The notes below the pieces were generated by a model. It was not told where the DNA came from, ran no database searches, and worked only from the letters and a program-made list of their open reading frames with translations. This document shows positions 1 to 64,000 of a stretch of 64,000 nucleotides of DNA, in pieces. The stretch is from Desulfomicrobium macestii (GTDB taxonomy: Bacteria > Desulfobacterota > Desulfovibrionia > Desulfovibrionales > Desulfomicrobiaceae). Every line of letters begins with the position of its first letter. Within the stretch, counting starts at the first letter, position 1. The translations under genes were made by a program, and so were the position numbers. The stretch lies in the NCBI RefSeq assembly GCF_014873765.1, contig NZ_JADBGG010000022.1, positions 1 through 64,000 of the forward strand. The letters run 5' to 3'.

Positions 1-79
1 TCCGAACTCGGAAGTTAAGACCTCCAGCGCCGATGATACTGCAAGTTCACTTGTGGGAAAGTAGGTCGTCGCCAGGACT
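1..79 (+). rRNA. rrf: 5S ribosomal RNA, 3' part
   Basis: The first 79 bases match the 3' two-thirds of a bacterial 5S rRNA: the CCGAACTCGGAAGTTAAG segment at the left edge and the GGGAAAGTAGGTCGTCGCCAGG segment ending near base 77. The 5' end lies outside the window, so the left edge is the tail of an rRNA operon. A T run starts immediately after (79-85). The exact 3' end is accurate to a few bases. Confidence 0.93.
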
Positions 80-101
80 TTTTTATTCTCTTCTCCACAC
101 A

Positions 102-608
102 ATGAGTATCACTCTCGCCATCCTCACCTTTCTTCTGCTTGTCCTCGCTTTCTTCACCCATATTTTTTCTTTTCCGGCAAACTGGTTCATCATCCTGATT
201 TTGGGTGCCTGGTCCTGGATTACTCCTGAATCTCCCCTTACATTGACCACTTTTTTGGTTTTCGTTGCTGTTGCCTTTCTTGGCGAGTGCATCGAGTTTG
301 CCTTGCAAGCCGTCGGCGCTCGCAAATATGGTGCGTCTTCCTCGGGGAACTGGGGTGCCTTTGCCGGTGCCATCTTTGGAGCGATTCTTGGAGCCCCTTT
401 TTTTCTTGGCCTTGGCGCCCTTTTAGGCGCGGTAGGCGGGGCTTATTTGGGTTGTCTTGGAGTTGAGCTGATGAACCATCGCCCGTTTGTCGAGGCCAAG
501 AAAGCGGCTTTGGGCGCCATGATTGGCAAGGTTCTTGGCTTGGCTGTCAAAATAGGGATAGGCATCGCGTTTCTTGTCCACGCATTCGAACTGCTCTTCC
601 GGGTTTGA
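102..608 (+). CDS. DUF456 family membrane protein
   Basis: 168-residue very hydrophobic protein with four to five predicted membrane segments. Gly/Ala-rich stretches in the middle (GAFAGAIFGAILGAPFFLG, then LGALLGAVGGAYLG) are typical of DUF456, an inner-membrane family of unknown role. Translation probably starts at the ATG at 102; the longer frame from 33 would begin inside the 5S rRNA. No clear Shine-Dalgarno sequence precedes the ATG, so the start is uncertain. The gene follows the 5S gene by about 20 bases and may receive rRNA-operon read-through. The family call is good; the function is unknown. Confidence 0.75.
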   Translation: MSITLAILTFLLLVLAFFTHIFSFPANWFIILILGAWSWITPESPLTLTTFLVFVAVAFLGECIEFALQAVGARKYGASSSGNWGAFAGAIFGAILGAPFFLGLGALLGAVGGAYLGCLGVELMNHRPFVEAKKAALGAMIGKVLGLAVKIGIGIAFLVHAFELLFRV

Positions 609-623
609 AAATTTCGGAGTGGT

Positions 624-650
624 CTCTAAAAAGTTCGTTTTTTTTTAGAG
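624..650. terminator. AT-rich hairpin between convergent genes
   Basis: CTCTAAAAA pairs with TTTTTAGAG around a short loop, followed by TTTT on the + strand. It sits between the convergent DUF456 gene and rnhA. The stem is A/T-rich and weak, so this is a tentative terminator. Confidence 0.4.
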
Positions 651-679
651 TTTTGCAGTGACGATTAGGGATGGACATG

Positions 680-1156
680 TCATATATTCCCGGAATATCC
701 TTCATCAATTTCGCGATCATAAGCTTTGGCCGCATTCTTGGCCAATTCGTCACAGCGTTCGTTTTCCGGGTTTCCATCGTGAGCTTTCACCCAGTGGAAT
801 ATCACCTTGTGTTTTTTTAACAAAGCCAGGAGCTGCTCCCAAAGGTCCCTGTTCTTGACAGGTTTTTTGGCCGAGGTCAGCCAGCCGTTCTTTATCCAGG
901 ACTGAATCCATTTTTTGGATATGGCGTCGCACACATAGCGCGAATCTGAATGGATATGCACGGTGCACGGCCTTTTTAGGTGCTCCAGGGCATGAATAAC
1001 TCCCCGGATTTCCATGCGATTGTTCGTGGTTTCAATGTACCCTCGGCTCAGTTCCTTTCTCGAATCGGCCCACAGGAGCACTGCGCCCCAGCCACCCGGA
1101 CCAGGGTTGCCCAGGCTTGAGCCGTCGGTATAGATAGTAATCAATGTATCGCTCAC
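680..1156 (-). CDS. rnhA: Ribonuclease HI
   Basis: 158-residue protein of normal RNase HI length. It degrades the RNA strand of RNA-DNA hybrids (R-loops, Okazaki primers) in the cytoplasm. The N-terminal YTDGSSLGNPGPGGWG motif carries the first catalytic Asp; MEIRGVIHALE carries the Glu; HSDSRYVCDAI carries the second Asp; and the C-terminal VKAHDGNPENERCDELA carries the His and last Asp. The start is a GTG at 1156 with GAGG five bases upstream. It is convergent with the DUF456 gene and divergent from hflK. Confidence 0.95.
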   Translation of the reverse strand: MSDTLITIYTDGSSLGNPGPGGWGAVLLWADSRKELSRGYIETTNNRMEIRGVIHALEHLKRPCTVHIHSDSRYVCDAISKKWIQSWIKNGWLTSAKKPVKNRDLWEQLLALLKKHKVIFHWVKAHDGNPENERCDELAKNAAKAYDREIDEGYSGNI

Positions 1157-1255
1157 GTTATCCTCATTTTTATTGTTTGGCAGGTTGATGCGATTATCCA
1201 GGCGTTGTCCACGATTCCTTGACCTTGCGGTGGGAGTCTTTTACGAAGGAGCACT

Positions 1256-2338
1256 ATGAATTGGGACTGGGAAAAACTACAAGAAAAACGACAGAGGCAG
1301 TCTGGCCCCATGCCTGGGCCGGATCTTGGTGATTTAAACGAAAAAGTCAAACAGTTTAAACAGATGAATTTGCCAGGTTGGCGAATCATCTTGCTTGTGG
1401 CCCTTTTGTTCTGGCTCGGGAGCGGTATCTATATCGTTCAGCCGGATGAAGTTGGCGTTGTCAAACGCTTTGGTGCCTATGAACGCACCACTGAACCTGG
1501 ACCGCATTATCGGCTGCCTTTTCCGTTTGAATCCGTGCTGACTCCTCAAGTCACCAAGATTCAGCGGCTTGAAGTTGGATTTCGTGGGAGCACCGCCTTT
1601 ACCGTAGGTTCAGGTGTCCAGGTACGGCAGGTCCCAGAGGAATCCCTGATGCTCACCGGCGACGAAAATATCGTCGACGTCCAGTTCATCGTTCAGTTCC
1701 TGATCGATAACGCACAGGACTATCTGTTCAACGTCGCCAATCAGGATAAAACTGTCAAGGATGCTGCCGAAGCGGCCATGCGTGAAGTCATCGGCTATAA
1801 CAAGATCGATGCCGCCCTCACCGATGACAAGCTGACCATCCAGAATGACACGCGTGATCTGCTGCAAAAAATCCTGGACAGCTACAAGATCGGCATCAGG
1901 GTTGTCGCCGTTCAGTTGCAGGATGTTCATCCTCCTCGCCAGGTCATTGACGCCTTCAAGGATGTCGCCAGCGCCAAAGAGGACAAGAGCCGTTTCATCA
2001 ATGAGGCGGAAGCCTACGAGAATGATCTGGTTCCACGCACGCGAGGTGAGGCCGCAGCCATCATGAACCAAGCGCAGGCTTACAAGGAAACCAAGATCCT
2101 GCAGTCCAAGGGTGACAGCGATCGTTTTCTTTTTGTCCTTGAAGAATACCGGAAAGCAAAGGACATCACCAAAAAGCGCATTTATCTTGAAACAATGGAA
2201 GAGATCCTTTCCAGGCCCGAAGTGGAGAAAATTATTATCTCTAATGATTCCATGCAGCGGGTATTCCCCTATTTGCCTTTGCAGCGCTCCGGAAAGGCTG
2301 CCGTGAACGGCCAGGGTAAAGACGGAGGAGTGAACTGA
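1256..2338 (+). CDS. hflK: FtsH protease activity modulator HflK
   Basis: 360-residue SPFH/band-7 protein. HflK and HflC form a membrane-anchored periplasmic complex that surrounds and modulates the AAA protease FtsH. A Gln/Arg-rich cytoplasmic N-terminus is followed by a single membrane segment (about residues 42-60, WRIILLVALLFWLGSGIYIV) and the band-7 domain starting QPDEVGVVKRFGAYERTTEPG. A helical region with EAEAYENDLVPRTRGEA is diagnostic of HflK. The ATG at 1256 has AAGGAG six bases upstream. Its stop overlaps the hflC ATG by one base, so the pair is translationally coupled. Confidence 0.95.
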   Translation: MNWDWEKLQEKRQRQSGPMPGPDLGDLNEKVKQFKQMNLPGWRIILLVALLFWLGSGIYIVQPDEVGVVKRFGAYERTTEPGPHYRLPFPFESVLTPQVTKIQRLEVGFRGSTAFTVGSGVQVRQVPEESLMLTGDENIVDVQFIVQFLIDNAQDYLFNVANQDKTVKDAAEAAMREVIGYNKIDAALTDDKLTIQNDTRDLLQKILDSYKIGIRVVAVQLQDVHPPRQVIDAFKDVASAKEDKSRFINEAEAYENDLVPRTRGEAAAIMNQAQAYKETKILQSKGDSDRFLFVLEEYRKAKDITKKRIYLETMEEILSRPEVEKIIISNDSMQRVFPYLPLQRSGKAAVNGQGKDGGVN

Positions 2339-3186
2339 TGAGATCAATTCAATTTGCAATAGCCGGAATAGGCATAGCTGTTTTCATTCTGCTGCAATGT
2401 GTTTTTGTGGTTGATCAGACTGAGCGAGCTATCGTCTTGCAGCTGGGTAAACCTGTCGGCAATGCTGACTATGAACCTGGCCTGCATTTCAAGCTTCCTT
2501 TTGTTCAGAATGTCATATTTTTTGATTCCAGGGTTCTCGAATACGATGCACCTGCTGCAGAAATTCTTACCCAGGATAAGAAAAACATGGTTGTTGACAA
2601 CTTTTCCAGATGGAGGATTGTCAATCCCCTTTTGTTTTATCAAAAAGTTCGAAGTGTACAAAATGGCTTGTCCCGCATTGATGATATTGTTTACTCACAG
2701 TTGCGCGAAGCCTTGGGCCGTTATACGCTCACCGAAATCGTGGCCGTTGAGCGATCCACAATCATGGACGAAGTGACAACAAAATCTAACGTACTGTTGG
2801 GTGAATACGGGATTCACATCATTGATGTGCGCATCAAGCGGACGGATTTGCCCCAGGAAAACCAGCTTGCGATCTATGGCCGCATGAAGGCCGAACGTGA
2901 ACGCCAAGCCAAGCAGTATCGCTCCGAAGGCCGGGAAGAGGCCACCAAGATCACGACCCTGGCGGATCGCCAGCGGGCTGTCATTCTGGCCGATGCTCGC
3001 CGTGCCGCCGAGGCTACCCGAGGCGAGGGCGAAGCCGCCGCAACGGCCATCTATGCACAGGCCCTGTCCCAGGACCCTGACTTCTATGAATTCGTGCGAA
3101 CCATGGATGCTTACAAGAAGACCATGAAGGATCAGACCCAGTTTGTCCTGACACCGCAGAGCGAGTTCTTCAAGTACCTCCAATAA
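2338..3186 (+). CDS. hflC: FtsH protease activity modulator HflC
   Basis: 282-residue partner of HflK. An N-terminal membrane anchor (residues 5-25) is followed by a band-7 domain (VVDQTERAIVLQLGKP) and the conserved segment GIHIIDVRIKRTDLPQEN. A long charged coiled-coil (RMKAERERQAKQYRSEGREE) then leads to an Ala-rich helix and a C-terminus with DPDFYEFVRTMDAYKK, as in other HflC proteins. It begins on the last base of the hflK stop codon and ends just before a strong terminator, so hflKC is a two-gene operon. Confidence 0.95.
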   Translation: MRSIQFAIAGIGIAVFILLQCVFVVDQTERAIVLQLGKPVGNADYEPGLHFKLPFVQNVIFFDSRVLEYDAPAAEILTQDKKNMVVDNFSRWRIVNPLLFYQKVRSVQNGLSRIDDIVYSQLREALGRYTLTEIVAVERSTIMDEVTTKSNVLLGEYGIHIIDVRIKRTDLPQENQLAIYGRMKAERERQAKQYRSEGREEATKITTLADRQRAVILADARRAAEATRGEGEAAATAIYAQALSQDPDFYEFVRTMDAYKKTMKDQTQFVLTPQSEFFKYLQ

Positions 3187-3199
3187 GATAATAAATAAG

Positions 3200-3239
3200 C
3201 ACAAAAAAAGGCGGCCCGCAGGTCGCCTTTTTTTGTGCT
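3200..3239. terminator. Strong bidirectional terminator between hflC and purE
   Basis: GCACAAAAAAAGGCG pairs with CGCCTTTTTTTGTGC around a short GC-rich loop (gcccgcaggt region). The long A:T lower stem gives a U tract on either strand, so it can end both hflKC and the lptD-mutL-purD-purE operon. Confidence 0.9.
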
Positions 3240-3246
3240 TTTGATC

Positions 3247-3732
3247 TTACAGGGTTTTTGCGTCTTCTTCCACCTGCTCGATCATCTTACGCCGTTCCTC
3301 AAGTATCCGTTTCGTAAGCTCAGGATCGTGGAGGGCCAGAATCTGGGCTGCAAGCCAGGCCGCGTTGCGTGCTCCGACCTTGTCCAGAGCCAGTGTGCCA
3401 ACAGGAAATCCGGGGGGCATCTGAACGGTGGCCAGCAGCGCATCCCAGCCTCCCAGCGATGACGCGGAAATTGGTATCCCAAGGACCGGACGCACCGTTT
3501 TGGCCGCAACAGCACCTGCCAGATGAGCGGCAAGGCCGGCAGCGCAGATAAAGACCTGAACCCCGTCTTCCTCCAGCTCCTTGATCAGGCGGGAGGTGCG
3601 CTCCGGTGTACGATGAGCTGACGTGATGGTGAAGGTGCAGGAAATTCCCAGTTTTTCCAGGACATCCGCGCAAGGGCGTACTGTGCTCTCGTCGGATTTG
3701 CTTCCCATGAAGATTGCTACCTGTGGCATCAT
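3247..3732 (-). CDS. purE: N5-carboxyaminoimidazole ribonucleotide mutase
   Basis: 161-residue class I PurE. It converts N5-CAIR to CAIR in de novo purine synthesis. The N-terminal phosphate-binding loop is IFMGSKSDESTV; the catalytic motif TSAHRTPER contains the conserved SAHR; and FICAAGLAAHLAGAVAAKT and GIPISASSLGGWDALLATVQMP line the active site. Its ATG overlaps the purD stop by four bases (ATGA), so the two are coupled. It is the last gene of the lptD-mutL-purD-purE operon. Confidence 0.96.
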   Translation of the reverse strand: MMPQVAIFMGSKSDESTVRPCADVLEKLGISCTFTITSAHRTPERTSRLIKELEEDGVQVFICAAGLAAHLAGAVAAKTVRPVLGIPISASSLGGWDALLATVQMPPGFPVGTLALDKVGARNAAWLAAQILALHDPELTKRILEERRKMIEQVEEDAKTL

Positions 3733-5003
3733 GACCTCCTTAATCCCTTGTTAGCGATATCTTTGCGATAATAGCTGTTTTCAAAATGGATTTTGTCCAC
3801 CGCCTGGTAAGCCCGCTCACGCGCTTGACGTAGGTTCGTGCCCAGGGCTGTGACGCCCAGGACCCGGCCGCCGCTGCTGACGGGAATGCCGTCTTGCAAC
3901 TGTGTGCCGGCCTGGAAGACTTTGACGGATTCGATCTGCTCCGCGGCTTCGATGCCGTTGATGGCCATTCCCTTGGGATAACTTTGCGGGTAGCCCAGAG
4001 CGGCCATCACGACACAGCAGCTGGTCTCCTCGTGGAACTCCACCAGCTCTGGAGCAAGGGTGCCGTTCACGCAAGCAAGCATGATTTCTACCAGATCAGA
4101 TTTGAGCCTGGCCATGAGCGGCTGACATTCGGGATCACCGAAGCGGACATTATACTCCAGCACCATAGTGCCCTGCTCGGTGATCATCAAGCCGGCATAG
4201 AGAACGCCTTTGAAGGGCTGGCCAATGGACGCCAGATGTCTGGTAATAGGACGGATGGCCAGATCGGCCATGGCCTGGTAACGCTCCTGCGGCAGAATGG
4301 GGGCGGGGCTGTAGGCTCCCATGCCGCCGGTGTTGAGGCCGGTGTCGTCGTCCCCGATGCGCTTGTGGTCCTGCAACGAAGGCATGGGCACGATCGTGGT
4401 TCCGTCGCAAAAAGCCATGAAAGAAGCTTCCTCGCCGATCAAGGCCTCTTCGACCACGACTGTTTGTCCGGCCTCTCCGAACACCTGCGTGACCATCATG
4501 TCCCTTAGGGCCTCTTCTGCTTCGTCCATGCTTTGGGCGATGACCACGCCTTTTCCGGCAGCCAGGCCGTCAGCCTTGATGACCATGGGCAGGGAGTGCC
4601 CGCGCACATATTCCAGAGCCCGCTCATGACTATCGAAGACTTGGAAGTCTGCTGTCGGTACTCCGGTTTCCCGCATCATGTTTTTGGCGAATGCCTTGGA
4701 GCCTTCCAATTGAGCGTCAAAAGTGCACGGGCCGAAACAAGGGATATTTACCGCTTTCAGGGCCTCGTTCAGCCCAAGGACAAGGGGTAGTTCCGGTCCG
4801 GCGACGACAAGCCCTATTTGGTTGTCGCGGGCAAAAGCGACAATGCCTTCCACGTCGTTATCCTTGAGTGGGACGTTGGTGCCCAGAAGGGCGGTTCCAC
4901 CATTGCCCGGCGCTATGAACAATTTGTCCAGAAGCGGACTTTGACTGATCTTCCATGCCAGGGCGTGTTCCCGTCCACCGGCTCCAACTATAAGAATATT
5001 CAA
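3729..5003 (-). CDS. purD: Phosphoribosylamine--glycine ligase (GAR synthetase)
   Basis: 424-residue ATP-grasp enzyme of normal length. It joins glycine to 5-phosphoribosylamine, the second step of purine synthesis. The N-terminus MNILIVGAGGREHALAWK is the PurD signature; ATP-grasp motifs follow in VIKADGLAAGKGVVIA and in VLEYNVRFGDPECQPLMARL, which carries the metal-binding Glu/Asn. It lies 40 bases downstream of mutL and overlaps purE by four bases. Grouping purine genes with lptD and mutL is not an obvious functional pairing and probably reflects operon drift. Confidence 0.97.
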   Translation of the reverse strand: MNILIVGAGGREHALAWKISQSPLLDKLFIAPGNGGTALLGTNVPLKDNDVEGIVAFARDNQIGLVVAGPELPLVLGLNEALKAVNIPCFGPCTFDAQLEGSKAFAKNMMRETGVPTADFQVFDSHERALEYVRGHSLPMVIKADGLAAGKGVVIAQSMDEAEEALRDMMVTQVFGEAGQTVVVEEALIGEEASFMAFCDGTTIVPMPSLQDHKRIGDDDTGLNTGGMGAYSPAPILPQERYQAMADLAIRPITRHLASIGQPFKGVLYAGLMITEQGTMVLEYNVRFGDPECQPLMARLKSDLVEIMLACVNGTLAPELVEFHEETSCCVVMAALGYPQSYPKGMAINGIEAAEQIESVKVFQAGTQLQDGIPVSSGGRVLGVTALGTNLRQARERAYQAVDKIHFENSYYRKDIANKGLRRS

Positions 5004-5043
5004 ACAATCCTCCTGTGGTCCAATTCTGATGGAAATGAGCGCT

Positions 5044-6876
5044 CTAGGAGCGGCGTTTAAACAATTTTTCCAGATCGCTTACACCCCACCGCAGCGCAAC
5101 CGGGCGGCCATGCGGGCAGTAATTTTTTTCCGGCAGTTTTTGCCATGATTCGACAAGCGCCATCGCCTCGTCCGGCGTGAGGGTGTCTCCGGCCTTGATA
5201 GCGGCTTTGCAGGCCATCATCGCCCAGAGATCTTCCATGGAGGTGGCCTTCTCGGTCAGGATGTCCTGCAGAAATTCCTTGGCCTTGGATGGTGTCAGGA
5301 GCGTCGGAATGGAATGCAGCATCAGGAGTCCCGGGGCCAGTTCAAGAGAAAACCCCAGCTCGTCGAGTTTTGTCCAGATTTCCTGCGCCAGGATCGCCTG
5401 CGCGGGATGAAGAGAAATTTCGAGGGGAAGGAGAAGCGGCCGTCTGTCGCCGCGCGTGCCTTGGGCGCGCAGCATGTTGAAGAGGACACGTTCGTGGGCC
5501 GCGTGCTGGTCGATAAGCGTGATTTCGTTGCGTGCGGCAAGGATCAGGTATGTTTGGGAAAATTGTCCCAGATATCGCACTTCCGACGTTACGGGAGCTT
5601 TTGGATCGCTCGCCGGGCCTGAAGGTGGCTGGATCGCGGGTGCGAGTCGACTTGGCTGGTCGGCTTCAGGGAAAGCGCCGTCCGGGGTTTCGAAGAGTTT
5701 TTGCGCTGCAGCCGAGGATGCGAATTTTGTGGGCCAATCCTGGTCATAGAGGGGGAGATCCGGTCCCGTTTCAACCTGCGCCTGGGCGGATGCGGAAAAA
5801 CGAGGCTCCATCACGGGCAAAGTCGTATGCACCTGGCTTATGGAAAGCGCCTGGGGGTGATCAACGGTCTGCGTCTGATGGGAATTGCGTTCCAAGGTCA
5901 GAAGGACGGCTCTGCGAACGATCCGGAAAATGGAGCCGTCGTCCTGAAAACGAACTTCGGTTTTGGCCGGATGCACGTTCACATCGACCTCCTCCGGGGG
6001 GATGCACAGAAAAATGACCGCCTGCGGATACTCCTTGCCAAGAATTCTTCCCCGGTACGCTTCGCGGATGGCGCTCAGGATCGTCTTGTCCTGAACAGGG
6101 CGGCCGTTGACGTAGATAAGAATGCGGTCCGGGCGGGCCTGGGCCATGGCGGGGTCGCCGACAAGTCCGTGAATGGACAGCGGCTCATCCTCATGGCTGA
6201 CTGCATGCATGGATTCGACAACTTCTCTTGGCCAGATGGCCGCAAGTCGCTGCGCGACTTCCTGGCCTGCCAGGAAGCGGTGTACGCTGCGTTCAGCATT
6301 CAGGAATTCAAAATCTACATGGGGGTTGGCAAGTGCGATGCGAGCTACAAGTTCGGCGCATTTGCGTGTCTCGGTGCCTGGTTTTTTCAGGAATTTGAGG
6401 CGGGCCGGGACGTTGGAGAAAAGATCGCTGACCTCTATTTCCGTCCCTTGGGGCATGGCGGTTTTGTCCTGACGCACAATGCGCCCATGCAAAACTTCCA
6501 GGACCCCGCCATCGCCATCCTGGCGGGCGGAGGCAATGCGAAAGCGGGAGACCGAAGCTATGCTTGGCAAGGCTTCTCCGCGAAATCCGAAGCTTTTTAT
6601 GTCCTGTAGGTCCTGAAGGTTTTCCAATTTGCTGGTGGCGTGGCGCGTCACGGCAAGTTCAAGCTGCTCTTCCGGGATGCCGAATCCGTTGTCACTGACT
6701 TTGATGGATGATTGTCCACCGTCCCGGATTTGAATGCGGATTCGGGTCGCGCCCGCATCCAGGGAGTTCTCGACAAGTTCCTTCAGGACGCTGGAGGGCC
6801 GTTCGACGACTTCGCCGGCAGCGATCTGGTTCTGTAACTCGGGAGGCAGGAGGCGGATCTGTTTTTTCGGATGCAT
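5044..6876 (-). CDS. mutL: DNA mismatch repair protein MutL
   Basis: 610-residue MutL, a GHKL ATPase that couples MutS mismatch recognition to strand removal. N-terminal ATPase motifs are QNQIAAGEVVERPSSVLKEL, DNGFGIPEEQLELAVTRHATSK and GFRGEALPSIASV. The C-terminal dimerisation domain contains DQHAAHERVLFN, ACKAAIK and CPHGRP, which correspond to the endonuclease motifs of nicking MutLs. The last acidic position of the first motif, DQHA(x)2E(x)4E, reads Asn here, and the second motif is degenerate, so nicking activity is uncertain. It starts three bases after the lptD stop, in the same operon. Confidence 0.95.
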   Translation of the reverse strand: MHPKKQIRLLPPELQNQIAAGEVVERPSSVLKELVENSLDAGATRIRIQIRDGGQSSIKVSDNGFGIPEEQLELAVTRHATSKLENLQDLQDIKSFGFRGEALPSIASVSRFRIASARQDGDGGVLEVLHGRIVRQDKTAMPQGTEIEVSDLFSNVPARLKFLKKPGTETRKCAELVARIALANPHVDFEFLNAERSVHRFLAGQEVAQRLAAIWPREVVESMHAVSHEDEPLSIHGLVGDPAMAQARPDRILIYVNGRPVQDKTILSAIREAYRGRILGKEYPQAVIFLCIPPEEVDVNVHPAKTEVRFQDDGSIFRIVRRAVLLTLERNSHQTQTVDHPQALSISQVHTTLPVMEPRFSASAQAQVETGPDLPLYDQDWPTKFASSAAAQKLFETPDGAFPEADQPSRLAPAIQPPSGPASDPKAPVTSEVRYLGQFSQTYLILAARNEITLIDQHAAHERVLFNMLRAQGTRGDRRPLLLPLEISLHPAQAILAQEIWTKLDELGFSLELAPGLLMLHSIPTLLTPSKAKEFLQDILTEKATSMEDLWAMMACKAAIKAGDTLTPDEAMALVESWQKLPEKNYCPHGRPVALRWGVSDLEKLFKRRS

Positions 6877-6879
6877 GTC

Positions 6880-9177
6880 TTAACGGCCCAATGATCCCAA
6901 TTGTGCGAGGATGACACGAAATTCGAAGCGGGAGTCCTCGTCGGTTTGGCTCCATGATGTTTCAGCGGAGAAGCACTGGTGGTCATAGCGCAATGTCAGT
7001 CTTTTTTCCAGATCGGTGCTGGCTTCCCAATCGACGCGGTACAAAAAAGCGGCGCTCCATTGATTGTTTATGGCAATCCCGCCGCCGAAAGAGGCGATGC
7101 GCTGGCGCTCTTGTTCCTGCCGCAGATATTCGTCGATCTCTTCAAGAAAATCCAGGCCGAACGAGGCGTACAAAACATCGTCGTAGTAGGCTGAAAGGGA
7201 GTGTTCATGCTCGCTGATCCGGCTTTCGTACGTGGAGAACCAGGTCTTGTTGTTCAGGTAAAGCCAAGGATTGATTCTGGTGGTCAAATCCGTCAACACG
7301 TCCGAAAAGGGACGGTTGGGGTACTCGTCCGTGTCGTCGTTCCGTCTTTCTTCCCGGAGGCTGTAGGACTGTTCAAATCGCAGTCTCGCCATTTCAAAGA
7401 AGTCCATTTGCAGACCAGGCTGTCCCTGTTCTTCAGGACTTGGCTGCCATTTTCCTGTTTTGCAGGTGAAAATATTCGTAATGGAGTATTTGAGCTCGTT
7501 TTTTGCGTCGATCCGATCAGTTTCATCAAAATAGGGATATTTTTCCTGCTCGGAATAGGGGATATAATTGTATTCCAGACGCGGCTGAAGAGCATGTTTC
7601 AATTTCAGCCATGTCGGAGTTTGTGCATCTTTATCGATGCTGCTTTCTTCATTAATGGTAAAAATTTTAGAAAATTCGGTGTAGGCCGTTGTGGAAAAAT
7701 CAGGAAGAAATCTTGTCTGAGTACTCTTGTCCGTGTCGACATTGTCATCATCACCTTCAAATCGCTGTATGAAATAGCTTGTACTGCGCATGCCTGCTTT
7801 TGGAATTATGGATCCATATTCAAAGTGCATCGGCATGCCGATTATCGGATGAATATCAAAACGGTTGCCTGTAGTCCCGTATTCTCTCCAAAATGAGGCC
7901 AGCTGTGAACTTCCTTCAACGGTCAGTGGCGTGTCAAACAGCTGCGTCTGATATAAATGAAGGTTGAGTTCAGGGAGCCTCTGCAGCGTGGGGTCGGAGG
8001 CTCTTTGTTTTTCGGTGAGGTTATTATTGCTGCCGTATTCAAGATTCTGCGTGTATTCCAGAAGTCCTTGGAAGCCTATGTCGCCCCAGTTGCGGCTCAG
8101 GAGGGCACGGTTGGTCCGCAGATTGCTGTCGCTGTCTTCGATGTCGCGACCAAAATATTGAAGAAAATCACGACGGCTTTTGTTGAAACCGGAGTATCCG
8201 CGCGAAAATTCACGCAGGTAATCCTGATCAGAAACCATATCCAGATCGAATTTGATATTCCAGTCAGGCTCGCCGAGGTAGCCGTCGAATTTGCCGCGAG
8301 CCCACCAGCGATTGCGGTTTTCACGCGCCATGTCGGCGTTGTCGCTGTAAAGCGACTCGCTTTCGGTCTGCTGGTCATAGAGATAATCGAGCTTCCAGAT
8401 TCCCTTGCTGTGGATGTCGGGCACCATGCGGTATTCGGCGCCGAGCATGAGGCCCTTGCTGGTCATGAGGTGCGAATAGAGCGTGACGTCCTGCTCTTCG
8501 TCGATGACCTGATAATAGGGCTGGTCGTAGGTGATGCCGAGGCGGTCGCTGGTGCCGATTTCCGGGAGGAGAAAGCCGCTTTGTCTTTTGGTCTTGACGG
8601 GTATCACCGCGTAGGGCGCGGCAAGAACGGGCTGATCGAGAATCTGAAAACGGGGCGTCCAGAGGTGTGCATAGCCGTCCACCGTGATGTCGCCTCGTGA
8701 CGACTTGATCGACCAGGCCGGCCGGTCTCCATCGCAGACCGTGATGGTGGCTTCGCGAAATTCGTACGTGTCTTGGCCTGTTTTTTTGAGAACCGCGCCT
8801 TCAAAATACATATGCGGGTCTTGCATGAAGATCCGGCCGTTCTTGAGCCATCCGGTATTCGTGTTGAGATCGAACTCCGCTTCCTCGGCCTTCAGGAAAT
8901 CGCCTTGAAATCTGGCGTCGACATTGCCCTTGAGAAAGACCCATTTCGTGGACTGATAATAACGCGCATAATCGGCACGGATGTAGTCGCTACCCCTGTC
9001 CAGCACGACGTTTCCAAATGCTTCAAGGTACTGGTTGTCGTGGCTTGCGGCCGTCTTGTCGGCCAGCAGGCGCCAGGACTGGGGAGCCTCGTCCTGCGCG
9101 GCGGCCGGGGCAAGAACGGACAAGGCCAGCAAGGAGGTGACGCAAAGCAGGGAAATGAAAAGAATTCGCAGCTTCAT
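6880..9177 (-). CDS. lptD: LPS assembly outer membrane protein LptD
   Basis: 765 residues from the ATG at 9177, which begins a clear signal peptide (MKLRILFISLLCVTSLLALS, then APAAAQ); longer in-frame starts upstream lack one. The N-terminal OstA-like beta-jellyroll (SHDNQYLEAFGNVVLDRGSDYIRADYARYY, seen across residues about 40-70) is followed by KTKRQSGFLLPEIGTSDRLG, a hallmark of LptD. A long beta-barrel rich in alternating aromatic strands follows. It inserts lipopolysaccharide into the outer leaflet together with LptE. It is the promoter-proximal gene of lptD-mutL-purD-purE. Confidence 0.93.
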   Translation of the reverse strand: MKLRILFISLLCVTSLLALSVLAPAAAQDEAPQSWRLLADKTAASHDNQYLEAFGNVVLDRGSDYIRADYARYYQSTKWVFLKGNVDARFQGDFLKAEEAEFDLNTNTGWLKNGRIFMQDPHMYFEGAVLKKTGQDTYEFREATITVCDGDRPAWSIKSSRGDITVDGYAHLWTPRFQILDQPVLAAPYAVIPVKTKRQSGFLLPEIGTSDRLGITYDQPYYQVIDEEQDVTLYSHLMTSKGLMLGAEYRMVPDIHSKGIWKLDYLYDQQTESESLYSDNADMARENRNRWWARGKFDGYLGEPDWNIKFDLDMVSDQDYLREFSRGYSGFNKSRRDFLQYFGRDIEDSDSNLRTNRALLSRNWGDIGFQGLLEYTQNLEYGSNNNLTEKQRASDPTLQRLPELNLHLYQTQLFDTPLTVEGSSQLASFWREYGTTGNRFDIHPIIGMPMHFEYGSIIPKAGMRSTSYFIQRFEGDDDNVDTDKSTQTRFLPDFSTTAYTEFSKIFTINEESSIDKDAQTPTWLKLKHALQPRLEYNYIPYSEQEKYPYFDETDRIDAKNELKYSITNIFTCKTGKWQPSPEEQGQPGLQMDFFEMARLRFEQSYSLREERRNDDTDEYPNRPFSDVLTDLTTRINPWLYLNNKTWFSTYESRISEHEHSLSAYYDDVLYASFGLDFLEEIDEYLRQEQERQRIASFGGGIAINNQWSAAFLYRVDWEASTDLEKRLTLRYDHQCFSAETSWSQTDEDSRFEFRVILAQLGSLGR

Positions 9178-9505
9178 GGATACGCCGTTGAATGGTCGAA
9201 AGTTGGTGTGGATGTGGCGGCACAGGTAGCATAGGCGACGCTGGATGCCTAGTCCGAAGTGTGCATGCACCCCACTGGGGGAGTTGACTAATCGCATCAT
9301 TTGATGGTTGAGACCCGGCAGCAGCAAGGTCGATTAACGTATTGGATTCATGACCAAGTTTGGGGCGCCTCCTTGTCTCATTTTTCACAAACAGCTTGAC
9401 CTTGATGGGGAGGTGATTTAAGAACCCCGCAAATCTGTCCTGTTCTTCCAACGCGTTGCGCGGTCAACCGGCAAATAGTATAACACGCTGTGATTTAAGG
9501 TATTT
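9178..9505. other. Divergent intergenic region lptD / dsr block
   Basis: 328 bases without a convincing gene. It must hold the leftward promoter of lptD and the rightward promoter of the RsbRD-like gene. A small CACCCCACTGGGGGAG hairpin is visible near 9268-9283. No repeats or mobile-element remnants were seen. Confidence 0.6.
9456..9484 (+). promoter_or_regulatory. Candidate sigma-70 promoter of the dsrMKJOP operon
   Basis: TTGCGC and TATAAC are separated by exactly 17 bases, and the -10 box lies about 22 bases before the ATG of the RsbRD-like gene. The -10 matches the consensus at five of six positions, the -35 at four of six. A prediction by eye, not a mapped start. Confidence 0.5.
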
Positions 9506-10024
9506 ATGGAACTACACAAATTTTTGGCCGACAACCATCACGTCATTTGTGCTCTATGGTCAGAGGCTATCATCAAGACCTATCCTGAAGAGGGCGCCAA
9601 GTTTTTTTCCGGATCTTCCAACCAGTTCGCCAATCCCGTGGGACATACTTTTCGCAACAACGTCGAGCGCATATATAAGGTACTGCTCAGCGATGCGGAC
9701 GTTGATGAGTGCTCCACCGATCTCGACGGAATCTTGCGCATCAGAGCTGTGCAAGGCTTCGCTCCGTCTGTTGCGCTGTGTTTTCTTCCTGCCCTCAAGG
9801 AGATAGTTCTCCGTCAGCTTGAGAAGACTTGTCCTGCCCTAGAAGCTAGCGCCATGCTGCATGACTGGAACACTCGTGTCGATAGACTGACAATGCTCGG
9901 ATTTGATCTTTACATGAATTGCAGAGAGCTTCTTTGGAAGCAAAAAGCGAATCAGTTATATAGTAGAACTCATAAATTGCTTGAGAGGGCTAATTTATTG
10001 AAAGACGAGGAGGTAGCGGGGTAG
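9506..10024 (+). CDS. RsbRD-like N-terminal domain protein
   Basis: 172-residue soluble, mostly helical protein. It resembles the RsbRD N-terminal domain family, a globin-like sensory helical fold found in stressosome RsbR proteins and as stand-alone proteins in sulfate reducers. Visible features are FLADNHHVICALWSEAIIKT and the segment NPVGHTFRNNVERIYKVLL. No STAS domain, membrane segment or DNA-binding motif is present, so it is only the sensor-like half. The ATG at 9506 has AAGG upstream. It lies 51 bases before dsrM and is probably the first gene of that operon, suggesting a regulatory or assembly role in the Dsr membrane complex; the ligand is unknown. Confidence 0.7.
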   Translation: MELHKFLADNHHVICALWSEAIIKTYPEEGAKFFSGSSNQFANPVGHTFRNNVERIYKVLLSDADVDECSTDLDGILRIRAVQGFAPSVALCFLPALKEIVLRQLEKTCPALEASAMLHDWNTRVDRLTMLGFDLYMNCRELLWKQKANQLYSRTHKLLERANLLKDEEVAG

Positions 10025-10075
10025 TGTCCGTTAAGTATATTTTTTGTGTTAACCCTTTAGCGAGGTAAAAGGTAC

Positions 10076-11089
10076 ATGAAAGCTCTTTACTCCCTTTTCC
10101 TGGTCTTTGCCCTCGCGGCATTAGCCCTAGTGGGCGCCGGGGCGTTGGGTATGGAAAAAGCCTTTGGGCTGTACATACCCTTCCTGGCAGTCGCGGTTTT
10201 TGTGGTGGGATTCTGTATGAGAGTTGTGGATTGGGGGAAATCGGCTGTGCCGTTTTGTATCCCCACTACATGCGGCCAGCAGGAGTCCCTGCCATGGATC
10301 AAGCAGAGCACCATCGAAAATCCATCCACCACGGGCGGCGTCGTGATGCGGATGCTTTTGGAAGTGTTGTTGTTCAGGTCGCTGTTTCGCAATACCAAGG
10401 TTGATCTGCATGAAGGTACAAGGGTTACCTACAGCTCAAGCAAATGGTTGTGGCTTGGCGCCTTGGCTTTCCACTATTCCTTTTTGACCATTGTCCTGCG
10501 GCATATGCGCTTTTTCACAGAGCCGGTGCCAGGCATTATCGCCGGCATTGAAGCCATGGACAGCATGCTGCAGATCGGCGCTCCGACGCTCTATCTTACC
10601 GACGTCGTGTTTGTCGCCGCCGTGACCTATCTTTTTGTGCGCCGCGTAGTGGTTCCCCAGATCCGTTACATATCTTTGGTGCAGGATTACTTTCCGCTGT
10701 TCCTGATTCTCGGCATCGCCTTTTCGGGAATTTTCATGCGGTATTTCGCCAAGGTCGACATCATTTCCGTCAAGCAGCTGGCCATGGGGCTGGTGACATT
10801 TTCCTGGGTCGTTCCGGAAGGGATCGGGGTGATGTTCTACATCCACATGTTCCTGGTTTCCGTCCTGCTGGCCTATTTTCCGCTCAGCAAACTCATGCAT
10901 ATGGGCGGCGTGTTCCTTTCGCCCACGCGCAACATGAACTGTGCTTCCAGAAAGTTCAGGCACATCAACCCCTGGAAGTTCGAGAACGTTCATTATCACA
11001 CATATGAAGAATACGAGGACGAATTCCGTGAGAAGATGGTCGACAAGGATCTTCCCGTGGACAAGCCTCTAGCAGAAGGAGCCGAGTAA
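10076..11089 (+). CDS. dsrM: Sulfite reduction-associated complex, membrane cytochrome b subunit DsrM
   Basis: 337-residue NarI-like integral membrane protein. DsrM carries heme b and oxidises menaquinol for the DsrMKJOP complex. About six hydrophobic segments are visible: one at the N-terminus (residues 3-25), a second at 32-50, then a domain starting around residue 125 (WLWLGALAFHYSFLTIVLRH, with a likely heme-ligand His). The C-terminus is hydrophilic, with PTRNMNCASRKFRHINPWK. The ATG at 10076 follows the weak AGGTAAAAGG. Its stop overlaps the dsrK ATG by one base. Length and position immediately before dsrK support the call strongly. Confidence 0.95.
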   Translation: MKALYSLFLVFALAALALVGAGALGMEKAFGLYIPFLAVAVFVVGFCMRVVDWGKSAVPFCIPTTCGQQESLPWIKQSTIENPSTTGGVVMRMLLEVLLFRSLFRNTKVDLHEGTRVTYSSSKWLWLGALAFHYSFLTIVLRHMRFFTEPVPGIIAGIEAMDSMLQIGAPTLYLTDVVFVAAVTYLFVRRVVVPQIRYISLVQDYFPLFLILGIAFSGIFMRYFAKVDIISVKQLAMGLVTFSWVVPEGIGVMFYIHMFLVSVLLAYFPLSKLMHMGGVFLSPTRNMNCASRKFRHINPWKFENVHYHTYEEYEDEFREKMVDKDLPVDKPLAEGAE

Positions 11090-12720
11090 TGTCTGATCTG
11101 CCACGCCCTGAAGCGCTTTTTGCGAATATCGACTACACTCCGCCCAAGGCGGACTGGATGGACGTGCCGGTGGAGATCAAACCCGGCCGGTACTGTTACG
11201 CAGCCAACCCGGACAGCGTGAACTACGTGGGTCTGCCTCATGCCCGCAAGTGGAATCCTCTCGACGACGACTGGAAACTCCCGGAGAACTGGCAGGAAAT
11301 CATCTTTAACGGTCTGCGCGAGCGTCTGCAGAAGTACCGCTCGTTCAAGATTTTCATGGACATCTGCGTGCGTTGCGGCGCTTGCGCGGACAAATGTCAT
11401 TTCTTCATCGGGTCCGGTGATCCGAAGAACATGCCTGTGCTGCGCGCAGAGCTGCTGCGTTCCGTCTATCGCGGCGAATTCACGACCTTCGGCAAGATCC
11501 TTGGCCGGTTTGCCGGTGGGCGCAAGCTGACTCCCGAGGTCCTCAAGGAATGGTGGTACTATTTCTTCCAGTGTTCCGAGTGCCGCCGCTGTTCCGTCTT
11601 CTGTCCTTACGGCATTGATACCGCCGAGGTGACAATCATCGGCCGCGAACTCCTGAACCTGCTGGGCCTCAACATCGACTGGATCGCCACTCCGGTGGCC
11701 AATTGCTACCGCACGGGCAACCATCTTGGCATCCAGCCGCACGCTTTCTTCGACATGATCGACTTTTTCTGTGACGACATCGAAGATATCACCGGTATCC
11801 GTCCAGAGCCTTCGTTCAACAAGAAGGGCGCCGACATTCTCTTCATCACCCCCTCCGGAGACGTTTTCGCCGATCCGGGTACCTATACCTGCATGGGCTA
11901 CCTCATGCTGTTCGAGTACCTGAAGCGCGAATACGGCCTGGACGTGACCTGGTCCACCTACGCTTCCGAGGGCGGAAACTTTGGTTTCTTCACCTCCCAT
12001 GAGACCATGAAACGCCTCAACTCCAAGATGTACATGGAAGCCGACCGCTTGGGCGTGAAATGGATTCTTGGCGGTGAATGCGGTCACATGTGGCGCGTCA
12101 TCCATCAGTACATGGACACGTTGAACGGGCCCGAATTCCAGCATTCGCGCATGGAAGTGCCCTCCAATCCGATTACCGGAACGGTGTTCAAGAATGCGGC
12201 CAGCACCAAGATGGTCCACATCGCCGAATTCACGGCGGACCTGATCAAGCACGGCAAGCTTAATCTGAACAAGAAGCGCAACGCCAACATTCACCTGACT
12301 TGGCATGACTCCTGTAACCCCGCTCGCGGCATGGGGCTTCTCGACGAACCCCGTTTCGTCGCCAAGAGCGTTGTCGAGAAGTTCACCGAAATGCCTGAGG
12401 GCACCATCCGCGAGCAGACCTTCTGCTGCGGTGGCGGCGCCGGTCTGAATGCCGGTGAGAACGACGAATTGCGCATGATGGGCGGACTGCCCCGCGCCAA
12501 TGCCGTCAAGTATGTCCATGACAAATACGGCGTGAACATGCTCGGATGCGTCTGCGCCATCGACCGGGCTGTACTGCCCAATTCCATGCAGTACTGGGTA
12601 CCGGAAGTCGATGTTTGCGGCTTGCATGAACTTGTTGCCAATGCCCTGGTCTTTCCTGGTGAAAAGGAACGCGAAACCGATCTGCGCGGTGAAGACCTGC
12701 CCGGGATGGAGGATGAATAA
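11089..12720 (+). CDS. dsrK: Sulfite reduction-associated complex, HdrD-like iron-sulfur subunit DsrK
   Basis: 543-residue cytoplasmic catalytic subunit related to heterodisulfide reductase HdrD. It is thought to reduce the DsrC trisulfide/disulfide. Two [4Fe-4S] motifs appear near residues 98-112 (CVRCGACADKCHFF) and 162-175 (CSECRRCSVFCPYG). A C-terminal CCG-type site (FCCGGGAGLNAGENDE, then LGCVCAIDRAVLP) binds the special catalytic cluster. A second Cys (HDSCNPARGMG) precedes it, as in HdrD. dsrM, dsrK and dsrJ overlap by one base each, so they are tightly coupled. Confidence 0.96.
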   Translation: MSDLPRPEALFANIDYTPPKADWMDVPVEIKPGRYCYAANPDSVNYVGLPHARKWNPLDDDWKLPENWQEIIFNGLRERLQKYRSFKIFMDICVRCGACADKCHFFIGSGDPKNMPVLRAELLRSVYRGEFTTFGKILGRFAGGRKLTPEVLKEWWYYFFQCSECRRCSVFCPYGIDTAEVTIIGRELLNLLGLNIDWIATPVANCYRTGNHLGIQPHAFFDMIDFFCDDIEDITGIRPEPSFNKKGADILFITPSGDVFADPGTYTCMGYLMLFEYLKREYGLDVTWSTYASEGGNFGFFTSHETMKRLNSKMYMEADRLGVKWILGGECGHMWRVIHQYMDTLNGPEFQHSRMEVPSNPITGTVFKNAASTKMVHIAEFTADLIKHGKLNLNKKRNANIHLTWHDSCNPARGMGLLDEPRFVAKSVVEKFTEMPEGTIREQTFCCGGGAGLNAGENDELRMMGGLPRANAVKYVHDKYGVNMLGCVCAIDRAVLPNSMQYWVPEVDVCGLHELVANALVFPGEKERETDLRGEDLPGMEDE

Positions 12721-13106
12721 TGTACGACAAGAATAAAATTCTGATCGGTCTTGCCGTGTTCGTGGTCTTCATGACCTATCCGTTTTGGAACAACATCGGC
12801 AGCGCCGCATATCAAAGACCCGAGTTGGAAAAGCCCAAGAACGCCAAGGACTGTGTGGAAAGCGTGGAATTCATGCGCGCCGAGCACATGGCCATGCTCA
12901 ACAACTGGCGCGATGAAGTCGTCCGCAGTGGGGAGCATGAATACCACTCCACGGCCAACCATCAGGTTTTCCAGAAGAGTCTGACCAAGACTTGCATGAA
13001 GTGCCATGAGAACAAGGATCAGTTCTGCGACAAATGCCATGCGACCGTTTCGGTGAACCCCTACTGCTGGGATTGTCATGTTGATCCGAAGGGGGAGAAG
13101 AAATGA
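12720..13106 (+). CDS. dsrJ: Sulfite reduction-associated complex, triheme cytochrome c DsrJ
   Basis: 128-residue periplasmic triheme cytochrome c. An uncleaved N-terminal anchor (residues 7-25, ILIGLAVFVVFMTYPFW) leads to three CXXCH heme-c sites packed into the last 45 residues: CMKCH, CDKCH and CWDCH. DsrJ is known for one heme with unusual His/Cys axial ligation; a candidate Cys is in NAKDCVESVEF. It begins on the last base of dsrK and its stop overlaps dsrO by four bases. Confidence 0.95.
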   Translation: MYDKNKILIGLAVFVVFMTYPFWNNIGSAAYQRPELEKPKNAKDCVESVEFMRAEHMAMLNNWRDEVVRSGEHEYHSTANHQVFQKSLTKTCMKCHENKDQFCDKCHATVSVNPYCWDCHVDPKGEKK

Positions 13107-13897
13107 AAACACAGCGTAGAAACTTTCTGAAGATCGCCGCCATGGCTGTTCTGGGATGGGGCGTGCGCCCTGCTTCGGAACTCATGGCCGCAGGCGGCGG
13201 AACCGCGAGCGAAGGCCTTCTCTTTGCTTCCCGGCACAAGGTTCATGCCGGGCCCAACACGCTTACGGCTTCGCGCTGGGCCATGGTCATCGATACCGCC
13301 AAACTCAACGAAAAGGTGATGGAAGACATCGTGCACACGTGTCACTCCATTCACAACGTCCCGACCATTCCGGGAAATCAGAACATCAAGTGGATTTGGG
13401 AAACGCACATGGATCATCTTTTCCTTGAAGATCTCCATGAGTATCAGCCCGAAGCGGGAGCCAAATCCGCGTTGGCCCTGTGCAACCATTGCGACAATCC
13501 TCCCTGTGTGCGCGTGTGCCCGACAAAGGCCACATTCCAGCGCGAAGACGGCATCGTCATGATGGACTTTCACCGCTGCATCGGATGCCGTTATTGCATG
13601 GCCGGCTGTCCCTACGGTTCACGGAGCTTCAACTTCATGGATCCGCGCAAGCATTTGGAAACGACAAATCCCGACTTTCCCACGCGGACCAAGGGCGTTG
13701 TTGAAAAATGCGAGTTCTGTGCTGAACGTTTGGCTGAAGGCAAGATGCCCGCCTGTGTCGAGGTTTCCGAAGGCGCGTTGGCCTTCGGCGATTTGGCCGA
13801 CCCTGAATCCGAAGTGCGCAAGCTTCTTGCAGAGCGTTTTTCCATCAGGCGTAGTCCGACCCTTGGAACCAAACCTTGTGTTTACTATCTCGTGTAA
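13103..13897 (+). CDS. dsrO: Sulfite reduction-associated complex, periplasmic ferredoxin subunit DsrO
   Basis: 264-residue periplasmic iron-sulfur protein exported by the Tat pathway. The signal begins MKTQRRNFLKIAAMAVLGWG with the twin arginine. Four [4Fe-4S] cysteine sets are visible: an early Cys pair region near HTCHSIHNVPTIPG, then CNHCDNPPCVRVCP, CIGCRYCMAGCPYG and CEFCAERLAEGKMPAC. This is the NrfC/DmsB-like arrangement that feeds electrons to an NrfD-like partner (DsrP). It overlaps dsrJ by four bases and precedes dsrP by 10 bases. Confidence 0.95.
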   Translation: MKTQRRNFLKIAAMAVLGWGVRPASELMAAGGGTASEGLLFASRHKVHAGPNTLTASRWAMVIDTAKLNEKVMEDIVHTCHSIHNVPTIPGNQNIKWIWETHMDHLFLEDLHEYQPEAGAKSALALCNHCDNPPCVRVCPTKATFQREDGIVMMDFHRCIGCRYCMAGCPYGSRSFNFMDPRKHLETTNPDFPTRTKGVVEKCEFCAERLAEGKMPACVEVSEGALAFGDLADPESEVRKLLAERFSIRRSPTLGTKPCVYYLV

Positions 13898-13907
13898 GGG
13901 GTGAGCC

Positions 13908-15062
13908 ATGCTTGAAAAAGCCATAAATGGATCAAAAATTTATTGGGGTTGGATCGCCTTTTTGCTCCTGCTTATGAGCATCGGGGCTGCGTGTTACTGG
14001 CAACAGCTCTCGCACGGCCTGACAATCACGGGTATGAGCCGTGATGTCACCTGGGGTTTTTACATCGCGCAGTTCACCTTCCTGGTCGGCGTGGCCGCAT
14101 CGGCCGTCATGCTGGTGATTCCGAAATACCTTCACAACTACCAGAAGTTCGGCAAGATTCTCATCCTTGGTGAGTTCAACGCCGTGGCCATGGTCATTTT
14201 GTGCCTGCTATTCATTGTCGCCGACCTCGGTTCTCCGCAGCGCCTGATGAACGTTCTCCTTCATCCCACACCCAACTCCGTGCTGTTTTGGGACATGGTG
14301 GTTCTGAACGGCTACCTGCTCATCAACATACTTGTGGGCTGGGTTACCCTTGAGGCCGAACGCAAACAGGTCGCGCCCCCCAAGTGGATCAAGTTCTTCA
14401 TTTATCTGTCGATTCCGTGGGCTGTTTCCATCCATACGGTCACGGCCTTCCTGTATTGCGGTCTGCCCGGCCGCGGTTACTGGCTGACCGCCGTTCTGGC
14501 CGCGCGCTTCCTGGCATCAGCCTTCGCCGCAGGCCCCGCATTCCTGATTCTGGTGACGTATATCGCCAAGATCTTTACCGGCTTTGATCCCGGTAAGGGC
14601 GTACTGTCCACGCTTGGAAAGACAGTGGTCTACGCCATGTGCGTGAACCTCTTTCTGCTCCTGTGCGAAGTGTTCACGGTTTTCTACAGCCAGATTCCCT
14701 CGCACATGGCTCACCTTCAGTACCTGTTCGTCGGCTATCACGGACACGGAGTGCTGGTGCCCTGGATGTGGTCGGCCATGATCATGGCCGTTGTCGGTAT
14801 CCTTATCCTGATCGATCCCAAGAACAGGGAGCAGGACAACCTGCTGATCATCGGCTGCCTGCTTATCTTCATCGGCGCCTGGATCGACAAGGGCCTGGGA
14901 ATGATCGGTGGCGGCTTTGTGCCGAACCCGCTGCATGAGATCACCGAATATGTGCCCAGCCAGCTGGAGCTTGGCGTATCGTTGGGTATCTACGCCACGG
15001 GCTTCCTGGTTTTGACCATCCTCTACAAGGTCGCGATCGGCGTTAAGCAGGAAATCGAATAA
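13908..15062 (+). CDS. dsrP: Sulfite reduction-associated complex, NrfD-like membrane subunit DsrP
   Basis: 384-residue NrfD/HybB-like integral membrane protein with about ten hydrophobic segments, starting at residues 11-30 (YWGWIAFLLLLMSIGAACYW). NrfD-type subunits exchange electrons with quinone and pair with ferredoxin-like subunits such as DsrO. Polar family positions include SRDVTWGFYIAQFTFLVG and FNAVAMVILCLLF. It is the last gene of dsrMKJOP and is followed at once by a terminator-like hairpin. Confidence 0.95.
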   Translation: MLEKAINGSKIYWGWIAFLLLLMSIGAACYWQQLSHGLTITGMSRDVTWGFYIAQFTFLVGVAASAVMLVIPKYLHNYQKFGKILILGEFNAVAMVILCLLFIVADLGSPQRLMNVLLHPTPNSVLFWDMVVLNGYLLINILVGWVTLEAERKQVAPPKWIKFFIYLSIPWAVSIHTVTAFLYCGLPGRGYWLTAVLAARFLASAFAAGPAFLILVTYIAKIFTGFDPGKGVLSTLGKTVVYAMCVNLFLLLCEVFTVFYSQIPSHMAHLQYLFVGYHGHGVLVPWMWSAMIMAVVGILILIDPKNREQDNLLIIGCLLIFIGAWIDKGLGMIGGGFVPNPLHEITEYVPSQLELGVSLGIYATGFLVLTILYKVAIGVKQEIE

Positions 15063-15071
15063 CAAGATAAT

Positions 15072-15105
15072 CGCGGGCGTTATTTTTAGCGTCCGCGTTT
15101 CTTAT
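15072..15105 (+). terminator. Terminator after dsrP
   Basis: CGCGGGCG (15072-15079) pairs with CGTCCGCG (15090-15097) around TTATTTTTAG, followed by TTTCTTATT. It separates dsrMKJOP from the downstream ferredoxin gene. A smaller AAAGGG/CCCTTT hairpin follows at about 15117-15134. Confidence 0.7.
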
Positions 15106-15238
15106 TCCTTGAAATTAAAGGGTTAATTCCCTTTGTTATCAAGGCCGCTATTTAGGTTTACAGCCTTTTTGAAGGTGTGTAAGGGTCCCTTATTCAACCC
15201 GCATAAGCGGGAATTAAAAAGAATTTTGGAGGTTGATC

Positions 15239-15427
15239 ATGGGTTATTCGGTTATCGTCGACAGCGACAAGTGCATCGGTTGTGGCGAATGTGTGGATGT
15301 TTGCCCTGTTGAAGTGTATGAGCTTCAGAATGGCAAGGCCGTCCCTGTGAACGAAGAGGAATGTCTTGGTTGCGAATCCTGCATCGAAGTTTGCGAGCAG
15401 AACGCCATCGTCATCGAAGAAAACTAG
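15239..15427 (+). CDS. Ferredoxin, 2[4Fe-4S]-type
   Basis: 62-residue ferredoxin. The first motif CIGCGECVDVCP is complete; the second, CLGCESCIEVCEQ, is also complete with Glu replacing the usual Pro, so two [4Fe-4S] clusters are expected. The ATG at 15239 is preceded by GGAGG with a 6-base spacer; an in-frame TTG at 15233 is too close to that site. It is an acidic cytoplasmic electron carrier, isolated by hairpins on both sides and so probably monocistronic. Its placement between dsrMKJOP and dsrAB makes it a candidate electron carrier for sulfur metabolism, by inference only. Confidence 0.93.
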   Translation: MGYSVIVDSDKCIGCGECVDVCPVEVYELQNGKAVPVNEEECLGCESCIEVCEQNAIVIEEN

Positions 15428-15439
15428 GTCTTTTTTTAA

Positions 15440-15464
15440 TGGCAGGCCCTGCCGGGGCCTGCCA
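15440..15464. terminator. GC-rich hairpin after the ferredoxin gene
   Basis: TGGCAGGCCC pairs perfectly with GGGCCTGCCA around TGCCG. The T run lies before the hairpin rather than after it on the + strand, so it is not a canonical intrinsic terminator. It may instead protect the mRNA 3' end. Confidence 0.5.
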
Positions 15465-15595
15465 GTTACCTCCGGCAATTTCAATTTTGAACTTCACGCT
15501 GTGCCCGGTCTGAAGTAATATATCCCAAGTCCCTTTTTTTCCATGTAATCGACATTTCTGCGGGATTGAACGTATCCCAGCGAGGGAATTTCTCC

Positions 15596-16297
15596 ATGAA
15601 TCTGGATTTATCGCAATTTTTCACGGAATATGAATCGCTTGTGGCTCAAGTCGATGCCGTCTTTCAAAAGGTTTCGGGCAATTTCGCCTCTGAAGTGCGT
15701 TGCAAGGAAGGATGCAGCGATTGTTGTCACGCCCTTTTCGATGTGACGCTTATCGAGGCCATGTACCTCAATCACAAATTTTCCGAGCTTGATGAAATCC
15801 GCAGGAATGAAATTCTGATCGAGGCCGACAAGGCCGACCGCAAGGCGTATCTTCTCAAGAAAAAGGCTTCGAAAGAGGCCGGTGAAGTCGATCATTCCGA
15901 AATTCTGCTCCGGACGGCCAAGGAGCGCCTTCGTTGTCCGCTCCTCGATTCCGCGGACAAGTGCGCTCTTTACGCTTATCGTCCCATCACGTGCCGGATT
16001 TACGGCATACCTCTTGATATCGGCGGTAAATCCCATACTTGCGGTTTGTCGGGTTTCGAACCCGGTCGCCCCTACCCAGCCGTCAAGCTTGAGCGTATTC
16101 AGGACATGCTTCTGTCTCTCAGCAACCGGGTTCTGGATTCCGTAGGATCCCAGTATGCCGATTTTCGCCTGATGTACGTGCCTGTCTCCACGGCGCTCAT
16201 GACGGTTTATTCCGATGAATTTTTTGGCACTGGCGGTGTCCAGGCCGAGGCGCCCATTGAGCAGGGGACTTCTGAACCCGGAGGCAAAGATGTATAG
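15596..16297 (+). CDS. YkgJ-family cysteine cluster protein
   Basis: 233 residues from the ATG at 15596 (GAGGGA upstream; an in-frame TTG at 15566 is less likely). The cysteine pattern near residue 38 (VRCKEGCSDCCHALF) and the later CPLLDSADKCALYAYRPITCRIYG form the YkgJ/UPF0153 cysteine cluster, thought to bind zinc or an Fe-S cluster. A charged helical insert (EADKADRKAYLLKKKASKEA) lies between them. Its stop overlaps the next gene by eight bases. It sits between the two dsr modules, so a role in Fe-S or siroheme protein maturation is possible but unproven. Confidence 0.8.
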   Translation: MNLDLSQFFTEYESLVAQVDAVFQKVSGNFASEVRCKEGCSDCCHALFDVTLIEAMYLNHKFSELDEIRRNEILIEADKADRKAYLLKKKASKEAGEVDHSEILLRTAKERLRCPLLDSADKCALYAYRPITCRIYGIPLDIGGKSHTCGLSGFEPGRPYPAVKLERIQDMLLSLSNRVLDSVGSQYADFRLMYVPVSTALMTVYSDEFFGTGGVQAEAPIEQGTSEPGGKDV

Positions 16298-16661
16298 ACC
16301 CATGAACATGACTGACGAGCACGAAGCGCAGAAGAAGGCCATCTATGAAAAGATGGCACCACGCAGACGCAAGTTCGTGGATCGGATAGGTTACGATCGC
16401 TGGAATCCTTTTGCCGAGCCAAAGGAGCCGATCGAATGGCGGACCGACGGAACAAAGCGCACGACTCAGCAGCTTGTGCGTGAATATTTGCAGAATCATG
16501 CCCCTGAAAAGTATAGCAATGCCTACGGGCAGGGCGTTCTTGAAATGTGTTTGGGCATGGTGAACGGTGATGAGCGATACATTGGAATGTTTGAATTTTC
16601 CAGATGGTATGCTGCAGAACTTGAAAAGCATAATATCGATATCAACGACTATATGCCCTAG
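16290..16661 (+). CDS. Unknown conserved-looking protein between the dsr modules
   Basis: 123 residues from the ATG at 16290, preceded by GGAGGC and overlapping the end of the YkgJ-type gene by eight bases. It is a soluble charged protein with a basic N-terminal helix (KKAIYEKMAPRRRKFVDRIG), then RTTQQLVREYLQNH and an aromatic C-terminus (ERYIGMFEFSRWYAAELEKH). It has no Cys motif, membrane segment or signal. I do not recognise the family. The tight coupling to its neighbours and the TPR gene 10 bases downstream suggest a shared accessory function. Confidence 0.75.
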   Translation: MYRPMNMTDEHEAQKKAIYEKMAPRRRKFVDRIGYDRWNPFAEPKEPIEWRTDGTKRTTQQLVREYLQNHAPEKYSNAYGQGVLEMCLGMVNGDERYIGMFEFSRWYAAELEKHNIDINDYMP

Positions 16662-16671
16662 GTAGGTACTT

Positions 16672-17295
16672 ATGAAACAAAGAGCTGATTATGGTCCTAA
16701 AAGTGTCGATGCGTTAAAGGCCGCATTGCAAGATAATCCGGATTCTGCTGCACTTTTGTATAATCTGGGCGTTTCCCTGGTTGCTGACCGGAACCTGACT
16801 GAAGCGAAAAAAGCATTTGAAGAAGTGCTGGCGCTGGAGCCGAACATAGCGGAAGCTTATGTGCAGCTTGGTGGATTGGCAATGCACGAGGGTAATCTGG
16901 ATGAATGTCTCAAGATGAACAAAAAAGCTGCCGAAGTACGGCCGCGCTTTGCTGTTCCGTGGGGAAATATCGGATTTGTGCACATGCAGCAGCAAAATCC
17001 GGACAAGGCTGTGAAGGCGCTTAAAAAGGCATTGAGCTTTGATCCGCAATTCATCCAGGCTCATACTACTCTTGGCAGTGCCTATCTTGCTCTAGGAGAT
17101 CCGGACGGATGCATCATGCAATGCTCAAAAGCGCTCGAAATTGAACCGATGTTTGGCCCTGCATACAATAACATCGGTCTTGCGTATCTTGACAAGGGCG
17201 AACCCAAGAAGGCCATCATGTATTTTGACAAGGCTCTAGAAACCGGATTTGAGGTTGAAGCTCAAGTGCTTGAAGAAATCAAGCAGTACCGTTAA
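16672..17295 (+). CDS. Tetratricopeptide repeat protein
   Basis: 207-residue protein made of about five TPR units. Recurrent signatures include NPDSAALLYNLGVSLVADRN, EPNIAEAYVQLGGLAMHEGN, RPRFAVPWGNIGFVHMQQQN, DPQFIQAHTTLGSAYLALGD and EPMFGPAYNNIGLAYLDKGE, at roughly 34-residue spacing. No signal peptide, so it is a cytoplasmic protein-protein scaffold. It starts 10 bases after the preceding gene and ends 180 bases before dsrA. It may be an assembly or chaperone factor for the Dsr enzymes (inference from position). Confidence 0.9.
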   Translation: MKQRADYGPKSVDALKAALQDNPDSAALLYNLGVSLVADRNLTEAKKAFEEVLALEPNIAEAYVQLGGLAMHEGNLDECLKMNKKAAEVRPRFAVPWGNIGFVHMQQQNPDKAVKALKKALSFDPQFIQAHTTLGSAYLALGDPDGCIMQCSKALEIEPMFGPAYNNIGLAYLDKGEPKKAIMYFDKALETGFEVEAQVLEEIKQYR

Positions 17296-17328
17296 GCCAA
17301 GCCCAGACTGGGTTGAGCGAAATACAGG

Positions 17329-17390
17329 TTGACAAAACGGCGGCATTGTACGAAGATTCACGAGCATCAATTTTTCAGAACTAGCTGAAA
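17329..17390 (+). promoter_or_regulatory. Candidate dsrAB promoter and operator-like dyad
   Basis: A perfect -35 TTGACA lies at 17329-17334. A weak -10 (GAAGAT) sits 17 bases on, and the dyad TTTCAG-aactag-CTGAAA lies at 17373-17390, just downstream. The 180-base gap before dsrA, the strong AAGGAGG ribosome site at 17461-17467 and the dyad fit a dedicated, regulated dsrAB promoter. Predicted by eye. Confidence 0.45.
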
Positions 17391-17474
17391 TTGTTAAGAG
17401 GTTGAGGGTCGCGCAGTAGTTTAATACCAGCGCGATGACTGTGCACGGTCTAATCTTTTTAAGGAGGATGTGTA

Positions 17475-18788
17475 ATGGCTAAACATGCGACCCCGTTGCT
17501 GGATCAGCTTCAGAGCGGTCCGTGGCCGAGTTTTGTGGCGGACATCAAGGAGGAAGCCGAGAGACGTCATAAAAACGTGAATAACGTGGAATACCAGATT
17601 CCTGTTGACGTTTGCGATGACCTTCTCGGAATCCTGGAACTGTCCTATAAGGACGGCACCACTCACTGGAAGCACGGCGGAATCGTCGGTGTTTTCGGTT
17701 ATGGCGGCGGCGTAATCGGTCGTTATTGTGACCAGCCCCAGATGTTCCCCGGCGTTGCTCATTTTCATACCATTCGTGTCGCTCAGCCTGCGGGCATGTA
17801 CTACACGACTGATTTCCTGAAGCAGCTCTGCGACCTGTGGGACATGCGTGGCTCCGGTTTGACCAATATGCATGGCGCCACCGGCGACATCGTGTTGCTG
17901 GGAACGACCACTCCTCAGCTGGAAGAATTCTACTTTGAGCTGACCCACAAGATGAACAACGACTTGGGTGGTTCCGGTTCCAACCTGCGTACCCCCGCTT
18001 CCTGTCTTGGTGACTCCCGTTGCGAATGGGCTTGTTACGACGCTCAGGAACTGTGCTACCAGATGACTCAGGAATACCAGGACGAACTGCATCGCCCTGC
18101 TTTCCCCTACAAGTTCAAATTCAAGTTTGATGGTTGCCCGAATGGTTGTGTGGCTTCCATCGCTCGTTCCGACATGTCCTTCATCGGCACATGGCGCGAC
18201 GACATCCGCATCGACCAGGAAGCTGTCGCCGCTTATGTCGGTGGCGAAATTCAGCCCAACGGCGGCGCGCATTCCGGTAAGGACTGGGGAGCCTTTGACA
18301 TCCAGAAGGAAGTCATCGACCTGTGTCCCACCGAATGCATGTGGATGGAAGATGGCAAGCTGCAGATCAACAACCGCGAATGTACCCGTTGCATGCACTG
18401 TCTGAACGTCATGCCCCGCGCACTGCGCATCGGTAATGACCGCGGTCTTTCCATCCTGGTCGGCGCCAAGGCTCCGATTCTCGATGGCGCCCAGATGGGT
18501 TCCCTGCTCGTGCCCTTCATCAAGGTCGAAGATCCCTACGACGAGATCAAGGAAATCATCGAAGGTATCTGGGAATGGTGGATGGAAGAAGGCAAGAACC
18601 GTGAGCGTCTTGGTGAGCTCATCAAGCGTCAGGGCCTGGCCAAGGCCATCGCCGCTGTCGGCCTGACTCCTGTGCCCCAGCATGTTATGGAACCCCGTCA
18701 CAACCCGTACATCTTCTGGAAGGAAGAGGACGTTGAAGGCGGCTGGGATCGCGACATCGCGGATTACCGTAAACACCATCAGAGATAA
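17475..18788 (+). CDS. dsrA: Dissimilatory sulfite reductase alpha subunit
   Basis: 437-residue alpha subunit of the cytoplasmic siroheme DsrAB enzyme, which reduces sulfite to a DsrC-bound trisulfide. The siroheme-[4Fe-4S] cysteines are in CLGDSRC and DGCPNGC. A ferredoxin domain insert follows (CPTECMWM, then [12 protein letters not shown]). The N-terminus [12 protein letters not shown] and the motif [19 protein letters not shown] are typical of DsrA. A strong AAGGAGG precedes the ATG. It is followed by dsrB after 14 bases. Codon usage looks strongly biased, as expected for an abundant enzyme. Confidence 0.98.
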
Positions 18789-18802
18789 GAAGGGGGTTGA
18801 AA

Positions 18803-19963
18803 ATGGCTTTTGTTTCTTCCGGATACAATCCCGAAAAACCAATGGAAAACAGGATTTCGGACATCGGCCCCCGCCATGCTTCCGACTTCTTTCCTCCGGT
18901 CATTGCCAAGAACAAAGGGCAGTGGCTGTGGCATGAAATCTGTGAACCCGGCATCCTGATGCACAAGGCCGAGAGCGGCGACGAGGTCTACACTGTTCGT
19001 TGCGGCGGCGCTCGCCTGATGTCCATCGGTCACATTCGCGAAATCTGCGAAATCGCCGACAAGTTCTGCGGTGGGCATCTGCGCTTCACCACTCGTAACA
19101 ACATTGAGTTCATGGTCACCACTCTTGATGAAGCCAAGAAGCTCAAAGAATACTTGAACGCCCAGAAGTTCGACGGTGGCAGCTTCAAGTTCCCCGTTGG
19201 CGGCACCGGCGCCGGCATCACCAATATCGTCCACACCCAGGGCTGGGTCCATTGCCACACCCCTGCAACGGACGCTTCCGGTACGGTCAAGGTCGTTCTG
19301 GATGAACTCTTCGAAGAGTTCGGTCAGATGCGCATGCCTGCCCAGGTCCGCATCTCCATGGCTTGCTGTCTGAACATGTGCGGCGCCGTACACTGCTCCG
19401 ACATCGCAATCCTTGGTTATCACCGCAAGCCTCCGGTCATCGACCACGAGTGGCTGGACAACCTGTGCGAAATTCCGTTGGCCGTTGCCGCCTGCCCCGT
19501 AGGCGCCATCCGTCCGACCAAGAAGGAAATCGTCACTGAAAAGGGCGAGACCAAGACCGTGAACACCGTTGCCATCAAGAACGAGCGTTGCATGTTCTGC
19601 GGTAACTGCTACACCATGTGTCCGTCCCTGCCCCTGTCCGACCAGACTGGTGACGGCCTCGTCATCATGGCTGGCGGCAAGGTTTCCAACCGCATCAGCA
19701 ATCCCAAGTTCTCCAAGGTCGTCGTGGCCTTCATCCCCAACGAACCGCCTCGCTGGCCCAAGCTGGCCAAGACCATCCGCCAGATCGTCGAAGCTTACGC
19801 TGCCGACGCCCGCAAGTATGAGCGTGTTGGTGACTGGGCAGAGCGCATTGGTTGGGAGCGTTTCTTCGAGAAGTGCGGGCTGGATTTCTCCGAGCACATG
19901 ATTGATGACTTCCGTGATCCTGCATACTACACTTGGCGCCAGACCACGAACTTCAAGTTCTAA
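18803..19963 (+). CDS. dsrB: Dissimilatory sulfite reductase beta subunit
   Basis: 386-residue beta subunit. The start is the ATG at 18803 ([17 protein letters not shown]), with AAGGGGG upstream; the TTG six bases earlier is unlikely. Conserved siroheme-site segments include [11 protein letters not shown] and the Cys-rich [17 protein letters not shown], followed by the ferredoxin insert [18 protein letters not shown]. In DsrAB the beta-subunit sites bind the catalytic siroheme. Co-transcribed with dsrA; a hairpin lies between it and dsrD. Confidence 0.98.
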
Positions 19964-19990
19964 ACTGGTCGCTGAGAACCGACAACCTAT

Positions 19991-20012
19991 AGGGCCGACG
20001 CAAGTCGGCCCT
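19991..20012 (+). promoter_or_regulatory. Perfect hairpin with GCAA tetraloop between dsrB and dsrD
   Basis: AGGGCCGAC and GTCGGCCCT form a 9-bp perfect stem closed by a GCAA (GNRA) tetraloop. No U tract follows, so read-through to dsrD is expected. It may act as an attenuator or as a 3' stabiliser that keeps dsrAB transcripts more abundant than dsrD. Confidence 0.6.
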
Positions 20013-20032
20013 AAACCATAAGAGAGGCGAGC

Positions 20033-20269
20033 ATGGCAGATCCTAAAGAGATCGTGTTGGAGTTCATCCAGTCCAAGTCCAAGCAGAAATCGAAGTTTTA
20101 CTTCAATGACTTGGCCGCTCTTTTTCCCGATATGAAGATGCGCGAAGCCAAAAAAGTAATCAACCAGCTTGTGTCTGAAGGTGTTCTTGAATACTGGTCC
20201 AGCGGCAGCACCACCATGTACGGTGTTCCCGGCGCTGGAAAGCAGGCACACACAGAAGGCGAAGATTAA
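20033..20269 (+). CDS. dsrD: DsrD, DsrAB activator protein
   Basis: 78-residue winged-helix protein found immediately after dsrAB in sulfate reducers. It was long thought to bind DNA; more recent work describes it as an allosteric activator of DsrAB. Visible features are the N-terminal helix KEIVLEFIQSKSKQKSKFYF, a basic MKMREAKKVINQLVSEGV recognition-type helix, and a short beta wing (YWSSGSTTMYGV). GAGAGGCGAG precedes the ATG. It lies 70 bases after dsrB across a hairpin, and nine bases before dsrN. Confidence 0.96.
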   Translation: MADPKEIVLEFIQSKSKQKSKFYFNDLAALFPDMKMREAKKVINQLVSEGVLEYWSSGSTTMYGVPGAGKQAHTEGED

Positions 20270-20278
20270 GATTTCCTG

Positions 20279-21703
20279 ATGCCTGCCTCTTCACTGACGT
20301 GTCCCCGGATACTTGTTGCCGGCCTTGGTGGCGGTTCCGGCAAGACTATCGTCAGCTTGGGGCTGGCTCGCGCCTTCACAGAACAAGGCCTGACAGTTCA
20401 GGCCTTCAAGAAGGGTCCAGATTATATTGATGCCAAGTGGCTAGGTTTAGCCAGTCGGAGCATCACAAGCAATCTGGATCCTTTTTTATTGTCTTCCGAA
20501 GTGCTTCGGAACCTTTTCTGGTCCAGGGCGCGGAGCTTTGATCTGGCTCTGCTGGAAGGCAACCGGGGGCTCTATGACGGCAAGGATGTGCTCGGGTCCT
20601 GTTCATCCGCCGAACTTGCCAAATCTCTCAAATGTCCTGTCATCATCGTGGCCGACTGCACCAAGGTGACGAGGACCATGGCCGCCATCATTCTTGGCCT
20701 GACCATGTTCGATCCCGAAGTGGATATCCGGGGCGTGATCCTGAACCGGACCGCCGGCGGCAGACATCAAAAGATTCTGCGCCAATCCATCGAGAAGTAT
20801 ACCGATGTGCAGGTTCTTGGTGTTCTGCCCAAGCTTTCGGAAAATCCCATCCCGGAACGGCACATGGGGCTCATCTCCGATGCCGAGTACAGCCGGGACC
20901 CCTTTTCAGAGCTTGCCGCATTTTTGCGCACCCATGCCGACCTTGATGCCTGTCTGAATATTGCCCGCCAAGCTCCTGCCGTCGAAATGGATCTGGCTCC
21001 GCTTTATCCAACTTCTCGAACAACCTCCCCTGTGCGCATCGGTGTCGCCCGCGATGCCGCGCTATGGTTTTATTATCAGGAAAATTTCGAGGCACTGCGC
21101 CATGCCGGAGCCGAATTGGTTGAATTCAGCCTTCTGACAGACCACGAGATTCCCGCAGTCGATGCCGTTTACATGGGTGGTGGGTTTCCCGAGACGTTGG
21201 CGGAGGGTTTGACTCAAAACGCCTCCATGCGAAAGTCAGTGAGAGAGCGCGTCCTTGGCGGCATGCCGCTTTATGCCGAATGCGGCGGACTCATGTACTT
21301 GAGTCGGGAGCTTCACTACGAAGGCGTTTCCTACCCCATGGCTGATGTTTTCCCGCTGGACACCAAGGTTTTCAAAAAGCCGCAGGGGCACGGGTATACG
21401 AGCGCTCTCATAGCCTCTCCAAACCCGTTCTATCCTCTCCAGACCCGTCTGACGGGACATGAATTTCACTATTCCCGCTGCGTCGATACCAGCGGCATAG
21501 ATTCTTTTGTCTTTCAGATCGAACTCGGGCAGGGCATGGCCAAGGGGCATGATGGCGTCTTGCATCGAAATTGTCTGGCCGGCTATACGCACATGCATGC
21601 CTTGGGGAATCCGCTCTGGGCCGGGAATTTCGTTTCAGCCGCCAGGATTTACAGGGATTGCCGTAACGCCGGACGAGTGTGCCCTGATATCAGACTGAAA
21701 TAG
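20279..21703 (+). CDS. dsrN: CbiA-family amidase DsrN (siroheme amidase)
   Basis: 474-residue two-domain amidotransferase of the cobyrinic acid a,c-diamide synthase (CbiA/CobB) family. The N-terminal P-loop is GLGGGSGKTIVSLGLARAF; NRGLYDGKD and ADCTKVTRTMAAI belong to the DTBS-like ATPase domain. The C-terminal class I glutaminase domain has VYMGGGFPETLAE and the nucleophile in YAECGGLMYLS, with His in HMHALGNP. Next to dsrD this family member is called DsrN and is proposed to amidate siroheme for DsrAB. A cobalamin role cannot be excluded, but no other cobalamin genes are nearby. Confidence 0.92.
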   Translation: MPASSLTCPRILVAGLGGGSGKTIVSLGLARAFTEQGLTVQAFKKGPDYIDAKWLGLASRSITSNLDPFLLSSEVLRNLFWSRARSFDLALLEGNRGLYDGKDVLGSCSSAELAKSLKCPVIIVADCTKVTRTMAAIILGLTMFDPEVDIRGVILNRTAGGRHQKILRQSIEKYTDVQVLGVLPKLSENPIPERHMGLISDAEYSRDPFSELAAFLRTHADLDACLNIARQAPAVEMDLAPLYPTSRTTSPVRIGVARDAALWFYYQENFEALRHAGAELVEFSLLTDHEIPAVDAVYMGGGFPETLAEGLTQNASMRKSVRERVLGGMPLYAECGGLMYLSRELHYEGVSYPMADVFPLDTKVFKKPQGHGYTSALIASPNPFYPLQTRLTGHEFHYSRCVDTSGIDSFVFQIELGQGMAKGHDGVLHRNCLAGYTHMHALGNPLWAGNFVSAARIYRDCRNAGRVCPDIRLK

Positions 21704-21708
21704 TCCCC

Positions 21709-21737
21709 TTGACGTTTCTAGTAATTGTTATTAATAA
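21709..21737 (+). promoter_or_regulatory. Sigma-70-like promoter for the 115-residue protein
   Basis: TTGACG and TAATAA are separated by 17 bases, five bases after the dsrN stop. The AT-rich spacer and -10 fit a primary sigma promoter that would transcribe the next gene independently of the dsr operon. Confidence 0.55.
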
Positions 21738-21765
21738 TTCATCTCAAGAGAAACGGAGGTGAATT

Positions 21766-22113
21766 ATGGGACAGTTAAGAGCTTTCAAGGACCTGATAAT
21801 CGATTGGGAAATGACCCCTGAAGATGCGGTCGCCATTTATCTGGAATGGGGAAACAACGGTTATCGCGGTGGCTACCAGTACGCAGTCAAGGGAAAGGAA
21901 GATCATTCTCACTACTTTGTCGTGAATACCTGGGATGATAAGCCGATAGTCACGCTTTTGTACCGCAACTCCGATGGAGCCGACGAACTGGCCGTGTTGC
22001 CGCTTCCTGAAAAACTGGCCGACAAGTTCATGAAGGGCGTGTACAACCACAAGGGCATTTATCCCGTCAACGCTGATGTGAAGCAGTGGCTTGAGAGTGA
22101 ACTCTACAACTAG
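21766..22113 (+). CDS. Unknown small protein after dsrN
   Basis: 115-residue acidic soluble protein, ATG at 21766 with CGGAGG upstream. It reads as a compact alpha/beta domain: a helix (LRAFKDLIIDWEMTPEDAVA), then YLEWGNNGYRGGYQYAVKG, beta strands SHYFVVNTWDDKPIVTLLY, and a C-terminal helix. No Cys motif, signal or membrane segment. I do not recognise the family, though its position after dsrABD-N suggests lineage-specific conservation. It has its own promoter and terminator, so it is probably expressed alone. Confidence 0.8.
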   Translation: MGQLRAFKDLIIDWEMTPEDAVAIYLEWGNNGYRGGYQYAVKGKEDHSHYFVVNTWDDKPIVTLLYRNSDGADELAVLPLPEKLADKFMKGVYNHKGIYPVNADVKQWLESELYN

Positions 22114-22140
22114 CTACTGAAACCATCTCGCAAATATCCT

Positions 22141-22174
22141 CGAAAAGCCGGCAAGTCCGGCTTTTCGCTTTTCC
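22141..22174 (+). terminator. Terminator after the 115-residue protein gene
   Basis: CGAAAAGCCGG pairs perfectly with CCGGCTTTTCG around CAAGT, followed by CTTTTCC. It ends the dsr-side transcripts about 110 bases before the next gene. Confidence 0.85.
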
Positions 22175-22284
22175 GGGGCATTGACTGTTTTGGTCATGGG
22201 GCTATCAGAATGAAGCAGGCGACGATGGGAGCTGGACGAGCAGTTTTTCGAGTGTTGACCTGATCTTAAGACCGTGGAGAGAAA

Positions 22285-22911
22285 ATGACGTTGAGTACAT
22301 GTCGGCGATGCGGAACATGTTGTGAAAAGGGGGGGCCCGCTTTGCACGAGGCGGACAAGGGATTGCTTGAACACATTCCCATGAAGGATGTCGTGTGCCT
22401 GCGTCGTGGGGAGTTGGCTTTTGATCCACGGACACAGACCTTGCAGCCTTTGCCTTTGGAATTGATGAAGATTCGCGGCAAAGGCGCGGGCTGGGAATGC
22501 GTATATTTCCTGTCCCGGGAAAAGTCGTGCTCGGTGTACGACCATAGGCCTCTTGAATGCAGGTCTCTTTTTTGTGCCGACACCGATGCGATCCACAAGG
22601 CCATGGCCGAACCGACTTTGTCCCGAGAAGACATAGTTGAAAACGGATCGGGGCTTTGGTCCTGCATCGAAGAGCATGAAAGCAGTTTTTCCATGACGCA
22701 AGCCCTTCACCTGGCCAAGACTGAGCGAGACTCCGCGAACGCGATCTGTTCCGAACTCGACGGCCTGATCAGACGGGAGATCCATTTCAGGCGGGTTCTC
22801 GCCGAAAAGGTGGGGGCCGTGGACGAGGATTTATGGGCGTATTTCGGACGTCCTCTTTGGCTTGCACTTTTACCGTTGAACCCCGAATTTTCGAGTTATG
22901 ATCAAGTCTGA
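22285..22911 (+). CDS. YkgJ-family CxxCxxCC protein
   Basis: 208-residue cytoplasmic protein. The N-terminal CRRCGTCCEKGGPALHEAD is the CxxCxxCC signature of the YkgJ/UPF0153 family. Later Cys residues in CVYFLSREKSCSVYDHRPLECR complete the cluster-binding set. It is a distant relative of the Cys-cluster gene at 15596-16297, so the window carries two family members. The ATG at 22285 follows GGAGAG. The protein is probably monocistronic; function is unknown beyond metal-site inference. Confidence 0.82.
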   Translation: MTLSTCRRCGTCCEKGGPALHEADKGLLEHIPMKDVVCLRRGELAFDPRTQTLQPLPLELMKIRGKGAGWECVYFLSREKSCSVYDHRPLECRSLFCADTDAIHKAMAEPTLSREDIVENGSGLWSCIEEHESSFSMTQALHLAKTERDSANAICSELDGLIRREIHFRRVLAEKVGAVDEDLWAYFGRPLWLALLPLNPEFSSYDQV

Positions 22912-22928
22912 AATTTTGTGTCAAATTG

Positions 22929-22956
22929 TTGACTTGACTCGGCTGGGTATTATCTA
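22929..22956 (+). promoter_or_regulatory. Candidate promoter of the chaperone operon
   Basis: TTGACT and TATCTA are 16 bases apart, 36 bases before the start of the J-domain gene. A second overlapping TTGACT makes the -35 ambiguous. No CIRCE element was seen, and there is no convincing sigma-32 consensus. Confidence 0.4.
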
Positions 22957-22992
22957 TTCGCGTACATTACGAGCATAAGGAGTGGTACTGCT

Positions 22993-23949
22993 TTGGAATA
23001 TAAAGATTATTACAATCTGCTCGGAGTGGCCAAGGGTGCAAGCCAGGAAGAGATAAGCAAGGCTTTCAAGAAGCTTGCCCGCAAATATCATCCCGACTTG
23101 AACCCGAGCGATCCTGCCGCCGAAGGCAAGTTCAAGGAAATCAACGAAGCCTACGAAGTCTTGAAGGATCCGGAAAAGCGAAAGCTTTACGATTCACTGG
23201 GACCAAACTGGAAGGAAGGGCAGAATTTTCAGCCGCCTCCGGGATATGAGAATTTCCAGTTTCGTTCCGGCGGATTCGGCGGAGAGGGTTTCAGCGATTT
23301 TTTTGAAACGATTTTTGGTCAGGCCGGAGGTTTTGGCCAGTCCGGAGGCTTCGGGAGTCGCTTTGGCGGTGATCCTTTCGGGCGCTCCATGCGCAGCAAG
23401 GGCCGCGACGCTGAGGTGCGCCTGACCCTGAGCATGGAAGAAGCCTATCGCGGCGGTCTCAAGACCATCACCCTGCAGGAGCAGGTCCGCGGCGCCGACG
23501 GCATGCCGCACCTGCAGTCCAAGACCCTGGAGGTCAACATCCCGGCGGGTGTGAAGGATGGCGCCAAGATCCGCCTCTCCGGCCAGGGTTCTCCGGGATC
23601 AGGCGGCGGCCCGGCAGGCGACCTGTTGTTGCAAGTCTCCATAGCCGAGCATCCCTTGTTTCGCCTCGAAGGCGTGAACGTGATCCATGATCTGCGTCTG
23701 GCGCCCTGGGAGGCCGTGCTTGGCTGCTCGGTACGCATCCCAACCCTGGACGGCCCTGTGGACATGAACATTCCGGCGGGCCTGAGCAGCGGTCAGAAGT
23801 TACGTTTGGCCGGCAAGGGGCTTGGCAAGGGCGCGAGTCAGGGAGACCAGTTCGTGCGCATAGTCATCCGGTCGCCCAAGTCCTTGACGGATCGGGAGCG
23901 TGAACTCTGGGACGAACTGTCCGCAATATCCACATTTCAGGCCAGGTAG
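22993..23949 (+). CDS. cbpA: J-domain co-chaperone, CbpA/DnaJ-type without zinc fingers
   Basis: 318 residues. The N-terminal J domain ([20 protein letters not shown], with the HPD motif in [11 protein letters not shown]) is followed by a Gly/Phe-rich linker (about residues 75-135) and a DnaJ C-terminal substrate-binding domain. The Cys-rich zinc domain is absent, so this is a type II, CbpA-like co-chaperone of DnaK. The best start is a TTG at 22993 with AAGGAG nine bases upstream. cbpM-like and clpB genes follow, which together form a disaggregase-related operon. The exact symbol is assigned by architecture only. Confidence 0.88.
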
Positions 23950-23958
23950 GAGCGGGGA

Positions 23959-24273
23959 ATGACACTTGTGCAGATTCACGAACATGGGCTTCCGGCGACT
24001 TCCGAACGCATTGGCACCAGGGAGTTTCTGGAACTGACCGGCCTCACCGAAGATACACTTTTGGAACTTGTACGCATGGATTGGATCGTGCCATCCACAA
24101 CGGCCCAGCAGGAATTCCTGTTTGTGCGCATGGATGTGCTGCGTGGTCGAAAGTACAGGCGGCTATGTGCTGATTTTGAGCTGTGCCCTGTGGCGGGCAT
24201 CATCATTGTCGATCTGCTGGAACGCATCGATCATTTGGAAGAGCGATTGCGCAATCTGTCAAATCGGATTTGA
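23959..24273 (+). CDS. cbpM: Chaperone modulator CbpM-like, MerR-type
   Basis: 104-residue protein with a MerR-like winged-helix segment ([27 protein letters not shown]) and a C-terminal helix ([20 protein letters not shown]). Small MerR-like proteins just downstream of cbpA inhibit or tune the J-protein. It lies nine bases after cbpA and 25 bases before clpB. A HspR-type transcription factor is the main alternative, but the lack of a clear basic recognition helix and the gene order favour CbpM. Confidence 0.75.
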
Positions 24274-24298
24274 CGACGCTGATAAAGGGAGGAATCTC

Positions 24299-26893
<2,595 letters not shown>

Positions 26894-26915
26894 ATACCGC
26901 GATCGGATCCGATCG

Positions 26916-26958
26916 GCCGGCTTCGGCAGACCATGCCGGGGCCGGCTTTTTTTTGTGC
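26916..26958 (+). terminator. Terminator after clpB
   Basis: GCCGGCTTCGGC and GCCGGGGCCGGC form an imperfect GC-rich stem followed by an eight-base T run. Remaining bases up to 27121 hold no further feature that I can see. Confidence 0.88.
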
Positions 26959-27121
26959 TTCTGGCTTGAATTCAGGAACAATCCGGACGCAAGGCGTGGC
27001 TTCATTTCTGGACCTTGCGTCCGAAACGGATTAACTCGGCTTGCTTTGGCCCGCGAATGCGTATGACTCTTCCCTGCGCACCGCGCCGTGGACGCGGAAG
27101 CATATTTCAAGGAGCAACGGC

Positions 27122-28153
27122 ATGACAGCCAAGACCTGTCTCATTCTCGACATCGGCAGCGGCACCCAGGATGTTCTCTTGTACCAGGAGGGCCTGGAAC
27201 TGGAAAACTGCCCCAAGTTCATCCTGCCTTCGCCTGCCCGGACCGTGGCGGCCCGCATCCGGGAACTGACCGCGCTCGGACGGGACATCTATCTTCATGG
27301 TCAGAACATGGGCGGCGGATTCTGGCGGGCGGTCAAGGCCCATCAGGACGCGGGGCTCAAGGTCTTCGCGCATCCGGACGCGGCGCTGGCTCTGGGGGAT
27401 GATCTGGATCAGGTGCGCGGGCATGGCATCGACATTACTTCGGTCCCGCCGCTTTCGGCATCCCAGGTGCTTCTGACGGATTTCGATCCCGGTTTCTGGC
27501 GCGGTCTGTTGCAGCACGCCGGTCTGCCCCAGCCCGACCTGGTCCTGGCCTGCGTCCAGGATCACGGCTTCCATCCCGGCAAGAGCAACCGCATTTCGCG
27601 TTTCGCATACTGGGAGCGCTTCATGAACGAGGACGGCGGCGACCTGTCCCGCCTCCTTTATGCGGACCCGCCGGAAGAGATGACCCGCCTGCAGTGCCTG
27701 CGCCGCTCCATCGGCGTGGGACTCGTGGCCGATACGGGTTCCGCCGCCCTGCTCGGGGCCCTCTTCGATCCCGGAGTCGAACGCACGGCGAACACCGAAG
27801 GCGTGCTCGTGCTCAATGTCGGCAACAGCCACACCATCGCTTTTCTTGTGCTCGGGCGCCAAGTTCTGGGCGTTTATGAACATCATACCGGACACCTGGA
27901 CGAGACCAAGCTGCTGGATCATCTGGCGCGGTTTCGGCGTGGGGAGCTTGATAACCAGGAAGTCTTCGATGACGGAGGCCATGGCTGCGTGACTGTCGCG
28001 GATCTGCCCGATGGCTTTCGGCGCATCGTGGTTCTCGGCCCCCGGCGCGCCTTGCTGGCCGACGCCAAAGTGGAATTCCTGGCTCCGGGCGGCGACATGA
28101 TGCTGGCGGGGTGCTTCGGGCTCTTGAAAGGATGGCGGGAGGCGGGCTGGTAA
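27122..28153 (+). CDS. DUF1786 family protein, ASKHA-like
   Basis: 343 residues from the ATG at 27122 (AAGGAG upstream). It opens with LILDIGSGTQDVLLYQEG and the conserved ENCPKFILPSPART, which define DUF1786; members are sometimes labelled pyruvate formate-lyase activating-like without evidence. The DIGSGTQD loop and a later VLVLNVGNSHTIAFLV resemble the two phosphate-binding loops of the actin/Hsp70/sugar-kinase fold, suggesting a nucleotide-binding protein. It is cytoplasmic and faces a flavoprotein gene convergently. Function unknown. Confidence 0.8.
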   Translation: MTAKTCLILDIGSGTQDVLLYQEGLELENCPKFILPSPARTVAARIRELTALGRDIYLHGQNMGGGFWRAVKAHQDAGLKVFAHPDAALALGDDLDQVRGHGIDITSVPPLSASQVLLTDFDPGFWRGLLQHAGLPQPDLVLACVQDHGFHPGKSNRISRFAYWERFMNEDGGDLSRLLYADPPEEMTRLQCLRRSIGVGLVADTGSAALLGALFDPGVERTANTEGVLVLNVGNSHTIAFLVLGRQVLGVYEHHTGHLDETKLLDHLARFRRGELDNQEVFDDGGHGCVTVADLPDGFRRIVVLGPRRALLADAKVEFLAPGGDMMLAGCFGLLKGWREAGW

Positions 28154-28201
28154 TCCGGCCGTTCTGGCCCGCAAGCTCGGCCCATTGACGAGCGCGGGCC
28201 C

Positions 28202-28846
28202 TCAGCTCAGCAGCGCGTCGGCCAGCTCCGACCCGAGCCGTTCGGCCCGGATGAGCGCCTCGCCGTCTTCCTTGACCTTGCCTTTCTCGAACACCCTGAA
28301 CACGGGCATCACCCCGATGACTTCGTACCCGAGGGCTTCCAGGGGCAGGCGCATGGCGTCGACGGTGAAGCCCATGTCCCTTTCGTCCACCTGTTCGCAG
28401 ATGGCCCCGATGACGGCCTTGCGGCCCTGGCCGGACAGACGGCTGGACCAGCCCCGGGGACATTCCCGGTTGAAGTTGTAGAAGCAGTACATGCGGTCGA
28501 TGAAGGCTTTCATCCAGGCCGTGATGTTGTAGTTATGGGTGGGCGAGACCAGGATGAGACCGCGTGATTCGAGGATGTCCGGGTACAGAAAGGACATGCC
28601 GTCCGTGAGGCCGGTGCAGATCTTGTCTTTCCGGCACTTTTCGCAGCCGACGCAACCCTGAAAACTCACGTCGCGCAGGTGTATGCCATGGGTCTCGACC
28701 TTGTGCTTGCGGGCCCCGTCGATCATGGATCTGAGCAGGGTGTCGGAGTTCCCGCCTTTTCTGGGGCTCCCGCCGATGCCCAGTATCCTGGCTTGCGGTG
28801 GGGTGAGGTCGGTGCCTTTGCTGATGAGGTGTTCCCGTGCGTTCAT
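28202..28846 (-). CDS. Iron-sulfur flavoprotein, NADPH-dependent FMN reductase family
   Basis: 214 residues from the ATG at 28846 with GGAGG upstream. A flavodoxin-like fold is indicated by ILGIGGSPRKGGNSDTLL (FMN phosphate loop) and LILVSPTHNYNITAWMKAF. The compact Cys motif CVGCEKCRKDKIC (Cx2Cx2Cx5C) is that of methanogen-type iron-sulfur flavoprotein Isf, which binds a [4Fe-4S] cluster. It probably reduces oxygen species or quinone-type acceptors in this anaerobe. Convergent with DUF1786 (a GGCCCGC/GCGGGCC hairpin at 28166-28200 lies between) and divergent from tex. Confidence 0.88.
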   Translation of the reverse strand: MNAREHLISKGTDLTPPQARILGIGGSPRKGGNSDTLLRSMIDGARKHKVETHGIHLRDVSFQGCVGCEKCRKDKICTGLTDGMSFLYPDILESRGLILVSPTHNYNITAWMKAFIDRMYCFYNFNRECPRGWSSRLSGQGRKAVIGAICEQVDERDMGFTVDAMRLPLEALGYEVIGVMPVFRVFEKGKVKEDGEALIRAERLGSELADALLS

Positions 28847-29003
28847 GGTCAGGCCTCCTGGTAAAGGGTTTCGGGTGCCGGATGTCCGCGCCGTCGCTTG
28901 GTTTGGGGGTACACCGGGAAGTTTTTTCTGTCGATGAAGGAGGCGCCTGGCCTTCGCCGCCATGAAGGCGCATTTTTCGTCACCAACCCAAAGGGAGAAA
29001 CAC

Positions 29004-31142
29004 ATGTCGGGAACGGATATATATCAACGCATAAGCGCCACATGCGCCATTCCAAAGGGGCAGGTCGAGAGCGTGGTCGCGCTTCTGGACGAGGGCGGGA
29101 CGGTGCCTTTCATCGCCCGCTATCGCAAAGAGCGCACCGGCGGACTTGATGAGGTCGCCATCCAGAACGTGCGTGACGCGCTCGAAAGCGGCCGCGAGCT
29201 GGACAAGCGCCGTGAGGCCATCCTTGGGAGCCTGACCGAACGGGGGCTTTTGACCGACGCCCTGGGGCAGGCCGTCCGGAAGTCTGTCACGCTGGCCGAA
29301 CTCGAAGATATCTACCTGCCGTACCGACCCAAGAAGCGCACCCGGGCGACCATGGCCAAAGAGAGGGGCCTTGAGCCTCTGGCGCAGGCTATTCTGGCCG
29401 GAAAAGTGGTGCCGGAAGCCGCTGCGTCCGGGTTCATCAACCCGGAACTGGACGTGCCGGACGTGCAGAGCGCACTGGCCGGCGCACAGGATATCATCGC
29501 CGAAATCATGAGCGAGGATCGGCGCTGCCGCGAGGGCATGCGCAGGCTTTTTGCGGCGGGGGGCGTCATTGCCTCCTCCGTGCGCAAGGGCAAGGACGAG
29601 GCGGGCGAGAAGTATCGAGATTATTTCGACTGGCGCGAAACCGCCCGCACGGCGGCTGGGCATCGCATTCTGGCCATGCTGCGCGGCGAGCGCGAAAAGA
29701 TTCTCTCCCTGTCCCTGCGTCCCGATCAGGATAAGGCCCTGACCGGTCTGGCCAATCTCTTTGCCTTCCCGAAGGGGCCTTGTCACGCGGTGGTACAGGA
29801 GGCCGTGGCCGACGGGTATTCCCGCTTGCTGGCCCCGTCGCTGGAAACCGAGCTTTGGGGCGAGCTTCGGGCCAAGGCCGACGCTGAGGCCATCGGCGTT
29901 TTCGCGGCCAATCTGCGAGAACTGCTTTTGGCTCCGCCGTTGGGCCCGCGCCGGATTCTGGCCCTGGACCCCGGCCTGCGCACCGGCGCCAAGCTCGTCT
30001 GCCTGGATGAGCAGGGCAATCTGCTGCACTGGCAGACGATTTTTCCCGTCGGAAGCAAGGGGCAGGCCGAAGAGGCGGGGCGGGTCATCACGGCGCTGGT
30101 CAAGAGCCACCGCGTGCAGGCCATTGCCGTTGGCAACGGCACGGGCGGGCGCGAGACCGAGACCTTCGTGCGCGGCCTGGGCCTGCCTGCCGAGGTGGAT
30201 GTGATTCTGGTCAACGAAGCCGGGGCCTCGGTCTATTCCGCATCCGAGATAGCGCGCCGGGAGTTTCCGGATCTGGATCTGACCTATCGCGGCGCGGTGT
30301 CCATCGGCCGCAGGCTCATGGACCCCCTGGCCGAGCTGGTCAAGATCGACCCCAAGTCCATAGGCGTTGGCCAGTACCAGCACGACGTCGATCAGACGGC
30401 CTTGAAGAAGAGCCTGGGCGACGTGGTCGTGTCCTGCGTCAATCAGGTCGGCGTGGATGTGAACACGGCCAGTCCCGAGCTGTTGGCCCATGTCTCGGGC
30501 CTTGGGCCCGTACTGGCGACGAACATCGTCGAGCATCGCCGCGAGAACGGCCCTTTCACGGACCGCAAGGGCATCCTCAAGGTCAAGCGTCTGGGACCCA
30601 AGGCTTTTGAGCAGTGCGCGGGTTTCCTGCGCATCGTGGGCGGCAAAAACCCGTTGGACGGAAGCGCCATCCACCCGGAGCGGTACACACTGGTGGGGCG
30701 CATGGCCAAGGATGCTGGCTGTAGCGTTGAGGATTTGCTGAGGGATGAAAGCGCCCGCAAGGGCATCGAGCTCGGCAGGTATGTGGACGGTGAGGTGGGC
30801 CTTCCAACCCTGAGGGACATCATGGCGGAGCTTGAAAAGCCTGGCCGCGATCCCCGTCCGGCGTTCCAGGTTTTTCGCTTCGCCGACGTGCACGACATAT
30901 CGGACCTGCACCCGGGCATGACCGTGCCGGGCATCGTCACCAATGTGACGCGCTTTGGAGCCTTCGTGGATGTGGGGGTGCACCAGGACGGGCTGGTACA
31001 CATCAGTAATCTGGCCGACCGCTACGTCAGTGATCCGGGCGAAGTGGTCCGTGCAGGACAGCAGGTGCGGGTCACGGTGCTGGAGGTGGATGCCAAGCGC
31101 AGGCGCATAGGGCTGTCCATGCGTTCGGGGCCGGCTGGCTGA
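29004..31142 (+). CDS. tex: Tex family S1 RNA-binding transcription accessory protein
   Basis: 712 residues from the ATG at 29004 (GGGAGAA upstream). The order is the Tex N-terminal helical domain with VPFIARYRKERTGGLDE, a YqgF-like RNase H fold (ILALDPGLRTGAKLVCLD), a helix-hairpin-helix region (VNTASPELLAHVSGLGPVLA) and a C-terminal S1 domain (GMTVPGIVTNVTRFGAFVDV). Tex binds nucleic acid and affects transcription and stress survival in other bacteria. Length and domain order are normal. Confidence 0.96.
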   Translation: MSGTDIYQRISATCAIPKGQVESVVALLDEGGTVPFIARYRKERTGGLDEVAIQNVRDALESGRELDKRREAILGSLTERGLLTDALGQAVRKSVTLAELEDIYLPYRPKKRTRATMAKERGLEPLAQAILAGKVVPEAAASGFINPELDVPDVQSALAGAQDIIAEIMSEDRRCREGMRRLFAAGGVIASSVRKGKDEAGEKYRDYFDWRETARTAAGHRILAMLRGEREKILSLSLRPDQDKALTGLANLFAFPKGPCHAVVQEAVADGYSRLLAPSLETELWGELRAKADAEAIGVFAANLRELLLAPPLGPRRILALDPGLRTGAKLVCLDEQGNLLHWQTIFPVGSKGQAEEAGRVITALVKSHRVQAIAVGNGTGGRETETFVRGLGLPAEVDVILVNEAGASVYSASEIARREFPDLDLTYRGAVSIGRRLMDPLAELVKIDPKSIGVGQYQHDVDQTALKKSLGDVVVSCVNQVGVDVNTASPELLAHVSGLGPVLATNIVEHRRENGPFTDRKGILKVKRLGPKAFEQCAGFLRIVGGKNPLDGSAIHPERYTLVGRMAKDAGCSVEDLLRDESARKGIELGRYVDGEVGLPTLRDIMAELEKPGRDPRPAFQVFRFADVHDISDLHPGMTVPGIVTNVTRFGAFVDVGVHQDGLVHISNLADRYVSDPGEVVRAGQQVRVTVLEVDAKRRRIGLSMRSGPAG

Positions 31143-31268
31143 GACGCCTGCGGGCGGCCGGCTTGTGGACTTTGCAAGGATCTTGCTGCCTGGGTGGACT
31201 TTTTGGCTTTTTTGCGGGAACCGCAAAGGAAAAATCAGGATCTGCAACCATGTCTCGCGGAGGTGCCC

Positions 31269-31829
31269 ATGCGACAACGATTTTTCCTTGTGGCCGTCAC
31301 GACGTTTGTCTTGAGCTTTGTGACCCTGTCAAATCAGGGCCTGGCGCAGGAGAGCCCGGACGCCTGTCTGTTGTTCACCGAGACCGATGCCGGCGCCCTG
31401 TTCCAGGAAAGCGTCTCTCCCGGTGTCGCCAGGGCCGCGACCACACCGGCGGGGAGCAGTTGTCGCTACACCTACGCCAAAGATGGCGGGGTCTTTGGCA
31501 TGAGTCTCACCTACTGCACGGATGCCTCCATCGCCGAGGAGGGCATTTTCGATTCCGCGGCCGATGTCATGATGAAACAGCTGCGGGCGCGGAAAAACAG
31601 CGCCCATGCCTCCAAGCTCCTGAAAATCATCCCGGGACTGGGGGACGAGGCCTTCTGGGACGGGACGGCCTTGTGGATGCGCAAGGGCGGCAGTCTTGTG
31701 CTCATCAAGCCCAATCCGCACCTGGCGGGCTCGTTTGCGAACATGGAAGCCGCCGATGCCGCGAAGGAAGAGCGCAGCCGGGAACTGGCCGTTCAGGCTG
31801 CGGAGAGTATCCTGCCCCGGCTTCCGTGA
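31269..31829 (+). CDS. Small secreted protein of unknown function
   Basis: 186 residues from the ATG at 31269 with GGAGG eight bases upstream. A cleavable signal peptide is clear (MRQRFFLVAVTTFVLSFVTL, then SNQGLAQ). The mature part has two Cys pairs that could form disulfides (DACLLF, SSCRYTY, LTYCTD) and an ESP-type acidic start. GLGDEAFWDGTALWMRKGGS recalls small periplasmic domains in which a Trp-rich beta hairpin follows. No family recognised. It converges on the OmpA-type gene at 31911. Confidence 0.75.
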   Translation: MRQRFFLVAVTTFVLSFVTLSNQGLAQESPDACLLFTETDAGALFQESVSPGVARAATTPAGSSCRYTYAKDGGVFGMSLTYCTDASIAEEGIFDSAADVMMKQLRARKNSAHASKLLKIIPGLGDEAFWDGTALWMRKGGSLVLIKPNPHLAGSFANMEAADAAKEERSRELAVQAAESILPRLP

Positions 31830-31910
31830 GCGCGTGGCGGGAATGAGAAAAGGGTCATGACAGGGAGTTGGTTCCCTTCATGCCCCTTTCGCGTTGCGTC
31901 GAACCTACTT

Positions 31911-32948
31911 TCAGTTGATGTCCTTGACGAGTTCCACCCGCCTGTTCATGGCCCGGCCTTCCTCTTCCTCGTTGGAGCCCACCGGGGCCAGAAAGCCTAC
32001 TCCGGCGCTTTTCAGCCTGCCCCCAGCTATCCCGTATTTTCCGGTCATTTCCTGCACCACGGCCTGCGCGCGCCTTCTGGACAGGTTCATGTTGTAGTCG
32101 AAACCGCCCACCCCGTCCGTATGCCCGACCACGTAGAGCCTCAGCCCCGCGTCGCCCTGCAGCAGCTTGGCGATTTCTTCCAGGGTCGGCCCGGATTCGG
32201 GCTTCAGGTCGGCCTTGTCCGTGTCGAAATAGATGCCGTACAGGGCGATGGTGCCCTGGGCCGCGATGCTCTTGGCCATGGCGCTGGCGTCCACGGTGAC
32301 CATCTTCTGTTCCATGGGTGCGGTCTCGACAATGTCGAGCAGTACGAGGGTGCGCTGGGAGGTTTCCTTGAAATGCTTGAAGGTCTCCTTGGCCACGAAC
32401 AGGGAGACATGCACATCCCCTTCGGGCCTGCGCAGCGTCGCGGCCAGAAACTGCGGCTCCACCGGCGAGCTGAAGGCGTACTCCGACATCTGCCCCTTGT
32501 TGCTGAGCTTTCTGTCGTTGCTGTACAAGGTTCTGGGCATGGCGTTGGCCTTGCCGCATTCCGCCTCGGAACATGTGAACACGGTCTCGTAGCCGTCCTG
32601 CTCAAGTTCCTTGGCATAATTGTGAAAGACCTCCAGCGGCGAACGCTCCGGCGGGGCGACATACAGGATGCGCGTATGCTTGCCCGTGACCTTGGTCGAT
32701 GGGCCCGGCGGAAGATCGTAGCTTTTGAGTGGCCCGGTGATCAGATGAAGCTGGTCGAACCCCCGGTAGTCATACCCGATGATTTCCGAGCCTTCGTAGC
32801 GCTTGAGCAACGGGCTGTCCTTGGAACCGGGAACGTCGGCGGCGAGGGTCGCGCCGCCAGACAGGAGCATGGCGGACACCACCAGCATTGAAAAGATGGC
32901 CATGATGCGGTTCGTTGAAGAGTGATACGAGTTCGTTTCCCTGTGCAT
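31911..32948 (-). CDS. DUF4892/OmpA-type peptidoglycan-binding outer membrane protein
   Basis: 345 residues from the ATG at 32948, which has AAGGAG five bases upstream; a signal peptide follows (IFSMLVVSAMLLSGGATLAA). The middle (GYDYRGFDQLHLITGP and FHNYAKELEQDGYETVFTCS) resembles DUF4892. The C-terminal OmpA domain is clear: YFDTDKADLKPESGPTLEEI, VVGHTDGVGG and LSRRRAQAVVQEM, ending NRRVELV. Such domains bind peptidoglycan, so this may anchor the envelope products of the genes upstream. It is the last gene of the leftward surface cluster, 27 bases after the FN3 gene. Confidence 0.88.
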   Translation of the reverse strand: MHRETNSYHSSTNRIMAIFSMLVVSAMLLSGGATLAADVPGSKDSPLLKRYEGSEIIGYDYRGFDQLHLITGPLKSYDLPPGPSTKVTGKHTRILYVAPPERSPLEVFHNYAKELEQDGYETVFTCSEAECGKANAMPRTLYSNDRKLSNKGQMSEYAFSSPVEPQFLAATLRRPEGDVHVSLFVAKETFKHFKETSQRTLVLLDIVETAPMEQKMVTVDASAMAKSIAAQGTIALYGIYFDTDKADLKPESGPTLEEIAKLLQGDAGLRLYVVGHTDGVGGFDYNMNLSRRRAQAVVQEMTGKYGIAGGRLKSAGVGFLAPVGSNEEEEGRAMNRRVELVKDIN

Positions 32949-32975
32949 GCGGGCTCCTTGTTCTTGGGTCATTAT

Positions 32976-34979
32976 TCAACGCGTCACGGTGATGGCCGGG
33001 GAGGGTTCGCCCTCCATTCCGGTGGCCGTATGATGGATGATGCGGTAGCTTGCCGGGCCTGCGGAGGGGTTGGTGTCCATGGCCTGGTCCGTGTCCGACA
33101 CGCCTTTTGCGATGGTTCGCCAGGGGCCGTCCCCGCTGTCCCGCCGCTGTACGGTCAGCAGAAAGGACGCTGGCGGGGGCGTGAAGCGGATGAGGACATG
33201 GGCGAAGGGGTCCTGCACGAATTCCGCCGAGGGCGCGGCAGGCACGGGAATGGCCGGGACGCCGACCGTGACCAGACGCTTACCGCTCAATTCGCTCTCG
33301 CGCCCCGCGTTGTCCCGGGCCAGAACCGCGTACCAGTAGCTCTGGCCGGGTTCCACCGCGACGTCCACGAAACTGTGTTGGTCCGCGGAGAGGCTCTCCG
33401 CCAGCACGTCGCCTTGCCGCAGCCCTTCCTTGCCGCGCAGGATGGACAGGGTTGCAGTTTTCTTCTCCGGAACGCCCGGCGCAAAGGACAGCACAACCTT
33501 GCCGTCAGCGCCGTCGATGGCGGTGATGAGCGGCGTGGGGGGCTTGCTGGTGTCCTCGATGGCGGCCCTGACCTCCGCGCTGGGCGGGCTGATTTTGTTG
33601 TCGAAGGACACGGCCCTGATCCTGTAATGGTAGACCCCGAAAGTGCCCGTGATGTATTGATCCCGGTAATGCCGGTCCGAGGTGATGGACGGGTTCAGCC
33701 TGGCCCATTGCGCGGAGCCCTCGGCGCGGCGTTCCACGATGTATCCGGCAATGGGAAATTTTGCCCGGTCCCAGGTCAGCTGCGTCTCTATCGGGCTTGT
33801 CCTGGCCTGCACTTTTTGCGGCGCAGGCGGGGCCGTGGCCGTGGGCGGCATGGCCGTGGCCACGCCGGAGGGCGGCCCCATCTCGCCCGTCGGGGAGACC
33901 GACCGCACGCGGTAATGGTAGATGATGCTGTCCACGACGTCCGTATCGGTCCAAGTTGTCGTTTTTGGGTCCAGGGCCTGGGGGGTGAGCAGGGTGTACA
34001 AACCGTTTTGCGAAGTGGCCCGCTCCACGGCGAGGCCGACGATATTGGGGTTGTCTCCCGCCTTCCAGGCCAGGGTCACCTTGCCAGGCCGGGCCGTGGC
34101 CGTGAACTGTGGCGGCGGAAGCAGCGCCTGAATGTCATCCATGAACAGACCGGCCGTGACCGGGGGGCTCGTCCGCCCGAAGGCGTCCAGGCAACGCACG
34201 GTGTAGGTCAGGTTCAGGCCGACCTGGGCCAGTTCGTCGATGAAGGCCGGTTCCCCGCTGTTCCAGTTCTGGCCGAGAATGATCGCTTCCGGGCTTGCGG
34301 GCGCAGGCGGCCCATCGTTTTCCGCCCGTTCAACCGAATAGGCGATGACCGGGATTTCCGGCGATACGGGTGGCGCGTTCCAGAACAGGGCCGCGCCCTG
34401 CGGATGGGCCTCGGCGCGCAGTCCTCCGGGCGGCGGAAGGGGCGCGGTGGCCGCTCCGGCATCGACCGGGGCGCAGTCCAGCCTGGTTTTCGACGGTGCG
34501 CCCGAGGCGGAAAGGCCCACGACGGAATAGGTCCGCTTTCCCTTGGGCAGCCCCGGAAGAGCGTGAGCCACGCCCAGGGCCCTGGCCCTGGCCCAGGAGC
34601 TCATGGCCTGCATTCCCAGGACCGGCCGCAGGTTTGCGAACTCCTCCTGGCTCCCGGCCGTGGTCAGTCCCTGGACAATGGCCCGGACCAGCTGGGCTTC
34701 CTGCGCGTCCAGGGCCGACATGTGTTCGGGGCTTAGCGGGGCAATGTCCGCCAGTGTTTTGCCGTTCTGGTCCAGGAGTCGCCACCCGCCTGCGGGCCAG
34801 TATCCGGCCGGGGGCGCCCACAGGAATCGGATCTCGCCCTTGCCGTCGGAGGCGGCCAGGAGCACTCCCGCGCCCGATTTGGCTGCCGCGCCGGCCGGGG
34901 GTGCGAGGGTCAGGACCAGCATGGCCGCAAGAACCCACAGGGTCAGAGAGAATCGGAATGCGTGTCGTGTTGTGCTCAT
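32976..34979 (-). CDS. Secreted multi-repeat fibronectin type III protein
   Basis: 667 residues from the ATG at 34979. Signal peptide: residues 1-33 (FSLTLWVLAAMLVLTLAPPA). After a ~200-residue N-terminal region with a WxPPAGYWPAGGW beta motif, about five fibronectin type III-like units follow. Their starts read PPPGGLRAEAHPQGAALFWN, PPPQFTATARPGKVTLAWK, PPAPQKVQARTSPIETQLTW, PPTPLITAIDGADGKVVLSF and AAPSAEFVQDPFAHVLIRFT. No catalytic domain is visible, so a structural or adhesive surface role is likely. It starts 11 bases after the amber-split giant frame and is probably co-transcribed with it. Confidence 0.85.
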   Translation of the reverse strand: MSTTRHAFRFSLTLWVLAAMLVLTLAPPAGAAAKSGAGVLLAASDGKGEIRFLWAPPAGYWPAGGWRLLDQNGKTLADIAPLSPEHMSALDAQEAQLVRAIVQGLTTAGSQEEFANLRPVLGMQAMSSWARARALGVAHALPGLPKGKRTYSVVGLSASGAPSKTRLDCAPVDAGAATAPLPPPGGLRAEAHPQGAALFWNAPPVSPEIPVIAYSVERAENDGPPAPASPEAIILGQNWNSGEPAFIDELAQVGLNLTYTVRCLDAFGRTSPPVTAGLFMDDIQALLPPPQFTATARPGKVTLAWKAGDNPNIVGLAVERATSQNGLYTLLTPQALDPKTTTWTDTDVVDSIIYHYRVRSVSPTGEMGPPSGVATAMPPTATAPPAPQKVQARTSPIETQLTWDRAKFPIAGYIVERRAEGSAQWARLNPSITSDRHYRDQYITGTFGVYHYRIRAVSFDNKISPPSAEVRAAIEDTSKPPTPLITAIDGADGKVVLSFAPGVPEKKTATLSILRGKEGLRQGDVLAESLSADQHSFVDVAVEPGQSYWYAVLARDNAGRESELSGKRLVTVGVPAIPVPAAPSAEFVQDPFAHVLIRFTPPPASFLLTVQRRDSGDGPWRTIAKGVSDTDQAMDTNPSAGPASYRIIHHTATGMEGEPSPAITVTR

Positions 34980-34990
34980 GGTGCTGGCCT

Positions 34991-37033
34991 TCAGATCAGG
35001 GTGACATTGAGGGAGTAATCGCCGAACCATCCGCAATCGATGTCGAATCCGGCCCGCAGATGCAGCGGCATGGCCTCGACATGGAAGTTTATGGACTTGT
35101 TGGCCGAGAACTTGGCACCGCCGCAGGACGGCACCCAGGCCGAAACTCCAGCCCCGGCCCGGAAGTCCGCGGAGAGGTGCGCCGAGGGCGACACGCCCAC
35201 GCCGACCATGGCGTTGAGGTATGCCTCGACAGCGGCGAACCCCAGACAGATTTTGCCTGAACCGACCTTGAGTCCGCCTCCGAGGCGAAGCCCCATTTTC
35301 TGTCCGAGCTGCATGTAGCCGTCCACATCGGCGATGAGAAAATGCACCAGAATGGGGCTTGCCGTCCTGCCGCAGTATATTTCCCAGTCGTCCGCACCGA
35401 AATAGAGCCCCACCGTGCCCCGGTCGTCTTCGGCGCCCTTGGGCGCGGTCAGGGACACGGCCCCGCCGAACATGGACATGCTGCCCCATATCTTGCCGCT
35501 GAAGGCGCTGCCGGCGTATTCGAAGAAGGCGCCGCCATTGACCTTGTACGTCAGGAGCTTCACGCCGCTGAATTCCATGCGATAGACCGCGTCTTCCGGC
35601 AGCACTGTGATCTGTCCGGCCATCTCGAAAACCTGCGGTTCGGTGGACGAGACGCTGATCCCGGCCGAATAGACCATCACGCCGGGATTGTTCGGTGCGG
35701 CCGAAAGGGGATTGCCGGATGGGGAGAACACGTCCTTGCTGAACCCGTACGCAAGCCCTCCGTTCACGGCCTGCAGGGCCACACCCGGGAAGATGGGCGC
35801 GTTCAGGCCGCTGACATTGGCATGGGTCAGCCAGTAGCCGTCACCGGCGGCCGTGCCGTAGCGGAAGGTCGCCTTGACCGGGGTGTCCATGCCAAACATC
35901 CTGGTCTCGACCGTGCCGCCAAAGGTGTCCTGCACCGCTCCTCCGCCCGAGGCATCGGCCAGGAATATGGGGTCAAGGGATGCGTAGAGGGAGCCGCCCT
36001 GCGCGGCGAAGCCTCCCCCGCCCGTCTTGATTTCCGGAGCGATGGCGGTTTCGGCCATGGGGCGGCCGACGGGGAAGCTTATGCCCGTCGTGAACTTCGA
36101 GTGTTTGGGACCGGTGGCCACGTAGGCCTGGCCCATGGGCTTTTTCACCGTATAGACGATGTCCACCGGGGCCTCGCTCAGGCCCGGGAAATCGATATTT
36201 CCTTTGAGCGTGAAGTCCAGCCGTTCGGGCTTGAGGTCATCCACGTGGGACGTGGCCGCAATGGCCTGCAGCTGGACCTGCACGTCGCCGAGCTTGGTCT
36301 GGGCGTTCAGGCCGGCACTGTGGTCCGTCCCGTCGCCATTGAAGTACGCTACGCCGTAGATGTTGAAGAACAGGTCGCTTACAGTGGTGGAGACTTCCGT
36401 CCCGCCCTCGTCCCTGAAGGTGAAAGTCGTGTCCGTGCTGATGCCCCAGCCCGTGGTCTTGCGCTCGAACTTTCTGACCTGTGTGTGCATGCGCACGTTG
36501 CCGTAATTCTCTGTCGCCTCCTGGCCCGCGAAGTTGAATTCCAGGTCGGAATTGGCGTCCTTCTGGGTGTAGTCGAGGGTCATGGATCCGCCCTGCAGGG
36601 TCATGGCCGGCCAGGGCATTTCGATGCGCATGTTGATGTATTCGGCGACCAGCCCGTTGTTTCCGGCGTTGATGTCGATGGCGTCGAACTTGATGCTCCC
36701 GGCCCCGAATACGTAGTCGAAATTGTTGAAGCGGCTGTGTCCGGTGATGCCCGTGTCCGCGAGATACCAGTTCCTGGCGGTCACGCCCGCCTGGGTCAGC
36801 ATGAAGAGGTAGGGGTAGAGCACGGCCTTTTCCCCCAGATGCACCCCGACCCAGTCGGCTCCGCTCGCCAGCACCCCGAGCTGCGGCGCGTCCGTCGCGT
36901 CCTGCATCTGAAGCTGGGCGATTTTGAGGCCTGAGTGTCCGGCAGGGTTCGAGCCCTGGGTGCGGCTCAGGTCAAGACGCACGTCGTCGGACTCGATCTG
37001 GAAATAGCTGTGGCCGATCTGGGTCTTGGGCAA
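34991..37033 (-). CDS. C-terminal segment of the amber-interrupted giant surface protein
   Basis: 680 codons that stay in frame with the gene at 37058-41323. The frame is open without interruption from 37057 down; the TTG at 37033 is the first possible start, but it has no ribosome-binding site, nor does the first internal ATG. The protein is beta-rich and repetitive, with many Gly-Gly and short strand segments (GSMTLDYTQKDANSDLEFNF, GTVGLYFGADDWEIYCGRT), like a solenoid or barrel of an extracellular protein. Six Cys near the C-terminus could form disulfides. I recognise no family. It is expressed only by amber read-through, from a weak start, or is a relic. Confidence 0.6.
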   Translation of the reverse strand: MPKTQIGHSYFQIESDDVRLDLSRTQGSNPAGHSGLKIAQLQMQDATDAPQLGVLASGADWVGVHLGEKAVLYPYLFMLTQAGVTARNWYLADTGITGHSRFNNFDYVFGAGSIKFDAIDINAGNNGLVAEYINMRIEMPWPAMTLQGGSMTLDYTQKDANSDLEFNFAGQEATENYGNVRMHTQVRKFERKTTGWGISTDTTFTFRDEGGTEVSTTVSDLFFNIYGVAYFNGDGTDHSAGLNAQTKLGDVQVQLQAIAATSHVDDLKPERLDFTLKGNIDFPGLSEAPVDIVYTVKKPMGQAYVATGPKHSKFTTGISFPVGRPMAETAIAPEIKTGGGGFAAQGGSLYASLDPIFLADASGGGAVQDTFGGTVETRMFGMDTPVKATFRYGTAAGDGYWLTHANVSGLNAPIFPGVALQAVNGGLAYGFSKDVFSPSGNPLSAAPNNPGVMVYSAGISVSSTEPQVFEMAGQITVLPEDAVYRMEFSGVKLLTYKVNGGAFFEYAGSAFSGKIWGSMSMFGGAVSLTAPKGAEDDRGTVGLYFGADDWEIYCGRTASPILVHFLIADVDGYMQLGQKMGLRLGGGLKVGSGKICLGFAAVEAYLNAMVGVGVSPSAHLSADFRAGAGVSAWVPSCGGAKFSANKSINFHVEAMPLHLRAGFDIDCGWFGDYSLNVTLI

Positions 37034-37057
37034 TTTCTGGCTTGCGGCGTACCACCC

Positions 37058-37060
37058 CTA
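37058..37060 (-). other. In-frame amber codon splitting a ~2110-codon frame
   Basis: On the minus strand the reading CCG GAA TAG GGG TGG TAC is the only stop between 41323 and 34991. Frames on both sides are identical (difference between the two starts is a multiple of three). A single base change, for example CAG to TAG, would restore a continuous frame. Confidence 0.9.
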
Positions 37061-40000
37061 TTCCGGGATCAGGGGCGCCTCGACCCCTTGCCAGTCCGGC
37101 GGGAGAGTGCCCCCGGTCTCCACCACGCGGATGGTGTTGTCCTTGACCTTGATGTCGAAAACGGCCTTCAGGTCATCCTTCGCGTTGCCTTTGAGGCTTT
37201 TCAGGGTGGCGCTCACGCCGGGCAACTCGCCATAGGTCTGGCCCAGATTCCCGGCGTCGATGGTTCCGCTGGTGACCAGACCGTCATCCTCGACCTCAAA
37301 CTCCTTGAACCCGATGTCCACGTAGCGCACGCCCTGGCCGCTCGTACCGTCGGGCAGGTCGAAAAGCAGGGTGCCCGTGCCGCTCCAGCGGCCGTTGACC
37401 TCGGTGGCCCGGCCCTGCAGCCCGGTGATGAGGAACTCCTTGCCCCCGGCCACGGGGAAGCGGAAAATGCAGGGTTCTCCGGGCTTTGGCGCGCTGACCA
37501 GATAGGCTTTGGGCTCGGACACCACCTGGTCCGCCTGGGTCGAATAGAACTCGGGGACGGGCATGCCGCCGGGCCCTTCCTTGGCGCGGACGGCGTATTT
37601 CTTTTCGCCCTCCTCCAGCACCGCTTCGACGGTGACCTTGTGGTAGGCCGGCTTGTCCAGGGGCAGGCTGGGCGAGGTGAAGACAACGGTATCGCGCAGG
37701 ATGTCCTGGGCGTAGGTGTTGTCCTCCTTGAGCCCGGCCCTCTCGGGAGACGGGCCGATCTTGATCCCGCTCTGCTCGTGGATAACGGTGCCGTCCACCT
37801 TCCAGACCAGTCTGATCTTTCCGCTGCCGTAGTATGTAAGCTCCGCCGTGGCGAAAAAGGCGGCGTCGCAGGTCGAGGCCTTGGCCGCGTCCAGGAGCGC
37901 GCCGGCAATCTGCCCGGCGATGGGTGTTTCTGTCATCTGTCCGGTAACGGGCAGCCCCCCCTGGACTGCGATATCGGAGCCGAGCTTAGTCTGGCCGGTT
38001 TGCATGGGCTTCGCGGAGGCTTGTGAACCCTGTCCGGCGGCCTGTATCGGGCCGGACGGCTGGGTCGGGGATTGGATGGCGCCGCCCGGTTTTTGTGCCG
38101 CTGATGACTCGGCGGTTTTCTGGCCTGAGAACACGATGATGGCCAGGTTTTCGAGGTGCAAGGGGCCGATGGCGGCCGGGTCGGCCTTGATGTCGATGAT
38201 CGTGGGTTCGCAGTAGAGCAGGAAGGCCCGCCCGCCGGGAATCTTGAACTGGCCCAGCGCGCCCCTGTCAGCGGCCGATATCGACAGGTTTGAAGCGGCC
38301 GCCCCTCCCGAGGCGCTCAAGGCCGCTGGGTTGACGGCGTCGGACAGAACAGCCCCCGAGTCGGCCAGAAGGGTTTGCCCAGGCATGTGCGGGGCAAGGT
38401 GGGCCTGGCTTGGCAGCGGTTCCGGGGCCTTGCTCATGCTTACTATGCTGTGGATGGTGCCGACATCCTCGGCGGGGAGCACAAACAGGCGGATCTGGAA
38501 TTCATTCGAGTAGCGGTAGGTGTGCTGCAGCTTGACGTTGAGGTTCGCGATGGGCCGGAGCTGCTCGCCGCTGACGGATTGGCCGGTCTTTTCGACGGCG
38601 TTGCCTGGAATGGCCGTGACGATGTCGTACGAGCCGTCGCCCCAGTCGACGAACATGTTGCTGATGGTCCAGCTGTTGACCGGGGTGGTTCCGGTATACC
38701 CCGCACCCCCTGCGTATTGTCCCCAGTGCGTGTCATAGACCAGGGCCCACGGGCATTCCTCGATGTTGATCAGGCCCGAGATCTGGATCTTGTCCCCGAC
38801 ATAGAAGATGTCTCCGGCGGAGTCGACGGCGTCGGGAGTGAGCTGGGTGTTGGCCATGGAGCAGGCCAGGCCCGTGGGGCTGAAGGCGGGCAGCTTGATG
38901 GGCCAGCGCTCCGAGATCGCGATCTGCACATCAGTGGTCGTGGTGACGACCTGCTGCATGGCCGCGCCGGGGAATTGAAAGCCCCCGGTGGACTGCAGGC
39001 CGCCTGCCTGGCTGCTTCCGGCGGTTTCGCCTTCATCTGCAGCGGGCGCGCTCTGGGTAGTCACTTTCTTGTACCCGGCCACCTCCCAGAACAGGGCGTT
39101 CCGGGCAAAACCATCCGCCAGTTGTTGCGCGATGCCGCCGGGGCCCTGCGGCGCGGCGACTTCACTGATGGCGGAGCTGCCGGACGTGACGAAGTTGGCC
39201 GATCCCCCCGATGCGGACAGCCCGGACTGCAACGAGCCGGTCTTTGATCCTTCCGCTTTCGCTTCCTGCGTTTCGGGCGAGGCTTGCGCTGCGGGCTGCG
39301 GATTGCGGGCCAGGTCGAAAATTTCGGTGATGAAGTCAGCGTCAGGGGCGTAAAAGCGGTCCGGCATGGGCAACCCGCCGATTTTGCGGGTCATCAGCAC
39401 CGTGCCTGCGCCGTTGAGGATGCGCAGTTCGAACCATTGCGAGGCCACGTCTTTTTCCATCCACTCAAAGCGTGTGGAGTCCGTGACCTTGGGGGTTCCG
39501 TGGTCGCCCTGGGAGTTTTCCATGATCCAGTAGGTGCCGTGCTCCGGTTTTTCCAGGAAGATGGAGCCCATGGCAAATTCGACGTCTTTCAGCGGCGGCT
39601 GGATCACCATGGGCGGCCTGACGCCGGTGTACACGGCCTTGACCAGCCCGGACGTCCCGGTCTGGCGCCATCCGTCCTCGCCGGGCAGCCGGAATTTGAG
39701 GCCGCGCGGCCCGGGAGCGGCCTTGCCGCCCACTGTCACGGTCATGGTCGCCCTGGTGGGGTTTGCAACCTGAAGGTTCGAGACAGTCACATCCGCGCCA
39801 AGGCCCACGTTCATGCCGGCGGCGAACAGATCGCCGAGCACCGTCACTTCGTAGCTTTTGCCCGGATACCAGCGGTTTGGAGTGAGCATGGAGATGGAAG
39901 GCTGCAGCACGAGCCGGGGCAGTTCGGGCTTGGCCGCGAGTTCCGGTTTCTTTTCGATGACCACGGCCTGCAGGCGCGTCCGTTCCCAGGACGCATCCTT

Positions 40001-41323
40001 GCCGGTCCTGGCCTCCATGGGACGCGGTCCGGGGGCGGCCGATCCGGCGACCTCCACCGTGAAGGAGGCCGTGGCGGCGGAGCCGACCTTCATGTCGCGG
40101 ACCACGACATCCTTGCCGAATGCGGCTTCCAGGTTTTTTGGCAGGTGCGCGCCCTGCAGGGTGATCGCATACGTCTCGCCCGGTTCCCACTGGTTCGGGG
40201 AGATGGCCATGAGTTCGGGCCGCAATGTCTTGACGGCCGGGACGCTGATCGCTGCCGCCGGCTTGGCCTGCACCTCGGCCAGGGCCTGGGAACGGGCCCA
40301 TTTTGAGTCCGGGCCGGGGCGGATTTCCAGCCACTGCCGACCCGTCGGGGCCTGATCCGCGACGCGGACCGTCATGCGGGCCATGGCGGGGGACGCCACG
40401 GTCAGCTTTTTGATCTCGACGCCCTTGGCGAAACGCGTCTCCAGCCCCTGGACCAGGTTGGTTCCACGGACCGTGACCTCGTATTCCCCGCCCTGAGTCC
40501 ACGTGTTGGGGGTCATAGTCGTGACCATGGGCGCGGCCTGCGGCTTGACCTGGATCGGCCGCGCCGCCTTGCCCGGGGGTTCGGGTTGGGGGTTGATGGT
40601 GACCATGAACGGCAGTCGCGAAGTGTGCATGCCCGTCCTGTCGGAATAGGACACGGCCCGCTGGCCGGGCGCGGCGTCCTTGGCGGCCGTGGCCGTGACG
40701 CGCAGGGTGGCACCGCTCGGTTTGGGCAGATGGGCCGAAACTCCGGGCCCGAAGTTCATCTGGCGCACGGATTCCAGCCCCGTTCCGGAAATGGTCAGTT
40801 CCCTGCTTTCCCCCTGGGCGATGGAATTCGGCGTGATGGCCGTGATGGTCGTCGCGGCCGGGACCGCCGACACGGTCAGCCGGGCCGGGCTCGGCCTTGT
40901 CGTGCCTTTGTACTGGACGCTGATGGTGCGCACGCCCGGCGCGGCCGTGCCTTTCACGGAAACGGGGGCGAGCAATATCTTGTCGCCGACCTGCTGGATG
41001 GGGCCCACGGTCACGCCCGGACCCATGTTCAGGACCATGTCCTTGCTCAGGTTCCGGCCGGTCAGGTTCAGGGTCGCGCTTTGCCCCTGCTGCAGGGTGG
41101 CGGGGGCAACGGAAGTCAGTTCGGGAAAGGACGCCTGGGGTTGAATGACGGTCATGCCCGGGGCGGGAGCGGTTGGCGCGGTCTTTGGTGTGGTCGTGAT
41201 CTGTGGTTGTGTGGGCTTAAGCGTGGGAAAGGTTTTTTTCAGGGAGTCAGCTCCCAAGCCATGGACATCGAACAGGACGATCATTGCGATCGCAACAATC
41301 AAAGAACTGGTCCGAATTTTCAT
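37058..41323 (-). CDS. Giant secreted protein with IPT/TIG-like repeats
   Basis: 1421 residues ending at the amber codon. Signal peptide: residues 5-25 (TSSLIVAIAMIVLFDVHGLG). A Pro/Thr-rich linker is followed by five IPT/TIG-like repeats starting near residues 70, 161, 267, 372 and 478. Each opens with a TPNxWxxGxxYxVTVxGxNL-like strand and closes with APGPRxxxxR. The second half is an Ala/Gly/Ser-rich beta region with Q/P-rich linkers (SPTQPSGPIQAAGQGSQAS) and no known catalytic motif. IPT domains mediate extracellular binding and stacking. The ATG at 41323 has GAGG upstream. The next gene upstream is 241 bases away, so it may have its own promoter. Confidence 0.85.
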   Translation of the reverse strand: MKIRTSSLIVAIAMIVLFDVHGLGADSLKKTFPTLKPTQPQITTTPKTAPTAPAPGMTVIQPQASFPELTSVAPATLQQGQSATLNLTGRNLSKDMVLNMGPGVTVGPIQQVGDKILLAPVSVKGTAAPGVRTISVQYKGTTRPSPARLTVSAVPAATTITAITPNSIAQGESRELTISGTGLESVRQMNFGPGVSAHLPKPSGATLRVTATAAKDAAPGQRAVSYSDRTGMHTSRLPFMVTINPQPEPPGKAARPIQVKPQAAPMVTTMTPNTWTQGGEYEVTVRGTNLVQGLETRFAKGVEIKKLTVASPAMARMTVRVADQAPTGRQWLEIRPGPDSKWARSQALAEVQAKPAAAISVPAVKTLRPELMAISPNQWEPGETYAITLQGAHLPKNLEAAFGKDVVVRDMKVGSAATASFTVEVAGSAAPGPRPMEARTGKDASWERTRLQAVVIEKKPELAAKPELPRLVLQPSISMLTPNRWYPGKSYEVTVLGDLFAAGMNVGLGADVTVSNLQVANPTRATMTVTVGGKAAPGPRGLKFRLPGEDGWRQTGTSGLVKAVYTGVRPPMVIQPPLKDVEFAMGSIFLEKPEHGTYWIMENSQGDHGTPKVTDSTRFEWMEKDVASQWFELRILNGAGTVLMTRKIGGLPMPDRFYAPDADFITEIFDLARNPQPAAQASPETQEAKAEGSKTGSLQSGLSASGGSANFVTSGSSAISEVAAPQGPGGIAQQLADGFARNALFWEVAGYKKVTTQSAPAADEGETAGSSQAGGLQSTGGFQFPGAAMQQVVTTTTDVQIAISERWPIKLPAFSPTGLACSMANTQLTPDAVDSAGDIFYVGDKIQISGLINIEECPWALVYDTHWGQYAGGAGYTGTTPVNSWTISNMFVDWGDGSYDIVTAIPGNAVEKTGQSVSGEQLRPIANLNVKLQHTYRYSNEFQIRLFVLPAEDVGTIHSIVSMSKAPEPLPSQAHLAPHMPGQTLLADSGAVLSDAVNPAALSASGGAAASNLSISAADRGALGQFKIPGGRAFLLYCEPTIIDIKADPAAIGPLHLENLAIIVFSGQKTAESSAAQKPGGAIQSPTQPSGPIQAAGQGSQASAKPMQTGQTKLGSDIAVQGGLPVTGQMTETPIAGQIAGALLDAAKASTCDAAFFATAELTYYGSGKIRLVWKVDGTVIHEQSGIKIGPSPERAGLKEDNTYAQDILRDTVVFTSPSLPLDKPAYHKVTVEAVLEEGEKKYAVRAKEGPGGMPVPEFYSTQADQVVSEPKAYLVSAPKPGEPCIFRFPVAGGKEFLITGLQGRATEVNGRWSGTGTLLFDLPDGTSGQGVRYVDIGFKEFEVEDDGLVTSGTIDAGNLGQTYGELPGVSATLKSLKGNAKDDLKAVFDIKVKDNTIRVVETGGTLPPDWQGVEAPLIPE

Positions 41324-41564
41324 TGCTTGCCTCGTATACTCTGTTGGTGACCATCCTGCTGCGACTGTTCTGAATCACGAGCCTATCTGGTAGGGGCCGG
41401 TTGTCGGCCAGTCGATGACGGCACTATTCACAGTCATCTCCATAAAATAAGCAGCATTATCGTCTAAGGTTTCGTCACGGAACGTTGCGAGTAGACTATT
41501 TCTACAGTGATTTGAATGAAGTTATGTGATAAATCATAATAAATTGTACTATATATAGTTTATT
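41324..41564. other. AT-rich gap inside the surface cluster
   Basis: 241 bases with no gene that I can support. The stretch from about 41450 to 41560 is markedly AT-rich and unlike the GC-rich neighbours; it continues the AT-rich end of the next gene. It probably holds the promoter of the giant gene. Confidence 0.5.
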
Positions 41565-42512
41565 TTATTCTGGAGCGCTCGTAATTGGATTTTCTTTATT
41601 AGCTTGTTCCATATTTGGATCGACATATATTATCAATTGATCGTCTGATACGTTGTTCCAATTTCTTTTTGAGCTCATGCTTATTCTTCTTCCTAATCCA
41701 AATTTATATGCATGAACGTGAGATTCATATATTAAAATATGCTCTGATATTATTTTTTCTAAATTTTTTCTTGCCTCCTTTTCATTTTCAAGCTCCCTCT
41801 TAAGAATATTTATCTGGGTTTGCATTATGTCGATTTGATCCATGTTTATTCCTGAAGAGTCATCTTTTTCCATTTTGACATCCTTCGAAATGGAAACGTC
41901 GTTCTGCATAAGATGCTGTGCTGCGACAGGGCGTGTTGGCGGGTTTTGATTGTTCTGCAGTGGTAGTCCGCTTTCGGTTCTGTCCGCATTGGATTTTGCA
42001 AAGCTGAACGCTCCGGAATATCCCTGACTTTTTTTGTCTCTTGTTTCGATCCGCACGACCCAGGACTTGCCAGGCACAACGAACTGAGCAGAAGGGAGCC
42101 ATGACATAAAACTGCCGGTATTTGCGGCCCCGGTTTTGATGGCCGCCTGGACCGTGCCGCCGGGTCTGTCCATCAGGAGTATGTTCACCGTGGCGGTGGT
42201 GGCGATGGCGCTTCTGTCCCAGACGATGGCCAGGGGCTTGTCGGCCGGGTGCCGAGTGCCCTGGGCCGGGTTTTTGACGGCGATGGTGGCTTTCTGTCCC
42301 AGGGGGGCGGTGAAGCCCTGCTTCGTCGGGACGGGCGCTGTCACGCCGGGAGCGGTTTTGACGCTCGGAGCCTGCGGTGTCGGCGTGCCGGTGATCTGGT
42401 TTGGCGCCGGCGCGGTCTTCATGATCCCGGTCTTGAGTTGATCGGCCTGGGACAACGGGGCCGAACAGGTCATGCAGATCATGATGGCGGTGAACAGTAC
42501 GAGCCTACGCAT
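41565..42512 (-). CDS. Secreted coiled-coil protein with a composition break
   Basis: 315 residues from the ATG at 42512 (AAGGAG nine bases upstream). Signal peptide: residues 1-24 (LVLFTAIMICMTCSAPLSQA). The N-terminal half has a Kre9/Ser-Thr-rich type beta domain (KPLAIVWDRSAIATTATVNI, WVVRIETRDKKSQGYSGAFSF), as in many surface proteins. The last ~100 residues are a charged coiled-coil (QIDIMQTQINILKRELENEK) plus a polar tail. DNA from 41565 to about 41880 is AT-rich while the first half is GC-rich, so the gene looks like a fusion of two origins. Function unknown. Confidence 0.78.
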   Translation of the reverse strand: MRRLVLFTAIMICMTCSAPLSQADQLKTGIMKTAPAPNQITGTPTPQAPSVKTAPGVTAPVPTKQGFTAPLGQKATIAVKNPAQGTRHPADKPLAIVWDRSAIATTATVNILLMDRPGGTVQAAIKTGAANTGSFMSWLPSAQFVVPGKSWVVRIETRDKKSQGYSGAFSFAKSNADRTESGLPLQNNQNPPTRPVAAQHLMQNDVSISKDVKMEKDDSSGINMDQIDIMQTQINILKRELENEKEARKNLEKIISEHILIYESHVHAYKFGLGRRISMSSKRNWNNVSDDQLIIYVDPNMEQANKENPITSAPE

Positions 42513-42679
42513 GTGGGCACTCCTTGTGATATTGGGAGATCGTTTCATTGTTTACCCGGGCATTCCCATTCCTGACGGCCGCTTCGCGGCCCCATGACTC
42601 GCGCATGTTGTCCTTCACCCGTTTTCCGGGGCCGCTCCATCTTCCCGCTCTCAACCCCCGTCCCAAGGCGCAACGCGAG
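42513..42679. other. Gap between two surface-cluster genes
   Basis: 167 bases with no gene or clear hairpin visible. It could hold a promoter for the coiled-coil gene. Confidence 0.4.
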
Positions 42680-44293
42680 TCACTGCGCCGGCTGGGGAGT
42701 TCGTATCGGCAGCTGCGGCTTGGGTGCGGATCCGGACGGAGGCGTGGGCTGCTTCAGTATCTGCGTCGGTCGTACACACACCAGCTCCGCCGGTTTTGTC
42801 GGCTGCGACGAACTCCAGTTCCTGATTTCATAGGTATGCGTTGATTTACGCTGTTTGAGCTCATTCGCAATTTTCACGGCGACGTCGTATCCGACTTTTG
42901 CGACATTGACGTCGCATTCCTGCTGATTCTGCACATATCCCATGGATCTGTAGCAGACGTCGAAATTGACGAGAGACGGGCACGTGATCTTGTTGTTCTG
43001 CACAGGACAGTACTTGTCTTGGACGTTTTTCCGTATTCGGCTCGCGAAATTCTCGGCATGTTCGACGATGTAGTCCTCGTTGCACCATGCCCTGTGCGAT
43101 TTCGCTTTCAGCGTTGCCGCATCATCGGGGTACTTCGACACCCAGCGCTCGACGTGGGCCAGTCCGGACTGTGCGAGGTGTTGGCTGCATTCCGAGCCGA
43201 CGTTGTGTTTGATGTCGACAATCGTTGGGGAATTTGAGCCAAGGGTTTTTTCTATTTCACTGAAAAATCCCGGCAACTGTTTATCGATGAGCGTGTCGAT
43301 GCTGACCTTTTGTTGGAAAGCCTTTCTTTGCTCGTCCATGGCTGGGAGGGTTTTTTCCGCCACTTCCAGCCTCCATTGTACTTCGACAGCTTTTATATAG
43401 TAATCCAAAGCCTTATTCACGTGTTCACTCTCGAACGACAGATTGCAAAAGAGGTCTGTCATATCTGTTTTTTGCGAACATCGGGATATCATTTGCGGGT
43501 CATGCCACTTTGGAGGAGCGCTGTTCGCATCAGCTTTCAGGGACTCGACCAGCTGCCCCATCTTGCCCTGATCGTCGTGCGTGATGGCCTGCAGCCCTTC
43601 GGGAAGAACCATCGGTTTGAACACCCAATTATAGGCAAACAGTTCCCGCGGCGTCCCATCACCGCAGTCGATGATGTTCAGTTCGCAGGCGACCATTTCC
43701 GCGGCGTCATAGAATCCTTCGCCGATATCCTTGAAAAATTCCGCCACAGCCGCGAAGGAACCGAGCACTGCCTTGCCGATTTCGATCAGTTCTTCGATCA
43801 GGGCGCAGACATCCAGCCCGGCGGCCATGACGCTTGCGATGATACAGATGGCGGTTCGGCCGAGCTTTTTCACGATCTCCCAGAAATCCACCTGTACAAA
43901 GGCCAGGTAAAGTTCCAGGAGTTCCTCGACCTGGGGCGGAAGGCTGATGTTCGGGGGCGTCGCGAGCTGGTCGAGGCCGGATTTTTCGTATTCCTCGGAA
44001 GCCGTCGAGGTGATTTCCTGTGCGAGCGGGGAGTCGCTGATCTGAATGCAGTCGATGACGCCGTCTGGGCCGTCGGCTTCGACCAGGCATTGGATCAGCT
44101 CCCTGGAGGCCTGAACTTCCGTGGCGCTCATGGGCAGAAAGGGAATCGGGCCGAATTCGTTTTCAACATCGACCAGGAGGCCAAGAAAGTCGTCCAGCAC
44201 GTCGGCCCGGACGACGGTCGGTGAGAAAAATGTCATGGCTGCGGCAAGAAGCGACGCGAGGAGCAGCCGGAGGAAGAGTTTTGTAACGCTCAT
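42680..44293 (-). CDS. Large secreted protein of unknown function
   Basis: 537 residues, ATG at 44293 with GGGAGGGG upstream. Signal peptide: residues 1-30 (LLLASLLAAAMTFFSPTVVRA). The middle has an amphipathic to hydrophobic helical region (about residues 125-205: LAFVQVDFWEIVKKLGRTA, ICIIASVMAAGLDVCALIEE). The C-terminal half holds many Cys (about ten) and short charged helices (ANELKQRKSTHTYEIRNW), then a Pro-rich tail. Overall base composition is lower in GC than the neighbouring repeat genes. No family recognised. It is 15 bases upstream of... i.e. directly after the 221-residue gene, so they are co-transcribed. Confidence 0.78.
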   Translation of the reverse strand: MSVTKLFLRLLLASLLAAAMTFFSPTVVRADVLDDFLGLLVDVENEFGPIPFLPMSATEVQASRELIQCLVEADGPDGVIDCIQISDSPLAQEITSTASEEYEKSGLDQLATPPNISLPPQVEELLELYLAFVQVDFWEIVKKLGRTAICIIASVMAAGLDVCALIEELIEIGKAVLGSFAAVAEFFKDIGEGFYDAAEMVACELNIIDCGDGTPRELFAYNWVFKPMVLPEGLQAITHDDQGKMGQLVESLKADANSAPPKWHDPQMISRCSQKTDMTDLFCNLSFESEHVNKALDYYIKAVEVQWRLEVAEKTLPAMDEQRKAFQQKVSIDTLIDKQLPGFFSEIEKTLGSNSPTIVDIKHNVGSECSQHLAQSGLAHVERWVSKYPDDAATLKAKSHRAWCNEDYIVEHAENFASRIRKNVQDKYCPVQNNKITCPSLVNFDVCYRSMGYVQNQQECDVNVAKVGYDVAVKIANELKQRKSTHTYEIRNWSSSQPTKPAELVCVRPTQILKQPTPPSGSAPKPQLPIRTPQPAQ

Positions 44294-44308
44294 GATGCAT
44301 CCCCTCCC

Positions 44309-44974
44309 TTACGGCTTGGGCCGGGTTGAGTTCGGGGACGTTTTTCTTCTCTCGGCCAGGGCTTTCTTCAGTTCGCCTACAGTGATCCGCGTCCCCTGGG
44401 GGGACTCGAGCACGGTGCTGTCGGGGCGCTGCGGAATTTGGTCGACCCTGCGGCCCAGCCCCTTCTCCACGTCCTCCCGGACCTTCTTGACCAGTCCCGC
44501 GGTGTAGGTGCGGCCCGAAGGCAGCTGCACGGTTTTCTGGTCCGGCAGCGTGAAGGCCGAAGCCAGGTCGGAGGGGTTCTTCAGGGGCCTGCCAGTGGCG
44601 GCGGGCTTGGCCCGCAACTCCGGAGGCCGCCGGCTGCCCGGCTGCGCGGTCTTGAACTTCTGGGCGATGGCGGCCAGGCGGCGCGCGTCGCCCATTTTGA
44701 GGTATCGCCCCGGCGCGAGCTCGATGATGTCCCTGTCGGCAAGTGCCGCCAGCGAGCCAGGGGACATTCCCTTCGAGTATTTGATTTTCTTGGGCAGGGC
44801 TGCATTTCCCTGGGGCTGTGCATTCTGCGCTGCCGAGGTTTCCGGCGTGCCCGCGCCCTGCACGGCTTGAACGCTCGGATTTTTCGTGAAGAGGGAATCG
44901 GCGCTCAAGTTCCGGGCCATGAGCAGCCCGGTCGAAACGGCCGCCATCAGGAAGAAAGCAGTCCATGGTTTCAT
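44309..44974 (-). CDS. Small secreted basic protein of unknown function
   Basis: 221 residues, ATG at 44974 with GAGGG upstream. Signal peptide: residues 1-26 (MKPWTAFFLMAAVSTGLLMA). The mature protein is Lys/Arg/Pro-rich. Two repeat-like segments share a pattern: LADRDIIELAPGRYLKMGDA and LPDQKTVQLPSGRTYTAGLV, with a third in RPDSTVLESPQGTRITVGEL. Each ends before a basic helix, suggesting a threefold repeat of a small beta-hairpin plus helix unit. No family recognised. It lies 55 bases after the 411-residue gene in the same direction. Confidence 0.72.
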   Translation of the reverse strand: MKPWTAFFLMAAVSTGLLMARNLSADSLFTKNPSVQAVQGAGTPETSAAQNAQPQGNAALPKKIKYSKGMSPGSLAALADRDIIELAPGRYLKMGDARRLAAIAQKFKTAQPGSRRPPELRAKPAATGRPLKNPSDLASAFTLPDQKTVQLPSGRTYTAGLVKKVREDVEKGLGRRVDQIPQRPDSTVLESPQGTRITVGELKKALAERRKTSPNSTRPKP

Positions 44975-45029
44975 GGCAACCCTCGCATGGTTTGGTACCG
45001 GTCAGGGACCGGTTCCATGGCAAAAGGCG

Positions 45030-46265
45030 TTATTTTCCGGAAACCCCCTGGTCGCGCAGGGGGACCACCAGCTCCAGTTCCGAGGCCGCGCCGGAGAAGA
45101 CGACGATGCGGTAGTCGCTGGAAGCCACCGGCCGGCCGTCCACCAGGGCCTGGACCTGCCACGCGTGGGGCGAGTTGGTGACCAGCCTGGCCAGGTCGAA
45201 GACCGAGAGCATGTAGTAGTTGCGCCCGGTCCGCGCCGCGAGCACGGGAGAGGACGTGTCGAAGCCCGTCAGCGGGCGGGTCATGGCCTCGGGTTCGAGG
45301 GTGTAGAGGCGGAAGAGGTAGGTCGCCCCCTCATGCGCCGGGGACCAGGAGAAGACCGGCGGCGATTCGGACGACAGGGCCACATGCTCCCTGTCCAGGG
45401 GCGCCTGCAGGGCGACGGTCGGGAGATTGGGGATCCTCTCCTCCGCCGTGACGAAGTACTGCAGGCTCGGCAGGTCGAAGGCCGGGACGGGTTCGATGAT
45501 TTCAAAGCGTACCGTGTGCAGGCCCGTGGCGTAGGTCGGGAAGGCCGGCACCGCGGGGCTGGCGATGATGGCCTCGCGCATGCCGGGCAGGAGCTGCTTG
45601 GTCACGAAACCCAGGATCTGCCCGTCCGCGACCCAACGGCCGCGCAGGAGGCCCTGGCCGTTGTAGGTGACAATGGCCGCGGCCCGCAGGCCCTTGGTGT
45701 TGCGCGGTACGGTGATGCGTTCACCGGAATCGGGGCGCGGGGCGTCTCCCGGCGCGGGCTGGTTGAATTCGAGCTGCAGGCCGATGAGCGCGAATTGCCC
45801 GGCCGGGGCGGGCACGATCTGCAGGGTTGTTTCCAGGGTCCCCTCGGGGATGTCCAGCGCGCTGGGGTCGAAGGTGCGGGTGAAAATGATCTGTCCTGCG
45901 CCGGCCTTCATGGCTGCGGCGATGACCCGGGCCGGGACTACGAGGAGTTCCGTGCCTGTGCCCCTGGAATTGAGCACGTTGATGCTGACCGTGCGCTGCA
46001 AGGTTCCGAGGGAGTCGCCGCTGGGGGTGGAAAACTGCCCCTGGGTGGAGGTGGCGACGTAGGAGGCGTTCGGTATGGTATCCAGGACCGTGTACATCAG
46101 TTGCACCGGGCTCTGCGTGCCGGGCGAGACGTTGGCGATGCGCGGTGTGGCGGTGATGTTGGGGTCGGCCGGGGCCGGGACCGGTGCCATGAGGAGCAGG
46201 GCGATGCAGGCCAGACAGATGAGCGGCAGGGGCTGCCGCGGTGGATGCCGGAGGGTGGTGATCAT
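45030..46265 (-). CDS. Secreted beta-domain protein of unknown function
   Basis: 411 residues from the ATG at 46265 (GAGGAG seven bases upstream; the frame extends further but without a signal). Signal peptide: residues 1-33 (LPLICLACIALLLMAPVPA). The beta-rich middle is followed by an FN3-like C-terminal domain (PPVFSWSPAHEGATYLFRLY, HAWQVQALVDGRPVASSDY), where a conserved FxWSP-type strand is visible. The N-terminal part is rich in T/S/P, with NITATPRIANVSPGTQSPVQ. It precedes the 221-residue gene by 55 bases and follows the beta-barrel gene by 14 bases. Role unknown. Confidence 0.75.
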   Translation of the reverse strand: MITTLRHPPRQPLPLICLACIALLLMAPVPAPADPNITATPRIANVSPGTQSPVQLMYTVLDTIPNASYVATSTQGQFSTPSGDSLGTLQRTVSINVLNSRGTGTELLVVPARVIAAAMKAGAGQIIFTRTFDPSALDIPEGTLETTLQIVPAPAGQFALIGLQLEFNQPAPGDAPRPDSGERITVPRNTKGLRAAAIVTYNGQGLLRGRWVADGQILGFVTKQLLPGMREAIIASPAVPAFPTYATGLHTVRFEIIEPVPAFDLPSLQYFVTAEERIPNLPTVALQAPLDREHVALSSESPPVFSWSPAHEGATYLFRLYTLEPEAMTRPLTGFDTSSPVLAARTGRNYYMLSVFDLARLVTNSPHAWQVQALVDGRPVASSDYRIVVFSGAASELELVVPLRDQGVSGK

Positions 46266-46279
46266 ACGGTGCTCCTCAC

Positions 46280-48187
46280 TCATGGCCATGTGACCGGAAT
46301 GCTGAAGTTCAGGGAAAGAAAGGCCACGTATTCCTCATTGTCGTCGTTGCTGATGTGGTCCCGGGTTTTGGAGTACTGCCCGCGCAGCCCCAGGGTCCTG
46401 GTCACGCTTTCCAGGAAGGTTCCGCCCAGAATCCAGTTGTATTGGGCCTGTCCGGTGAAGGCGGTCGTGTGCATGGAGTCGTCATCGGCCCGGGAGTCGA
46501 GGCCCGACACGGTCAGGTTCAGGTTCTGGGAGTCCGTGATCAGCCATGTGGCGGTCAGGGTCCCCAGCCAGTCCTCAACGACCAGGCTGCCAGGGTCGCT
46601 CTCGGTCCGGGCGTAGGTCAGGGCCGGGTTGAGGGACAGGACGGGCAGGGGTTGCCAGCCAAGCGACAGCAGCATCTGATGGGAGAAACTGTCCATGTCG
46701 GCCCCGGATTTGTCGTCGAAGGAGGTGAAGACATAGCTGGGCACGATGCTCCAGGTCTCCCTGGCCAGGGAAAGGCCGAAGGAGAGGATGCGGGACTGGT
46801 TGTCGATGGCGTCGAAATTGTCGGGTTCGTGACCGCTCTTTTGCCAGCTCAGGTTGGCGTTGGCGAAGAGGAAGGGCCAGTCCGCCTTGTTCAGCGTGTA
46901 GCCCAGGTCGAGGGCCGTGCTGCGCACCGTCGGGATGTTGTCCAGTTTTTCGGCGTTGTCGTAGCTGTGCGCGCCGTTGAAGGACAGGCTCGATTCCTCG
47001 AAGGATTTCGAGGCATGAAGCATGTACTCCTTGCGATTGTTGATGGCCCCTGGATTGATGACGCTCTGGAAGTGTCTGTCCCGGGAGGAGTAGCCGCCGC
47101 CGTAGTCCAGGGTGTCATAGCGGCCGGAAAGCCTGCTCCGCCAGGCCTCGCCCCGCTTCGATCCGTAGGGGCCACGCGTGTCCTGGTCGTAGTTGCTCCG
47201 GGCGTATTCGACTTCGCCCAGCAGAAGCTCGTCCACGATGGTGCCGGACAACCCCAGACTGTAGATCTGGCCCTTGGTCTCGGGGATGAGATCACTGCCC
47301 GAGACGTTGTCGGCCGAGCCGCTTTGCCCGGTGACCGCCGTGGCCTTGAGCAGGACGTTTTTCTGCGGGTACAGCCCTTGGGTCAGGGTGACTCCGGTGA
47401 AGCGCTGGTTCGATTCGTCCACCGGGAGCAGATGGTCGAAGTCGGCCACGGTGTTGCTGCGCAGGATGAAGCCCTGCACGGCCGTTTCTCCCGCGTTGAG
47501 CTCCAAGAGTCCGCCGCGCCGGGCCAGCTGGCCGCCGGCGAGTTCCGTGGTTTCGACGCTGACGTCGCCCAGGGAGAGGCTCTGCCCGTCGTATTCCAGT
47601 TTGAGCAGGTAGGCGTTGAGGCTGAACTTGTCCTGGCCGCCATAGTTGTCGCTGTCGTCCACGAACCAGCCGTTGGCGTCCAGCGTTGCCCGGAATTTTC
47701 CTCTTTCCAGCACGGTGGACAGGGTGCCCGCGGTCTGGGCCTGCCAATCCGGCCCGGTGTTGCCGGGGTACTCGGTCAGCTTTGCGTTCAGCTCCGTGTC
47801 GAGCTGGAACGAGGCGCTGGCCCGATCCCAGGTCTCCGATTGCGGGACAAAGAAGCTCCAGTGCTCCTGGGGCAGAGGCTGGCCGTCCTGGCCCAGGACC
47901 TCCACGATGACGCTGTGCGCGCCGAAGTCAAGGTCGGCTTCCGGAGTGTAGCTGACCGTTGTCTCGGTGATGACGGCCAGAGCGGTGATGTCCACGTCGT
48001 CGAGGGCCATGCGCACGGTCTCCGGACCGGGGTTCAGGGTCCCCGGCGGCAGGGGTGCGGTGATGGTCGGCCTGCGGTCCTCGACGCGCGCGCCGTTCAT
48101 GTCCGGAAACACGAGAGCCTCGGCGGCCGTGGCCGTCACAAAAAGGCACGTCAGGCAGTACAGTGTCACTGGGAAAAAAACGCGCAT
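46280..48187 (-). CDS. Outer membrane beta-barrel-like protein with Ig-like N-terminus
   Basis: 635 residues from the ATG at 48187 with AGGAGG nine bases upstream; a GTG nine bases earlier abuts the ribosome site. Signal peptide: residues 1-20 (FFPVTLYCLTCLFVTATAAE). A small Ig-like beta domain (DRRPTITAPLPPGTLNPGPE) is followed from about residue 110 by many alternating-pattern strands separated by Asp/Asn-rich turns (LDYGGGYSSRDRHFQSV, YTLNKADWPFLFANANLSW), consistent with a large barrel. The final strand ends FLSLNFSIPVTWP. It is the first gene of the leftward cluster and might export or anchor the secreted partners. The barrel call is by pattern only. Confidence 0.75.
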   Translation of the reverse strand: MRVFFPVTLYCLTCLFVTATAAEALVFPDMNGARVEDRRPTITAPLPPGTLNPGPETVRMALDDVDITALAVITETTVSYTPEADLDFGAHSVIVEVLGQDGQPLPQEHWSFFVPQSETWDRASASFQLDTELNAKLTEYPGNTGPDWQAQTAGTLSTVLERGKFRATLDANGWFVDDSDNYGGQDKFSLNAYLLKLEYDGQSLSLGDVSVETTELAGGQLARRGGLLELNAGETAVQGFILRSNTVADFDHLLPVDESNQRFTGVTLTQGLYPQKNVLLKATAVTGQSGSADNVSGSDLIPETKGQIYSLGLSGTIVDELLLGEVEYARSNYDQDTRGPYGSKRGEAWRSRLSGRYDTLDYGGGYSSRDRHFQSVINPGAINNRKEYMLHASKSFEESSLSFNGAHSYDNAEKLDNIPTVRSTALDLGYTLNKADWPFLFANANLSWQKSGHEPDNFDAIDNQSRILSFGLSLARETWSIVPSYVFTSFDDKSGADMDSFSHQMLLSLGWQPLPVLSLNPALTYARTESDPGSLVVEDWLGTLTATWLITDSQNLNLTVSGLDSRADDDSMHTTAFTGQAQYNWILGGTFLESVTRTLGLRGQYSKTRDHISNDDNEEYVAFLSLNFSIPVTWP

Positions 48188-48528
48188 CGCCGGCACCCTC
48201 CTCTAAAGAGTATTGACTGCAGGGGCCGGGCGCGCATGAAGAGTGAAGAGAATGAGATTCAGAGCCTGCAGGTTTTTGTATTCCGTACAGGCTATGACGC
48301 ATGTTTGCAATAATATTGTGAATATTATTCGGTCATGTGCGTTTTGTCTAAAATTAAGAATGTGTCGGCATTCTAGTGGACCTGTTTTGTAGGTTTTATT
48401 TTTTTTCAGTTAAAAAAGAATGATACAGCAGTGTCGATGTGTATCGCCACAACGTTTCGGCTATGCCTCGGAAGGATGAACAGGTGTGCATTGGCACATG
48501 GTGGAGGGAGCAGTCCGTACGGTGCCGA
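48188..48528. other. AT-rich non-coding region upstream of the surface cluster
   Basis: 341 bases with no gene that I can support. It should contain the leftward promoter of the cluster, whose first gene starts at 48187, and the 3' end of the DMT gene. The stretch 48310-48430 is AT-rich, with a T8 run near 48401-48408. No repeat or tRNA was found. Confidence 0.5.
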
Positions 48529-49416
48529 TCAGGGTTTTGTCGCTGTTGCCGGCCTGTTCGCCAGATACACCCCGGAGATGACCATGGCACCGCCGCTCAG
48601 CAGCGAGGAGGTCACGGGTTCATCCAGGATGACGTAGCCCATGGTGATGGCGAAGACCGGGACCAGGTTGATGAAGATTCCGGCCCTGGCCGGGCCGATG
48701 GCCTTGATTCCGGCGTAGTACCAGGTGAAGGCCACGCCCGTTGCGATGACGCCCAGGAAGAGGATGTTGGCCCAGTCCACCAGCCCTGCCCGGGCGATGT
48801 CGGCCGTCAGGCCGTGGGTCAGGGCCGGACCGATGAGCATGAGGGTGCCCAGCAGGCAGGACCAGGTCACTGTCAGGAGCGGGTCGAGCCTGCGCATGAC
48901 CCTGCTGCCGGCCAGGGAATAGGCGGTCCAGGCGCCCACGCAGCCGAGAATCATGAGATCCCCGCGCGAGAGTCCGCCGTGAAAAAGGACCAGGGGATTT
49001 CCGCCGGAGAGGACGATGGCTGCCCCGCTCAAGGATAGCAGGGTGCCCAGGATTTTCGCGGTGGTGAGCTTGTCTCCCAGGAACAGGGCCGACATGACTC
49101 CGATGACCACGGGCACGGAGGCGATGATCAGCGCCGCTCGACCGGCCGGCACGGTCTGCAGGCCGGTGAAGAAGAAGGCGTTGTAGAGGAAGATGCCGGT
49201 CAGGCCGAGAAAGGCCACGGGCAGGATTTCCTTTCTGGGTAAACGCGGGAAGCCGTGGCCTGCGTGCCAGGACCACAGGAAAAGAAAAATCGAGGCGGTC
49301 ACGAAGCGGAGCAGGGCGGCGGAGAACGGGCCCATGTCCTGGGCCAGGACGCGCCCGGAGATCCAGGTGGCGCCCCAGAAGAAGACGGACCCGACGAGTT
49401 TTGCGTAGACGAGCAT
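48529..49416 (-). CDS. DMT-superfamily EamA transporter
   Basis: 295 residues from the ATG at 49416 (AGGAA upstream). It has ten hydrophobic segments arranged as two EamA repeats. The first repeat begins KLVGSVFFWGATWISGRVLA, the second near GDLMILGCVGAWTAYSLAGS. The conserved loop PVVIGVMSALFLGDKLTTAK is present. Such inner-membrane carriers export amino acids or metabolites; the substrate cannot be read from sequence. Divergent from bacterioferritin. Confidence 0.92.
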   Translation of the reverse strand: MLVYAKLVGSVFFWGATWISGRVLAQDMGPFSAALLRFVTASIFLFLWSWHAGHGFPRLPRKEILPVAFLGLTGIFLYNAFFFTGLQTVPAGRAALIIASVPVVIGVMSALFLGDKLTTAKILGTLLSLSGAAIVLSGGNPLVLFHGGLSRGDLMILGCVGAWTAYSLAGSRVMRRLDPLLTVTWSCLLGTLMLIGPALTHGLTADIARAGLVDWANILFLGVIATGVAFTWYYAGIKAIGPARAGIFINLVPVFAITMGYVILDEPVTSSLLSGGAMVISGVYLANRPATATKP

Positions 49417-49514
49417 GCAGATTCCTGATTGTCGCAAGATGTAAAAAAAAGCTGCTTACGCTCGAAGCGACGGGGCTTCAAGAGGCTAAAGCTTGAAATC
49501 GGTTTTGAAATGAC

Positions 49515-49544
49515 TTGCCCCGCGCCCCCGGTCTTTGCTAGGGT
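49515..49544 (+). promoter_or_regulatory. Candidate bacterioferritin promoter
   Basis: TTGCCC and TAGGGT lie 18 bases apart, and the -10 carries an extended TGC. It sits 51 bases before the bfr ATG. Moderate match only. No Fur-box-like sequence was recognised nearby. Confidence 0.35.
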
Positions 49545-49595
49545 CATCGCATCTTTTGTTGAATCAATGAACCATGAATATTCCAGGAGAAAAAC

Positions 49596-50135
49596 ATGAC
49601 CGCAAGACTTCCCAGAGAAGAGCGCAGGGCGAACGTCATCGACGCCTTGAACCAGGCTCGCGCCATGGAGCTTTTTGCCATCACCCAGTACATGAACCAG
49701 CATTACGGTCTGGACAGCATGGATTATGGCGAACTGGCCGCCAAGATGAAGCTCATCGCCATCGATGAAATGCGCCATGCCGAGATGTTCGCCGAGCGCA
49801 TCAAGGAACTGGGCGGCGAGCCGACCACATCGTATGAAGGCGAACTGAAAAAGGCCCAGGACGTGCGGAGCATCTACCCCTACGACGCGGTTCTCGAAGA
49901 CGACACCATCGATATCTACAGCCAGTTCCTGCTGGTTTGCCGTGACAACGGCGACGCCATCAGCGCCAAGCTTTTCGAGACCATCATCGAAGAGGAGCAG
50001 GCCCACATGAACTATTTCGAGAATGTGGGCACGCATATCGATACCCTCGGAGATACCTATCTCTCCAAGATTGCGGGCACCTCCGCTTCCACCGGCCCCT
50101 CCACCAAGGGTTTCGTGATCAGCGGCGGCAACTGA
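49596..50135 (+). CDS. bfr: Bacterioferritin
   Basis: 179-residue ferritin-like protein. Ferroxidase ligands lie in helices with AMELFAITQYMNQHYG (Glu), IAIDEMRHAEMFAERI (Glu, His) and ETIIEEEQAHMNYF (Glu, His). The Met within DYGELAAKMKL is at the position of the intersubunit heme ligand. Sulfate reducers of this group carry a bacterioferritin with iron-coproporphyrin III, so the same cofactor is plausible. It stores iron and detoxifies peroxide. ATG at 49596 with AGGAG upstream; monocistronic, with a terminator 22 bases after its stop. Confidence 0.94.
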   Translation: MTARLPREERRANVIDALNQARAMELFAITQYMNQHYGLDSMDYGELAAKMKLIAIDEMRHAEMFAERIKELGGEPTTSYEGELKKAQDVRSIYPYDAVLEDDTIDIYSQFLLVCRDNGDAISAKLFETIIEEEQAHMNYFENVGTHIDTLGDTYLSKIAGTSASTGPSTKGFVISGGN

Positions 50136-50157
50136 TTCTCCCCGGCCCGAAAGCCGC

Positions 50158-50196
50158 AAGGCGTACGAGCGTGATGCCCGTGCGCCTTTTTGTTTT
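50158..50196 (+). terminator. Terminator after bacterioferritin
   Basis: AAGGCG (50158-50163) pairs with CGCCTT (50183-50188), extended inwards by TACGAGC/GCCCGTG-type pairing, followed by TTTTGTTTTC. The remaining ~180 bases up to 50375 hold nothing I recognise. Confidence 0.75.
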
Positions 50197-50375
50197 CAAG
50201 GCCCAGGGAGAGCCTTCAAACCCTGGTGTCGGGCCGTGCTTGTCCCCTGCGGCATGCGAAGCCGGTGCTTGACCGGGGATGGTTTACAGGCCAATTTATC
50301 GGGCGATCTTGCATGCGCGGAGCCTGCTTTCCGCTGGCATGAAACCCATTGTCCCTTATACAGACGGGAGTGTTG

Positions 50376-52145
50376 ATGTCCAAATTGCCGGATTTTACTT
50401 CGGTCCGTGAACTGCGCTACGGCCTGGACCCCTATCTGGACGCCTGGCTGCTGCATTTCATGACCGAAAACAATATCGAGCCCACGGTCAACCCGGCTGA
50501 AAATGCCCAGCAGGAGCAGCTGCGTTTCATGGTCGACGTCGATGACGACCAGGTCTTCGTGCCCTGTTCTGACGAAATGTTCGAGAATCTTCTGCACACC
50601 CGCCTTTCTTCGGCCCTGCGCCAGGAGTACCGGGAGAAATGGCGCATGCTGGTGCATCTGGCGCGCATCAACATCAAGGATCGTTACACCCGTCGCAAGA
50701 TTTTCGCCCTGTCCCGGCACAAGGTCCGGCAGGTGCTTCATGCTCCGTTTCTCATCCCTTCCCGATTTTTGAAGCAGCTCATGACCATCTTCATGGCCAT
50801 GAGCGGGGTTCACGATCCGCAGCGTAGGGAAAAGCGCCAGGCCAACAAGCGCGCCCTGGATTTCATGAACAGCCCGGACATGACCCGAAGCCTTTATGCC
50901 TGTCCCGAATCCAACCTGGGCTGCTCCAGCATCAAACACTTGCGCTGGGAACTCGAATTGCTTGAGATGGCCCGCCTCTGCAGGCTGTCGCTACGTTCGC
51001 AGATCTGGGAACAGCCGGACACGGTCCGCGACGACCCTGCCTTTTTCGATAAGATATGCGCTCCGTGGCCGGAGTTCGCCGAGATCATGACCAGGATCAT
51101 GGGCCCATCGAGCGAACAGAGAAAGCTCAAGATTCTGTATCTGCCCGGCAGCAGTGGCGGGATCATCTTCGATCTGCGCCTCATCCGTGTGCTGATCCGT
51201 CTGGGGCACAAGGTCATCCTGGCTCTGAAGGAAGGCTTTTGTCTGGACAGCACCGTGATCTGGGACGCAGAGCACGACAAGGCCCTGCAGGACGCCCTGG
51301 GCGAGGCTCTCTTTGTGGAAAACAGCCGCATGAGCAAGAACGAACTCCTGCGCGCCCAGCGCGAGAGCCCGCTTCTGGTCATCTCCGACGGCACCCGCGA
51401 GCGGCTCAATCTGTGGCGCACCAGTGTGACTTTCGCCCGCTCCTGGAAAGAGGCGGACCTGATCATTGCCAAGGATTTCCCCCATCATCGCAGGCTGATC
51501 AAGAATTCCCACCTCTTCACGCGCGACATTCTCTGCCTGTACCGGGACCGGGACGGGTTGGACCAGGTCCGCTTCAAGGAAAAATCATCGCGCGTGACCA
51601 AGATCACCGAATCCCAGATCGTGGCCCAGTCCGACGCCATCATCGCGCAGATGCGCACGGCCAGGGGAATGGGCCGTCAGGTCATGTTCTACAGCGCCAT
51701 CATCGGCAGCATACCGGGGCAGACCAAGGTCGCCCTTGGCGTCGTGAACACTTTTGTCTCCCATTTGCGGTCCAGGCACGCCAACCTCCTGATCATCAAC
51801 CCCGCCGAACACTTCGTGGAAGGGATGGACGGGGATGATCTCATGTACATGTGGGAGCGGGTCCAGCGCAGCGGGTTCATCGATGTCTGGCGTTTCCAGA
51901 CCGTGGCCGACATCGAGACCAGCTTCGAACTGATGGGCGAGGCGGTCCCCGCGGAATGGCACGGCAAGGATTCGACCTTCTCCACCGGCTGCACCAAGGA
52001 GATGAACATCGCCCTTGAAATGCAGCAGAAGCATCCTGAAATGCAGATCATCGGCCCTGATCCCAAGCGTTTCTTCAGGCGCATGGAGTACGGGGTTGGC
52101 AAGTATTTCGATGCGCGCATCACGGACAAGGGGCGCAGCCTGTGA
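50376..52145 (+). CDS. ARMT1/DUF89-like domain protein
   Basis: 589 residues from the ATG at 50376 (GGGAG six bases upstream). The second half resembles the DUF89/ARMT1 metal-dependent phosphatase fold: ILYLPGSSGGIIFDLRLIRV, then VISDGTRERLNLWRTSVTF and ADLIIAKDFPHHRRLIKN, in which the Asp/Asn metal positions of the family are only partly matched (SDGTRE, AKDFPH). The N-terminal ~220 residues include a His/Arg-rich helical part with Cys. The 3' end overlaps mltA by four bases. Family members remove phosphate from damaged metabolites; I cannot name a substrate. The assignment is tentative. Confidence 0.6.
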   Translation: MSKLPDFTSVRELRYGLDPYLDAWLLHFMTENNIEPTVNPAENAQQEQLRFMVDVDDDQVFVPCSDEMFENLLHTRLSSALRQEYREKWRMLVHLARINIKDRYTRRKIFALSRHKVRQVLHAPFLIPSRFLKQLMTIFMAMSGVHDPQRREKRQANKRALDFMNSPDMTRSLYACPESNLGCSSIKHLRWELELLEMARLCRLSLRSQIWEQPDTVRDDPAFFDKICAPWPEFAEIMTRIMGPSSEQRKLKILYLPGSSGGIIFDLRLIRVLIRLGHKVILALKEGFCLDSTVIWDAEHDKALQDALGEALFVENSRMSKNELLRAQRESPLLVISDGTRERLNLWRTSVTFARSWKEADLIIAKDFPHHRRLIKNSHLFTRDILCLYRDRDGLDQVRFKEKSSRVTKITESQIVAQSDAIIAQMRTARGMGRQVMFYSAIIGSIPGQTKVALGVVNTFVSHLRSRHANLLIINPAEHFVEGMDGDDLMYMWERVQRSGFIDVWRFQTVADIETSFELMGEAVPAEWHGKDSTFSTGCTKEMNIALEMQQKHPEMQIIGPDPKRFFRRMEYGVGKYFDARITDKGRSL

Positions 52146-53284
52146 GGAGACTGCTTGCGGCGTGTCTGTGTCTGGCGCTGCTGTGCGCCTGCGCCGTGGC
52201 GCCCAGGCAGCCCCTGCTTGTGGAGCAGAGGCCCGGGGGGGATCTTGCGGCGCGTGTCGCGGCCACTGCGGCTGATGATCCGGCCGCGCTGACCCGGGCC
52301 ATCGAGCACTCCCTGGCCTACGTGCGTACCCGTCCCGCGGACAGCAAGCCTTTCGGTACGGACGGCCCGGCGTGCACATGGGGGGAGCTTGGAGACTCGC
52401 TGGAGCACATGCGGCTGCTCGTCCCCAGGCTCGCGGAAGATCCGGAACTTTTGACCCGGGAGTTCCGCTGGCTCGAAGTCCGGCCAAAGCCGCTCATGAC
52501 CGGCTACTACGAGCCATGGATGGATGGCAGCCTTGAGCCGGACCCGCGATTTCCGGTGCCCATATACGGACTCCCGGCCGATTTGCGCAGCGCCGATCTG
52601 GGCCGGTTTCATCCGCGCTGGAAAGGGCAGCGGCTGACCTATCGCCTGGATGAAAAGGGCATCGCGCCGTATCATTCGAGGGAGGAGATCGACGTCCAGG
52701 GCGCTCTGGCCCAGACGGAGACGCCCATCGCCTGGACCCGCGATTTCGTCGACGTCTTCTTTTTGCAGGTGCAGGGCTCGGGCCGGTTGAACCTGCCGGA
52801 CGGCTCGGTGCGCCATGTCCTTTACGCAGGCAAGAACGGTCACGAATACGTTTCCCTGGGCAAGGTCATGATCGAACGCGGGCTTGTCCCGGCGGAGGAG
52901 ATGTCCATGCAGCGCATCCGGGCCTATCTGCGCGAGCATCCGCACGAAGTCCGGGAACTTCTGAACACCAACCCGAGCTACGTCTTTTTCCGGCTGGCGC
53001 AGGATGGACCGCTTGGGGCCATGGGGCGAACATTGACGCCGATGGTCAGCATGGCTACTGATTCAGCCTTTCTGCCCCTTGGCACGATCCTGGCCGTGGA
53101 TGCCGCGCTGCCGGATGCGGGCGGCACGGAAACACGGACGGCGTTTCTGGGATTGGCCCAGGACCGTGGCGGCGCCATCAAGGGCAGCCGCCTGGATCTT
53201 TTTTGCGGCGCGGGGCAGAGGGCCGAATTTCTGGCCGGGCATCTGCAAGCCGAAAGCCGCGTCTATCTTCTGCTCAAGAAATAA
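52142..53284 (+). CDS. mltA: Membrane-bound lytic murein transglycosylase A
   Basis: 380 residues from a GTG that overlaps the upstream stop. The N-terminus is a lipoprotein signal (LLAACLCLALLCACAVA) with the lipobox LCAC, so it is anchored to a membrane from the periplasmic side. MltA and 3D-domain hallmarks follow: MTGYYEPWMDGSLEPD, VDVFFLQVQGSGRLNLPDGS, TLTPMVSMATDSAFLPLGTI and LFCGAGQRAEFLAGHLQ, with the catalytic Asp of the 3D motif in this last region (SRLDLFCG). It cleaves peptidoglycan to 1,6-anhydromuropeptides. Downstream genes are close, so it belongs to a unit with the DUF89-like gene. Confidence 0.93.
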   Translation: MRRLLAACLCLALLCACAVAPRQPLLVEQRPGGDLAARVAATAADDPAALTRAIEHSLAYVRTRPADSKPFGTDGPACTWGELGDSLEHMRLLVPRLAEDPELLTREFRWLEVRPKPLMTGYYEPWMDGSLEPDPRFPVPIYGLPADLRSADLGRFHPRWKGQRLTYRLDEKGIAPYHSREEIDVQGALAQTETPIAWTRDFVDVFFLQVQGSGRLNLPDGSVRHVLYAGKNGHEYVSLGKVMIERGLVPAEEMSMQRIRAYLREHPHEVRELLNTNPSYVFFRLAQDGPLGAMGRTLTPMVSMATDSAFLPLGTILAVDAALPDAGGTETRTAFLGLAQDRGGAIKGSRLDLFCGAGQRAEFLAGHLQAESRVYLLLKK

Positions 53285-53293
53285 GGAATGATC

Positions 53294-53947
53294 ATGCAGC
53301 CCATGGACCCCCTGACTCTGAAGGATCTTTTGCGTCAGGCCTGGACGGCGCAGCTCGAGAGCGTCGCCCTGTGGCATGAAGAGGAGGCCCCGGCGGACCT
53401 CCCGGCGCGTCCCGGCGACGGGCTGGTGGGACTTGTCCTGCGCCAGCATCTGAAGAATTTTCTGCTCTGGCACGTCGAGGACAGGGCCAGGCGCAAGGAT
53501 GTGGACGACAGCGTCATCACCGGCTGCAAGCGTGAGATCGACGGTCTCAACCAGCAGCGAAACGATCTCATGGAGCAGGTCGATGCCTGGCTGGTGCGTG
53601 CCGTGGCCGCTTTTGCCGCCCAGAAGGCTCTGCCCGAGGAGTCGCGCCGCTTCAATACCGAGACGCTGGGCGCGGCTCTGGATCGCCTCTCCATTCTGAG
53701 CCTCAAGATTTTTCACATGCGCGAGCAAACGGGTCGCGTGGACGTGGACGCCGGGCACCTTGAGAGCTGCCGGGACAGGCTCGCCCTGCTTGAAGCCCAG
53801 CACCGGGACCTCTCCCGGTCCATTCTGGAGCTGATCGACGACTACGCCCAGGGCGTAAAAAGCCCGAAGGTCTATTTTCAGTGCAAAATGTATAACGATC
53901 CGGCCCTCAATCCGGAATTGTATGCCGCAAAGCCTGTCGCGGGCTGA
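53294..53947 (+). CDS. DUF4254 family protein
   Basis: 217 residues from the ATG at 53294 (AAGGA six bases upstream; the ATG at 53288 abuts it). It is a soluble, helical protein. DUF4254 features are visible in the region [26 protein letters not shown] and the helical segment [18 protein letters not shown], then [19 protein letters not shown]. Family function is unknown. It starts 9 bases after mltA and precedes gatB by 17 bases, so the four genes from 50376 to 55395 are probably co-transcribed. Confidence 0.88.
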
Positions 53948-53964
53948 CGCGGGAAGGAGCCAGT

Positions 53965-55395
53965 ATGCGCGATTACGAAGTGGTCATCGGCCTTGAAGTC
54001 CATGCCCAGCTGAGGACCAGGAGCAAGATCTTCTGCTCCTGTTCGACCCAGTTCGGGGCCGGGCCCAATGAGAATACCTGTCCGGTCTGCACCGGGATGC
54101 CGGGCCAACTGCCCGTCCTGAACGCCCGGGCCGTGGAATACGCGGTCAAGATGGCCATGGCCGTGGATTGCACCGTCAATCGTCGCTCCCTTTTCGCGCG
54201 CAAGAACTACTTTTATCCCGACCTGCCCATGGGCTACCAGATATCGCAGTTCGAGCTGCCCGTGGCCGAGCACGGACACATCGTCATCCACACGGAAAAG
54301 GGGGAGAAGCGCATCGGCATCACCCGCATCCACATGGAGAACGACGCGGGCAAGAACATTCATTCATCTACAGACAACGCGTCCTACGTGGACCTGAACC
54401 GGGCCGGAGTGCCGCTCATCGAAATCGTCAGCGAGCCGGACATGCGTTCCGCCGAGGAGGCCGTGGCCTACCTGAAGAGCCTGCGCGCCATTCTGGTTTA
54501 TCTGGGCATCTGTGACGGCAATCTGGAGGAAGGGAGCTTTCGCTGCGACGCCAACGTATCCATTCGCCCTCGTGGGCAGGAGGAATTCGGCACCCGCGCG
54601 GAACTCAAGAACATGAACTCTTTCCGCAACATCCAGCGCGCCATCGAGTACGAGGTGGAGCGGCAGATCGATCTGGTCGAGGACGGGGAGCAGGTCATAC
54701 AGGAGACCCGGCTTTTCGATACGGTCAAGGGCGTGACCCGCTCCATGCGCGGCAAGGAGGAGGCTCACGACTATCGCTATTTTCCCGATCCGGATCTTTT
54801 GCCCCTGATCATCGAGGAAGAGTGGATGGACAAGTGGCGGGCCGAGCTGCCGGAGTTGCCCGAGGCCCGCTGTCTTCGTTTCCAGGATGTTTTGGGGCTG
54901 CCCGTTTACGACGCCCAGGTGCTGACGGCGGAAAAAGAGGTGGCCGACTATTTTGAGACCGCGCTTGCGACCCACAACGAGCCCAAGAAGATCTCGAACT
55001 GGGTCATGGGCGAGGTTTTGCGCGAGCTGAACGACCGCGGCGTGACGCTGGACGGATGCAAGCTTCGGCCGGAGGATCTGGCCGGGCTGGTCAAGCTTGT
55101 CGATGACGGCGTGATAAGCGGCAGCATGGCCAAGGGCGTGTTCAAGGAACTTTTCGAGACCGGCGGCGATCCCGAGGCCTACGTCAAGGCCAAGGGCCTG
55201 GTGCAGATTTCGGACACTTCGGCCATCGAAGGCCTGGTCGACGAGGTTCTGGCCGAGAATCCGTCGGAAGTTGAGCGGTACAAGGGCGGTGACAAGAAGC
55301 TGACCGGCTTCTTTGTCGGCCAGGTCATGAAGAAATCCAAGGGCAAGGCCAACCCGGGGCTGGTCAATCAGCTCCTGGCCAAGAAGATGGGCTAG
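53965..55395 (+). CDS. gatB: Aspartyl/glutamyl-tRNA(Asn/Gln) amidotransferase subunit B
   Basis: 476 residues. GatB activates the mischarged Glu-tRNA(Gln) or Asp-tRNA(Asn) for amidation. The N-terminus begins [21 protein letters not shown], with zinc Cys in CSCSTQ and [14 protein letters not shown]. Catalytic-cradle segments include [17 protein letters not shown] and [11 protein letters not shown], and [11 protein letters not shown]. The C-terminal tail domain ends [28 protein letters not shown]. GatA and GatC are not in the window. It ends before a terminator. Confidence 0.97.
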
Positions 55396-55424
55396 GCGGA
55401 ATCGAAAGGCTTCACAAAAAAACG

Positions 55425-55457
55425 AAACGGGCGGCTCAAGGGTCGCCCGTTTGCGTT
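55425..55457 (+). terminator. Terminator after gatB
   Basis: AAACGGGCG (55425-55433) pairs with CGCCCGTTT (55444-55452) around gctcaagggt, followed by GCGTTT. It lies 30 bases after the gatB stop, between gatB and the repeat element. Confidence 0.8.
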
Positions 55458-55599
55458 TGAGCGCAAGGGCGCTGCAATTCTCCCTTCGTCATCATGCTAT
55501 TGCCGCAAAGTGTCCCCAGATAGGTAGGCGGGATGGACCAAACCATTTTCCTGCACCTGTCCGCAAGAATGACATCCCCCGCCAGCACCTCAAGACCCG

Positions 55600-55762
55600 C
55601 TGTCGGCATGGCCCTCGGCCTCGTCGGCTGTCTGACTGAGCCAGGCATCGTTTGCTGAATCGCAGCCTGGTGCGTCGCCCTGATTGCCCGCCCTGCAGGC
55701 TGCGATTCAACTCTACGAGGCCGGTGAAGGAGTTCCGGCGGGGCCGAGGGCCGTGCCGACAG
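55600..55762. repeat. 163-bp palindromic repeat element, copy 1
   Basis: A nested palindrome. Outer arms CTGTCGGCATGGCCCTCGGCC (55600-55620) and its near-complement at 55742-55762 enclose inner arms TGAATCGCAGCCTG (55656-55669) and CAGGCTGCGATTCA (55696-55709). The same element, same length, occurs in inverted orientation at 63579-63741. The surrounding interval 55458-55800 has no credible gene. It looks like a MITE, or REP-type element, with no transposase. Confidence 0.85.
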
Positions 55763-55800
55763 TGGGTCGCGGGCCGCACATCGCGGAATCTCCCGGCCTC

Positions 55801-56907
55801 CTATCTCTGCATGAGCGCCGCGGTCAGTTGCACGGCTTTTACCATGTCGTCGATCCGGATGAACTCGTCCGTGGTGTGCACCCGGTTCATGCCGATACCA
55901 AGGTTGATGCAGGACAGGCCCTGGCCGGAGAAGATGTTGGCGTCGCTGCCGCCACCCGTGCCCTTGACCGCGGCGATGAGGTTCAGATCGTTGCAGGCAT
56001 GCAGGGCGCGATGCAGGAGTTTGCTGTCGGCGGGGACGTCCATGGCAGGGTAGGAGATTTCATGGCTGAAATCGAAGTTTCCGCCCGCTTCCTGGGCCGC
56101 TTCGACGCAACACAGGCGCATGTGTTCGATCTGGGCCATGAGCCTTGCGTTGCTCTGTGCCCGGGCCTCTCCGGTCAGGGTCACGCTGTCCGGGACGATG
56201 TTCGTCTGTCCGCCGCCCTCGATGCGTCCGAGATTGGCTACGGTCTCCTCGTCGATGCGCAGAAGCTTCATGCGGCTGATCGCATTGGCTGCCATCTGGA
56301 TGGCGCTGATCCCTTTTTCAGGCTCGATGCCGGCATGGGCCGAGCGCCCATGGAAGGTTATGGTCATGCCGGCCTTGGATGGCGCGCGGACAATGATGGT
56401 GCCGACGTCCCCGCTCGAATCGAGGACCACGACCTCCCGGGCCTTGACCCGTGAAAAGTCCATGTGCTTGGCCCCAAACATCCCGGACTCTTCACAGACC
56501 GTGAACAGCAGGAAAAGTTCGGGGTGGGGGATGCCGTCCTCCTCAAGATGGAAGAGGGCTTCAAGAATGGCGCTGATGCCGGCCTTGTCGTCGCCGCCGA
56601 GGACCGTGTTCGAGGCGGAGCGGATGATTCCGTCGGTCAGGACGGGTTCAACGCCCAGGCAGGGATCCACGCAGTCCATGTGTGCCGAGAACGCCATGGC
56701 GTCGCCGGGGCCGGTGGCGGGCACGCGGACAATGACGTTGCCTGAGTTGCCGCCGAAAAAAGTGCCCGCGTTGTCGACGTGGACGTCATAGCCCCGGGCA
56801 CGGAGCAGGGCGCACAGATGGTCGGTCACGGGTTTCTCCTGTCCGGAGGGACTGTCGAGGCGGACCAGGTCGAAAAATGTGTTTATCAGTCGATCTTTAT
56901 TTATCAT
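55801..56907 (-). CDS. M20-family metallopeptidase, PepT-like
   Basis: 368 residues. Zinc-binding motifs fit dinuclear M20/M42 peptidases: FSAHMDCVDPCLGVEP (His, Asp), LGGDDKAGISAILEAL (Asp), TVCEESGMFGAKHMD (Glu, with neighbouring Glu), then LDSSGDVGTI (Asp); the C-terminal His is in the segment after GTGGGSDAN, probably in MNRVHTTDEFIRI. The insert GRSAHAGIEPEKGISAIQMA is the dimerisation domain. It is closest to the PepT-like peptidase subgroup. The start ATG at 56907 has no strong Shine-Dalgarno sequence. Monocistronic. Confidence 0.9.
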   Translation of the reverse strand: MINKDRLINTFFDLVRLDSPSGQEKPVTDHLCALLRARGYDVHVDNAGTFFGGNSGNVIVRVPATGPGDAMAFSAHMDCVDPCLGVEPVLTDGIIRSASNTVLGGDDKAGISAILEALFHLEEDGIPHPELFLLFTVCEESGMFGAKHMDFSRVKAREVVVLDSSGDVGTIIVRAPSKAGMTITFHGRSAHAGIEPEKGISAIQMAANAISRMKLLRIDEETVANLGRIEGGGQTNIVPDSVTLTGEARAQSNARLMAQIEHMRLCCVEAAQEAGGNFDFSHEISYPAMDVPADSKLLHRALHACNDLNLIAAVKGTGGGSDANIFSGQGLSCINLGIGMNRVHTTDEFIRIDDMVKAVQLTAALMQR

Positions 56908-57077
56908 GGGGATGCGGTTCCTTGTGGATGGGAGTTGCCGGGATCATTGCTTTTTGAGTAGAAAAGGTCAACAATTCAGAAACGACGCGGCACTGGCCTG
57001 GCAATGTCCGCCCTCAATTTCGCTTCGCGAAACCATATGGACTGTCGGCGGAAAATTCAATGAAACAGGGAGCATTC

Positions 57078-57485
57078 ATGCAAAGAGAGAATATGGTTGA
57101 AACACACAGTACATTCATGGGCTATCTGCTCTGGGTTTTCGGATTCACCGGCGCGCACCGTTTTTATTATGGACGCCCCATTTCCGGGACGATCTATTTT
57201 TTCACCCTGGGCCTTCTTTTCATCGGCTGGATCGTGGACCTTTTTCTGATCCCGTCCATGGAACGCTCGGCCGCGCTGCGTTTTCGGCCCGGACGCATCG
57301 ATTATTCCCTGGCCTGGATTCTGCTCACCTTTCTTGGTGTTCTGGGCGTGCACCGCATGTACATGGGCAAGTGGGTTACGGGTGTCCTGTACATGCTGAC
57401 CGGAGGATTCTTTCTGATTGGGTACATCTATGATTTCTGGACATTGAACGATCAGATCACGGTCCTGAACGCCTCCAACGGCTAG
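57078..57485 (+). CDS. Double-TM2 domain membrane protein
   Basis: 135 residues from the ATG at 57078 (GGGAG upstream; a start 18 bases earlier is less likely). It has two TM2-type units. The first is YLLWVFGFTGAHRFYYGRP with the FxG(x)HRFYxG pattern, followed by a hydrophobic segment; the second is TFLGVLGVHRMYMGKWVTG and then LYMLTGGFFLIGYIYDFW. Single TM2 proteins have one copy; here the motif is duplicated within one chain. Four membrane segments expected. Function unknown. Confidence 0.88.
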   Translation: MQRENMVETHSTFMGYLLWVFGFTGAHRFYYGRPISGTIYFFTLGLLFIGWIVDLFLIPSMERSAALRFRPGRIDYSLAWILLTFLGVLGVHRMYMGKWVTGVLYMLTGGFFLIGYIYDFWTLNDQITVLNASNG

Positions 57486-57531
57486 CAGCCTGTCCCGAAA
57501 CGACGATCTGAGCCATCACTGCTAAAAGGGT

Positions 57532-57580
57532 CCAGGCCCGAAGCGTAGGTAATGATACGTTTCAGGCCTGGATTTTCTTT
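57532..57580 (+). terminator. Terminator after the TM2 gene
   Basis: CCAGGCCcGAAgCGT pairs with ACGtTTCaGGCCTGG (57532-57571), followed by ATTTTCTTT. It lies between the TM2 gene and the convergent solute-binding gene. Confidence 0.8.
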
Positions 57581-57655
57581 GTTCCTCGACTTCTCCATTG
57601 TTTGCCGGCCGGGCAGTTGCAACTTTCAATAGCCGGTGGGGAAGTGCGGGCGTTT

Positions 57656-58405
57656 CTAGTTCCGTCTTGTCGGGGCGGTGCTCGAAAACCATTTGCGGGC
57701 CAGGGCATCGAGTTTTCCTTCAGCCTGAAGATCCCGTAGCGCCCCGTTTATTCTACTGAGCAATTCGGGGTGGCCCTTACGGAGCGCGATGGCGACATCG
57801 GAGCCAGGGTCCGGATTGATGAGCGTCCGGATTTCAAGCCCCCTCAGGGCGGCCAGGTATTTGCCGACTTCAAGCGGCATGATGGCGGCCGCTGTTTCTC
57901 CGCGAGCCAGCAGGTCCATGGACTCTTCCTTGCTCCCGGTCTGCATGATGCGGATTTTCTGATGGATGCCCACTTCTTTCCAGCGCAATTCCACAAAGGA
58001 ATGCCTGTCTCCGGTTATGACGAGCCCGAACAGGTCCTCGACCCTGGACACGGTGCTGTTTGCCAGGACAAAGACCACGTCGTGGCGCGTGGCGTAGGGT
58101 GTGGAGAACTCGAAATATCCGTGGCGGAAAGCGTTGACCTCCATGCCCACGACCATGTCGATCCGGTCGAAGAGGAGCATGTTTATGACATCGTCCCACT
58201 TGCCCTGCTTAAAACGGGCCGCAACCCCAAGCCGGGCACAGACTGCCTTTGCAACGTCCACATCGAATCCGGCAGGTTCGTCATCAATGGCGAACTGATA
58301 CGGCGGGAACCCGATCGCGACGCCGCAGGTCAGCGATTCCTGGGCCAGTCCGGAAACGGAGCCCAGACAAATGATCAGGACGAGAGATGATAAAATTCGA
58401 ATCAT
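57656..58405 (-). CDS. Extracellular solute-binding protein, family 3
   Basis: 249 residues from the ATG at 58405 (GGAG upstream). Signal peptide: residues 1-20 (IRILSSLVLIICLGSVSGLA). The type 3 periplasmic binding fold is shown by GVAIGFPPYQFAIDDEPAGF and DVDVAKAVCARLGVAARF, then MLLFDRIDMVVGMEVN and LLARGETAAAIMPLEVGKY. Such proteins bind amino acids or similar solutes for ABC import or act as sensors. No permease or ATPase is adjacent, so it is an orphan binding protein here. Confidence 0.88.
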   Translation of the reverse strand: MIRILSSLVLIICLGSVSGLAQESLTCGVAIGFPPYQFAIDDEPAGFDVDVAKAVCARLGVAARFKQGKWDDVINMLLFDRIDMVVGMEVNAFRHGYFEFSTPYATRHDVVFVLANSTVSRVEDLFGLVITGDRHSFVELRWKEVGIHQKIRIMQTGSKEESMDLLARGETAAAIMPLEVGKYLAALRGLEIRTLINPDPGSDVAIALRKGHPELLSRINGALRDLQAEGKLDALARKWFSSTAPTRRN

Positions 58406-58527
58406 GGGGACTCCACGGGAATTGAGGGGCGTCATTGCGAGTATCTACCCAATCCTCCGTGGTTGAACAAGGCCGGGATGCAAACTTTTACGGTCTGTCG
58501 TCGGCAATCCTGGCGCCCGGAAATGAG

Positions 58528-58548
58528 AAACCCGGCCGGGCCGGGTTT
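58528..58548 (-). terminator. Hairpin downstream of the carbonic anhydrase
   Basis: AAACCCGGCC pairs with GGCCGGGTTT around one to five loop bases, 6-26 bases after the carbonic anhydrase stop on the minus strand. The U tract is short (TTT), so termination is probable but not certain. Confidence 0.6.
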
Positions 58549-58553
58549 GTGTC

Positions 58554-59546
58554 CTAGTTCTGATCGGGATTGAGTATCTTCTTGTCGAGCGCGAAGACCG
58601 CTCCAATGAGCAGCAGGACGAACACGATGAAGGAGAAGAATCCGAACCCTCCGGACGAAGGGGCTTCAGCCGCCTCGCCGTGGCCTTCAGCCTTGGCCTT
58701 TTCCACGGCGGGTTCCGTATGGGCGGCGTCGGCAGGCTCCGCATGGGCCGGTTCCGCGTGAGCCGGTTCCGCATGGGCGACGACATCTTTTGCGGGCTCG
58801 GCGTGCATGGCGGCGTCGGCGTGGGCCGGGGGCGTCACTCCACCCAGAAGCTCGGTCTGACGTGGATGAGTGCCCAGAATGTTCACCTTGCCGGTCAGGA
58901 TGTCGTACACGGCCCCAACCACCACGACGCGGCCGTCTTTGGCGCGGTCGGCGATGGCGTGGCTCTTGCCCAGGAGATCTTCGATGGCTTGCCAGACATT
59001 GGCTTCAATGGCCTTGACGATGAGTTCGGGTGTGTCGGCGTCGGGGTGCTCGTGGCGGGCCTTTTCCACCGCAGGCACGATGTTGTCCACCAGGGCGGGG
59101 ATGCTGCCATGGACCTCGGCTCCGGTGGTCACGGCCGTGACGGCGCCGCAATAGGTGTGCCCGAGCACCATCAGCACCGGTGTGCCGAGGTGATCCACTC
59201 CATATTCGGCGGACCCGATTTCATCGGTGTCGGCCACGTTGCCGGCCACCTTGATGACGAACAAATCTCCGACGCCCTGATCAAAAAGAATTTCAACGGG
59301 GACTCTCGAATCCGAGCAGGCGATGACCGTCGCGAAGGGGGCCTGTCCCTCAGTGGTGGTCAGCAGGCGTCTGGAAAAACTGGTGTTGGGGTGGGTCGAT
59401 TGGCCCAGGGCGAAGCGCAGGTTGCCCTCGGTAAGCATCTTGAGCCCTGTATCGGGACTTACGGGGTGGACGCCGGGAGCTGACGCCATGGCCGCAAACG
59501 GAGCAAGGACGAGCAGAAATGCCAGGACAAAACGTTTGATGTACAT
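58554..59546 (-). CDS. Periplasmic membrane-anchored beta-carbonic anhydrase
   Basis: 330 residues. Signal peptide: residues 1-22 (FVLAFLLVLAPFAAMA). The beta-class domain spans about 30-235, with zinc ligands C77 and D79 (with R81, in ACSDSRVP) and H130 and C133 (in LGHTYCGAV), all intact. An Ala/His/Glu/Pro linker with tandem AHAEP units (about 240-290) leads to a C-terminal membrane segment (about 302-322, FFSFIVFVLLLIGAVFAL) and a short cytoplasmic KK tail. It hydrates CO2 on the periplasmic side of the inner membrane. A degenerate paralogue follows upstream at 59790-60602. Most beta-class enzymes are cytoplasmic, so the anchor is unusual. Confidence 0.92.
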   Translation of the reverse strand: MYIKRFVLAFLLVLAPFAAMASAPGVHPVSPDTGLKMLTEGNLRFALGQSTHPNTSFSRRLLTTTEGQAPFATVIACSDSRVPVEILFDQGVGDLFVIKVAGNVADTDEIGSAEYGVDHLGTPVLMVLGHTYCGAVTAVTTGAEVHGSIPALVDNIVPAVEKARHEHPDADTPELIVKAIEANVWQAIEDLLGKSHAIADRAKDGRVVVVGAVYDILTGKVNILGTHPRQTELLGGVTPPAHADAAMHAEPAKDVVAHAEPAHAEPAHAEPADAAHTEPAVEKAKAEGHGEAAEAPSSGGFGFFSFIVFVLLLIGAVFALDKKILNPDQN

Positions 59547-59724
59547 GTTGAACCCCTGATTGAATGTTTGAGGTGAGCAGCCTTGGCTGCGATCTTGTGC
59601 GTGAATGATGCGTGACTGATGCTTGAGAAAAGGTTCTCGATTTTAGCGCAGCTTCCGGTGCATTTCAAGGAGTGTTGCGGGGAAAAAGTCTCTTTTGCCG
59701 GGGGAGACGCAACTGGGCCGGCAA

Positions 59725-59762
59725 TCAAAAAAGCGGCGCAAGGCCGAAGCCATGCGCCGCTT
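59725..59762 (-). terminator. Terminator after the catalytically dead paralogue
   Basis: On the minus strand AAGCGGCGCA and TGCGCCGCTT form a 10-bp stem, with GGC/GCC continuing inside and a TTCG loop, followed by TTTTGATT. It separates the dead paralogue's transcript from the active anhydrase gene, so the latter needs its own promoter in 59547-59724. Confidence 0.88.
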
Positions 59763-59789
59763 GCAAACGGAGTTTAAGTGCCCGCGCGA

Positions 59790-60602
59790 CTAGGCTTTGA
59801 GCACGGTCTTGTCCATGAACACGATCACACCGATAAGGGCAGCGATGAATACCAGGACAAGCATGAAACCCGAACCTCCGGATTCCTGTCCGGCCTGGGC
59901 GTCCTCGGCGGGTGCGGCGTGTGCGGCTTCGGCGGGAGCAGCGTGGTTTTCCGTCTGTGCGGCGTCTTCCTGCACCACGGCTTCATGGGTTTCGGTGGCG
60001 GCCTTTTCTTCCGTCACGGCCGCCTGCGGTTCGGTCGCGGCTTCTGTTTCGGGAGCGACTTCTGAAGCGGGTTCAGCCGCCCCTTCGGTCTCGGTTCCGG
60101 AAGGCTGCGAGAGCAGGTACTGTCCGACCAGAATCTGCAGTTCGGGGTGAGCGCCCAGGACCTTGACGGCTCCGCTCTGCGCGTCGACCGTGGCTCCCAC
60201 GGCTGAAATCTGGCCCTTCAGCACCGCATGGATCAGGTCGGGAGAAGCCACCAGCGTATTGGCATAAACCGTCCACACCGCGTCTTCGGTCAGTCCGAGA
60301 ACAACGACCAGGGGCGCGGTGAGATCCACAGCCTGCACGGCAATGCCGGTCGTGGGTCCAAAGCCGCCTTCGGGCTTGACCACGGCGAGCTGTGATTCGC
60401 TGAGGCCGAAGAGTTCGGTTGCGGGCACGGAAATGGCCGGATCGGCGATGACGATGGCCAGGGGAGCCGGGGCAAGGCTCTGCTCCAGGACGAATTTTTC
60501 ATTGCCCAGGGACAGGGCCTTGAGGGCAGCCTCGGGAGCGGCGGCCAGAGCGGACACGGCAACGGCACAAAAGAGCACCGTCAGGGAGAGGATTCTTTTC
60601 AT
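59790..60602 (-). CDS. Degenerate beta-carbonic anhydrase paralogue, membrane-anchored
   Basis: 270 residues. Signal peptide: residues 1-21. It aligns end to end with the anhydrase at 58554-59546. VIADPAISVP stands where VIACSDSRVP is, so ligand positions C77/D79/R81 become D54/A56/S58. VLGLTEDAV stands where VLGHTYCGAV is, so H130/C133 become L104/D107. The C-terminus has the same layout: an Ala/Glu/Thr-rich linker, a membrane segment (LVLVFIAALIGVIVFM) and a DKTVLKA tail matching DKKILNP. Zinc chemistry is therefore impossible. It may be a scaffold or regulator. AAGGA lies eight bases before the ATG. Confidence 0.85.
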   Translation of the reverse strand: MKRILSLTVLFCAVAVSALAAAPEAALKALSLGNEKFVLEQSLAPAPLAIVIADPAISVPATELFGLSESQLAVVKPEGGFGPTTGIAVQAVDLTAPLVVVLGLTEDAVWTVYANTLVASPDLIHAVLKGQISAVGATVDAQSGAVKVLGAHPELQILVGQYLLSQPSGTETEGAAEPASEVAPETEAATEPQAAVTEEKAATETHEAVVQEDAAQTENHAAPAEAAHAAPAEDAQAGQESGGSGFMLVLVFIAALIGVIVFMDKTVLKA

Positions 60603-60635
60603 GTACGGTTTCCTTATGAAATGAAGTTTGTGGTC

Positions 60636-60845
60636 TCAAAGAGCGCCCAGGTCCGAATCATCCCCGGAGCACAAGCCTTGTTTGTACGCTTCGATGGCGT
60701 CCTTGTACGCGCTGGCCAGGACGTCGCTCCCGCAGTACCTGCAGGAGATGCGCGCCACGGCTCACCTGCCCGTGATCCGCGCGGGCTTGCCGCAGATCGG
60801 GCAGGTGATGTCGTCGATATCGCGGGAGTTACCCTCGTGCATCAT
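60636..60845 (-). CDS. Zinc-ribbon small protein, frame interrupted by in-frame UGA
   Basis: 69 codons with a TGA at codon 28 (60764-60762). Before it, a start ATG overlaps the Tim44-like stop, and the chain begins MMHEGNSRDIDDITCPICGK. After it comes AVARISCRYCGSDVLASAYK, continuing in the same frame to the stop at 60636. The two CxxC pairs (CPIC and CRYC, 17 codons apart counting the UGA) would make one zinc ribbon, so the frame looks like one gene split by a stop. It could be a nonsense relic, two tiny peptides (the second possibly starting at the GTG), or UGA read as another residue. A pseudo-anhydrase gene starts 34 bases downstream. Confidence 0.5.
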
Positions 60846-61693
60846 TTTTCCAGCTGCTGGATGCCTTCCACTACCCAGTGCTTTTCGCCGCCGGATTCGT
60901 AACGGCTGAAGTGCCATGCCTCGCGAACCTGTTCGGCTGGCGCCGAGGTCGAGTCTTCGCGCAGCATGGTGTCGAAAAGAACCGTGGCGATGGTCTGATT
61001 GCCCAGAGTCTTGACTTCAAGAAGAGTGGCTTCGAGAAGCAGGATTTCCGTCTTTCCGGGGTTGGGGTCCGCCGCCGCCTGAGCCTGGATTTCGGCAAAG
61101 ACGTCCTCGGAGGTGAACTGTCGCAGATCATTCAAGTCGCGGGCGTCCCAGGCCGCCTGAAGACGGGTGTATGCAGCCTTGGCGCCTTGCAGGAAGTCTT
61201 CGGCGTCAAATCCTGCCGGGTAATCGGGAGCCGTGGATGCGGCGTGCTGCTGCGAGCTGCGCAGGTTGTCCCATGCACCCCGGTTCATGTCGTGAACCCG
61301 GGCAGGTCCTCCTGCGGTCTGCGTTGCCGGTTGGCGGCTGCGCAGAAAACGCATGAGCAGAAAAAGACCTCCGCCGATGAGCAGGATGTCGATAAAAGAG
61401 ATCCCGGAAAAACCGCCGCCAAAAAAGAGCGAACCGAGCAGGCCGCCCATGAGCATGCCGCCGAGAAGTCCTCCAAACATGCCGCGTCCACCCATGGGAG
61501 AGGCTCCGGGTGCTGCCTGTTTCGTTTGCGAGGAAGTGGGCGCCGCGGGTTTTTGATAGCTTTTGGAATAGGACGGCCTGCTCCCGAAAGAGCCACCGCC
61601 ACCCAGACGTCTTGCTTCGGCCAGGTCAGGCATGGTCAGCAAGACAATTCCAAGGCTGAGAATGATGGCTCCCAAGAATGAGAATTTTGTCAC
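60842..61693 (-). CDS. Tim44-like domain inner membrane protein
   Basis: 283 residues from a GTG at 61693 with AGGAGG five bases upstream. A signal or anchor is at residues 5-28 (FLGAIILSLGIVLLTMPDLA). A Ser/Gly/Lys linker is followed by a Gly/Met-rich hydrophobic hairpin (GGMLMGGLLGSLFFGGGFSG, then IDILLIGGGLFLLMRFL). The C-terminal Tim44-like domain has DAEDFLQGAKAAYTRLQAAW, DLRQFTSEDVFAEI and EILLLEATLLEVKTL. It is membrane-attached; bacterial members have no settled role. Its stop overlaps the zinc-ribbon start. Confidence 0.87.
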   Translation of the reverse strand: MTKFSFLGAIILSLGIVLLTMPDLAEARRLGGGGSFGSRPSYSKSYQKPAAPTSSQTKQAAPGASPMGGRGMFGGLLGGMLMGGLLGSLFFGGGFSGISFIDILLIGGGLFLLMRFLRSRQPATQTAGGPARVHDMNRGAWDNLRSSQQHAASTAPDYPAGFDAEDFLQGAKAAYTRLQAAWDARDLNDLRQFTSEDVFAEIQAQAAADPNPGKTEILLLEATLLEVKTLGNQTIATVLFDTMLREDSTSAPAEQVREAWHFSRYESGGEKHWVVEGIQQLEK

Positions 61694-61835
61694 AAGTCCT
61701 CCTTGATGAGTTTGATCCTGTAACCGATATGGGCACGGGATGGAAACTGGAAACATGAATGCGCGTTATTGGTGATTATAATGATCCGATGAGGATGGGG
61801 AAGGGTTGTGCGCGCGGAAGAACAACTCCAAATGT

Positions 61836-61872
61836 AAAAAAAAAGGCAGGAGCGAAAAAATTCGCACCTGCC
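61836..61872 (-). terminator. Terminator after SRP RNA
   Basis: On the minus strand GGCAGGTGCGAA pairs with TTCGCTCCTGCC around a short T-rich loop, followed by nine T residues. It ends the tRNA-Ser/SRP RNA transcript. Confidence 0.88.
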
Positions 61873-61873
61873 A

Positions 61874-61960
61874 GGGAAGCCGGGTACCCGAAAACAACTG
61901 TTACCGCTGCTTCCTTTCGGACCTGACGGGGTTGGCAGCGTTTCCGCCACCCGGCTTCCC
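61874..61960 (-). ncRNA. ffs: Signal recognition particle RNA, small bacterial type
   Basis: On the minus strand the core is 87 bases. GGGAAGCCGGGT at the 5' end pairs with ACCCGGCTTCCC at the 3' end. The conserved domain IV is complete: GTCAGGTCCGAAAGGAAGCA with the GGAA-type tetraloop region, and AGCAGC nearby, where Ffh binds. It starts 17 bases after the tRNA-Ser CCA end, so it is probably released from a common precursor by tRNA 3' processing. Confidence 0.95.
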
Positions 61961-61977
61961 TTTCATTTTTCAATAAA

Positions 61978-62069
61978 TGGCGGAGAGGAGAGGATTCGAA
62001 CCTCCGGTACCCGTTGAGGTACACACACTTTCCAGGCGTGCGCCTTAAACCAGACTCGGCCACCTCTCC
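61978..62069 (-). tRNA. tRNA-Ser (anticodon GGA)
   Basis: 92 bases including an encoded CCA. The acceptor arms GGAGAGG and CCTCTCC pair, with discriminator G. The anticodon loop CTGGAAA gives anticodon GGA, which reads UCC and UCU. The T arm contains GGTTCGAATCC, and a long variable arm (TGTACCTCAACGGGTACC region) confirms a class II serine tRNA. Confidence 0.95.
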
Positions 62070-62181
62070 GCGATCGGGAAAAACGTCTCTATGTCAGAGG
62101 ACTTTGTTTGGCAAGGGAAAAATTGTCCGAAATCAAAATTTAAGATCGATCACGGCTTTTGGGTCTGATTTTATCTTGCCG

Positions 62182-62217
62182 TTGACAATCTTCAGAGTGA
62201 AAGCATATTTTAAATGC
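62182..62217 (+). promoter_or_regulatory. Toxin-antitoxin promoter with overlapping operator
   Basis: TTGACA (62182-62187) and TATTTT (62206-62211) are 18 bases apart. The -10 lies inside an imperfect dyad GCATATTTTAAATGC (62203-62217), as expected for autorepression by the ribbon-helix-helix antitoxin. The first ATG of the operon follows at 62245. Confidence 0.55.
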
Positions 62218-62244
62218 AAAGTGATGTCATAAATGGAGGCAAAG

Positions 62245-62505
62245 ATGAAGACATTGAGTATTCGCGGTGTGGATGAGGATTTGTCCAAACGTATCAAGGT
62301 TGCTGCCAAGAAAGAGGACAAGAGCGTCAATAATTTTGTGCTGGACACCCTGCGCAAGCAGTTGGGCATGGGTAAGGAGAGGCGATTTTCGAGGGAATGG
62401 GACGATCTGGACAGCCTCTTTGGCGTCTGGAGCGCCGAGGAATACGCGGCCATTCAAGGCAGGATCGACACACAGCGACAGATCGACGAAGAGCTTTGGG
62501 CATGA
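62245..62505 (+). CDS. VapB/FitA-type antitoxin, ribbon-helix-helix
   Basis: 86 residues from the ATG at 62245 with GGAGG six bases upstream. The N-terminal ribbon-helix-helix is visible: a beta strand KTLSIRGVDEDLSKRIKVAA and a second helix with VNNFVLDTLRKQL. The C-terminal region FSREWDDLDSLFGVWSAEEY with its acidic-aromatic tail likely wraps the toxin. It overlaps the toxin start by four bases (ATGA). It binds its own promoter together with the toxin. Confidence 0.88.
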   Translation: MKTLSIRGVDEDLSKRIKVAAKKEDKSVNNFVLDTLRKQLGMGKERRFSREWDDLDSLFGVWSAEEYAAIQGRIDTQRQIDEELWA

Positions 62506-62888
62506 ACAGGATGCTCATCGATACCAACATCTATTCCGGTGCCCTTCGCGGCGATCAGGAGATAGTAGGCGCTTTACGGCAGGCGGAGCACATCGGCTTG
62601 AGCGTTATATCCATGGGAGAACTCTTTTCCGGCTTCAAAGGGGGCACGCGGGAAGACGAAAACAAAAGGGAGCTTGGGATATTTCTCGATTCTCCCCGAG
62701 TGGCCCTGTATCCCGTCGATGTCTACACGGCTCAACATTATTGTGCCATCCTCAACCAATTGCGTCGCAGCGGGACGCCCATACCCACTAACGACATTTG
62801 GATCGCGGCGACGGCTGCCCAGCATGGGCTTCCCCTGTACACGCGGGACAGTCATTTTTCAAAAATCGAAGGGCTGCTGTTGCGCTAA
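62502..62888 (+). CDS. PIN-domain ribonuclease toxin, VapC/FitB type
   Basis: 128 residues. PIN catalytic acids: Asp in MLIDTNIYSGAL, Glu in ISMGELFSGF, Asp in IPTNDIWIAATA, and the last Asp in LYTRDSHFSKI. These coordinate Mg and cleave RNA (tRNA or rRNA in characterised VapC enzymes). Length is normal and the gene starts inside the antitoxin stop, so it is translationally coupled. Intact by eye. Confidence 0.9.
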   Translation: MNRMLIDTNIYSGALRGDQEIVGALRQAEHIGLSVISMGELFSGFKGGTREDENKRELGIFLDSPRVALYPVDVYTAQHYCAILNQLRRSGTPIPTNDIWIAATAAQHGLPLYTRDSHFSKIEGLLLR

Positions 62889-62968
62889 ACCATCTTTTTG
62901 GACGTTTCTAGCCGTCATGATCGTTCCGTTGTGTTCTTACGAAAAGATGGACCGTTTGTTGGAGATCT

Positions 62969-63400
62969 TCACAGTTGTCCTTTCACCCAGGCCTGGATCT
63001 GGGCGGCGGGCATGGCTCCGGCCGTGCGAGCGGTTTCCCTGCCCTGCCGGAAGAGGACCAGACTCGGAACGGACTGGATGTTGAAGCGGGCAGGAACGGT
63101 GCGCTGGGCCTCGGTGTCCATCTTGGCCAGGATCACCTGCCCCTGGAGGGCTGCGGCAGCCTGGCTAAAGGCCGGAGTCATCATCTTGCACGGCCCGCAC
63201 CACGGAGCCCAGAAATCGACCAGCACGGGCAGGGTGGAGCGGGTGATGAAGCGCTCGAAGGTCTGGTCCGTGAGTTCCACTGGGTTTACGGGCAGGAGGG
63301 ACGTGGCGCACTTGGCGCAGACGGGGTTCTGGCGGATGCGTTCGGTGAGAACGGCGTTGACGGTCTGGCAGTTCGGGCAGACGGCATGTATTTTTTCCAT
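62969..63400 (-). CDS. trxC: Thioredoxin 2 (TrxC type)
   Basis: 143 residues from the ATG at 63400 with GGAGG upstream. An N-terminal zinc domain is typical of TrxC: CPNCQTVNA and CAKCATS. The thioredoxin fold has VDFWAPWCGPCKMMTP with the active-site WCGPC, and the cis-Pro is in IQSVPSLVLF. It reduces disulfides in the cytoplasm; TrxC proteins often respond to oxidative stress. It converges on vapC. Confidence 0.93.
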   Translation of the reverse strand: MEKIHAVCPNCQTVNAVLTERIRQNPVCAKCATSLLPVNPVELTDQTFERFITRSTLPVLVDFWAPWCGPCKMMTPAFSQAAAALQGQVILAKMDTEAQRTVPARFNIQSVPSLVLFRQGRETARTAGAMPAAQIQAWVKGQL

Positions 63401-63578
63401 GAGTGTGGCCTCCGGTTTGTGGTGAGGATGAGAACTAACAGGGAATAAACATCCGGCTGCGATGGGCAAGGTGGCAGGAAGAAATGCGAATGACACGTGA
63501 TGCCACAACGTCATCCTCGTGAAGGCGAAAGCCCACGATTCTCTCAAGATTCGAGCTGCCGTTGCGGCACGCGGCCCG
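63401..63578. other. Non-coding region upstream of trxC
   Basis: 178 bases with no gene. A degenerate copy of the CGTCATTCC...GCGAAGG repeat family is visible at about 63510-63540 (CGTCATCCTCGTGAAGGCGAAAG followed by CCCACGATTCTC). Confidence 0.5.
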
Positions 63579-63741
63579 TTGTCGGCATGCCCCTCGGCCC
63601 CGCCGGAACTCCTTCTCCGGCCTCGTAGAGTTGAATCGTTGCGTGCAGGACGGAAAATTCAGGCCGTGCAACAGGCAACGATTCAACAAACGATGCCTGG
63701 CTCAGTCAGACAGCCGACGAGGCCGAGTGCCATACCGACAA
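63579..63741. repeat. 163-bp palindromic repeat element, copy 2 (inverted)
   Basis: Reads as the reverse complement of copy 1 at 55600-55762, same length. Outer arms TTGTCGGCATGCCCCTCGGCC (63579 onward) and 63721-63741; inner arms TTGAATCGTTGC (63631-63642) and GCAACGATTCAA (63675-63686), a perfect 12-bp stem. Inner-stem bases differ from copy 1 but remain paired. Confidence 0.85.
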
Positions 63742-63792
63742 CGGGCCTTGAGGCGTTGGTGTGCATTAGTTCGATGATGAGCTGCTGAAAGA

Positions 63793-63957
63793 TGGATTCC
63801 GCGCTGTTGCCCGACATGGCCCGCCTTCGCGGGAATGACCTGGAGATATGCGGGAATTACATGGATCTGTGCGGGATTCCGCTGTGTCCATGCAAACTGG
63901 ACAGAACGCATATTTGTCGGGACCAATAGGCGTCATTCCCGCGAAGACGGGAATCCA
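63793..63957. repeat. Inverted-repeat element of the TCATTCCCGCGAAGG type
   Basis: TGGATTCC...CCGCCTTCGCGGGAATGAC at the left (63793-63839, broken by a short insertion) faces CGTCATTCCCGCGAAGACGGG plus AATCCA at the right (63931-63957). The ends are inverted copies of a dispersed repeat common in many proteobacterial genomes. No gene is visible from 63742 to the window end. Confidence 0.7.
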
Positions 63958-64000
63958 TTTTTTCTCTTTGGACCACGCATGTCGAACCGTGAATGACGCT

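Follow-up and report, generated by a model that had tools for sequence, protein, structure and literature searches.

A single in-frame TAG, very probably the result of one base substitution, interrupts a large putative surface-protein gene of Desulfomicrobium macestii

A single TAG codon interrupts a long minus-strand frame in the genome of Desulfomicrobium macestii, and this raises the question of whether the codon ends translation, is read as an amino acid, separates two genes or is a wrong base in the assembly. We analysed a stretch of 64,000 nucleotides (the window) together with the rest of the genome. Translation of the frame that opens with the ATG at 41323 and runs to position 34991 gave one internal stop, the TAG at 37060-37058 (codon 1422 of 2111), exactly as a reading made earlier from the sequence only had described it. 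The TAG has 1421 codons upstream and 688 downstream, and the latter run without an additional stop or frameshift to a TGA at 34993-34991. An ORF of 680 codons begins within the downstream part, at a TTG at position 37033, which is codon 9 past the TAG. Since codon usage is gene-like both before and after the TAG, and the frame is continuous in related species, the split frame is more than a chance arrangement. The features of the locus are listed in Table 1.

Table 1. Features of the interrupted gene and its conserved neighbours (window coordinates).
Feature	Coordinates	Strand	Description
Upstream partner gene	45030..46289	-	419 aa, no family match; adjoins the long gene in G002
5' gene part	37061..41323	-	1421 codons; expected product if the TAG terminates; N-terminal signal-like stretch, then several IPT/TIG-like domains (PF01833; PF09099), then a low-similarity region
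In-frame TAG (codon 1422)	37058..37060	-	Ser codon in G001 and G002, Gly in G120
3' gene part	34991..37057	-	688 codons and TGA; homologous over its full length to intact relatives
Downstream partner gene	32976..34979	-	Intact, conserved; weak fibronectin-like match only

The long gene probably encodes a very large, exported protein, for which the N-terminal stretch and the IPT/TIG-like domains suggest a role at the cell surface. The part 3' of the TAG had no match in Pfam or NCBIfam, and no relatives were found among PDB sequences or on plasmids. Structure prediction for the last 815 residues of an intact relative gave a mean pLDDT of 31 (4 rows) and no usable fold.

When the part 3' of the TAG was searched against 41 related genomes, matches were found only in two, both of the same genus: G001, a metagenome-assembled genome (contig JAHIQM010000001.1) with an intact open frame of 2114 codons, and G002, with an intact open frame of 1999 codons. 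Counting the window's own genome, this part is thus present in three of the 16 genomes of the genus and missing from 13, which implies that loss of the gene is tolerated. A fourth, distant homolog was found in one of 395 genomes sampled across the phylum (G120). Amino-acid identity between the window and G001 is 85% before the TAG and 91% after it, and the corresponding values for G002 are 54% and 63%. In each of these relatives there is one continuous gene. G001 and G002 both carry an ordinary Ser codon opposite the TAG, one base apart from it, so that the comparison with relatives proposed in the sequence-only reading did find a sense codon at this site; in G120 the frame is open through the site, with Gly there. 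The TAG is therefore not shared by any of the three other homologs, and with Ser, Ser and Gly in its place no special residue is conserved. Hence, the position is itself variable, without any hint of a need for a special residue.

The core order of the 419-aa gene, the long gene and the downstream gene is kept in both G001 and G002, and the ATG of the downstream gene lies 12 nt past the TGA of the split gene. The region 5' of the split gene is variable (window 41565-42548 and 42450-44990). In this variable upstream stretch, G001 has three further relatives of a 327-aa gene, and a comparison at an E value of 1e-10 gave no counterpart of the window's 221-aa and 537-aa genes on this contig of G001. 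Elsewhere, at window 26884-27105, G001 has approximately 8 kb extra between otherwise syntenic blocks.

We examined whether the codons past the TAG have evolved differently from those before it. Between the window and G001, dN/dS is 0.25 before the TAG and 0.14 after it. With G002 as the outgroup, the lineage-specific amino-acid changes after the TAG number 16 in the window and 19 in G001 (95% interval for 16/35, 0.29-0.63), and those before it number 33 and 40, respectively. Non-synonymous changes per branch have a baseline of ~36, compared to the ~270 expected if the whole branch had been neutral (dS/2 of 0.17 x ~1590 sites), from which the unconstrained share of the window's branch would be at most ~11%. 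Neither relaxed selection nor further lesions, as an established pseudogene would show after the stop, were found. As purifying selection continues past the TAG and there is no relaxation on the window's branch, the TAG is, by this measure, either of very recent origin, a variant within the population or an error of the consensus, three states that sequence alone cannot separate. Intact downstream codons without relaxed constraint would also be expected under suppression, and a young mutation predicts the same. The earlier statement that the split is recent or suppressed is correct within its limits, with the evidence pointing to "recent", or else to "not real".

The use of TAG elsewhere in the genome bears on whether it could be decoded here. 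The window's contig has 17 TAG-ended genes that are syntenic with G001, and in 16 of them the G001 frame also ends at that place, with TAG in nine, TAA in three and TGA in four (seven that differ from TAG); the sole exception is the split surface-protein gene. In line with this, only one of the 62 genes compared on the contig has a TAG inside an orthologous frame. A scan of 758 kb of the 4.5 Mb genome found a gene-like frame following in frame after 18 of 134 TAG-ended genes and after 15 of 98 TAA-ended genes, which is no excess, so that genome-wide amber readthrough was rejected for the sequence scanned; the lower rate for TGA in the same scan is probably explained by starts that overlap in a different frame. 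Two other TAG "splits" without an immediate start in the 758 kb each consist of two complete neighbour genes that are unrelated to one another, namely, an orotate-phosphoribosyltransferase-like gene followed by an L,D-transpeptidase gene, and a response-regulator/HD gene followed by a FIST gene. On these comparisons, TAG is an ordinary stop in the window's genome. The same scan recovered, outside the window, an Fe-S oxidoreductase-like frame (a Fer4 domain, then a CCG domain; L095:16099-17442, which is G000:C2:216099-217442, +) with an in-frame TGA in "LNTE*GHVTYS", and was thus able to find recoded stops. This frame probably encodes a selenoprotein of a type already known; a tRNA-Sec is encoded in the same genome (C42:11030-11119, 86 bits).

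Release factor 1 reads UAG, and it is present in the window's genome (536 bits), the assembly of which is 99.99% complete. No match to the N-terminal (PylSn, TIGR03912) or C-terminal (PylSc, TIGR02367) domain of PylS was found in this genome with models for which a Methanosarcina control was positive, and no PylS exceeded the cut-off in the 16 genomes of the genus. Of the pyrrolysine biosynthesis proteins PylB, PylC and PylD, the search covered PylD, which gave fragments of ~20 bits only, as in control genomes lacking pyrrolysine, against a cut-off of 150. For the 60 matches to the tRNA model (RF00005), 41 anticodons were typed in addition to the tRNA-Ser(GGA) in the window, and none of them is CUA, in a set where an unusually shaped tRNA-Pyl may score low and the edge of a contig truncates one match. 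The anticodon list likewise held no canonical suppressor, i.e., a tRNA mutated to CUA. Hence, the genome search for pylS and suppressor tRNAs suggested in the sequence-only reading turned up neither, and neither of its proposals of pyrrolysine-type recoding and natural amber suppression is supported. As pyrrolysine recoding is documented for some Desulfobacterota (PMC9723677), that lead was a reasonable one, yet it is inapplicable to this genome.

Signals that might allow translation to resume or continue past the TAG were also looked for. The first ~190 codons past the TAG hold 14 candidate starts, and none of these is preceded by a Shine-Dalgarno-like stretch (at least 4 bases, at a distance of 3-12 nt), which bears out the earlier remark that the 680-codon part lacks a start with a ribosome site. 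No promoter-like site lies near the start of the 3' part, and this part has no signal peptide-like start; a downstream restart was ruled out on the lack of a ribosome site and of a promoter-like site. No readthrough hairpin was found, as each of 200 shuffled sequences gave a more stable fold than the 84 nt that begin with the TAG.

Taken together, it is very probable that one recent base substitution changed a Ser codon to TAG in a putative exported surface-protein gene of ~2110 codons, either in the organism, as a fixed or strain variant, or as an error in the sequence. The sense codon in all relatives, the one-base difference and the absence of relaxed selection support both nonsense mutation and sequencing error, the two of the earlier proposals that fit the data. 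A true nonsense mutation that truncates the protein, whether it is fixed or occurs as a strain variant, is the probable one, in keeping with the gene being dispensable across the genus. A consensus, sequencing or assembly error in an actually intact gene is a less likely but appreciable possibility: the lesion is a single substitution, without a frameshift or relaxed selection downstream, and it is the only TAG within an orthologous frame among the contig genes compared. On the other side, there is just this one such case on the contig, a second window-specific difference lies four bases on that is synonymous and typical of a divergence of 0.34 dS, and the stretch bears no mark of low quality. 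We infer a genuine mutation as opposed to an error, production of the truncated protein and decay of the gene towards a pseudogene. Release factor 1 would then terminate at the TAG to give a 1421-residue product that keeps the IPT/TIG-like domains and loses the C-terminal part, the last 688 codons would be silenced, and coupling to the following gene might be reduced.

A full-length protein made by natural amber suppression or pyrrolysine insertion is very unlikely: the constrained codons downstream are the sole point in its favour, against the missing PylS, PylD and CUA tRNA, the release factor, the normal use of TAG as a stop, the Ser, Ser and Gly residues in relatives and the missing 3' hairpin. 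An equally small chance attaches to a leaky amber read by a near-cognate tRNA, such that truncated and full-length forms coexist as a regulated or phase-variable length switch. If true, readthrough would be an unusual means of varying a surface protein, but the tests for a decoder were negative. A division of the gene into two that are each translated on their own is just as improbable; the TTG nine codons past the TAG could serve such a second gene, but neither it nor the later starts has a ribosome site, and the relatives' single gene and the missing promoter-like and signal peptide-like sequences also speak against it. In summary, the TAG is an ordinary nonsense codon, whether genuine or erroneous, and the most likely outcome is that a gene of sparse distribution, broken not long ago, yields a truncated protein of ~1421 residues. 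For annotation, both ORFs should be treated as one interrupted gene and not as two proteins; the split gene should not be cited as evidence of amber recoding, and it matters little beyond annotation.

Among known systems, bacterial single-base nonsense alleles and young pseudogenes share with this locus one in-frame stop opposite a sense codon in relatives, an otherwise intact frame and a patchy gene distribution; the split gene differs in so far having no second lesion and in that its TAG base is read from the assembly alone. Pyrrolysine (UAG) recoding (PMC9723677) also involves an in-frame TAG within a long frame, but here pylS, a pylD above the cut-off and a CUA tRNA were not found, the protein does not belong to the methylamine methyltransferases and the site shows no conservation. 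Selenocysteine (UGA) recoding, which is likely to occur in this same genome, has in common with the split gene a stop within a coding frame; it differs in using another codon, for which a decoder, the tRNA-Sec, exists.
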